Source: an uncultured Clostridiaceae bacterium (lineage in GTDB: Bacteria > Bacillota > Clostridia > Lachnospirales > Lachnospiraceae). From it: a DNA stretch of 38,832 nucleotides. This document shows positions 1 through 38,832 of this stretch, piece after piece. The DNA is taken from positions 1-38,832 of the forward strand of contig CAMHJT010000005.1 in NCBI GenBank assembly GCA_946185495.1, given 5' to 3'. The notes beneath the pieces are model-generated. The model searched no databases, was not told the DNA's origin, and saw only the letters and a list, made by a program, of their open reading frames with translations. The position numbers and the translations under genes were made by a program. The stretch's first letter is position 1, and each line of letters starts with the position of its first letter.

Positions 1-1670
1 TATCCCTGTACCCGCAGGTTCTGCGCCATGGACGGCGTCTTCCGGTTGATATACAGGTTGTAGGGAATACAACGGAAGGGAAGGAAAGCCATCGTATTAC
101 CGGTCAAAAACTCAAACTCTGAATTGGCCGTATTCGCTCCCTCAATGGAGACATAGAGTTTTCCTTTCACCACATTGTCCTTCATGCTGTGCAGAAACGG
201 CAGATAATCCTCTGACAGCTCCAGCTTCCCGTTATACCTAAGATCCGCAAGGGATTCATTCATGACCGCGATGATATTAGGATGAAATTCAACCTCATCA
301 GGATCCGAAACCTTGTCCGACGGATACTGCTCCACGATCTCCGCGATCTTTTTCGCGGAATAGCCTGACGGACGCTCGACCTTTGTATAGGACCAGGACA
401 GGACAAAGGATAGCGCCGTTCCGTTTTTGGCGTATTTCTGTTGGGGATGCCATACCTCCGCCTTGATTCCCAGATTCCTGATGATATTGCTGTGGAAGAA
501 AATGCCGTTAAAGGCGAGAATCACCGCCAGGCATATCCCCGCGCACACAGCCCTTCTTTTCAGACCGGCGCCCTTGTATCCCTTAAGGCTTAACAGCATG
601 GACTCAAAGGTAATGATGTATACCACGCCCCATACGCCTGTCAGATCCAGCGAATAGGAAAAATTAGCCGCGACATTCATCGCCGTCTTGGCTGACTGGA
701 TATCCGTTGCCAGGATCGGGCAACCCCTGAACACCCACACATAATAGTTGGCGATCGTTGCGGCGAAAACGAGCAGCAAAAGCGTCATAGCGGCGTACTG
801 GGTGCGGTTGATGATCGTGTATAAGACGATCCAGAGCATAACGTAGATCAGCATGTTGAACACAAACGCCCAGTCATCCATCCGCTTCAGCATCTGTTTG
901 AGATAAAACCCGTTAAACCGGTCAGCCATCATATAGCAAAGCACCGGGGACGCGAAGAAAAACAGTCTCGATACCAGCTTGCTGGTATCAAATTCCTTCT
1001 TGCAGGTCTTCCTGATCAATTGATCCACCCTTGAAAATGGAAAACAGATAAAGACCAGCGCCAGCAGGAAAAAGACATACATATCACGCACAGCCGCCAT
1101 ATTGTAATAATGAAAGCTGAAGGTAACGCCCAGGCGGTTCTCATTTTCCTCTCCGTCTATGGTAAGCTGGCCGAACAGCTTCCCTTTCTGCGGATACGTA
1201 AACACGCCGAAGCCCTGCGGATTCTGCGCCTCCTCAACGATCACCCGCAGCGTGTACCATTGCTCCCTTGAAAAAGTCACAGGATCATCAAACCGGAAAT
1301 GCACCGGCTTTGTCGTCCGGATCTTGGAAAGCTTCTTCTCGGAGGCCTGCAGCAGCCTGCCGTCCCCATCCAACACCTGAAGGATGACATTTCCGGTGGC
1401 AGCCTGGTTGCCCTGATTGGAAAAACGCATGGAGATCCGGTCAAGACTGCCGTCCCAGCCCCTGAACTGCTGTTCAAAGGTCTTATCTCCCTGAAACTCC
1501 ACGACCACAGGATTTAACAGGTTCTTCTTTGAGATCTTGACACGCGCCTCATGGTCACTGTAATATACGCCTTTATTAACCAGTATGAAGATCATGCCGA
1601 ACACTACAAGCAAAATGGATATGCATTTTTTGATAACAAGCGTTTTGTCATTCTTCCACATTTCTTTCAT
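1..1670 (-). CDS. LTA synthase-like/sulfatase-family membrane protein (3' end truncated by window edge)
   Basis: Manual reverse translation gives an open frame from the ATG at 1670 to the window edge (MKEMWKNDKTLVIKKCISILLVVFG...); several hydrophobic segments, then NIIAVMNESLADLRYNGKLELSEDYLPFLHSM...ANSEFEFLTGNTMAFLPFRCIPYNLYI, typical of LTA-synthase-like sulfatases. Absent from the ORF track because it is incomplete. Confidence 0.82.
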   Translation of the reverse strand, partial: MKEMWKNDKTLVIKKCISILLVVFGMIFILVNKGVYYSDHEARVKISKKNLLNPVVVEFQGDKTFEQQFRGWDGSLDRISMRFSNQGNQAATGNVILQVLDGDGRLLQASEKKLSKIRTTKPVHFRFDDPVTFSREQWYTLRVIVEEAQNPQGFGVFTYPQKGKLFGQLTIDGEENENRLGVTFSFHYYNMAAVRDMYVFFLLALVFICFPFSRVDQLIRKTCKKEFDTSKLVSRLFFFASPVLCYMMADRFNGFYLKQMLKRMDDWAFVFNMLIYVMLWIVLYTIINRTQYAAMTLLLLVFAATIANYYVWVFRGCPILATDIQSAKTAMNVAANFSYSLDLTGVWGVVYIITFESMLLSLKGYKGAGLKRRAVCAGICLAVILAFNGIFFHSNIIRNLGIKAEVWHPQQKYAKNGTALSFVLSWSYTKVERPSGYSAKKIAEIVEQYPSDKVSDPDEVEFHPNIIAVMNESLADLRYNGKLELSEDYLPFLHSMKDNVVKGKLYVSIEGANTANSEFEFLTGNTMAFLPFRCIPYNLYINRKTPSMAQNLRVQG

Positions 1671-1689
1671 CTTCCGCCGTCTCGCTTTC

Positions 1690-2424
1690 TCACACATAGT
1701 ATTTTTTTACGCCATTCACCGCATATCGCAGGAAGCTGACCGCCGCCCTCGGTCTTGAAAGCCCTGCCTTTACATAGGTCCGGTAGGTCATCACCGCAGA
1801 ATGCAGCTTATTGCCTGACTTGCTGTGCTTATCCACCCTGTATTTCAGAAGCGGCTCATTGATTCCGTAGGCTTTCCTGTATTTTTTCATAACCCTGAGC
1901 CACAGGAGATAATCCTCATGCACCTCGTCTGCTTCCATCGGAAACTCAAGCAGCACATCCCGTTTTACAACGGCAGAGGAATTATTGATCCAATTCTGCC
2001 CCAGCAGATCCTCATAGGTCAAAACGTCCTTCACCGGAATGACACGACCTGTCAGCATCCCCTCTGCCGTCATCAGTTCCCTCGCGGTACAGCACAAAAT
2101 CCCGCCTGTCTGTTCCAACCGCTTAAGCTGCCGGGCAAGCTTTCCGTCTGCCCAGTAATCATCTGCATCCAGAAAGGCGATCCACTCTCCGCGCGCCTCA
2201 CGCACCCCGCGGTTTCTGGTTGCGGATACACCCATATTATTGTGATTTTTGAGATATCTTACTCTGGAATCATCTGCATAGGACTTCATGATATCATCTG
2301 CCGGCTCCACTGATCCGTCCTCTATGACGATCAGCTCAAGCGGCACCTCCTGCCGCAGCACTGAATCCACCGCCTCACGCACCGTCGCCCGGCTGTTGTA
2401 AACCGGCATGATCACTGAAACCAT
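1690..2424 (-). CDS. Family 2 glycosyltransferase
   Basis: MVSVIMPVYNSRATVREAVDSVLRQ...LIVIEDGS...SATRNRGVREARGEWIAFLDADDYW GT-A/GT2 motifs. Confidence 0.9.
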   Translation of the reverse strand: MVSVIMPVYNSRATVREAVDSVLRQEVPLELIVIEDGSVEPADDIMKSYADDSRVRYLKNHNNMGVSATRNRGVREARGEWIAFLDADDYWADGKLARQLKRLEQTGGILCCTARELMTAEGMLTGRVIPVKDVLTYEDLLGQNWINNSSAVVKRDVLLEFPMEADEVHEDYLLWLRVMKKYRKAYGINEPLLKYRVDKHSKSGNKLHSAVMTYRTYVKAGLSRPRAAVSFLRYAVNGVKKYYV

Positions 2425-2504
2425 GTTACACCTTCCATCTTCCGCTCTAAAAACAACTACTCGATCTCTCTCCGGACTTTTAAGCCCCGTACTGTTATTG
2501 CCTT

Positions 2505-4064
2505 CTATTTTGTCTTGATCTTGCTCCGGTCATAGACGTTGGTGGGCCGTTTGCCGCATTTTGTCATCTTGTTCTTTTTGGATGTCACAGTAGACTTCAC
2601 ACATACATTCAGGCCATATCTTCCGGTCTTCTTGATCGTATTTCCCTTCACCGTCGCCTTCGAACTGGTCACGACAAAAATGCCGTCCTTCGGGCTGTTT
2701 TTGATCTGATTCTTCTCAATAGTCGCGCTGGAATTCGTGGTCACCACAATGCCGCAGGCATCCTGCGTCTTTTTGTTTTTCTTCTTTTGAGTCAGCTTAT
2801 TCCTGCTGATCACATTCTTCGCGCTCTTTACCAGGCGGATGCAGTCGCTGTTGCCGCCGCCGGTGGCAGAGGCCTTGACATCCATTGTCACACTGTTGCC
2901 GGAGACCTCGCACTCGTTCGCTCCCTGCAGCCAGATGCCGTATCCGCTGTTGTTCATGGTGATGGAGTTATTTCTCACCTTCACGCCCTTCAGCGTGTAA
3001 TCCCCCTTCGGCGCATCTTTTTTCTTCGCCGTCAGCTTCTCACCGTACAGGGAAATACCGTAGGCCGTTGTCTTGTATTTATAATCAGATACCTGAATCT
3101 GATTATTTTCTATCACAGATGACGCGTCATTGTCAATAGACATGCCTCCGGAAAGCGGCGTATAAAAATTGTTGTGTCCCTGTACCATGCTCCGGAACAG
3201 AATACCGGCGCCGCATCGGTCCACCTTGTTGCCGCTGATCACCGAATCCTTGAAATTGGTCGCGATCATCGCATATCCCTTAATGTCATGGAACGTATTA
3301 TTGGTGAACTTTATGTTGGTAAAATAGGATCCCGCCACCGCGCTGTGGGTACCCAGGCCGCGCTGCAGATTATAGAACACGCAGTTGTCTACCGTAATGT
3401 TGCGGCAGGGTGTGTCATCAAAGCCCGGATATTTCGGGAAATGTGTCTTATTATGCAGCACGTCAAACTGGAGTGCCTCATTGTTTGCTGTATTGGATGT
3501 ATCCCCTTTGCCATAGAAATCCCGGAAGGTACACTGTTCAAATGTCACGTCCTCGCAGCCCGCCAGCTCCACATGATGTCCCTCGTAGACATTCTCAAAA
3601 ACCATATTCTGAAAGACGATATGGCTGCCATGACCGAGCCGGATCATCGAAACATCGCACTTCCTGTCCTTACCGTTGCCGTTGAAGGTTCCGCCCTCAA
3701 TCCTGATATCGTGGTAGCCACCGTACCCGGTGTAGGATTCCTCCTCCCTGCCGAGGCGGACCATACTCTTGTCCGCGCCCCGCATCAGCGTACAGCCGTT
3801 CATCCTGATCGTCGTATAGCTGTATACCTTTAGCAGCGTGTCCAGTTCATAGGTGCCGGCCGGCATCGAAATCTCATAGAGCACCTCTCCGGACTGATCC
3901 TCCAACGCCGTATCCAGCGCCTGCTGGATCTGCTTGCCAATGCTCCTTCCATCCTCAAAGGTAACCTCGATCTGTTTTGTCTCCTGTGCCTTTGCCGATC
4001 CTCCCGTAACCATCAGGCACAGGGAAACAGCCACGATGAACAAACCCTTTTTTATTCCTGTCAT
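2505..4064 (-). CDS. Secreted right-handed parallel beta-helix repeat protein
   Basis: N-terminal signal peptide (MTGIKKGLFIVAVSLCLMVTGGSAKAQ) and many N-x-I/V-x-x-N-x-I beta-helix rungs (ENNQIQVS, VRNNSITMNN, VSGNSVTMD, IEKNQIKNS, VKGNTIKKT). Confidence 0.82.
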   Translation of the reverse strand: MTGIKKGLFIVAVSLCLMVTGGSAKAQETKQIEVTFEDGRSIGKQIQQALDTALEDQSGEVLYEISMPAGTYELDTLLKVYSYTTIRMNGCTLMRGADKSMVRLGREEESYTGYGGYHDIRIEGGTFNGNGKDRKCDVSMIRLGHGSHIVFQNMVFENVYEGHHVELAGCEDVTFEQCTFRDFYGKGDTSNTANNEALQFDVLHNKTHFPKYPGFDDTPCRNITVDNCVFYNLQRGLGTHSAVAGSYFTNIKFTNNTFHDIKGYAMIATNFKDSVISGNKVDRCGAGILFRSMVQGHNNFYTPLSGGMSIDNDASSVIENNQIQVSDYKYKTTAYGISLYGEKLTAKKKDAPKGDYTLKGVKVRNNSITMNNSGYGIWLQGANECEVSGNSVTMDVKASATGGGNSDCIRLVKSAKNVISRNKLTQKKKNKKTQDACGIVVTTNSSATIEKNQIKNSPKDGIFVVTSSKATVKGNTIKKTGRYGLNVCVKSTVTSKKNKMTKCGKRPTNVYDRSKIKTK

Positions 4065-4177
4065 ATCCTTGTCCTCCTGTCAAAATGCAGTTTTCATCAT
4101 TATAACACACTTTTTCCCCTTAAACCATCCCTTAGGACCTGTCGCGGATTATCTCACACATCTTCCCTGTTCTGCCC

Positions 4178-4687
4178 TCAACCATCCTCCCGTCCGTTCC
4201 GGAACACAAACAGCTTGCTGAATATATAATTAAGCACGACCACTGCCACGCTCACCGCCGCCTTCGCGATCATGCCCTCCACGCCAAAGACCGTCTGGTC
4301 AAGTCCCATGCCCACCAGCAGCGGCACTGCGAACACCTCCAGTATCCCCGTCACGATCCTCGCGGACAGAAACCTTAACAGCTCCGGGATCACAATCTGC
4401 GGCTTCCACTGCCTGCTGCCAAACACCCAGAGCTTGTTGGTCACAAAAGCAAAGGCGATTGCCGCCACCCACGACAAAAGGCTCGCCAGGAACACATCAA
4501 GCTGCAGACCTAGGCCGAAGATCTGAAACTCCTGGTCCCATTTTTGAAACGCCAGTTCAAACAGGCTGTAGCTCACCCAGCTCACAAGCGTTGTCATGCC
4601 ACCCCAGAAAATGTAGGAAATGATCTCACGATACTTACTGATCACCCCAAGAAGCCCGCCTGTATTTTGCCCTTCCTCCATGTCCAC
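4178..4687 (-). CDS. GtrA-like polysaccharide/teichoic acid membrane protein
   Basis: Four predicted TM segments; ISYIFWGGMTTLVSWVSYSLF and NYIFSKLFVFRN resemble the GtrA family. Confidence 0.82.
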   Translation of the reverse strand: MDMEEGQNTGGLLGVISKYREIISYIFWGGMTTLVSWVSYSLFELAFQKWDQEFQIFGLGLQLDVFLASLLSWVAAIAFAFVTNKLWVFGSRQWKPQIVIPELLRFLSARIVTGILEVFAVPLLVGMGLDQTVFGVEGMIAKAAVSVAVVVLNYIFSKLFVFRNGREDG

Positions 4688-4699
4688 TCTCTCCTCTGT

Positions 4700-4722
4700 A
4701 AAAGCGGCTTAAAGCCGCTTTT
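4700..4722. other. Perfect 11-bp hairpin with U-rich flank immediately upstream of the GtrA-like gene
   Basis: aaaagcggctt-a-aagccgctttt; ends about 13 nt before the minus-strand start codon at 4687. Confidence 0.6.
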
Positions 4723-4763
4723 TCTTTCTGATTTCCAGACGCCAGCCCATACAGTTTTTCTAA
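4714..4763 (-). repeat. Dispersed intergenic repeat, copy C
   Basis: gccgctttttctttctgatttccagacgccagcccatacagtttttct aligns by eye with copies at 4779, 12328, 18300, 22677 and 22737. Confidence 0.55.
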
Positions 4764-4778
4764 AAAAGCAGCTTTTCC

Positions 4779-4826
4779 GCCGCCTTTTCTTTCCGGCCTC
4801 CAGGCACCGGTCTATGCGGGCGGAAT
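4779..4826 (-). repeat. Dispersed intergenic repeat, copy D
   Basis: gccgccttttctttccggcctccaggcaccggtctatgcgggcgg; tandem with copy C, abutting the 3' end of the upstream glycosyltransferase gene. Confidence 0.55.
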
Positions 4827-4827
4827 A

Positions 4828-6939
4828 TCATTTTCCGCCCTTTGAACCTGTCATCTCCAGATATTTCCGGTAATTGCTTTCACTGTAAAACCACGAAGGG
4901 TCACATCTGTCAATCCCGAAAAACGCAAAGCCCTCCTCCAGAAGCTTCTGCTCCACAGCCTTACTCGCTTCCGGGCTTCCCGCCGTCTCCATGTTGAAGA
5001 GGCTCTCATCAAGTGCCATATTGACATAGCTCTTCTCAACCCTCCGGTAGACGCCGCGTTTTTCCAACTCTTTTTTCAAGGCGCAGAACGCCTTGTAGAA
5101 CTCCAGCGGCGCCTTTGCCTTTCCCGACTGGATATTGGAGCCGTCATTATAACGGTATGTGATCAGGCGCTTTTCAAGTACGGTGATCCGCTTTGCCAGC
5201 GCAAGCGCGCAACGCACAAAAAAAACATCATTCGCATTCTTCGTATTCTGGAATTGCAGCCCCTGTTTTCTCACAAACTCTGCCCGGAACAGCTTCGACC
5301 AGGGGCAGGCTGTCGTCACCTGGAAGATATGCCCCGGCACCGATCTGGAAGAAAACGGGATCACATCCGGCAGGTACCGCATTCTCAGCACCCAGTTCAT
5401 CTCCTCCTTGCGGTTCGTCTTCATATCAAGCCGCCAGGCCTCAAACAGCACAATATCCGCCATCTCATATTTGGCCTTATAATAGGTCTCCTCACACAAG
5501 CGCTCATGAAAGATGTCGTCGGCGTCCAGAAAAAGGAAATACTCTCCCGACGCCTCCTGCATGCCGTGATTTCTGGCAATCCCGGCGCCCTGGTTTTTCT
5601 GGTGCACCACCTTGATCCGGCTGTCCTTTGCCGCATACTCCGCCAGAATATCCGGCGTGCTGTCAGTGGAACCGTCATTCACGCATACGATCTCAATGGA
5701 GGACAGCGTCTGGCGGATCAGCCTGTCCAGGCACTCACGTAGATACTTTTCGGCATTGTACATGGGAATGATCACGCTGACGCAGATCCGGTCGGGATGA
5801 AGCTCCCTTTTTTCCCCTGTCAGCTTTCTCCTGATGCTGTACAGGGTGCAGGCCGCCCCCTTCTGCCGGAGATTGACACCCGCGTGGTAAGCCTTCGCCG
5901 GATACTTTGTCAGGCCGTTTCCAACCCGGTAGGCATAAGAATCCTTGATTTTTTTAAGCTTCTTCTGCTCCTTTTCCCGGATCTCCTTCTGCTTTCTCTC
6001 CTGTGACAACCGTTCGTCAAGCGGCCTGCGAACAAGCTGTGTATAGGCCAGCCTGTCCTCAAAGGAACACGCCGCAAGGGCTGCGTCAAGCTCCTCCGCC
6101 TTCAGCCCCTTTACCTCCTTCGCCGCGTTGTTCTGCATCACATAGCACCTGTGGAAAATTGCCTTTTGAAGCAGTTCATCCTGAAAATCAAATCCGGACA
6201 GGAACCTGTTATACTCGCGCAGGCACACATAGTACCCGTAGGAACGCTTAAACGCCTGATCATCCGTCATCGTGGAGCCTTCCCTGACTCTCCTTTTATA
6301 AAAAGGCACCGCCATATGCTTCGCGCGCTTCGCGAGCAGAATCACCTGCGCTGAAAAGAGCTGGTCCTCATGAACGATTCCCTCATAAAAACGGATTCCA
6401 TTCTCGATCAACAGCGAGCGTCTTGGCATCTGCAGGCAGGCCGACGGCCTGTAATAGATCAGGTTCTCCATCCTGGCAAACAACTCCGGTCCCGATACCA
6501 CCTCGCCAAACAGTCCGGGCCTGCGATAGTAATCCTTATAAACCGGGAATTTCTGTTCCAGTTCAGGACTCTCATAAAACGCCTCCGCATCAAAATAAAT
6601 ATTGTCCAGATCCTGCTTTTTTGATTCGGTATAAAGCGTCATGAGCATATCGTCGGCAATATAGTCGTCACTGTCGAGAAAATATACATACTCGCCAGTG
6701 GCGGCGTCAAGCCCCGCGTTTCTGGCAGAGGACAGGCCGCCGTTTTCTTTTCGCACGATCTGAATCCGTCCGTCGCTTCGCGCGTAGCGCTCAACAATCT
6801 CCATGGATCCATCCGGGGAACCGTCATCCACACAGATCACCTCAATATCCTGAAGCGTCTGTCTAAGCGCCGATGTGAGGCACTCTTCTATATACTGCTC
6901 CACATTATAGACCGGTATGATCACAGATACCTTACTCAT
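4828..6939 (-). CDS. Two-domain GT2 glycosyltransferase (tandem GT-A fusion)
   Basis: Two GT2 start motifs in one ORF: VSVIIPVYNVEQYIEECLTSALRQTLQDIEVICVDDGSPD and VSVIIPMYNAEKYLRECLDRLIRQTLSSIEIVCVNDGSTD, each with a FLDxDD motif. Confidence 0.9.
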   Translation of the reverse strand: MSKVSVIIPVYNVEQYIEECLTSALRQTLQDIEVICVDDGSPDGSMEIVERYARSDGRIQIVRKENGGLSSARNAGLDAATGEYVYFLDSDDYIADDMLMTLYTESKKQDLDNIYFDAEAFYESPELEQKFPVYKDYYRRPGLFGEVVSGPELFARMENLIYYRPSACLQMPRRSLLIENGIRFYEGIVHEDQLFSAQVILLAKRAKHMAVPFYKRRVREGSTMTDDQAFKRSYGYYVCLREYNRFLSGFDFQDELLQKAIFHRCYVMQNNAAKEVKGLKAEELDAALAACSFEDRLAYTQLVRRPLDERLSQERKQKEIREKEQKKLKKIKDSYAYRVGNGLTKYPAKAYHAGVNLRQKGAACTLYSIRRKLTGEKRELHPDRICVSVIIPMYNAEKYLRECLDRLIRQTLSSIEIVCVNDGSTDSTPDILAEYAAKDSRIKVVHQKNQGAGIARNHGMQEASGEYFLFLDADDIFHERLCEETYYKAKYEMADIVLFEAWRLDMKTNRKEEMNWVLRMRYLPDVIPFSSRSVPGHIFQVTTACPWSKLFRAEFVRKQGLQFQNTKNANDVFFVRCALALAKRITVLEKRLITYRYNDGSNIQSGKAKAPLEFYKAFCALKKELEKRGVYRRVEKSYVNMALDESLFNMETAGSPEASKAVEQKLLEEGFAFFGIDRCDPSWFYSESNYRKYLEMTGSKGGK

Positions 6940-8245
6940 TCTTTTCTCCTGTCTTTCTATGTCCCGTCAGCCTGCCGTTCAGAGTCAGCACCCTCTTGGC
7001 CTTCAGCGCATACTGTACTGTATTGCTGTCCAGGATCTTTTTCTGCTCCTTGATCACCTTGTTTTTTTCCTTGAGCTCGGCCTTCAGCTGTGCGCGCTCC
7101 TCCTTGAGCTCATCACGTCTCGCCTTTAACTCATCCCTTCTCGCCCGCAGGGCCTCACGTTCCTCCTTGAGTTCATCCCTGCGCTCCCTCAGCCTGCGTA
7201 CCCTGGAATTCTTCAGCTTGACCTCTTCCTTCTTCTCATTGAGCCTCCGTACCAGAAAATCGCCGGGATCAAGCTTTCGCATAAGCTGCATATCCTCATA
7301 CATCCATTCGCTGTAAAAATAATCCCGTCCGGGCACATCTAACCCGAAATGAGAGAATCCGGTATCCAGAAGAAACCGGTATACCATGCAGTAGGTTTCA
7401 AAGTTTCCCTGCAGGTCCAGCATATGCAGGAATCCGCTCAGCGCCCTGTTGAGAAAGCTCTGTTTCAGCGCTCCCTCAAAATCCGGCTTTTTCTCAAGCT
7501 CCTCCATCACCGCGGCATAGGATTCATAGGCAGACAGCGGCGCCTTAGAGGCCGTATCGCTTAAGCTGGTGCTCGTGGAGATCCGGTAGTTGATCAGCCT
7601 CTCGTCCACAACGGACATTCTCTCCGCATAATAAAACGCCATCAGCACAAAATAGGTGTCATTTGCCTGCCGCCTCGCCTCAAACTGAAGCCCGTGCTCC
7701 ACAATAAAGCTTCTCAGATACAGCTTGTTCCACGGCACGTTGGTCGCGAAATTATAAATATACTGCCCCATATCCTGCCGTGAAAACGGCCTTTGCTCCG
7801 GCACGCGCTCCATCCACAGGTAGACATTGGTCAGAATCGTCTCATCCAGCACTGTATCATAACGGTTCGCGCCGCACACCACGATCTGGGCCTCCACACG
7901 CTCCGCCTCCTCATAAAGCAGTGAAAGCGCGTTCTCCTCAAAGAAATCATCGGGATCCCAGAAGATCACATATTTGCCAGACGCCTCCAAAAGGCCGCGG
8001 TTTCTGGCCACCCCGGCGTACTGGTTCTTTTGCGAGAGCACGCGGATCCTGTCATCCGCCTCCGCGTACCGATTGAGGATTCCCGGAGAATCGTCCGTGG
8101 ATCCGTCATCCACGCAGATGATCTCTATCTCCCGGAGCGTCTGCCCCGTCACACTGTCCAATGCCTGCGGAAGATACTCCGCGACATTATACACCGGCAT
8201 CACGACTGAAACCTTTACCTCTGACATTTTTACTGCCTCCCTCAC
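6932..8245 (-). CDS. GT2 glycosyltransferase with C-terminal charged coiled-coil tail
   Basis: VSVVMPVYNVAEYLPQALDSVTGQTLREIEIICVDDGSTDDS GT2 motif; C-terminal RRLRERRDELKEEREALRARRDELKARRDELKEERAQLKAEL. Overlaps the next gene by 8 bp. Track start gives MREAVKM; the internal M may be used. Confidence 0.9.
   Translation of the reverse strand: MREAVKMSEVKVSVVMPVYNVAEYLPQALDSVTGQTLREIEIICVDDGSTDDSPGILNRYAEADDRIRVLSQKNQYAGVARNRGLLEASGKYVIFWDPDDFFEENALSLLYEEAERVEAQIVVCGANRYDTVLDETILTNVYLWMERVPEQRPFSRQDMGQYIYNFATNVPWNKLYLRSFIVEHGLQFEARRQANDTYFVLMAFYYAERMSVVDERLINYRISTSTSLSDTASKAPLSAYESYAAVMEELEKKPDFEGALKQSFLNRALSGFLHMLDLQGNFETYCMVYRFLLDTGFSHFGLDVPGRDYFYSEWMYEDMQLMRKLDPGDFLVRRLNEKKEEVKLKNSRVRRLRERRDELKEEREALRARRDELKARRDELKEERAQLKAELKEKNKVIKEQKKILDSNTVQYALKAKRVLTLNGRLTGHRKTGEKNE
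7060..7200 (-). repeat. Degenerate in-frame RRDELK(E/A) repeat encoding a coiled coil
   Basis: RRDELKEERE / RRDELKA / RRDELKEERA units in the C-terminus of the GT2 protein. Confidence 0.7.
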
Positions 8246-8296
8246 CCTGCAATTATTTGTATCTGTTCAGCAAATCTGTTCCTTCTGCCGCGCGGA

Positions 8297-9565
8297 TCAT
8301 TTGGCATGCTCCTGCAGGGCGTCTCCGAACACCATCTTCTCAATCCGCTCCGTAGCGTGTCCGTCACAGGCGCTCATGAATTTCTCCTTGAACGCCGTCA
8401 CCTTCTCCTTCTCAAAGCGGGTATCTATATGCCTGATATAATCGATCATCTCCTCGTTGGTCGTACAGATCGGTCCCGGAGCCAGCTCGTAGTAGTCATA
8501 ATAGAAGCCTCTCCAGTCAAAATAATTATCCAGATCATACGCGTAGAAGATCATCGGCTTTTCAAACAGCGAATACTCGAATACCAGCGATGAATAATCA
8601 GAGATGCAGATATCGCTGACGCAGAGCAGCTCATCGATTGTCATCGTATCTGTAAAATCCACAGCAAAGCTGCTGCATTCCTCCGGAATCGGCGGTCTCT
8701 TTCTCACAAGCGGGTGATGCTTGAAGATCAGCACATACTCATCTGAAAACGCCTTGCAGAACTGCTCAGTATCAAAGCACTTGGGCGAAGCCGCCTTCGC
8801 CACACGCCCCCTGAAGGTCGGCGCGTACAAAATGACCTTTTTGCCTTTGCTCTGCGGCAGCAGCTCTTCCAGTTTCTTTTTGGCTGCCTCAATATAAGCC
8901 GGGTCAAAAAATACGTCCGTCCGGCTGTTACCCACCGGCCGCACAATATGCTCCTCCGGCTTGATGTTCATGGCCTCCTCATACGCCCAGACAACCTCCG
9001 GGCTGCTGACCGTCACATAAGTGTAATTCTTATTAAACGGATACTTCAGCATATTTTTACGGTTTTCTCCAAAGATCAGGTCCGCTGTGCTCATGCCGAA
9101 TTTCTTGAACGCGCCGCAGCCATGCCAGAGCTGGGTCTGTATGGTTTCCTTGCGCATCGGCACAGAGCTTACCACGTTGGATGCCTCGTTGAGGAACACA
9201 TACTTAGCGTCCGCGATATCCCGGATCATCGCCTTGCACCGCTCCTGATGCTCCTTCCTGGACACAAAAGTCGTGCGCAGAAAATGCTCATGGATATCAA
9301 AATTATAATTGTTTTTCAGGTCGTCATAGATTACCTTGAAGCTGTTGGAGATCTGTGGCTGGCGGATCTCTATGAACACCACCTTGTCCTCTTTCACCGG
9401 CTGCTTCGCGTATTTCTTATAGACAGACGGATACAGATATTTCAGGGTATAGTGCTTATATACCTTATTTTTTACCCGCCTCGGCAACTTCTTCACATAT
9501 TTGTATCCCTTATATACAAAGGTCTTCCTCAGTTTATCCTTGATTGCGGACATTTCTTCACCCAC
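8297..9565 (-). CDS. CDP-glycerol glycerophosphotransferase-family protein (TagB/TagF/TarL-like)
   Basis: TQLWHGCGAFKKFG, PVGNSRTDVFFD, VILYAPTFRG, VLIFKHHP, DICISDYSSLVFEYSLFEKPMIFYAYD motifs. Confidence 0.9.
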   Translation of the reverse strand: MGEEMSAIKDKLRKTFVYKGYKYVKKLPRRVKNKVYKHYTLKYLYPSVYKKYAKQPVKEDKVVFIEIRQPQISNSFKVIYDDLKNNYNFDIHEHFLRTTFVSRKEHQERCKAMIRDIADAKYVFLNEASNVVSSVPMRKETIQTQLWHGCGAFKKFGMSTADLIFGENRKNMLKYPFNKNYTYVTVSSPEVVWAYEEAMNIKPEEHIVRPVGNSRTDVFFDPAYIEAAKKKLEELLPQSKGKKVILYAPTFRGRVAKAASPKCFDTEQFCKAFSDEYVLIFKHHPLVRKRPPIPEECSSFAVDFTDTMTIDELLCVSDICISDYSSLVFEYSLFEKPMIFYAYDLDNYFDWRGFYYDYYELAPGPICTTNEEMIDYIRHIDTRFEKEKVTAFKEKFMSACDGHATERIEKMVFGDALQEHAK

Positions 9566-9570
9566 CTTTT

Positions 9571-10596
9571 CTATTTATCCCATATCATGATCGTCTTGCC
9601 GATCAGCTTGTGAATATCCATCTCAAACGCCTTTGAAATATCCTTGATCTGACGGATTGTAACCTGCTCGCCCACGATATTTTCCAGATAATCCACAACC
9701 TCCGGATGGCTTTCATAGAGAGCCACAAGACCCTCAAAATCCTTCCTTCCGCTCCGGCTGCTGCCAATGACACGAAGGCCCTTCTCCAGGATCATCCTTG
9801 TATTAAGGGGCGCCAGATCCTCCGTAACGCCCAGGATTCCGATCGTTCCCTCAGGATTGATATAGTCAATGATCTGGTTGATCGCCCTCGGCGCCGCATT
9901 GCCCCCCACGCATTCAAACGCGTGGTCGATGGCAAAGCCCTCGGGAATCCGGTTCACCAGATATGTCTCATCGGCAAATGTAAAATCGTTGAGCTTCGCC
10001 TCATTCACGCCCATAACGCAGAGGTGGATCTCCGGATACATTGTCTTGATCAGCAACGAGGTGATATACCCCAGGTTGCCGTCTCCCCAGACTCCAACCG
10101 CGTCCCTCCTGTTGTGTGCCGTGCCAAAGAAACGGCCGATCGCGTGATAGCTGACACTCACGATCTCCGTAAATGCCGCCACCGTCAGGTTGATCCCCTC
10201 CGGCAGCTTCACAAGCCGGTCCGGCACTGTCTGCACATATTCCTGAAGGAAGCCGTCGGTACCGCTTGCGCGGAAACGTGAGGACCGCAGGTAGTTTTCC
10301 GCGATCACGTCATCCTTCTCGGAGGGAAGATTCGGGATCATGACAACCCTGTCCCCTATGGCAAAAGTTCCTGTGGGATCATAGATCACCTGGCCGATCG
10401 CCTCATGGATCAGCGCCATCGGAAGCTTTTTATTGAGAATCTCCTCCGGCCGGTTACCCTGATAATACCGCTGGTCGGCGTTACAGATCGACAAATGGGT
10501 GGGCCTGACAAGAATATGGGTGTCATCCAGCGTGATATCTTTATATACAAGCTCAAACTGGCGTGGTTTTTTTAACTGATATACCGCATTTAACAT
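9571..10596 (-). CDS. tarJ: Ribitol-5-phosphate dehydrogenase-like MDR alcohol dehydrogenase
   Basis: MLNAVYQLKKPRQFELVYKDITL...LSICNADQRYYQGNRP...AVGVWGDGNLGYITSLLIK; adjacent to a TarI-like gene. Confidence 0.85.
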   Translation of the reverse strand: MLNAVYQLKKPRQFELVYKDITLDDTHILVRPTHLSICNADQRYYQGNRPEEILNKKLPMALIHEAIGQVIYDPTGTFAIGDRVVMIPNLPSEKDDVIAENYLRSSRFRASGTDGFLQEYVQTVPDRLVKLPEGINLTVAAFTEIVSVSYHAIGRFFGTAHNRRDAVGVWGDGNLGYITSLLIKTMYPEIHLCVMGVNEAKLNDFTFADETYLVNRIPEGFAIDHAFECVGGNAAPRAINQIIDYINPEGTIGILGVTEDLAPLNTRMILEKGLRVIGSSRSGRKDFEGLVALYESHPEVVDYLENIVGEQVTIRQIKDISKAFEMDIHKLIGKTIMIWDK

Positions 10597-10599
10597 AGA

Positions 10600-11316
10600 T
10601 TACTCACCTCCCAGCAGTGCCTCTGCAACCTTCAGGTCATATGGATAGGTGATCTTGATATTGGAGACCTCGCCCTCCACCAGATGCACCTGTTCTCCCT
10701 TGATGACCAGAATCTTGCAGGCGTCTGTCAGGATCTTCTTCTCCTCCTGTGTCAGGGACTCATATAGCTCCCTCAAGTGCTGGGCCTTGAAGGACTGGGG
10801 CGTCTGCCCCTGATACATCGTGGAGCGGTCAGGAATATCCGTGATCAGCGCGTGATCCTTACTCGCCACAATCGTATCAGTCGCCGCGATGACCGTATCA
10901 CAGGCACCATATTCCTTCGCGAACCTGATATTCTCCTCAAGGATCCTGTGCGTCAGAAACGGGCGCACCGAATCGTGGGTCACGATCACGGTATCCGTGT
11001 TCAGCTTCCCCTGCTTGTCAATATAGGCGATGGAATTCATGATCGTCTCATTTCTGGTGGCTCCGCCTTCGATGACCACCACCCGGTCCCGCATGGGGAT
11101 ATATTTCCGGATCAGATCCTGCGTATGTTTGATCCACTGCTTGGGCGACAGCACCAGCACCTGCTCAAACTCCGTATTCAGCACGAATTTTTCAATCGTG
11201 TGAATAATGATAGGCTTGCCCCCGATCTCCATAAACTGCTTCGGCTTCTCCACGTTGCCCATGCGGGTACCCTGTCCGCCTGCCAAAACCACTCCAAATA
11301 CATTACTGTTCTCCAT
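10600..11316 (-). CDS. tarI: D-ribitol-5-phosphate cytidylyltransferase (IspD/TarI family)
   Basis: NVFGVVLAGGQGTRMGNVEKPKQFMEIGGKPIIIHTIEKF, THDSVRPFLTHRI motifs; pairs with tarJ-like gene. Confidence 0.87.
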   Translation of the reverse strand: MENSNVFGVVLAGGQGTRMGNVEKPKQFMEIGGKPIIIHTIEKFVLNTEFEQVLVLSPKQWIKHTQDLIRKYIPMRDRVVVIEGGATRNETIMNSIAYIDKQGKLNTDTVIVTHDSVRPFLTHRILEENIRFAKEYGACDTVIAATDTIVASKDHALITDIPDRSTMYQGQTPQSFKAQHLRELYESLTQEEKKILTDACKILVIKGEQVHLVEGEVSNIKITYPYDLKVAEALLGGE

Positions 11317-11331
11317 GATCTTCCTCCTGTC

Positions 11332-12207
11332 CTACTTCATAAATTCCTTATACGCGTCCAGCACCTTCCCCGACTCCCCGATCATCCGGATCTTGCCGTC
11401 GTGCATCCACATCACCTTGTCACACAGCTCCCTCAGCGTGGAAATGCTGTGGGAAACGATCACCACCGTCCGGTCCTTGTTGGAGATCAGCTCCTTCATC
11501 TTATCATAGCTTTTACGCTTGAACCGCTCATCCCCTACACTCAGCACCTCATCGATCAGCATGATCTCTGTCTCCAGGATCGCGGTGATGGAAAAGGCCA
11601 GCTTCGAATACATGCCGCTGGAATAGGTCTTGACCGGCATATCGATGAATTTCCCCAGCCCGGCAAATTCTATGATCTTCGGCATCTTTGCCCTGACCTC
11701 CTCCTCGGAAAAGCCTAAGAGCATGCCTGACAGAAGGATGTTTTCCCTTCCTGTCACCTGTTTCTGGAATCCCACGCCGATGGACAGCAGGGAAACCGTA
11801 TGTCCCTTCAGATCAATTGTTCCCGAATCCGGAGAAAAAATACCAGCCAGTGCCTTGAGCATGGTGGATTTCCCGCTTCCGTTCTTGCCGATGATGCCAA
11901 GGATCTCTCCTTTTTTTACATCAAAGGTCACATGGTTGACCGCGATGAACTCATCCACCTCCACCTTTTTAAATTTCAGAAGGCTCTTCTTGATGGAATA
12001 AGCTTTTATGCTCTTGTATCCGATCACCAGATCCCGCACTTCAATGGCGTTTTCAACCTGCGCTGCAGGCGGCGTATCTGCCTGTGCCCCCGCTTCAGGG
12101 ACTTCCCCTGCCTTATCCGCCGACGGTGCTGCGGCCTTCGTCTTCTTCTCAGCCTCTCCGGGCTTTGCAGCCCTGTTTTCCGCAGGCTTCTTAGTCTGTT
12201 TCTTCAT
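11332..12207 (-). CDS. tagH: Teichoic acid/polysaccharide ABC exporter ATPase (TagH-like)
   Basis: Walker A GIIGKNGSGKST, signature YSSGMYSKLAFS, Walker B IMLIDEVLSVGD; adjacent TagG-like permease. Ala/Lys/Pro-rich N-terminal extension of about 50 aa. Confidence 0.87.
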   Translation of the reverse strand: MKKQTKKPAENRAAKPGEAEKKTKAAAPSADKAGEVPEAGAQADTPPAAQVENAIEVRDLVIGYKSIKAYSIKKSLLKFKKVEVDEFIAVNHVTFDVKKGEILGIIGKNGSGKSTMLKALAGIFSPDSGTIDLKGHTVSLLSIGVGFQKQVTGRENILLSGMLLGFSEEEVRAKMPKIIEFAGLGKFIDMPVKTYSSGMYSKLAFSITAILETEIMLIDEVLSVGDERFKRKSYDKMKELISNKDRTVVIVSHSISTLRELCDKVMWMHDGKIRMIGESGKVLDAYKEFMK

Positions 12208-12327
12208 AGTATTCTCCTCTATAAACCATAGCTTCTATCCGACATGATAAAGACGGATTCCGGTACCTTTTATCCTGTCCATGTTGCGGGCGGATAAGGT
12301 GTCCGGCCCCTAAAAACGACGATATGC

Positions 12328-12374
12328 CCTGCCCGCCATCCGGCTGAAACGCCAACCCGGACAGTTTCCCTGTC
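12328..12374 (-). repeat. Dispersed intergenic repeat, copy F (weaker)
   Basis: gcccgccatccggctgaaacgccaacccggacagtttccctgtc, similar to copy E and others. Confidence 0.35.
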
Positions 12375-12383
12375 ACCGGCAGA

Positions 12384-13199
12384 TCAGATCACCTTCACGT
12401 AGCTGTTCTCGTTTTTATACATGATCCTTACGCCGATTACCGAAAGTACCAGTCCGATCAGCGTCCAGACACATAATCCCCTCCAGTTCGGTCCCGTCTG
12501 ATAGATCAAAACATTCCGCATGTCCGTGATCAGCAGCGCCATGGGATTACAGTTATACAGCAGCCTGGCCGCAAGCGGATGATCCGGCTCCACGCGGTTT
12601 TGTATGCTGTAAAAGATTCCTGTCGCGTAGTAGAGCAGCTTGAACAGCAGCGAAACCACATTGGACAAATCCTCTATGAACACGCCAAAATGCAGCATGA
12701 TCATAGAAAACCCGAAGGTGACAATGACCAGCACCAGCATGATCGGGATAAACGCGAACACATACAGGGATAGCTTTACCCGGAGCACGCACATCATCAG
12801 CACCACAATGCCCCATGAAATCAGCATCTTGAAGCCAACCACCATCATATTGGTAAAGAGCAGGACAAATTTGGGAATATAGACCTTAGCGATAATGGAT
12901 TTATTTTTCTTGACCAGCTTAACGCTCTGCTGGACATTTTTACTGAAAAATCCCCACATAGTCAGTCCGATAAACAGAAATACAGTAAAATTGGGTTCCT
13001 TGCTTTTAAAGATGTGCCCGAACACCACATAATAGATTGCCATCGTAAACAGCGGATCAAGCACCCACCAGATCCAGTTCAGAAAAGAGTCCGCAACCTC
13101 CGTCTTCAGCGCGGACTTAGCCGCGCGCACTTCATAATCATAATACTTCCGTACATCATTTAAAAATCGATTCACGTTTCCTGTTCTCCTCAAAAACAC
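12384..13199 (-). CDS. tagG: Polysaccharide/teichoic acid ABC exporter permease (TagG/ABC-2 type)
   Basis: Six hydrophobic segments; SALKTEVADSFLNWIWWVLDPLFTMAIYYVVFGHIF typical of ABC-2 polysaccharide permeases. Confidence 0.85.
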   Translation of the reverse strand: MFLRRTGNVNRFLNDVRKYYDYEVRAAKSALKTEVADSFLNWIWWVLDPLFTMAIYYVVFGHIFKSKEPNFTVFLFIGLTMWGFFSKNVQQSVKLVKKNKSIIAKVYIPKFVLLFTNMMVVGFKMLISWGIVVLMMCVLRVKLSLYVFAFIPIMLVLVIVTFGFSMIMLHFGVFIEDLSNVVSLLFKLLYYATGIFYSIQNRVEPDHPLAARLLYNCNPMALLITDMRNVLIYQTGPNWRGLCVWTLIGLVLSVIGVRIMYKNENSYVKVI

Positions 13200-13211
13200 T
13201 AATTATCATCA

Positions 13212-14648
13212 TCAGTTTTCTTTGCTGCCGCTGTCTCTGACAGCCGTTGTCTGTGTCAGGTCTATTCCCTCCGTGTTCTCCTTCTGAAACAGAATCTTGA
13301 AGGTTAAAAGCAGCAGCTTGAAATCAAGCCACAGGGAATAATTTTCAATATAGGTCAGATCCAGCTTCAGCTTGTCATAGGGCGTTGTATTGTATTTTCC
13401 ATAGACCTGCGCGTATCCCGTCAGGCCTGCCTTCACCTTGAGACGGAAATCGAACTCCGGAATCAGCTTCTGGTACTCCGCCGCGATTTCCGGCCTTTCA
13501 GGCCTTGGCCCGACCAGGGACATTTCGCCCTTGATAATATTGATGACCTGCGGAAATTCGTCAAAATGCAATGCCCGCAGCACACGCCCCACAGGCGTGA
13601 TCCTGTCATCTCCCTTTCTGGCCAGCACAATTCCCTCCTTCTCGGAATCCATGTACATACTCCGGAACTTGTAGATCCGGAAAACCCTGCCGTCCACGGT
13701 CAGACGGTTCTGGGAATACAGCACAGGTCCTCCGTCGCAGAGCTTGATCAGCAGGGAGATCAGCAAAAACAGGGGCATCAGCAACAGTGTCACAGGTATG
13801 GTGATGACAAGATCCATCAGCCGCTTGAAGATCAATTGGTCTCCCGAAAGCCCGCTGTTTCTCGAGAGCAGCAGAGGCGTGTCAAACAGGTGGATCTTAT
13901 CGGAACCAGCCAGCAGAATATCCGAAAGCTTCGGCGTAACATAGGTTCTGACTGACAGCTCAAAACACCGCTTCAATATGATGTTCCGGTCATAGGCCGG
14001 AATGTCATAGATCAGGACCGCCTCATATTCGGAAAGGCTGTCGCAGATATTGTCAAGCCCTTCTGAAAGCTGCATAATGTCACAGATCTTATACTTGTCC
14101 CGCCTGGTACCGAGCTTGTCCAGTATCTCCATGGGAGAAATGTCGTCATAGATCAAAAGCATCTGCCGGGGCGGATAGAGCAGACCGTAGATCGACTTGC
14201 ATACAAACACCCATACCAGAATCGCGATCACCTGAACCCCTGTCATCCCGATCAGCGGCCTCGCCGTCAGATATTCGCGGCTGATCAGGCAGATCTGGAT
14301 ATATGCGATCACATTGGTGCAGACAAGGGACAGGATCTGGGAATACAGCACGTCCATAAGCCTCAGATATCCCACCTTGAAGCCCCCATACAGGCTGGCA
14401 AACAGATACATGATCAGAGCGTAAATGCCTACCACGGCCCAGTCACCTCTCCTGAAGAATCCCTCCTCCAGCAGATTGCTGTAGACCGTATACCATAAAT
14501 ACGCGAACAACAGCGTATGCACGGCAAGGATCACCGCATCCTCCATAAAAGTGATCAATCTCTTAAACTGGTCTCGTTTGCGCATGTTCTCATCTCCATA
14601 CAAAATCTTTAATTGAGCTATTATATCATCATTGTCATAATTTGGCAA
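13212..14648 (-). CDS. Polyprenyl-phosphate sugar-1-phosphate transferase (bacterial sugar transferase, WbaP-like)
   Basis: N-terminal TM helices; KRLMDLVITIPVTLLLMPLFLLISLLIKLCDGGPVLYSQNRLTVDGRVFRIYKFRSMY...LDEFPQVINIIKGEMSLVGPRPERPE-type motif. Confidence 0.92.
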   Translation of the reverse strand: MPNYDNDDIIAQLKILYGDENMRKRDQFKRLITFMEDAVILAVHTLLFAYLWYTVYSNLLEEGFFRRGDWAVVGIYALIMYLFASLYGGFKVGYLRLMDVLYSQILSLVCTNVIAYIQICLISREYLTARPLIGMTGVQVIAILVWVFVCKSIYGLLYPPRQMLLIYDDISPMEILDKLGTRRDKYKICDIMQLSEGLDNICDSLSEYEAVLIYDIPAYDRNIILKRCFELSVRTYVTPKLSDILLAGSDKIHLFDTPLLLSRNSGLSGDQLIFKRLMDLVITIPVTLLLMPLFLLISLLIKLCDGGPVLYSQNRLTVDGRVFRIYKFRSMYMDSEKEGIVLARKGDDRITPVGRVLRALHFDEFPQVINIIKGEMSLVGPRPERPEIAAEYQKLIPEFDFRLKVKAGLTGYAQVYGKYNTTPYDKLKLDLTYIENYSLWLDFKLLLLTFKILFQKENTEGIDLTQTTAVRDSGSKEN

Positions 14649-15771
14649 GCCGCTCCATGATGCGCTCGGTAGCGTGCCCGTCGCAGGCTGACATGAACTT
14701 TTCCCTAAACACCCTTACGCGATCCAGGTCCGCAGGCTGCGGATGCAGGACAGACTGTGCAAGCTCCTCTTCCGTGCGGCAGACCGGTCCCGGCAGAAAG
14801 GTATCCAGAGGATAATAAAATCCCCTCTCCCTGCTGTAGGCCTCATAATCATACGCGTAAAAATACATCGGCCGCTCCAACAGCGCGAATTCAAAGATCA
14901 GGGAGGAGTAATCCGTCACGCACAGATCCGCCGCGCATAACAGCTCCTCAATCCGCTCACCGGAGGCGTCCTGATAACAGCTGGAACAACGCTCAGGTAT
15001 CTCCCATTTTGTCCGGACCGCAGGATGCCCCTTATACAGCACCACATACTCCTCTCCCAGCAGCCCGTAAAGCACGTCAGGATTAAGCAGCCTGGGAGAA
15101 ACCGCGTTACCCACATTTCCCCGGAAGGTAGGCGCGTACAGCATGATCTTTTTCCCGCTGCCGATTCCAAAGCGCTCCTCGATCCGCCTTCGGCAGCCCG
15201 CGACATGCTGCCTGTCAAAAAAGACGTCAGTCCGGCTGACACCGATCGGCAGCACCCTGCTCCGATCCTGTCCCATGCTCCTTGCGTAGATGTCCACAAC
15301 CTCCTCGCTGCTGACCGTCGTAAACAGGTAATCATTGTAATACCGCTCCTTCAACCGGGTAACGCCGTCATACCCGAACCGCTTGAACGCGCCGCAGCCG
15401 TGCCAGGTCTGCACCAGCTTTGTCTGTCCGCGCACGGGCAGGGCTGCCAGCACATTGCTGCTCTCATTGACAAACACGATCTCCGAACCCGCAAGAAGCC
15501 CCAGCATTTTCAGGCACCTGACGGTATATTCCCTGAACGAAAAAACAGAATTTCCCAAAAAGGAAACCTTCACACGGAAGGCTTCCTTTTTACAAAATTC
15601 CTCATAAAGCAGCGTAAAATTGTTGGAGAGTTCAGCATACCTGATCTCCAGAAACAGCACCTGTCCCCTCTTTACCGGACGGATGCAATGCAGCCTGTAT
15701 ACTGCCGGGAACAGGCCATGCAGCAGGAGTGCCTTTCCTATGTTTTTCAATCCCTTCTTCACACCTGACAT
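14635..15771 (-). CDS. CDP-glycerol glycerophosphotransferase-family protein
   Basis: LVQTWHGCGAFKRFGYD, PIGVSRTDVFFD, IMLYAPTFRG, DLCVTDYSSLIFEFALLERPMYFYAYD. Confidence 0.9.
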   Translation of the reverse strand: MSGVKKGLKNIGKALLLHGLFPAVYRLHCIRPVKRGQVLFLEIRYAELSNNFTLLYEEFCKKEAFRVKVSFLGNSVFSFREYTVRCLKMLGLLAGSEIVFVNESSNVLAALPVRGQTKLVQTWHGCGAFKRFGYDGVTRLKERYYNDYLFTTVSSEEVVDIYARSMGQDRSRVLPIGVSRTDVFFDRQHVAGCRRRIEERFGIGSGKKIMLYAPTFRGNVGNAVSPRLLNPDVLYGLLGEEYVVLYKGHPAVRTKWEIPERCSSCYQDASGERIEELLCAADLCVTDYSSLIFEFALLERPMYFYAYDYEAYSRERGFYYPLDTFLPGPVCRTEEELAQSVLHPQPADLDRVRVFREKFMSACDGHATERIMERLAKL

Positions 15772-15773
15772 TT

Positions 15774-16910
15774 CTATCGTCCGTCCTTTTTGTTCGATTT
15801 GTCCTGTTTATCCATCCAGCGGATCAGGCGCTCTGTCGCCCTGCCGTCACAGCCGCCCATATATTTCCTGCGAAACCGCCTGACCGGTTCCGGATCGAAC
15901 TCCTCCATGCAGCGCCGTACCGCCGCGGGAAGCTCCTCCTCCCGTTCCACGATCTCACCCGGAAGCGTCCGGTAATCCAGATAGAATCCCCTCTTTCCCG
16001 CATACCCGGAAAGATCCGGCGCGAAAAACAGCATCGGTCTCTCATAAATCGCATAGGTGAACACAATGGATGAATAGTCCGTCACCAGCAGATCCGTGAC
16101 CGGCAGAAGCTTTTCTCCCGGCAGGGAAACTGTGGAGACATATCCCTTCTCCTCCATATGGGGATGGTACTTAAGGATCACAAACCAGTCCTCCCCCAGC
16201 TTCTTTCCAAGCCCCTCCATCACAGAGATGCCCGGAACATATGGATCCTGTGGCCTTCCCCGGAAAGTCGGCGCCCACAAAAGCACCTTCCTTCCCCTGG
16301 CCTCCGGGCATTGCCTGTAAAACTCCTCCCTGCAGGAAACAGCATACGCCCCGTCAAAATAAGGATCCGTGCTGCAAACGCCCATCGGACGGCATACGCC
16401 TTTTTTCAGACGCATGGCGCTGGAAAATGCCGGCACGCTCTCCGGCCCGCTCACCGGAACCAGATCGTAATTCCGGAAGACATTTCCCAGATAATCCCGG
16501 GGAATATCGTCTACAGTGTCATACCCGAATTTCTTAAAGGCGCCGCAGCCATGCCAGAGCTGGATCACCTGTGTCTTCCTCCTCTTCCGGCAGGAAGCCA
16601 CCGGAAGGAAATTATCGCTGATGACCACAAAATTCGCGGAAGCATAGAGCTTCATGAACTGCAGCATGGAAAACAGCACCCTGCCATAGCCCATGTCCTG
16701 AAAATCCCGGTACCACTCCGTCACCTCATACCCGTTTTTCACAAGCGCCTCGTATAGAACAGCCAAACGCTGCGGCCTCTTCCTCGAATGTCCGTCCGCC
16801 AGGATCACGGTACCGGGCCTTACCTTCTGTATGCAGCATACGCGGTACACAACCGGAAGAACAAGGTTCTGCACCGCCATCTTACACAATTGCCGAACTT
16901 GATTTTTCAC
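15774..16910 (-). CDS. CDP-glycerol glycerophosphotransferase-family protein
   Basis: VIQLWHGCGAFKKFGYD, VLLWAPTFRG, FVILKYHPH, DLLVTDYSSIVFTYAIYERPMLFFAPD. Confidence 0.9.
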   Translation of the reverse strand: MKNQVRQLCKMAVQNLVLPVVYRVCCIQKVRPGTVILADGHSRKRPQRLAVLYEALVKNGYEVTEWYRDFQDMGYGRVLFSMLQFMKLYASANFVVISDNFLPVASCRKRRKTQVIQLWHGCGAFKKFGYDTVDDIPRDYLGNVFRNYDLVPVSGPESVPAFSSAMRLKKGVCRPMGVCSTDPYFDGAYAVSCREEFYRQCPEARGRKVLLWAPTFRGRPQDPYVPGISVMEGLGKKLGEDWFVILKYHPHMEEKGYVSTVSLPGEKLLPVTDLLVTDYSSIVFTYAIYERPMLFFAPDLSGYAGKRGFYLDYRTLPGEIVEREEELPAAVRRCMEEFDPEPVRRFRRKYMGGCDGRATERLIRWMDKQDKSNKKDGR

Positions 16911-16915
16911 TCCTG

Positions 16916-18268
16916 CTACGCCTCATGTCCTTTTTGCTTGATCACATTTACCACCTGATCCACATACTGCCTGCACAGCTCGTCGGTGGAAGCCTCGACC
17001 ATCACGCGGATCACAGGCTCTGTTCCGCTCTCCCGCAGCAGGATCCTGCCCTCGCTGCCAAGAGCCTCCTCCACCTTCTTCACCTCTGCCATCACATCCG
17101 GATCCGCCTTGGTATCCGGCTTGCTCTTCACCCGCACATTTTCAAGAAGCTGCGGATAGATCTTCAGGTCACGGAACAGCTCGGAAGCCTTCATCTTCTT
17201 TTCCAGGATCACCTCCATCAGCTTAATAGAGGTCAGGACGCCATCACCCGTTGTGGCATATTTGCTGAAAATGATATGGCCGCTCTGTTCCCCGCCCAGG
17301 GAATGGTCATGCTCCATCATGTTCTCAAAGACATATTTATCCCCCACAGCCGTCTTCTCATAAGAAATGCCCTTCTTATCCAGCGCCTTGTAGAGGCCGA
17401 GATTGGACATGACCGTCGTCACAACCGTATTGTTGTTAAGCTCTCCCCGCTCTGACAGGTAGCAGCCGCAGGCATAGAGGATCTTATCACCGTCAATGAC
17501 CTCGCCGTTCTCATCTACCGCCAGGCATCTGTCCGCGTCACCGTCATAGGCAAATCCGATGTCAAGCTGCTTCTCCCGAACCAGCTCCTGAAGGCGCTCT
17601 ATATGCGTGGAACCGCAGCCCGCGTTGATATTGGTTCCGTCCGGATCATTGCAGATCACATAGGTCTTGGCGCCCAGTGCCTCAAACACTGCCTTTGCCA
17701 CCGTGGAGGACGCGCCGTTGGCACAGTCGAGCCCTACCCTCTTATTCTTGTAGGATCTGGTCGCCAGTGTCATCAGATAGCCGATATAACGGTTCCGTCC
17801 CATCGCGTAATCGACTGTCCTTCCGATCTTCTCACGCTTCGCGAACGGAATTTCCGGAATCCTTCCGTCAATATAATCCTCTATCTCGGCCTCCACCTGC
17901 GCCTCCAGCTTGAATCCCTGCCCGTTGATCACCTTGATCCCGTTGTCGTAGAAGGGATTATGGCTCGCCGAGATCATGATCCCGCAGTCAAATTCATCCA
18001 GCCGCACGATATAAGAAACGCTTGGAGTAGGCGTCACATGCATCAGGAATACGTCCGCCCCGCTGGCTGTCAGCCCCGCTACCAGCGAATACTCAAACAT
18101 ATAGGAGGATCTTCTGGTATCCTTCCCGATCACGATATTCGCCTTGCCGTCCTCATGATTCCTTCCGTAATAATAACCGAGATATCTGCCCACCTTATAT
18201 GCGTGCTCCACTGTCAGATTCACATTCGCTTCACCGCGGAAGCCGTCTGTTCCAAAATATTTCCCCAT
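16916..18268 (-). CDS. glmM: Phosphoglucosamine mutase
   Basis: MGKYFGTDGFRGEANVNLT, ISASHNPFYDNGIK, DGDADRCLAVDENG, RESGTEPVIRVMVE. Start re-assigned from the track (18352) to 18268, which has GGAGGAAAGGTG upstream. Confidence 0.95.
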   Translation of the reverse strand: MGKYFGTDGFRGEANVNLTVEHAYKVGRYLGYYYGRNHEDGKANIVIGKDTRRSSYMFEYSLVAGLTASGADVFLMHVTPTPSVSYIVRLDEFDCGIMISASHNPFYDNGIKVINGQGFKLEAQVEAEIEDYIDGRIPEIPFAKREKIGRTVDYAMGRNRYIGYLMTLATRSYKNKRVGLDCANGASSTVAKAVFEALGAKTYVICNDPDGTNINAGCGSTHIERLQELVREKQLDIGFAYDGDADRCLAVDENGEVIDGDKILYACGCYLSERGELNNNTVVTTVMSNLGLYKALDKKGISYEKTAVGDKYVFENMMEHDHSLGGEQSGHIIFSKYATTGDGVLTSIKLMEVILEKKMKASELFRDLKIYPQLLENVRVKSKPDTKADPDVMAEVKKVEEALGSEGRILLRESGTEPVIRVMVEASTDELCRQYVDQVVNVIKQKGHEA

Positions 18269-18299
18269 CACCTTTCCTCCTCTATATAAAACGGTTTTT

Positions 18300-18350
18300 T
18301 CCACCTTTTCTTTTTGGCGCACAGATACGAATCCGCGCAGTTTCTCTGTC
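18300..18350 (-). repeat. Dispersed intergenic repeat, copy E
   Basis: ccaccttttctttttggcgcacagatacgaatccgcgcagtttctctgtc; directly upstream of the glmM start. Confidence 0.5.
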
Positions 18351-18365
18351 AAATCTGTGTTTCGC

Positions 18366-19322
18366 CTATTTTTTTACAATTTTGAGCGCGTGGTGCTCAT
18401 TCACAACCTCCACCTTCGTGCAGGTTCCGCCGTACTCCCCATCCAATGTCCACGCGATCGGCTCCGCGCTCTCGATCATGACACGCTTCGCCTTGAACTG
18501 GTACATATACTCCTTATTAAACTCACCCATCACGTAAGCCGAAACCGTAGCCTGCAGATCCAGCGGATTCGTCGGAAATTTGACAAGGAGCACCTCAAAC
18601 AGTCCGTCATCCAGCTCCGCGATCTTGCTGTTCGGGTTCTGAAATCCGCCGACGGTCAGGGAATTTGTCACCATACCCATAAAATAATCCTGCTCCTCGA
18701 TCTCCTGTCCGTCATAGGTCACCTTAAGCCGGTAGGAGGTCAGTGTGGGAATGCTCCGGATTCCCTCCAGCACATAGGCCATATGCCCCAGATGGTTTTT
18801 ATACTCCTGCGGTGTCGTATATGTCACATCCGTAAACGCTCCAAACGCCGCCACATATACAAAATAGTCTGTCTTAGGCACAGGCTGCATACTGCCGTCC
18901 TCGCCCTTCTGATCCAACGCCAGGAAGGCACCGATATCGATCGGCTCCGGCTCGTATTTTGTAATCCGCTTTGCAGCCCTGATCGGATCCTTCGGAATTC
19001 CCAGGCTTCTCGCAAAGTCATTCGTGGTACCGCAGGGAATATAGCCGATGGGGGTTTCACATCCGCACTGCATGCAGCCTGTGACAACCTCGTCCAGCGT
19101 GCCGTCTCCTCCCGCGCATACGATCTGGTCATAGAGATACCCCTCACGCTTGACAACCTCCGTCGCGTCTCCCTTCGCCTGCGTCGGATGTACGAGAACC
19201 TGGTAATCCGACTTCACGAACAGATCCACGATCTCAAATAATCTGCCCTTGATATGCTTTTTGCCGGCAGAAGGATTGATGATAAACAATAATCTCTTCA
19301 CTGCTTTGCTCCTCTTTGTCAC
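18366..19322 (-). CDS. YegS/DagK-like diacylglycerol/lipid kinase
   Basis: RLLFIINPSAGKKH, VCAGGDGTLDEVVTG, IGYIPCGTTNDFARSLGIP motifs; GTG start overlapping the galE stop. Confidence 0.92.
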   Translation of the reverse strand: MTKRSKAVKRLLFIINPSAGKKHIKGRLFEIVDLFVKSDYQVLVHPTQAKGDATEVVKREGYLYDQIVCAGGDGTLDEVVTGCMQCGCETPIGYIPCGTTNDFARSLGIPKDPIRAAKRITKYEPEPIDIGAFLALDQKGEDGSMQPVPKTDYFVYVAAFGAFTDVTYTTPQEYKNHLGHMAYVLEGIRSIPTLTSYRLKVTYDGQEIEEQDYFMGMVTNSLTVGGFQNPNSKIAELDDGLFEVLLVKFPTNPLDLQATVSAYVMGEFNKEYMYQFKAKRVMIESAEPIAWTLDGEYGGTCTKVEVVNEHHALKIVKK

Positions 19323-20347
19323 TCACATTCAGCCTGTTCATATCCATTGGGGTTGCCGGACTGCCATCTCCATGTGTCCTCGCACATTCTGTCAATCCCA
19401 TACTGCGCCTTCCAGCCAAGCTCCCGCTCCGCCTTCGACGGATCCGCGTAGCACACCGCGATATCTCCCGGACGCCTCGGATCGATCACATAGGGAATCT
19501 CTTTCCCGCAGGCCTTCTCAAAATTCCGGATCACATCAAGCACGGAATAGCCGATGCCGGTTCCCAGATTATAGATCACAAGCCCCGGATGCTCCATCAG
19601 CTTCTTCACAGCGCATACATGCCCCTTCGCGAGATCCACTACATGGATATAATCCCGCACGCCGGTTCCATCCGGCGTTGGATAATCATTTCCAAACACA
19701 TGCACCTTCTCCAGCACACCCGCAGCCACCTTCGCCACATAGGGAAGCAGATTGTTGGGAATCCCGTTAGGCGCCTCACCGATCCTGCCGCTCTCGTGCG
19801 CACCGATCGGATTAAAATACCGAAGCAGCGCGATATCAAATTCCGGATCCGCCTTCTGGATATCCGTGAAAATCTCCTCCAGCATGAACTTGGTTCTGCC
19901 ATAAGGGTTGGTCACGCCGCCCACCTTTGACTCCTCTGTGATCGGAACCGTCTCCGGATCCCCGTAAACCGTCGCGGATGAAGAAAATACAAGCTTCTTT
20001 ACATTATATTTCTTCATCATACGGATGATATTGAGCGTTCCCGTAATGTTATTATCATAGTATTCAAAAGGCTTCACGCATGACTCGCCCACAGCCTTCA
20101 ACCCCGCGAAATGGATGATCACATCAATCGGGTTTTCACTGAAAATCTGCTCAAGGCCCTCCGGATCCCTCATATCTGTCTCATAAAAACGGATCTTTTT
20201 TCCCGTCAGCTCCTCCACCCTCCTGATCGATTCCCTGCTGGAATTGCTGAGATTATCCATCACGATTACCTCATATCCCTCCTCCAGCAGCTCAACATTT
20301 GTATGGCTGGCAATATATCCCGCGCCGCCTGTCACCAAAATGGTCAT
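19319..20347 (-). CDS. galE: UDP-glucose 4-epimerase
   Basis: MTILVTGGAGYIASHTNVELLEEGYEVIVMDNL, YGRTKFMLEEI, RYFNPIGAHESG, GTGVRDYIHVVDLAKGH. Confidence 0.95.
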   Translation of the reverse strand: MTILVTGGAGYIASHTNVELLEEGYEVIVMDNLSNSSRESIRRVEELTGKKIRFYETDMRDPEGLEQIFSENPIDVIIHFAGLKAVGESCVKPFEYYDNNITGTLNIIRMMKKYNVKKLVFSSSATVYGDPETVPITEESKVGGVTNPYGRTKFMLEEIFTDIQKADPEFDIALLRYFNPIGAHESGRIGEAPNGIPNNLLPYVAKVAAGVLEKVHVFGNDYPTPDGTGVRDYIHVVDLAKGHVCAVKKLMEHPGLVIYNLGTGIGYSVLDVIRNFEKACGKEIPYVIDPRRPGDIAVCYADPSKAERELGWKAQYGIDRMCEDTWRWQSGNPNGYEQAECE

Positions 20348-20534
20348 ATTTGCTCCTCCTGCATGGTCTTATTAAAACCAGGCAATTGCGAAACCCGGAA
20401 TGCAGATTAAGGTTTTGTGCATGATTTATGTTTTTCGCCGGCATCAGGATCGTCGCCAGGAAAAAGATATAACATACCCAAAGCCGGTTAAAATAGTATA
20501 TCGTTTCGCATTCGCCTAAATTTAATTAAAGCTA

Positions 20535-21218
20535 TTATACCTCATCCTTCCTGTATCTGGCAAGAAATTCTTCATACCCCTTTCTGCGGAGCGTGCAGCT
20601 CGGACAATGGCCGCAGCCATCCCCCCGCACGCCATTGTAGCAGGTAAGCGTTTTCTCCTTCACAAGCTCCAGCCCTCCCAGTTCCTGCGCGAGCCTCCAG
20701 GTATCCGCCTTATCGATCCACATCAGCGGTGTCTCTATGCAGAAGGTGGTGTCCATCGCGAGATTCAGCGTTGCGTTCAGGGACTTGATAAACACATCCC
20801 TGCAGTCCGGATATCCGGAAAAGTCGCTCTGTGAAACGCCTGTCACCAGATCCGTGATACTCCTCTGCTTGGCAAATACAGCCGCAAAGGTCAGAAACAG
20901 CATATTCCTTCCGTCAACGACACTGTTGGGAGGTCCCTCCTCCGGCGCCTCCTGATCCACGCTGATCCCTTCCCTTGTCAGGGAATTGGGCGCAAGCTGA
21001 TTCAGCAGCGACATATCAAGCACATGCCATTCCACATCCAGCTGCTGCGCGATCTCCTTCGCGCACGCAAGCTCCTCCCTGTGCCTTTGCCCATAGTCAA
21101 AGGACACAGCTACCACCTCACGATACCGTTTCAAAGCCCAAAGCAGGCAAGTGGTGCTGTCCTGTCCGCCGGAAAACACAACCAGCGCTGTCTCTCTGTT
21201 TCTTGTATTCATATTCAT
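20535..21218 (-). CDS. queC: 7-cyano-7-deazaguanine synthase
   Basis: [32 protein letters not shown], and C-terminal zinc motif [19 protein letters not shown]. Start trimmed from track 21296 to [13 protein letters not shown], behind GGAAGGGAG. Confidence 0.94.
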
Positions 21219-21246
21219 TGTATATTCAAAGCTCCCTTCCACAATT

Positions 21247-21825
21247 TTACCGCAGCATGAGCAGCAGCCTGTTCTGCAGAGCCGCATCCGTTTCAAAACG
21301 CCCCCGGAAGGTCGTGGTAACGGTTTTGGCGGAGGGCTTTTTGATCCCCCTTGCCGTCATGCAGCTATGGCTGCCCTCAATATAAACCGCCACATCCAAA
21401 GATCCGGTGGCCTTTGTCATAATCTCCGCAATATCAGTGCCGATCCGTTCCTGAAGCTGCAGCCGCTTGGCCACCATGTCGGCAATCCTCGCAATCTTGC
21501 TCAAACCGATGACCCTGCCCCTTGGAATATAGGCAACTGTCACCTTCATGTCATACATCAGCGCCAGATGGTGCTCGCAGTAGCTGAAAACCTCTATATC
21601 CTTTACCACCACCATATCCTGTTCGCCATCACCCGTCACCTCAAAGCTCTTGGAAAACATCCTCGCAATCTCATCATTGGTGTAATTCATGCCCTCGAAG
21701 ACCTCAGCGTACATTCTCGCCACCCGGTCCGGCGTATCCTTTAACCCCTCCCTCTCCGGGTCATCTCCAAGCGCAATGAGAATACCCCTGACATGCTCCC
21801 TGATTGCCTCCTGATCAATTGCCAT
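21247..21825 (-). CDS. folE: GTP cyclohydrolase I
   Basis: [66 protein letters not shown]. Confidence 0.95.
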
Positions 21826-21842
21826 CTCTATCTCCTTCCATT

Positions 21843-22646
21843 TCAGACTCCCCGCTGATCCGGATCCCAGATCAGCTTATGAAGCTGCAGCTGCATATTC
21901 ACATGATTCATTGTCTGTTCCTTCATAAAATCCACAAGCTCTGACGGGGCAATCCTGCCAAAGCAGGGGCTTAAATATATCCCGCAGCCCCTTTCCGCCA
22001 GATTGAACCGCTCAATGATCTCCCTGCACTTTAAAAGCTCCTCGCGGCTGCTCACCACAAATTTCACGGTATCGCAGCTTCTTAGGTACACGTAATTGGA
22101 CAAGAGCATCTTCTGCTCCATCCCGCTGCCAGCCAGCTTGTAATCCATCGTAAAGCTCACATTGTCCTGCTGCTCCAACGGCTGCCCCACGCCCGCGCTC
22201 CGGTCCTGCGGCTGTTCTGTACCCGCGTTCCAGTCCCGCTGCTGCCCTGTGCCCGCGTTTCTCCTGTTCCCGCTCTTAAAAATCGAACTGAACTGCTCCG
22301 TATCCGGAAGAAACGGAGAGATATCCACCGCGCCGTTTGTCTCAATCTCCACCTCAAAGAAGGAATCCCCCCTAAGCAGGCCCAGCAGCTCGCCGATCCC
22401 TTCCTGCAGCAGCGGTTCCCCGCCGGTCAATGTCACATTGCAGATTCCCGCGTCCTTCAGCAGCTGATAGATCTGTCCCGCGCGCATCCGTTCATACGGC
22501 ACATCCGCCTCATTGGCCCAGCGGGTATCACAATAGCTGCAGGAGAGGTTGCAGCCCGCAAACCGCACAAAATGCGCAAGCTGTCCCGCTTTTCTCCCCT
22601 CCCCGTTAATGCTGACAAAATGTTCCACAACCTGCAGCTTCGCCAT
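21843..22646 (-). CDS. queE: 7-carboxy-7-deazaguanine synthase (radical SAM)
   Basis: [35 protein letters not shown] (Cx3Cx2C), [11 protein letters not shown]; start trimmed from track 22730 to [10 protein letters not shown], behind GGAGGAGG. Confidence 0.93.
22181..22270. repeat. Three-copy 30-bp in-frame minisatellite inside queE
   Basis: gctgccccacgcccgcgctccggtcctgcg / gctgttctgtacccgcgttccagtcccgct / gctgccctgtgcccgcgtttctcctgttcc, contiguous 30-bp units (third degenerate). Confidence 0.8.
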
Positions 22647-22676
22647 CTCTTTCCTCCTCCGTAAAATCTGTTTCAG

Positions 22677-22722
22677 GCCACCTTTTTCCGGCTTCCAGAT
22701 GCTAGTCTGTCCGGCTTCTCTG
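22677..22722 (-). repeat. Dispersed intergenic repeat, copy A
   Basis: gccacctttttccggcttccagatgctagtctgtccggcttctctgc; shares ggcttccagatgc-agtctg with copy B. Confidence 0.65.
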
Positions 22723-22736
22723 CAAAGCATTTCAGA

Positions 22737-22783
22737 GCCGCCTTTTGGGGCTTCCAGATGCCAGTCTGCCCGTTTTCCTGTAT
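22737..22783 (-). repeat. Dispersed intergenic repeat, copy B
   Basis: gccgccttttggggcttccagatgccagtctgcccgttttcctg; tandem with copy A, abutting the queD 3' end. Confidence 0.65.
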
Positions 22784-23203
22784 CTATGCGGAATATGCAG
22801 CGCAGTTATCCGGCGTCTCGTATACCTTCACCAAAACCACCTGATATCCCCGTTCTTCAAGCTCTCCGTAAAAATACTCCGCCAGATTCTCCGCAGTCGG
22901 TCGAAAGCCCAGCTCAACCAGACGGAAGCCCTCCTCCTCAAGAGCCGCCCTCGTCTTCTCCTTCAGGCTTCCCGCTTCCAGGATCAGGCTGTGATCCATC
23001 TCCTCCGCAAGCTTTTTGAGATCCTTCTTAAATGTCTTGAAATCCACGATCATCCCGCGCTCTGATCCGTCCCCGCAAAGCTCCTCTGAGGCTATCACTG
23101 CCTCCAGCTTAAAACGGTGTCCATGGATATTGCTGCATTTTCCGTCATACCCCTTTAAAAAATGCGCGCTGTCAAAGCAAGCGCTGCTCTGTAATGTATA
23201 CAT
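22784..23203 (-). CDS. queD: 6-carboxytetrahydropterin synthase
   Basis: FDSAHFLKGYDGKCSNIHGHRFKLEAVI, MIVDFKTFKKDLKKLAEEMDHSLIL; PTAENLAEYFY. Start trimmed to MYTLQSS, behind GAGGAGGAATTGT. Confidence 0.93.
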   Translation of the reverse strand: MYTLQSSACFDSAHFLKGYDGKCSNIHGHRFKLEAVIASEELCGDGSERGMIVDFKTFKKDLKKLAEEMDHSLILEAGSLKEKTRAALEEEGFRLVELGFRPTAENLAEYFYGELEERGYQVVLVKVYETPDNCAAYSA

Positions 23204-23462
23204 ACAATTCCTCCTCAAAATGCCAGTGTTATCAGGTTAAAGGTGATCTCTTCCGGCACGCATTACAAAAAACACCCCTGGCCGGCATTCGCGACAAAAG
23301 CAACTGAAAGTTCTCTTTGCGGTGTGCCGCGCGAATAACAGCGCGTCGGAAACCATCAGCATATCACCATATGCCTTTTCCGGACCTTCACAAAGAATCC
23401 TGTAAAACGGGATCATCATCAATACCTGTCACTGCCCAAACAGAGGTGTTTTCATATTGGTC

Positions 23463-23514
23463 TTCAGTCCTGGTTTTGTTTACAGACAGGATGGCACTAA
23501 CGAACTGTCCCGGA
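23463..23514 (-). promoter_or_regulatory. Candidate preQ1-I-like aptamer upstream of the queuosine operon (low confidence)
   Basis: Minus strand GGACAG-TTCGTTAGTGCCATC-CTGTC-TGTAAACAAAACCAGGA: short stem, loop starting UUC, C before the 3' stem arm, A-rich tail running into a possible SD; about 260 nt upstream of queD. Confidence 0.3.
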
Positions 23515-23611
23515 AACCGTCATGAATGGCAGATGTTTCTATGATTCCAAGCATCTGCCCCGGATCCAGTTTTCCCGCACAGCCGGAGCGGCCGAACGGC
23601 TTCCTGAATCC

Positions 23612-25096
23612 TTACAGCAGGATTCCCCTTACAATTTTTTCCATATCCGCCTTGTCGCACACGGTATCATGCAGCACAGGAGCGGTACGGATCTCTTCCA
23701 CAGCCTGCGGAACCGGCACGCCGGAAAGGCTGTTTAACGCGTCCACCAGTTCAAAGTCAGAGGCGTCTCCGCAGTCTCCGCGCAGCGCTTCCATCACACT
23801 TCTGGTGAATTTATACGGGCTGGCTGTCGACGCGATCACTGTCGGTGTCCCGTCACCGGTTTCCTTCACGTACTTGTCATACACAGAGGACGCCACAGCG
23901 GTATGGGTATCCATGACATAGGCATCCGACTCATATACCCGCTTGATAGCTGCGGCTGTCTCTGCCTCATCCGCGTAACCACCGTAAAACTCTGACAGCT
24001 TTTGCCGCATATTGTCATCGATCTCATATCTTCCTTCCGCAGTAAGGGACTTCATCAAAGCGGCGTTCCGTTCCGCGTCATCCCCCGCGATCCGGTAGAT
24101 CAGGCGCTCCAGATTGCTGGAGATCAGGATATCCATGGACGGGGAGCTTGTCAGGATGAACGGGCGGTTCCTGTCATATACGCCTGTGGAAAAGAAATCA
24201 TAGAGAACCTTGTTCTCATTGGAGGCGCAGATAAACTTCCTGATCGGAAGCCCCATTTCCTTCGCGTAATACGCCGCAAGAATATTGCCGAAATTACCGG
24301 TCGGCACCACGACATTGATGGGATCTCCTGCCTTGACCTCTCCCTCTGCCACCAGCCTCGCGTAAGCATATACATAATAGACCATCTGAGGCACAAGGCG
24401 GCCGATATTGATGGAATTGGCAGATGAAAACTGGAAGCCCTTCTCATTCAGCTCCTTCGCAAGCTGCTTGTCGTTGAACATATTTTTCACTCCGGTCTGG
24501 GCGTCATCAAAATTGCCGATGATGCCTACCACAGAGGTATTGGCTCCTTTCTGCGTGACCATCTGCTTCTCCTGGATCGGGCTGACGCCGTTCTTGGGAT
24601 AAAAGACGATAATCCGGGTTCCCGGCACATCCGCAAAACCTGCAAGCGCAGCCTTGCCCGTATCGCCTGAGGTAGCTGTCAGGATCACGATCTCATTCTC
24701 CACATGGTTCTTCCTCGCGGAGGTCACCAGAAGATACGGGAGAATGGAAAGCGCCATATCCTTAAACGCGATGGTGGAGCCATGAAAGAGCTCCAGATAC
24801 CATGCGCCGGCCTTCTTCACCAGCGGGGCAATCTTTTCCGTGTCAAATTTTTTATCATAGGCACTGTTGATGCAGTGCTTCAGTTCTTCCTCTGTGAAAT
24901 CCGTCAGCATGCGGCTCATCACCTCATACGCAACCTCCTGATAGGACATCTGTGCCAGCGTGCCGAAATCCACATCCAGGGCAGGTATCGAATCAGGAAC
25001 AAATAATCCCCCGTTATCCGCCAGTCCCTTCAGGATCGCCTGGGACGCGGTTGCCGTTTCCTGCCTGTTTCTTGTGCTTGTGTACGTTACTGCCAT
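23612..25096 (-). CDS. thrC: Threonine synthase
   Basis: YTSTRNRQETATASQAILKGLADNGGLFVPDSIP, ELFHGSTIAFKDMALSIL (PLP lysine), TATSGDTGKAALAGF, VVPTGNFGNILAAYYAKEMG. Confidence 0.95.
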   Translation of the reverse strand: MAVTYTSTRNRQETATASQAILKGLADNGGLFVPDSIPALDVDFGTLAQMSYQEVAYEVMSRMLTDFTEEELKHCINSAYDKKFDTEKIAPLVKKAGAWYLELFHGSTIAFKDMALSILPYLLVTSARKNHVENEIVILTATSGDTGKAALAGFADVPGTRIIVFYPKNGVSPIQEKQMVTQKGANTSVVGIIGNFDDAQTGVKNMFNDKQLAKELNEKGFQFSSANSINIGRLVPQMVYYVYAYARLVAEGEVKAGDPINVVVPTGNFGNILAAYYAKEMGLPIRKFICASNENKVLYDFFSTGVYDRNRPFILTSSPSMDILISSNLERLIYRIAGDDAERNAALMKSLTAEGRYEIDDNMRQKLSEFYGGYADEAETAAAIKRVYESDAYVMDTHTAVASSVYDKYVKETGDGTPTVIASTASPYKFTRSVMEALRGDCGDASDFELVDALNSLSGVPVPQAVEEIRTAPVLHDTVCDKADMEKIVRGILL

Positions 25097-25180
25097 GTCT
25101 TACTCCTCTTTTCTTTATAATCTTCAGGCAATCGCGAAACAATGTACTTTCCCGATTGGCTTTATCATAGCTTCTTTCAT

Positions 25181-26086
25181 TTACGGCGCCAGAAAGACTT
25201 CCTTCGTCTGCTTTCCCCATCTCAGGGCTTCCTTATGCGTCATGAAAAACATGTCGATCCGTTTTCCCTTGATTGCGCCGCCGCGGTCCTCAGCGACATA
25301 CACCTGGCCATCAATGATGACTCTGGTTCCAAACGGGATCACGTCCGTATCCACCGCAATGGTACGGTTGGAGGTCGGTACTGTTCCGCTTGCGGTCCGG
25401 TTGCCTCCTGAATATACGCCGCAGCAGATCCTGCAGGTGCAGTACGCGGTAACCACAAACTTGCCAAGGCTTTTTCCATTCTTGGAGGCGAAAACCGGCT
25501 CCCCGATCCTGCCGCCGTTGGAAGCAGTATCCCCGCTGCCCATATCAAGCGTAACCCTCGCGTACCTCGACTGTCTCTGCCGCATCAACGCCGCCCTCTC
25601 CCTGGCCTGCTTCGCGATCTCTGCCGCCAGCGCCGCGTCCTTGCGCTTCTTCTCCTCAGCCTCCCGCTCAGCCTTCACCCTGTCATACGCGATCTTGTCC
25701 GAGGTACGGCTGAACATCGCCGTCAGATTATTTATGGAACGGATCTCCTCCAATTCCCTGGATTCCGCCTCCCGATCCAGCAGATCCATCCTCGCGATCA
25801 TCTGATCCTCCAGAAAGCCATATTTCATGGCATAATAGCTGATCTTCTGGTTCTCGTTCACGACACTGTACATCCTGTTCAGGCTCCCTGCCGCCGCCGG
25901 GACGCTGCTCAGCCTGCCGGGAAGCTCTCCCGCCTTGGCGACCACCTGATAACCTACGCCGGCAACCAGCACCGCAACCGCGGCAAGAAGGATACCGCCC
26001 AGCACATTTTTCACCGGAACCTTTTTCCTGTGCAGTCCGGATTCCCGTCCCTCCGGCACATCGTTTCCTGTTTTTTCCTGCTCCAT
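25181..26086 (-). CDS. Membrane-anchored 3D (Asp-Asp-Asp) domain protein, probable cell-wall hydrolase
   Basis: N-terminal TM segment (VLGGILLAAVAVLVAGVGYQVV), charged coiled-coil middle, C-terminal KFVVTAYCTCRICCGVYSGGNRTASGT...IAVDTDVIPFGTRVIIDGQVYVAEDRGGAIKGKRIDMFF. Confidence 0.88.
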   Translation of the reverse strand: MEQEKTGNDVPEGRESGLHRKKVPVKNVLGGILLAAVAVLVAGVGYQVVAKAGELPGRLSSVPAAAGSLNRMYSVVNENQKISYYAMKYGFLEDQMIARMDLLDREAESRELEEIRSINNLTAMFSRTSDKIAYDRVKAEREAEEKKRKDAALAAEIAKQARERAALMRQRQSRYARVTLDMGSGDTASNGGRIGEPVFASKNGKSLGKFVVTAYCTCRICCGVYSGGNRTASGTVPTSNRTIAVDTDVIPFGTRVIIDGQVYVAEDRGGAIKGKRIDMFFMTHKEALRWGKQTKEVFLAP

Positions 26087-26593
26087 TCGTTATCCTCCTT
26101 TCCCCGCCTTACACAGCCATCTTTTTCCCCGCACCTGATCTTTTGTTTGGCCTGCAGCTGACGCAAATCTGCCAAAAATAATTTCAAAAATGATTGCGCC
26201 GACACACTAGATTATAATTTCAATTACAGGAAAGGTCAAGTCTTTTATCAGCCGTATCACAAAACAAACTGTTTTCCGATGTGACGCATTTTGTATTGTT
26301 GCAAGTATCATCCTGTGATAAAATATCAGACAAAGATAACCCCATCGTGACGCGATCTATACGGATACCGTTCCCCGGACAGGATATCCTGTATCGACAC
26401 CTGACCGGACGATGTCAGACAAAAAACGTATTTGTTCAGCAGGTGCTGACCCAGATACGCAGCGGGTGAAGCTTAAGCATCCTGATTCACACGCTTCAAG
26501 GCAAAATAGAATGATCCGGCACGGTCTGCACAGTGAATGCGCAGGCCTACCGGGTAATTAAAAAAGATCAGAGTTTCGGGAGGAACACGCATT

Positions 26594-27424
26594 ATGATCA
26601 CAAAAAATACAACCCATCCGGACGCAAACCGGATTGCAGGCGTATCCAAAGCCAGAAAAAAAGACGGAACCCTCTATTACCGTTCCTCCATCACCCTGCG
26701 CTCCAGGCATGTAAGCCTCGGAAGCTTCCCCACTCCGGAACGCGCCGGACAAGCTTACGCGGAAGCATGCGCCATCGTGCGCGAAGGGCGGTATGAACTG
26801 GAGGATTATGATGCCCATTCCTTCTGCCTGGATTTTTCCAAATTCGTCATTCTCCTCAATTACAGAAATACCGGCATCTATTTTAAAAATCCCATTTACC
26901 TGCAGGCCGGACATTTCCTGTATTATCTGTCTCCGGACCAGTACCTGATCTTCGACAGGGAGGATCTGTTCTTCTATGCCACCCACAAACTCCAGGTCCG
27001 CGGAGGGTATTATTTCATCTGTGACTACGGCAGCCAGTACAACATCCTCTCCCGCTATGGCATTAAAAACCACGCGCGCAAGGGCATCGACTATATGTTT
27101 GTCAATCAGAACGAATGGGATTTCCGTTACGAGAATATCCGTGTCATCAACGAATACAACGGAGTCAGCGAGAAACAGGATCCGAACCATACCTATTATG
27201 AATGCGTCATCCATGTCAACGGCAACCTGATTGTGGGGCGCTATCCGGACAAGACACAGGCGGCTATCGCTTACAACAAGGCGGCAGACATCTTAAACGC
27301 CAGGGGATTTGCCAGACAGTATGTGAGAAACTATCTGACGCACCTGTCCTCGGAAGAATATCACAGGATCTATGACCGGCTCCGGATCTCAAAGAGGATC
27401 ACAGACTATTCCCCGCAGCCATAA
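26594..27424 (+). CDS. Standalone protein with two AP2-like domains flanking an HNH-like relic
   Basis: N-term GVSKARKKDGTLYYRSSITLRSRHVSLGSFPTPERAGQAYAEA and C-term GVSEKQDPNHTYYECVIHVNGNLIVGRYPDKTQAAIAYNKAADILNARG both resemble AP2 domains; middle FVNQNEWDFRYENIRVIN resembles the HNH region. RBS gggaggaac upstream. Confidence 0.72.
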   Translation: MITKNTTHPDANRIAGVSKARKKDGTLYYRSSITLRSRHVSLGSFPTPERAGQAYAEACAIVREGRYELEDYDAHSFCLDFSKFVILLNYRNTGIYFKNPIYLQAGHFLYYLSPDQYLIFDREDLFFYATHKLQVRGGYYFICDYGSQYNILSRYGIKNHARKGIDYMFVNQNEWDFRYENIRVINEYNGVSEKQDPNHTYYECVIHVNGNLIVGRYPDKTQAAIAYNKAADILNARGFARQYVRNYLTHLSSEEYHRIYDRLRISKRITDYSPQP

Positions 27425-27440
27425 AATATTTTTCCCATGC

Positions 27441-27472
27441 TGAATAAAATTTTCCTGAAATGCTCATACTTA
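27441..27472 (+). promoter_or_regulatory. Sporulation sigma (sigma-G/F-like) promoter candidate
   Basis: TGAATA (27441-27446), 18-nt spacer, CATACTTA (27465-27472), about 70 nt before the start of the small coat-like gene. Confidence 0.4.
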
Positions 27473-27539
27473 CCTCATCGCAACTGTTCAGCAGGTACTG
27501 GGCAGTCGCCATCATCACTTATAAAAAGGAGGATCAAGT

Positions 27540-27725
27540 ATGAGCCAGTTATCTGAAAAAGAGTTATCCTCACTCAACGAACTGCTGTCTGAGGAAGAGC
27601 TTCTGGTCAAAAAATTCCAAATGCTTTCTGAGCATGCCACCGATTCCGCGGTGCGCGATGAGATGGAGGAGATCTCCAGAAGACATCAGTCACATTTCAA
27701 CCAGCTTTACAGCCATTTAAGTTAA
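27540..27725 (+). CDS. Small helical protein, possible spore-coat/CotF-like partner
   Basis: MSQLSEKELSSLNELLSEEELLVKKFQMLSEHATDSAVRDEMEEISRRHQSHFNQLYSHLS; RBS aaaaggagg; immediately upstream of a CotF-like gene. Confidence 0.72.
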   Translation: MSQLSEKELSSLNELLSEEELLVKKFQMLSEHATDSAVRDEMEEISRRHQSHFNQLYSHLS

Positions 27726-27735
27726 GGAGACCGTC

Positions 27736-28002
27736 ATGAATCAATTTCAGGAAAAAGAAATTTTAGGGGATGCGCTGGCAACCCAGAAAAACGCTACCAG
27801 CCTGTTTAACACCTGCTCTAACGAGTGTGTCCATGAGGGACTGCGTTCTACCATGCTGGATATCCTCGCGGATGAGCACGCCATGCAGCAGGATGTATTC
27901 TGCGCTATGCATGAGCGGGGATACTATCCCACGCCCGATGCGCAGCAGAACAAGATCGACGAAGCCAGACAGAAGTTCTCCGCTTCCTTCAAGAGCAACT
28001 AA
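27736..28002 (+). CDS. CotF-like spore coat domain protein
   Basis: QFQEKEILGDALATQKNATSLFNTCSNECVHEGLRSTMLDILADEHAMQQDVFCAMHERGYYPTPDAQQNKIDEARQ resembles Coat F domain; RBS aaggaga. Confidence 0.8.
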   Translation: MNQFQEKEILGDALATQKNATSLFNTCSNECVHEGLRSTMLDILADEHAMQQDVFCAMHERGYYPTPDAQQNKIDEARQKFSASFKSN

Positions 28003-28006
28003 GCGG

Positions 28007-28034
28007 CTTTCTGCCTGATTTTAGGCAGAAAAGT
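28007..28034 (+). terminator. Stem-loop after the coat-like operon
   Basis: tttctgcct-gattt-taggcagaaaa; 9-bp stem, weak T-tract. Confidence 0.5.
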
Positions 28035-28288
28035 TTGGCACTGGCAGGCAAATGGCAGATGGAATCCCGTTTCACAACGAATTTCATCTGCCTGTCAGAT
28101 CACTTACGTGGTTCACGCCAATAAGTTTGATATACGAAAGAATAAAACAATCACATTCATGCCAAATCGTATATAATCGTATAAATCCGTTCCTGTCCAT
28201 TCGACATTTCATGCGCACGATTTTTTCATACAAATGCATAACTAATCTAGTAAAATTCTGACAACTGTGCTATAATTATCATTATAAA

Positions 28289-28389
28289 TCTGCTGAGCAG
28301 ACCTGTTGCGCGGACATGACTCTGCTTTGCACCGCGATATGCGGGAGACTTACCAGCCAGCCGCCTCCGTTCCGGCTTCACGGAGTCTC
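28289..28389 (+). promoter_or_regulatory. Structured 5' leader with competing hairpins
   Basis: TCTGC-TGA-GCAGA (28289-28301); CGCGG...CCGCG (28309-28336); GAGACT...AGTCTC (28345-28389) overlapping alternative CTCCGT...ACGGAG (28365-28385). Confidence 0.4.
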
Positions 28390-28418
28390 ACACAAATAAT
28401 GAGAAAGGGGTATATGCA

Positions 28419-30347
28419 ATGACTTACAATGAGTTCTTACAACTGAAGGTCAACGACATCGTCCACCGCCGCATCGATGAGAATGAGATCGTGTACGCTT
28501 TCAAGATCACCGTTGTGGACGCGCATGGAACACGGGGACAGTTTTATGATCCGGTAATGAAGGACTGGTCTGTGGCACCGCCCGATTACTTCGGCTCCAG
28601 AGACTACATAACCCTTCACGCGCCAGATGTCATCAAAAAACTGGACATCCCGAATAAGATGACCGACGCCTTTATCGAAGAGAAATGGAGGGAACTTGCA
28701 GAAGCAGATATCTGTGATCTGCAAAAGAACAATTCACCTCTCACAGCAACGTGGTTTTTATTTCCGGAGGGAACCTTCAGTTTCCTTGTAACAGACTGGT
28801 TCAATGAACATCATTCCAAAGGCCTGCAGTATTTACGAGACCTGATTTCAAAACCAGAGGAGAAGGAGGAAGCTTTAATCGGCGATGTGGAGGATCGCGC
28901 GAATCCTCTTGCTCTTGACGTAGAGGATGAGGATGAGGGATTCAGCATTGACACAGGGGAGGACATGGAGGAAATACCGATCATTCCCAATATACCAAAC
29001 CCGGCTGTCCCGAAAGAGTCATCACCTGTACCGGCAAAAAAAGAGAATGCTTCAGAATCTGTACCTGCTGAAGAACCGAAGATTGAAAAAAACGGAGAAT
29101 CTTTCGAAGCGGAATCATCGGAAGAGGCACAGCCGCAGGACACAAAAACCAATGCTTTCGGGAATACACAGCGCAAGGAACAGCCTCTTCAGGATCCAGT
29201 GCATTTCTCTTCCGAGATAAAAGACAGCGTAGTATCCGATTCTATCTGGAAAGAGCATCCACATACAACTACCGAGTCCATCTGGATTTCCAAAGAAGCG
29301 TCGTCAAAATCATCTAAAGCCCAGGATGACGAGGAACTACCAAGCTTTAAGGCAGATACCGCAAAAGCTGCTTCCGATCTCGATGCCTCAGACACAGCAG
29401 ATGATCAGGAAACTGCTTCGACCAGCTCTAAGGAGATTGCAGAAACCGCTTCTGATGAGGCTGATGCTTCGGACAGCTCTGAAATGATCCCTGAAGCTGC
29501 TTCTGATACTGCTGATGTTTCGGACAGCTCTGAGGTAATTCCTGAAGCTGCTGATACTTTAGACAGCTCTGAAATGATCCCTGAAACTGCTTCTGATACT
29601 GCTGATGTTTCGGACAGCTCCGATGTGATCCCTGAAGACGTATCCGACACAGAAGAAGCAACCGGTTCGGAAGACGAGTCCAAAGATACCCTTCCTTCCC
29701 AGGAAGAGGAGTTAGCTGATTTCAACTCTGAATCCATGTCTCAGGCAGAACCCACAGTCGTACTGCCATCGGTCAAATGCGAACCTGTGCCGACCACAAC
29801 TGCAGAGGACAATCCTCCGATGGAGGAAGCTTCTGCCAAGGATACCCCGGTTCTTTCTCAAACTGCTGAGGCTGCCGATGAAGACACAGCAGTTGACGCC
29901 GTACCGGAGGAACCCGTTCAAACAAAGAATCAAATTCAGGAGGATATGAACATGAATAATCAAGCCGTTGACTTCGATGCCATGAAACAGGCTGCCGCTG
30001 CTATCCGCGACGAATATTTAAGAATTGCCGACCAGATCGCAAACTTAAGCGCTGACCAGTTTGAAGCAATCCAGAAACACCTGTCAAGCCAGGGTATCAG
30101 CAATATCAATGACGGATTGGCCAATTTCGTAAAATCACATCAGAATCTTCTGTCCAGTATCTATGAGGAGGGCTTTGAGATTGCGGATGATAACGGCAAT
30201 CCTGTCACCCTCACTCCCGCAATGCTGGCCCAGATCCGTGAAAAAATGGATATTCAGGCCGGCAAGGACATTGCGCTGAGCACCGACGCGCAGGAGCTTT
30301 CCGATGAGGGCTATCTGGAGCTTTATAGAAGCTCTGTTCTGCAGTAA
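28419..30347 (+). CDS. Acidic repeat protein with conserved-looking N-terminal domain, function unknown
   Basis: 642-aa ORF with RBS-like gagaaagggg; globular N-terminus (MTYNEFLQLKVNDIVHRRIDENEIVYAFKITVVDAHGTRG...), long Asp/Glu/Ser-rich linker, globular C-terminus. Confidence 0.82.
   Translation: MTYNEFLQLKVNDIVHRRIDENEIVYAFKITVVDAHGTRGQFYDPVMKDWSVAPPDYFGSRDYITLHAPDVIKKLDIPNKMTDAFIEEKWRELAEADICDLQKNNSPLTATWFLFPEGTFSFLVTDWFNEHHSKGLQYLRDLISKPEEKEEALIGDVEDRANPLALDVEDEDEGFSIDTGEDMEEIPIIPNIPNPAVPKESSPVPAKKENASESVPAEEPKIEKNGESFEAESSEEAQPQDTKTNAFGNTQRKEQPLQDPVHFSSEIKDSVVSDSIWKEHPHTTTESIWISKEASSKSSKAQDDEELPSFKADTAKAASDLDASDTADDQETASTSSKEIAETASDEADASDSSEMIPEAASDTADVSDSSEVIPEAADTLDSSEMIPETASDTADVSDSSDVIPEDVSDTEEATGSEDESKDTLPSQEEELADFNSESMSQAEPTVVLPSVKCEPVPTTTAEDNPPMEEASAKDTPVLSQTAEAADEDTAVDAVPEEPVQTKNQIQEDMNMNNQAVDFDAMKQAAAAIRDEYLRIADQIANLSADQFEAIQKHLSSQGISNINDGLANFVKSHQNLLSSIYEEGFEIADDNGNPVTLTPAMLAQIREKMDIQAGKDIALSTDAQELSDEGYLELYRSSVLQ
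29455..29650 (+). repeat. In-frame acidic repeats (SDTADVSDSSEVIPEAA-type)
   Basis: Four degenerate copies: DASDSSEMIPEAASD / TADVSDSSEVIPEAAD / TLDSSEMIPETASD / TADVSDSSDVIPEDVSD. Confidence 0.8.
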
Positions 30348-30487
30348 CAGAAACAATCGTCACGAGGGCATTTTCAACCCTGCACGCTGCGCGGCGTCAT
30401 ATATACTAATGATCCGGCACAGGCGAAGGCATCAAATTTTAGCAGGTTCATAAAGTAAAACAAAATTGAACTTCGCTGCAGCATTTA

Positions 30488-30520
30488 AAAAGGGAGCCGC
30501 TTCCGTAGCTCCCTTTTTAC
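30488..30520. terminator. Bidirectional intrinsic terminator between convergent genes
   Basis: aaaaagggagc-cgcttccgta-gctccctttttacc between the plus-strand acidic protein and minus-strand queA. Confidence 0.8.
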
Positions 30521-30566
30521 CATTCCATATCAAATTCATACTGTACGTAATAATTGTTTGAAGTTA

Positions 30567-31592
30567 TCAGATCAGCAGCATCGCATCTCCAAAAGAAAAA
30601 AATCTGTATTTTTCTTCCACCGCAATCTCATATGCCTGAAGAATCTTCTCCCTGCTGCTGAATGCGGACACCAGCATCAGCAGGGTGGACTCCGGCAGAT
30701 GGAAATTGGTAATCAGGCCATCCACTGCCTTAAACCGGTATCCGGGATAAATGAAAATATCCGTCCACCCGCTTCCGGCCCTGACCGTGCCATTCTCGTC
30801 CGCAACCGACTCCAGTGTTCTGGTGCTTGTGGTTCCAACAGAAATGATCCGTCTTCCCTCTGCCCTGGCTGCATTGATCCTGGCGGCTTCCGCTTCCTCT
30901 ACCATATAAAATTCCGAATGCATATGATGCTCCAGAATATTTTCCGTCTTCACAGGACGGAAGGTGCCAAGCCCTACATGCAGGGTAACCTTCGCGATCA
31001 CAACTCCCATATCCCGCAATTTTTCCAGAAGCTCCTCCGTAAAATGCAGCCCTGCTGTCGGGGCGGCCGCTGAACCCTCATGCGCCGCATATACCGTCTG
31101 ATAGCGGTTTCTGTCCTTCAGCTGGTGTGTGATATAGGGAGGGAGCGGCATCTGTCCCAGCCGGTCCAGCAGTTCTTCCCAGATCCCGTCATAAGTAAAA
31201 CGGATCAGACGGTTACCCTCCTCCACAATATCTGTCACCTCTCCTACCAGTAAACCGTCTCCAAATATGATCCTGGCACCAGGACGCGCCTTCTTCCCCG
31301 GCCTGACGAGAGTTTCCCAGAGCTTTTCCTCTCTTCGTTTCAGCAGAAGCACCTCAATGGAGGCTCCTGTATCCTCCTTCACGCCCATCAGACGGGCAGG
31401 TATCACCTTTGTATCATTGATCACCAGGCAGTCTCCCGCCCGCAGATAGTCCGGCAGGTCATAAAAATGCCTGTGGGTAATGCTTCCATCGCTGCGCCCT
31501 ACCACCATCAGCCGGGAATCACTCCTCTTTTCCAGCGGATCCTGTGCGATCAACTCCTGTGGCAGGTCATAATAAAAATCCTTAAGTTTCAT
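30567..31592 (-). CDS. queA: S-adenosylmethionine:tRNA ribosyltransferase-isomerase
   Basis: [87 protein letters not shown]. Confidence 0.95.
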
Positions 31593-31616
31593 CATCACAA
31601 TTCCTTTTTCGTATCG

Positions 31617-33863
31617 TTACTTCGTCTTAAACTTCACACTGGTTTTCCGGTTATAGACATCCTGAACGACCAGCTTGTTCCATTTTCCTTTCTTTTTCAG
31701 GTATGCTTTATATTTTGAAAGCTTAAACTTCATCTGTTTCGCCCCGGCCTTCAGCTTCAGCTTTTTCCCGTTCAGCTTCACAGTTTTGATTCCGTCCTCA
31801 TGCCTGATCTTCACTAGAAACGATTTCTTATACGTCTTTTTATTCTTCAGGCTCAGTGTCGTAACTGCAATTTTTTTCTCACCATCTTCTGTCTTCGCAG
31901 CTTCCTGCGTCTGGCTCGCCGTGGTTTTCTCTGGTGAGGAAGACGCCGTTTCCTTTTCTGTTGTTGCAGGTTTTGACGCCGTTTTTTCTGTTGTCGCAGG
32001 CTTTGATACGTCTGCCGTTTTCTCCGTTGTCGCAGGTTTTGACACATCTGCCGTTTTCTCCGTCGTCCCCTTTTCCGCTCCCGTGCCGGCTGCCTCTGTT
32101 GTCCCTTTCTCCGAACCGGTGCCGCCTGCCTCCGTCGTTCCTTTTTCCGAACCGATACCACCTGCCTCTGTCGTTCCTTTTTCCGAACCTGCGCCGCCTG
32201 CCTCCGTCGTTTCTTTCTCTGAACCGGTGCCGCCTGCCTCCGTCGTTCCTTTTTCCGAACCTGCGCCGCCTGCCTCTGTCGTTCCTTTTTCCGAACCGGT
32301 GCCGCCTGCCTCCGTCGTTTCTTTCTCTGAACCAGTGCCGCCTGCCTCTGTCGTTCCTTTTTCTGAATCTGTTCCGCCATCCTCTGTTACAGGTGTCTCA
32401 GGATCAGCATTTTCATTCTCCTTCGTCAGCGCGTAGCTGCTTCCTTTTTGCAGCAGCAGGCCGCAGTCTGCGCAGTACAAATCTCCTGTATACCCATCCT
32501 GATCCACCGTAGCCGCAGACACATTCCGAAGCTCCGCGCTGCCATGCAGGCACTCCAGTCCGTTCTCAAGCAGAGTGTCAAGCTCCACAGATACGCGTTC
32601 CCTATGCTCCTCATTGGGAACCTTAGCCAGTTCATACTGAAGCTGGCGATTCCGGATCCGCATGCCATAGACCATGCCCAGGCTGACATCCGCATCCGCA
32701 ATCTTCTCCTGCCCGCTTCCGTCAAATCTACAGCACCAGATTCCATCCGGCTGTGAATAAAACAGCCTTCCAAAACAGGAATCGATCTTGCTGAAGGAAC
32801 CGGAATAATAGCGGTTGGTGCTCCCGAATACCCTCCAGACGCCTCCCGGCTCAGCAACCACTTCCCCTGTCTCAGTAATCGCGTGCGTTCCAATCTCATG
32901 GCGGTAGAGCTTCCCCTCATCATCTATCATATACCAGGATCCATCCCTGTTGATCATCTGCGTCTTGATTCCATTCCAGAACGCGTTATCATACGTCGTA
33001 TCTGTACATGCCTCATATTTGTCCCTGTTCCAGTCATGATTATCCCCGTCAAAGGCTGCCTCGCTCTTGAGCAGGTAATCATGCGTCACATTCCCGTAAT
33101 AATCCCAGATTGTGTCATCGTAGGTCACATCCACCATATACCAGCTTCCATCCAGGCATACCTGATTCCAGGCGTGGCTGTCATTCGAAATGATCCGGCA
33201 TGGTATTCCAAGCTTCTGCATAAAATACAGAAATGTATTGGCATATCCGTCACAGACCGCAAGCTTATCAAGCATAGCGCCCTTGATGTTGTGCGCATCC
33301 TCCTTCAGTGTGCCCTCGACCGCCTCCCTGTACGCATACGCCACATCCATACACAGATAATCATGAATCCAGACTATCTTTTCCAGGTCGCTCATATTTT
33401 TGTCCACCATTGCGAGCACCCTGTCAAGCTCCGCCTGTACCGCCGCACGGTCATACTCCTGATACGAGATCTTAAGCTCCATCACCATCCCGGTCATGCC
33501 GTTGCTGCTCCACCGCAGGCCGGTGTCAACATAGTAGAGCTCCGGATGCCGGTTTACCACAGACGCATAGACCTCATACGCTTCCTCGCTTGGAATCATG
33601 TAGTCCGACACATCAATATTCGGATTCATCGCTGTAAGCTGTTCTACCAGATAATCCTCCAGGCTCTGTGCCGGCGATTCGTATAACAGCTTCAAGAACG
33701 GTCTCTGTTCCAAAAGGAAAGTCTCCTCCTTAAGCTCAGAATAACCGCCCTCCTTCACAAAACAGGACGGATCATTTTTAGCTTGCAGCCCCGCCGCATC
33801 CGTCTGAAAGCCCGGTATCATTGCCGCGCCAAGCAGTACCGCCAACAGCCAAATCTTTTTCAT
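31617..33863 (-). CDS. Secreted transglutaminase-like protein with tandem repeat linker and basic C-terminal domain
   Basis: Signal peptide MKKIWLLAVLLGAAMIPGFQTDA; triad motifs AVCDGYANTFLYFMQKLGIPCRII, SHAWNQVCLDGSWYMVDVTYDDT; repeat-rich linker; Lys-rich C-terminus. Start trimmed from track 33899. Confidence 0.87.
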   Translation of the reverse strand: MKKIWLLAVLLGAAMIPGFQTDAAGLQAKNDPSCFVKEGGYSELKEETFLLEQRPFLKLLYESPAQSLEDYLVEQLTAMNPNIDVSDYMIPSEEAYEVYASVVNRHPELYYVDTGLRWSSNGMTGMVMELKISYQEYDRAAVQAELDRVLAMVDKNMSDLEKIVWIHDYLCMDVAYAYREAVEGTLKEDAHNIKGAMLDKLAVCDGYANTFLYFMQKLGIPCRIISNDSHAWNQVCLDGSWYMVDVTYDDTIWDYYGNVTHDYLLKSEAAFDGDNHDWNRDKYEACTDTTYDNAFWNGIKTQMINRDGSWYMIDDEGKLYRHEIGTHAITETGEVVAEPGGVWRVFGSTNRYYSGSFSKIDSCFGRLFYSQPDGIWCCRFDGSGQEKIADADVSLGMVYGMRIRNRQLQYELAKVPNEEHRERVSVELDTLLENGLECLHGSAELRNVSAATVDQDGYTGDLYCADCGLLLQKGSSYALTKENENADPETPVTEDGGTDSEKGTTEAGGTGSEKETTEAGGTGSEKGTTEAGGAGSEKGTTEAGGTGSEKETTEAGGAGSEKGTTEAGGIGSEKGTTEAGGTGSEKGTTEAAGTGAEKGTTEKTADVSKPATTEKTADVSKPATTEKTASKPATTEKETASSSPEKTTASQTQEAAKTEDGEKKIAVTTLSLKNKKTYKKSFLVKIRHEDGIKTVKLNGKKLKLKAGAKQMKFKLSKYKAYLKKKGKWNKLVVQDVYNRKTSVKFKTK
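32064..32389. repeat. 36-bp minisatellite (about 9 copies) encoding GGTGSEKGTTEA
   Basis: gttcctttttccgaaccggtgccgcctgcctccgtc-type units; preceded by about 3 KTADVSKPATTE units (31955-32064). Confidence 0.9.
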
Positions 33864-33992
33864 AAAACCCACTCCTTTACCGCGGAAAAACACAATCATG
33901 CCCGATCACATTTCTAATTGTCGTCTATACCATATATCCATACGATTATGCATATATATTGACATTATACACCAGAACAATCCAAAAAAACA

Positions 33993-34026
33993 GACAAAAG
34001 GCCATGCAAAATGCACAGCCTTTTCG
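33993..34026 (-). terminator. Intrinsic terminator downstream of pheT
   Basis: Minus strand gaaaaggctgtgcattttgcatggccttttgtctgttttttt: stem AAAGGC-TGTGCA/TGCATG-GCCTTT plus T-tract. Confidence 0.7.
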
Positions 34027-34093
34027 TATATTGTTACCATTCAGCTCTTATGCGTTAAAAAGAACGGATCGTGAATTTGCATTCAGGCGCTGA

Positions 34094-36517
34094 TCACGCC
34101 CTCAGCTCAACGCCTAGATTTTTCAGCGCTTCCAGCACCTTGTCTACCGCCTTGTCCACCTCCGCGGATTCCAGATTACGGTCCTTCGCGCGGAAGCTCA
34201 GGGCAAAGGCTACGGATTTCTTTCCCTCGCCTACCTGCTCGCCCTCATAGACATCAAACAGTTCACAGCTTTCCAGCATCTTGCCGGCGTTCTTCTTGAT
34301 CACCTGCTCAATCTGACCGACAAACATCTCCTTGCCCATCACCATGGACAGATCCCTGGTGCTGGCCGGGAATTTCGCGATTCCCTCATACTTGCGGTCA
34401 AAGCCTGCGAGCATCGTAAGCGTCTCCATATTGATCACCGCCACATAAGCGTCTGTCTTCAGGTCATAGTTATCCCCTGTCTCAGGATGCACCTGCCCAA
34501 GCAGCGCAAGCTCCAGTTTTCCCTTCATCATGCGGGCCTGGCGTCCGGGATGCAGATACGGGATATCCTTTGACGGTTCGCAGGTCACGCCCCGGATGCC
34601 CAGCTTCTCCAGAAGTTCCTCCACAACCCCCTTCATGTCGAAGAAATCCCCCTCTCCGTACATGCCGAGCGTCAGACGCATTTTTTCCTCCGGAAGCTCT
34701 GTAAGCGGAAGCGACTTTGGAAGATAAATGTTGCCAAGCTCATACAGCCTCGCGATCTTGTTCCTGCGGTTATAATTTGTCGCCAGCGAGGTCAGGATGC
34801 CGTTTAAAGATACCGTCCTCATGATAGAGAAATCCTCTCCCAGAGGATTGGAGATCACGATGGCATTGCGTTCCTTCGCATCCTCTGGAAGCAGCAGCTT
34901 GTCAAAGACCTTCGGACTCTCAAAGGAGTAGCTCATGCCTCCGGAAAAACCGTTTCTCTCACAGATCTCGCGCGCCACGTCATTGACCCGCTGGTGGAAT
35001 GGTTTCTTTCCCACCGTTGCCTCGCCCTTCGGCAGGGAAACAGGGATATTGTCATACCCGTAGAAGCGGGCAACCTCCTCCGCGAGATCCGCCATGCAGC
35101 CAAGATCCTGGCGGAAGGACGGAATCGTCAGCGTCTGATCATCCTCATGGTAGGTAAGCCCAAGCTTTGCAAAATAGGACAGCATATCCTCTGCCGGGAT
35201 ATCCGTTCCAAGCAGTGCGTTATACCGATCCGGCTCAAATGGCAATACCTTTTCCTCCGCAGGATTCGGATAGACATCCACAATACCGGACACAACCTCT
35301 CCGCAGCCCATCTCCTCCACAAGCTGGCAGGCCCGGTTGATGGCCTCATAGGCGCTCGCGGGATCCAGCCCCTTCGTAAATTTGAAGGAGGCGTCCGTCT
35401 GCAAGCCGATCCGCTTGGAAGAAAGCCGGATATTCGTTCCGTCAAAGCAGGCAGCCTCGAACAACACAGTCTTTACATCCTCCGTGATCATGGAATTTTC
35501 TCCGCCCATGATTCCGGCTATGCCGACCTCCTTTTCCCCGTCACAGATCATCAGCACATCCGCGTCAAGCTTTCGTTCCTGGCCGTCCAATGTGGTAAAG
35601 GTATCTCCATCCGCAGCGCGTTTCACAACGATCTGATTTCCCGCGATCGTTTTGAGGTCATAGGCATGCATCGGCTGTCCATATTCCTCCATCACATAGT
35701 TGGTGATATCCACCAGATTATTAATGGAACGGATTCCCATCGCCTTCAGGCGATCCTGCATCCACTTCGGGGAAGGTCCAATGGTAATATTTTTCACCAC
35801 CCTAGCGCAGTAACGGGTGCAAAGCTCCGTATCCTCGACCTTCACACGTATATAGTCATTGACGTCCCCGCCGCTCTCCTTTACCGACACCACCGGAGGA
35901 TAAAACGGCTTGTCAAAAGTAGCCGCGGCCTCCCTGGCCATTCCGATCATGGAAAAGCAGTCCACGCGGTTGGATGTGATCTCGTACTCCACGACAGTAT
36001 CATCCAGTCCCAGCGCCTTCACCGCGTCATCTCCAGGCTTCACGCCTGACTCCTCCTGAAATACATAGACGCCGTCCTCCGGGGCCTCGGGATAAAAATC
36101 CCTGGAGGAGCCCAGCTCCTCGATCCCGCACATCATGCCGTTTGATTCCACGCCGCGCAGCTTGCCCTTCTTAATCTTGATTCCCTCCGGGTATTCGGTG
36201 TCGTCCCCATGGGCGGCGGCTACCTTTCCGCCATCCAGTACCAGCGGAATCAGATCTCCGGTCTTTACGTTTTTCGCGCCGGTCACAATCTGCAAAACCT
36301 CTGTCCCCACATTTACCTGGCATACCACCAGTTTATCCGCGTCCGGATGCCGCTCCATGCTCTCTATTTTTCCAACAACGATCTTTTCCAGATTTTTATC
36401 CTTTTTCTCATATCCTTCCACATGAGATCCTGACAAGGTCATGCGATCCACGAATTCCTGTACATCCACATTCAGATCCGGGACATACGCCTTTAACCAC
36501 GATAATGGTGTCTTCAT
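34094..36517 (-). CDS. pheT: Phenylalanyl-tRNA synthetase beta subunit
   Basis: MKTPLSWLKAYVPDL..., VVGKIESMERHPDADKLVVCQVNVG, LFEAACFDGTNIRLSSKRIGLQTDASFKFTKGLDP, C-terminal ferredoxin-fold anticodon-binding domain. Confidence 0.97.
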   Translation of the reverse strand: MKTPLSWLKAYVPDLNVDVQEFVDRMTLSGSHVEGYEKKDKNLEKIVVGKIESMERHPDADKLVVCQVNVGTEVLQIVTGAKNVKTGDLIPLVLDGGKVAAAHGDDTEYPEGIKIKKGKLRGVESNGMMCGIEELGSSRDFYPEAPEDGVYVFQEESGVKPGDDAVKALGLDDTVVEYEITSNRVDCFSMIGMAREAAATFDKPFYPPVVSVKESGGDVNDYIRVKVEDTELCTRYCARVVKNITIGPSPKWMQDRLKAMGIRSINNLVDITNYVMEEYGQPMHAYDLKTIAGNQIVVKRAADGDTFTTLDGQERKLDADVLMICDGEKEVGIAGIMGGENSMITEDVKTVLFEAACFDGTNIRLSSKRIGLQTDASFKFTKGLDPASAYEAINRACQLVEEMGCGEVVSGIVDVYPNPAEEKVLPFEPDRYNALLGTDIPAEDMLSYFAKLGLTYHEDDQTLTIPSFRQDLGCMADLAEEVARFYGYDNIPVSLPKGEATVGKKPFHQRVNDVAREICERNGFSGGMSYSFESPKVFDKLLLPEDAKERNAIVISNPLGEDFSIMRTVSLNGILTSLATNYNRRNKIARLYELGNIYLPKSLPLTELPEEKMRLTLGMYGEGDFFDMKGVVEELLEKLGIRGVTCEPSKDIPYLHPGRQARMMKGKLELALLGQVHPETGDNYDLKTDAYVAVINMETLTMLAGFDRKYEGIAKFPASTRDLSMVMGKEMFVGQIEQVIKKNAGKMLESCELFDVYEGEQVGEGKKSVAFALSFRAKDRNLESAEVDKAVDKVLEALKNLGVELRA

Positions 36518-36572
36518 TCCTTCTATTTCCTTTCTGTCTATGCTGTGTTTCTATACCAAAATTCCATACCCG

Positions 36573-36615
36573 GGTTTTCGGTGAGAGGTTGGGTTCACAA
36601 TTCTCGCTGAAAACC
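36573..36615 (-). other. Stem-loop in the pheS-pheT intercistronic gap
   Basis: GGTTTTC-AGC-GAGA...TCTC-ACC-GAAAACC, with an outer partial pairing of gctatac and gtatag sequences. Confidence 0.5.
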
Positions 36616-36633
36616 GTCCTGTATAGCATAATC

Positions 36634-37653
36634 TTAAAATTGATTTAAAAAGCGCACATCATTCTCATAGAGCAGGCGCATATCGTCAATCTCATATTTC
36701 AGCAGCGTCACACGCTCCAGTCCGATTCCGAACGCAAATCCCTGATATTCCTTGGGATCGATCCCGCACATTTCCAGCACATGCGGATGCACCATGCCGC
36801 AGCCGAGAATCTCGATCCAGCCGCTGCCCTTGCACATCCTGCAGCCCTTGCCGCCGCACTTGAAGCAGGTGATATCCACCTCCGCCGACGGCTCGGTAAA
36901 CGGAAAATGATGGGGCCGGAACTTCACCTTCGTCTTTTCCCCGAAAAATTCCCGTGCGAACTGTCCCAGCGTTCCCTTCAGATCGGCAAAGGTGATCCCC
37001 CTGTCGATCACCAGGCCCTCCAGCTGATGGAAGGACGGGGAATGTGTCGCGTCCACCTCATCGGAACGGAAAACCCTTCCCGGTGAAATCATGCGGATCG
37101 GCAGCTTTCCCTGCTCCATCACCCTGGCCTGCACCGGAGAGGTCTGCGTCCGCAGCAGGATATCTTTTGTGATATAAAAGGTGTCCTGCTCGTCCTTGGC
37201 CGGATGATTGGCCGGAATATTTAAAAGCTCAAAATTGTACCTGTCGTACTCCACCTCCGGACCGTCCACAACCTCATATCCCATGCCGATAAATACTCTC
37301 TCCAGATCCTCCAATGCCGTCTGGTTGGGATGCCTGTGTCCCCGCAGGCTCCTCCTGCCGGGAAGCGTTACATCAATCGTCTCCCTCTTTAACTTCTCTG
37401 TGCGGAGCATTCTCGCAAGCTTTGTCCGCTCCTCCTCCAGCTTCTCCTCAATCGCAGCTCTCGCCTCATTCACCATCTGCCCCACCTGCGGGCGCTCCTC
37501 CGGCGGCACATCCTTCATGCCCTTCAACACAGCCGTCAGTTCACCTTTTTTGCCAAGCATGGCAACCTTGATCTCGTTCAAGGCATCCAGATCCTTTGCC
37601 GATTCAATTCTGGCAATCGCTTCAGCCTTCATTGCCTCCAGTTTTTCCTTCAT
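36634..37653 (-). CDS. pheS: Phenylalanyl-tRNA synthetase alpha subunit
   Basis: HPNQTALEDLERVFIGMGYEVVDGPEVE, RTQTSPVQARVM, RVFRSDEVDATHSPSFHQLEGLVID, GIGLERVTLLKYEIDDMR. Confidence 0.97.
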   Translation of the reverse strand: MKEKLEAMKAEAIARIESAKDLDALNEIKVAMLGKKGELTAVLKGMKDVPPEERPQVGQMVNEARAAIEEKLEEERTKLARMLRTEKLKRETIDVTLPGRRSLRGHRHPNQTALEDLERVFIGMGYEVVDGPEVEYDRYNFELLNIPANHPAKDEQDTFYITKDILLRTQTSPVQARVMEQGKLPIRMISPGRVFRSDEVDATHSPSFHQLEGLVIDRGITFADLKGTLGQFAREFFGEKTKVKFRPHHFPFTEPSAEVDITCFKCGGKGCRMCKGSGWIEILGCGMVHPHVLEMCGIDPKEYQGFAFGIGLERVTLLKYEIDDMRLLYENDVRFLNQF

Positions 37654-37759
37654 ATTCAGTCTCCTATCCTATTTTGATTGCCGGCAAGCTCCTGCCGGCT
37701 TGTCCCTATTGATTTCCTTACGCGCCCCTGCAATAAAATCAAGTGGAGCCTCCACCCCG

Positions 37760-38080
37760 GCGCATAAAAAAACCGCCCCCGAAGGGACGGACATATACAG
37801 CCGCGGTACCACCCAGCTTCCAGAACAGCCCTGCTGTCTGGCACTTTTTCCATGTCATAACGTACATGAACCGTCCACGCCTATTTCTGTACATCCATAA
37901 GAGATGCGCCCGAAACCTGCATAACGTCATCTTGCGTTCTGCACTTCCCAGCCTTCAACGCGGAAACTCCGGTGTGAAATTAAAACGCCATGTGAACCTG
38001 AACGGGCTTGCAGCCTGTGGCCCCTTCTCTCTGGCGGAACATGACATTCTTTTGCACCATCAGCGTCCATCCTTATTCTC
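37760..38080 (-). promoter_or_regulatory. T-box leader of pheST
   Basis: T-box sequence gggtggtaccgcgg (reverse complement of 37801-37814), downstream terminator hairpin with T-tract, upstream AGAGAG...GGCTGcaaGCC Stem I-like elements and UUC codons in a plausible specifier region. Confidence 0.92.
37763..37790 (-). terminator. T-box intrinsic terminator
   Basis: Minus strand CCGTCCC-TTCG-GGGGCGG-TTTTTTT. Confidence 0.85.
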
Positions 38081-38107
38081 TGTCCGGAACCAGCCGGACA
38101 ACTATTC

Positions 38108-38832
38108 CTATTTTATCATTTTTTTCAGCCGTGTCAAGTATCGTTTTTGATACGCCTTAAGCAGCACCACATTTAAGCTGGCTCCCATCAGTAAAAAATA
38201 CATACAGAAATACAGCCACAGCATGGCGATCACTATGCCCGCCAGAGAGCCGTACATCAGTGAAAAATTGGGGAAATGCTCAATATACACAAGCACGATC
38301 CTTGAGATCAGCAGCCATGCAACCGCCGAAAAAGCCGCTCCGGAAACCTGCTCCTTCATCTTTTTTTTCACATGGCTCTTCTCGCCGCCAGCCGTATGCT
38401 CAAACCGGTTCCAGAAGATCACATAGAGCATCAGTATGAAACCAAAGAACAGAACCCAGCCCAGGACATACCGGATCATCAGGAAAAACTGCTTCCAGCC
38501 GGAATCAACCACAAAGATGTCGTGAATGTAGATCTGATAATAATGGCTGATCACCATATAAAGGGATGTGATCGCGGCAAATACCAGGATCAGGATCACA
38601 GTAAAGAGTATGGCTTTCAATCTGGTCAGTATGAAATTCTCATTTTTTCTGGTGTAAAAATCAATCCTGACCTCCTCCATCGCGGAGGAATACGCCCAGT
38701 CAAAGCCGTCCATCACGGCTACGATTCCCTTCGAGGAGGACCAGAGCATCGTCACCGCAGACAGCGAGATGACCGTACTGCTTGCCCTGCTGTACAGGTC
38801 ATTGATAATGTCACTAATATACGAGTAGAATT
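38108..38832 (-). CDS. YihY/BrkB-family membrane protein (5' end beyond window)
   Basis: Open frame continues upstream of the track start to the window edge (FYSYISDIINDLYSRASSTVISLSAVTMLWSSSKGIVAVMDGF...); multiple TM segments and family-like SSSKGI, LYGSLAGIVIAMLWLYFCMYFLLMGA motifs. Confidence 0.87.
   Translation of the reverse strand, partial: FYSYISDIINDLYSRASSTVISLSAVTMLWSSSKGIVAVMDGFDWAYSSAMEEVRIDFYTRKNENFILTRLKAILFTVILILVFAAITSLYMVISHYYQIYIHDIFVVDSGWKQFFLMIRYVLGWVLFFGFILMLYVIFWNRFEHTAGGEKSHVKKKMKEQVSGAAFSAVAWLLISRIVLVYIEHFPNFSLMYGSLAGIVIAMLWLYFCMYFLLMGASLNVVLLKAYQKRYLTRLKKMIK

Follow-up and report, generated by a model that had tools for sequence, protein, structure and literature searches.

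The window (the whole stretch of DNA analysed, 38,832 nucleotides) contains an open reading frame for 276 aa on the plus strand, which is separated by a long intergenic region from genes transcribed in the opposite direction. This part of the window is arranged as follows:

23612..25096, minus strand: thrC, threonine synthase (Pfam), the family's most conserved neighbour, found at 47 of the 63 loci
25181..26086, minus strand: divergent gene for a 3D-domain protein (Pfam 3D, 7.9e-17)
26087..26593, no strand: divergent intergenic region, 507 bp as measured
26211..26239, minus strand: TTGACC-N17-TATAAT, which probably serves the divergent 3D gene as a sigma-A promoter (read by eye; the same arrangement is found in L002)
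26578..26583, plus strand: ribosome-binding site GGGAGG, 10 nt 5' of the ATG (from the sequence)
26594..27424, plus strand: open reading frame of 276 aa with an ATG start, encoding an AP2–HNH-like–AP2 protein (AF2 model)

The first-pass annotation had placed a frame of 276 aa at exactly these coordinates, behind a divergent upstream region of about 500 bp, and both statements proved correct. The GGAGG before the start is also kept in relatives of the gene. As the homologues of the protein show 43-71% identity and their frames are open over the full length, the frame at 26594-27424 is a real gene.

Within the protein, two AP2 modules enclose a middle region in the following order, all on the plus strand:

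26633..26779, plus strand: AP2 module 1 (AP2-1), residues 14-62 (PHROG_99 at residues 13-60; AF2 strands and helix; hhalign E 3e-8)
26828..26887, plus strand: helix and linker from AP2-1 to the centre, residues 79-98, kept within the family and lying beyond the region alignable to phage HNH domains
26888..27154, plus strand: HNH-like centre without catalytic residues, residues 99-187 (hhalign, 71 columns, E 0.0012)
27050..27052, plus strand: codon of Ser153, which takes the place of the His of the MHR motif (S in 93 and N in 23 of 136 homologues)
27098..27100, plus strand: codon of Phe169, aligned with the catalytic His of DH (F in 135 of 136 homologues)
27122..27124, plus strand: codon of Phe177, where DNR has its catalytic Asn (F in 86, Y in 26, L in 20 and M in 4 homologues; never N)
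27155..27307, plus strand: AP2 module 2 (AP2-2), residues 188-238 (AF2 strands and helix; hhalign jointly with the HNH tail, E 9e-11)

The window protein alone gave no significant match in Pfam or NCBIfam, AP2 included. Its first AP2 module was matched by PHROG_99, 'HNH endonuclease', at 1.8e-8. When the domains were counted over the 30 homologues of alignment A1, PHROG_99 was matched by all 30 (best 4e-16) and Pfam AP2 (PF00847) by eight (best 2.6e-7), and HNH_3 was matched weakly by four (best 0.097). A profile search of the PDB retrieved the plant double-AP2 protein WRI1 at 1.5e-5; de novo TIM barrels in the same search matched only a short part of the middle region, which was taken as chance. 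Neither Pfam nor NCBIfam has a curated model covering the AP2–HNH-like–AP2 family as a whole.

In the AF2 model built from alignment A1 (pLDDT 93, pTM 0.76), a three-stranded sheet followed by a helix appeared at both ends of the protein, with strands 17-21, 27-35 and 38-45 and helix 48-62 in AP2-1, and strands 191-196, 199-207 and 211-217 and helix 220-236 in AP2-2. Foldseek against the PDB placed the AP2 domain of Arabidopsis TEM1 (prob 1.00) and the double-AP2 protein WRI1 on top, with E values of at least 5e-3. Against viral structures, 39 matches were obtained at E <= 0.001, many of them annotated as HNH or AP2 endonucleases, and viral HNH/AP2 proteins were the best structural matches of all (E 1e-10). 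The overall TM-scores were low (0.16-0.29, query-normalised), so that these matches speak for domains in common and not for an identical arrangement. The double AP2 claimed in the first-pass annotation is thus borne out by the predicted units at both ends, by the AP2 folds retrieved and by the PF00847 matches within the family. The middle domain modelled alone (pLDDT 91) gave no significant PDB match and no HNH fold.

HNH endonucleases, which belong to the beta-beta-alpha-Me type, use a catalytic His and a metal-binding Asn. In the centre of the window protein, the motif FVNQNEWDFRYENIRVIN lines up with HxNGDxxDNRxxNLR of the phage enzymes, collinear with AP2-2. Compared by hhalign with 11 phage AP2-HNH proteins, AP2-1 aligned at E 3e-8 and the HNH tail plus AP2-2 aligned as a single collinear block at E 7e-8; with 14 enzymes of the type known from Bacillus phages 268TH002 and Stahl, the latter block reached E 9e-11. 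The centre alone aligned with the phage HNH domains end to end over 71 columns at E 0.0012, a marginal value that one of 60 column shuffles exceeded. Because of these values, the HNH homology of the centre appears well supported for its C-terminal end and its position, and moderately for the remainder.

In the aligned register, MHR of the phage enzymes corresponds to LSR in the family, DH to MF and DNR to DFR. Both the catalytic His and the metal-binding Asn are missing in 136/136 homologues, not all of which are distinct sequences, whereas the structural residues N171, D176, R178 and N181 are mostly retained. The HNH-like centre with F in place of the catalytic His, as first described from the window, is shared by 135 of the 136 homologues. 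Since the catalytic residues were looked for and are missing, the family was not filed as an HNH nuclease.

The centre had also been described as eroded, and this part of the description did not stand. For pairs with measurable dS, dN/dS was 0.04-0.13 over the whole gene and 0.025-0.05 over the centre, the value for the window pair being rough because its dS is about 2; the centre lay below AP2-1 in dN/dS and, in most pairs, below AP2-2 too. Conservation per column was also highest in the centre (0.72, against 0.61-0.63 in the AP2 modules). The gene family is under strong purifying selection, which is strongest on the former nuclease centre. As this nuclease-derived part is the most constrained one (dN/dS about 0.03), it has been repurposed and is not eroding; it is a maintained domain and no relic.

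The gene was found in 164 of 397 genomes of Lachnospiraceae, 160 of them with one match and four with two; in two of these four, for which the places are listed, the double match is a single gene split in two pieces. Across the order, it was present in 111 of 392 genomes, from families f1, f2, f4, f21, f22 and f24. Samples of the class (388 genomes) and of the phylum (149) gave matches from the family of the window only, and none outside the order. Named carriers include records of Anaerocolumna, Herbinix, Mobilitalea, Petralouisia, Pseudobutyrivibrio and Roseburia. As the gene is absent from about 59% of the family genomes, its product is no core regulator.

No match to the gene was found in the plasmid search. 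The phage collection gave two, MT836856.1 (L109) and MT837267.1 (L110), both short unannotated faecal scaffolds labelled Bacteriophage sp. These were rejected as phage genes: the scaffolds carry bacterial neighbours (thrC, leuC/leuD and a LysR gene between them) and are therefore host DNA, probably mislabelled. A mobile element of the present day was rejected as well, since the gene is single-copy, syntenic, restricted to the order in the samples searched and free of plasmid matches, and its phage records are bacterial scaffolds.

Distances between the proteins track those between the thrC products (Mantel r 0.80; the highest value among the permutations was 0.36). Synteny, counted over 63 loci with flanks, extends with thrC and a divergent gene for a Hydrolase_2 (SleB/CwlJ-type) cell-wall hydrolase across families f1, f4, f21 and f22; the hydrolase gene was detected by Pfam in 42 of the 63 loci, and in the genus of the window its place is filled by the 3D-domain gene. 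Downstream, many f1 genomes carry leuD/leuC, a LysR gene and ilvC/ilvN, as named from the sequence. The protein tree sets f2 apart from the rest and joins f4, f21, f22 and f24 in a single group (support 0.92). The f2 homologues (L111-L121) combine the same degenerate centre with a third, C-terminal AP2 module, and a transketolase gene adjoins most of them in place of thrC.

The first-pass annotation had suggested domestication of a homing endonuclease. The consistent loss of catalytic residues, the AP2 folds kept, and the syntenic, vertical inheritance on the chromosome agree with that suggestion, and no intact active sites scattered with mobile elements were seen among the 136 homologues. The protein is probably domesticated and vertically inherited, derives from a phage-type AP2-HNH homing endonuclease and carries an extra N-terminal AP2 module; it would bind DNA, most likely in order to regulate transcription. 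The cutting residues were apparently lost long ago from the phage-type enzyme, and the gene has apparently been kept intact since then. The protein would no longer cut DNA; each of its two AP2 modules would recognise a short site on the DNA. The HNH-derived centre would space the modules in a fixed geometry, and it may also have acquired a binding or interaction role. The whole would be a site-specific chromosomal DNA-binding protein and, as WhiA is, most likely a transcriptional regulator. We infer both site-specific DNA binding and transcriptional regulation from the AP2 modules and from the WhiA precedent. The lower conservation of the AP2 modules relative to the centre counts against a regulator, as it would be unusual if DNA reading were the main constraint.

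Few cases are known in which homing endonucleases have been domesticated into host regulators, and WhiA, derived from the LAGLIDADG type, is the main bacterial one. WhiA, a transcription factor that controls its own gene, contains a degenerate LAGLIDADG domain and is not confined to spore formers (PMC3781837). The family described here resembles WhiA (DUF199/COG1481) in having a homing-endonuclease-derived domain minus its catalytic residues within a conserved chromosomal gene. In contrast, WhiA combines LAGLIDADG with HTH and occurs in essentially all Gram-positives, whereas the present family has an HNH-derived centre with two or three AP2 modules and was seen in one order. The LAGLIDADG domain and C-terminal HTH that are the hallmark of WhiA had no Pfam or NCBIfam match in the family, which is best read as an HNH/AP2 counterpart of WhiA in concept and not as a WhiA member.

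The phage AP2-HNH homing endonucleases (PHROG_99, PHROG_953; Bacillus phages Stahl and 268TH002) share with the family the HNH tail followed by a C-terminal AP2 module. They differ in keeping MHR, DH and DNR, in having one AP2 module in those aligned and in being scattered among phages, whereas in the family the active site is lost, a second AP2 module precedes the centre, and the gene is chromosomal and syntenic. The AP2 family is known mainly from plants and apicomplexans. Plant double-AP2 factors (WRI1, AP2 class), the top PDB matches by both fold and profile, are likewise DNA-binding proteins with a pair of AP2 modules, but they are without the HNH-derived centre, and the relation is at the level of the domain only.

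A second group of AP2 proteins was observed in Lachnospiraceae (L136, L138, L139, L141-L145, L147, L150, L151, L153-L157), with up to five PHROG_99 matches in a single genome (G019). These proteins are also bacterial, from the same family and with a C-terminal AP2 module, but Cys-rich, zinc-finger-like repeats of the form LTGQRFGRLTV...WRCRCDCGxE...SCGC replace the HNH-like centre, and no resemblance was seen outside AP2.

A search of the literature found no description of the AP2–HNH-like–AP2 family. We put at even chances that it represents an unnamed class of bacterial transcription regulators which arose from an AP2-HNH homing endonuclease, was fixed early in Lachnospirales, and uses the former nuclease core as a new sensing, dimerisation or spacing domain, more constrained than the domains that read DNA. 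The family supplies the AP2 family with a bacterial protein, and many genomes with a gene worth naming that has no curated Pfam or NCBIfam model spanning the whole protein. As an HNH/AP2 case that extends across a large order of gut bacteria, in two- and three-AP2 forms and with more than 100 sequences, it makes the route of domestication testable by comparison.

It is possible, but rather unlikely, that the domesticated protein binds DNA without being a transcription factor, and that its role is to mark or organise sites on the chromosome (nucleoid, replication, repair) or to block a former homing site against related nucleases. The anatomy and conservation would be the same as for a regulator, and a centre under more constraint than the AP2 modules would fit a structural or partner-binding role. 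In most relatives, the neighbours are transcribed in the opposite direction, so no operon partner hints at the function, which counts against the regulator reading; this absence of a conserved operon or regulon link also suits a chromosomal-site protein. However, no link to repair or replication genes was seen in the neighbourhood over the 63 loci, the PADLOC library of defence systems gave no match for the protein, and the patchy presence (41% of the family genomes) speaks against a core chromosomal role.

That the protein is a regulator of sporulation is very improbable, even though sporulation-type neighbours, as the first-pass annotation stated, are present in the window: a Coat_F gene (4.8e-20) and, on the other side, the 3D gene adjoin it, and the SleB/CwlJ-type Hydrolase_2 gene lies alongside in many relatives. 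The Coat_F spore-coat gene and the gene for a small protein of 61 aa in tandem with it (27540-28002) had no match in the other loci tested, the nearest relatives included; the adjacent coat genes are private to the lineage of the window. SpoIVA was detected in 259/397 of the same family genomes, 97 of which carried both genes and 162 SpoIVA only, whereas 67 of the 164 carriers lacked it and 71 genomes had neither. If anything, the two genes are negatively associated (OR 0.63, p 0.04, uncorrected for relatedness). The sporulation role proposed earlier was therefore not confirmed, and a dedicated one is unlikely. There is scarcely any likelihood that the protein is a still-active nuclease, selfish or defensive, with a rearranged active site. 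Descent from HNH enzymes would suit such a nuclease, and a site could in principle be built from D166, R154, Q148 and N181, which are (nearly) invariant, but His and Asn are replaced in every homologue (with Phe at the His position in all but one), and the single-copy, syntenic gene, free of mobile context and plasmid matches, has diverged together with thrC.

For the preferred reading, that of a domesticated regulator, the upstream region offers a lead. When two relatives of the same genus were used for footprinting, nothing but the divergent promoter and the start region stood out. A near-perfect 25-bp dyad, TGTATTTTTT-N5-AAAAAATACA, occurs at 18 loci that belong to a single clade (L039, L042, L043, L048, L053, L054, L057, L067, L075 and relatives), where it lies at about +1 to +25 of the AP2 gene, just 3' of the TATACT -10 box of a sigma-A-like promoter; it is missing from the promoter of the AP2 gene in the window and outside this clade. 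When five such genomes were scanned with at most one mismatch, the dyad occurred only at the AP2 gene in three, G1084 had one further copy, and the fifth, G1086, had a 26-bp variant outside the pattern. The dyad at the AP2 gene is the sole exact copy genome-wide in G1084 and G1085, and matches with two mismatches were near the control level. Such a dyad would fit autoregulation, as a lead and not as proof.

Elsewhere in the window, an acidic Ser/Glu/Asp-rich repeat protein of 642 aa without a Pfam match is encoded at 28419-30347, and a protein of 760 aa, in which a transglutaminase-like region is combined with a long tract of EKGTTEAGGTGS repeats, at 31617-33899. An apparent queuosine/preQ0 cluster on the minus strand, with queC, folE, queE and queD-like genes as read from the sequence, occupies 20535-23218.
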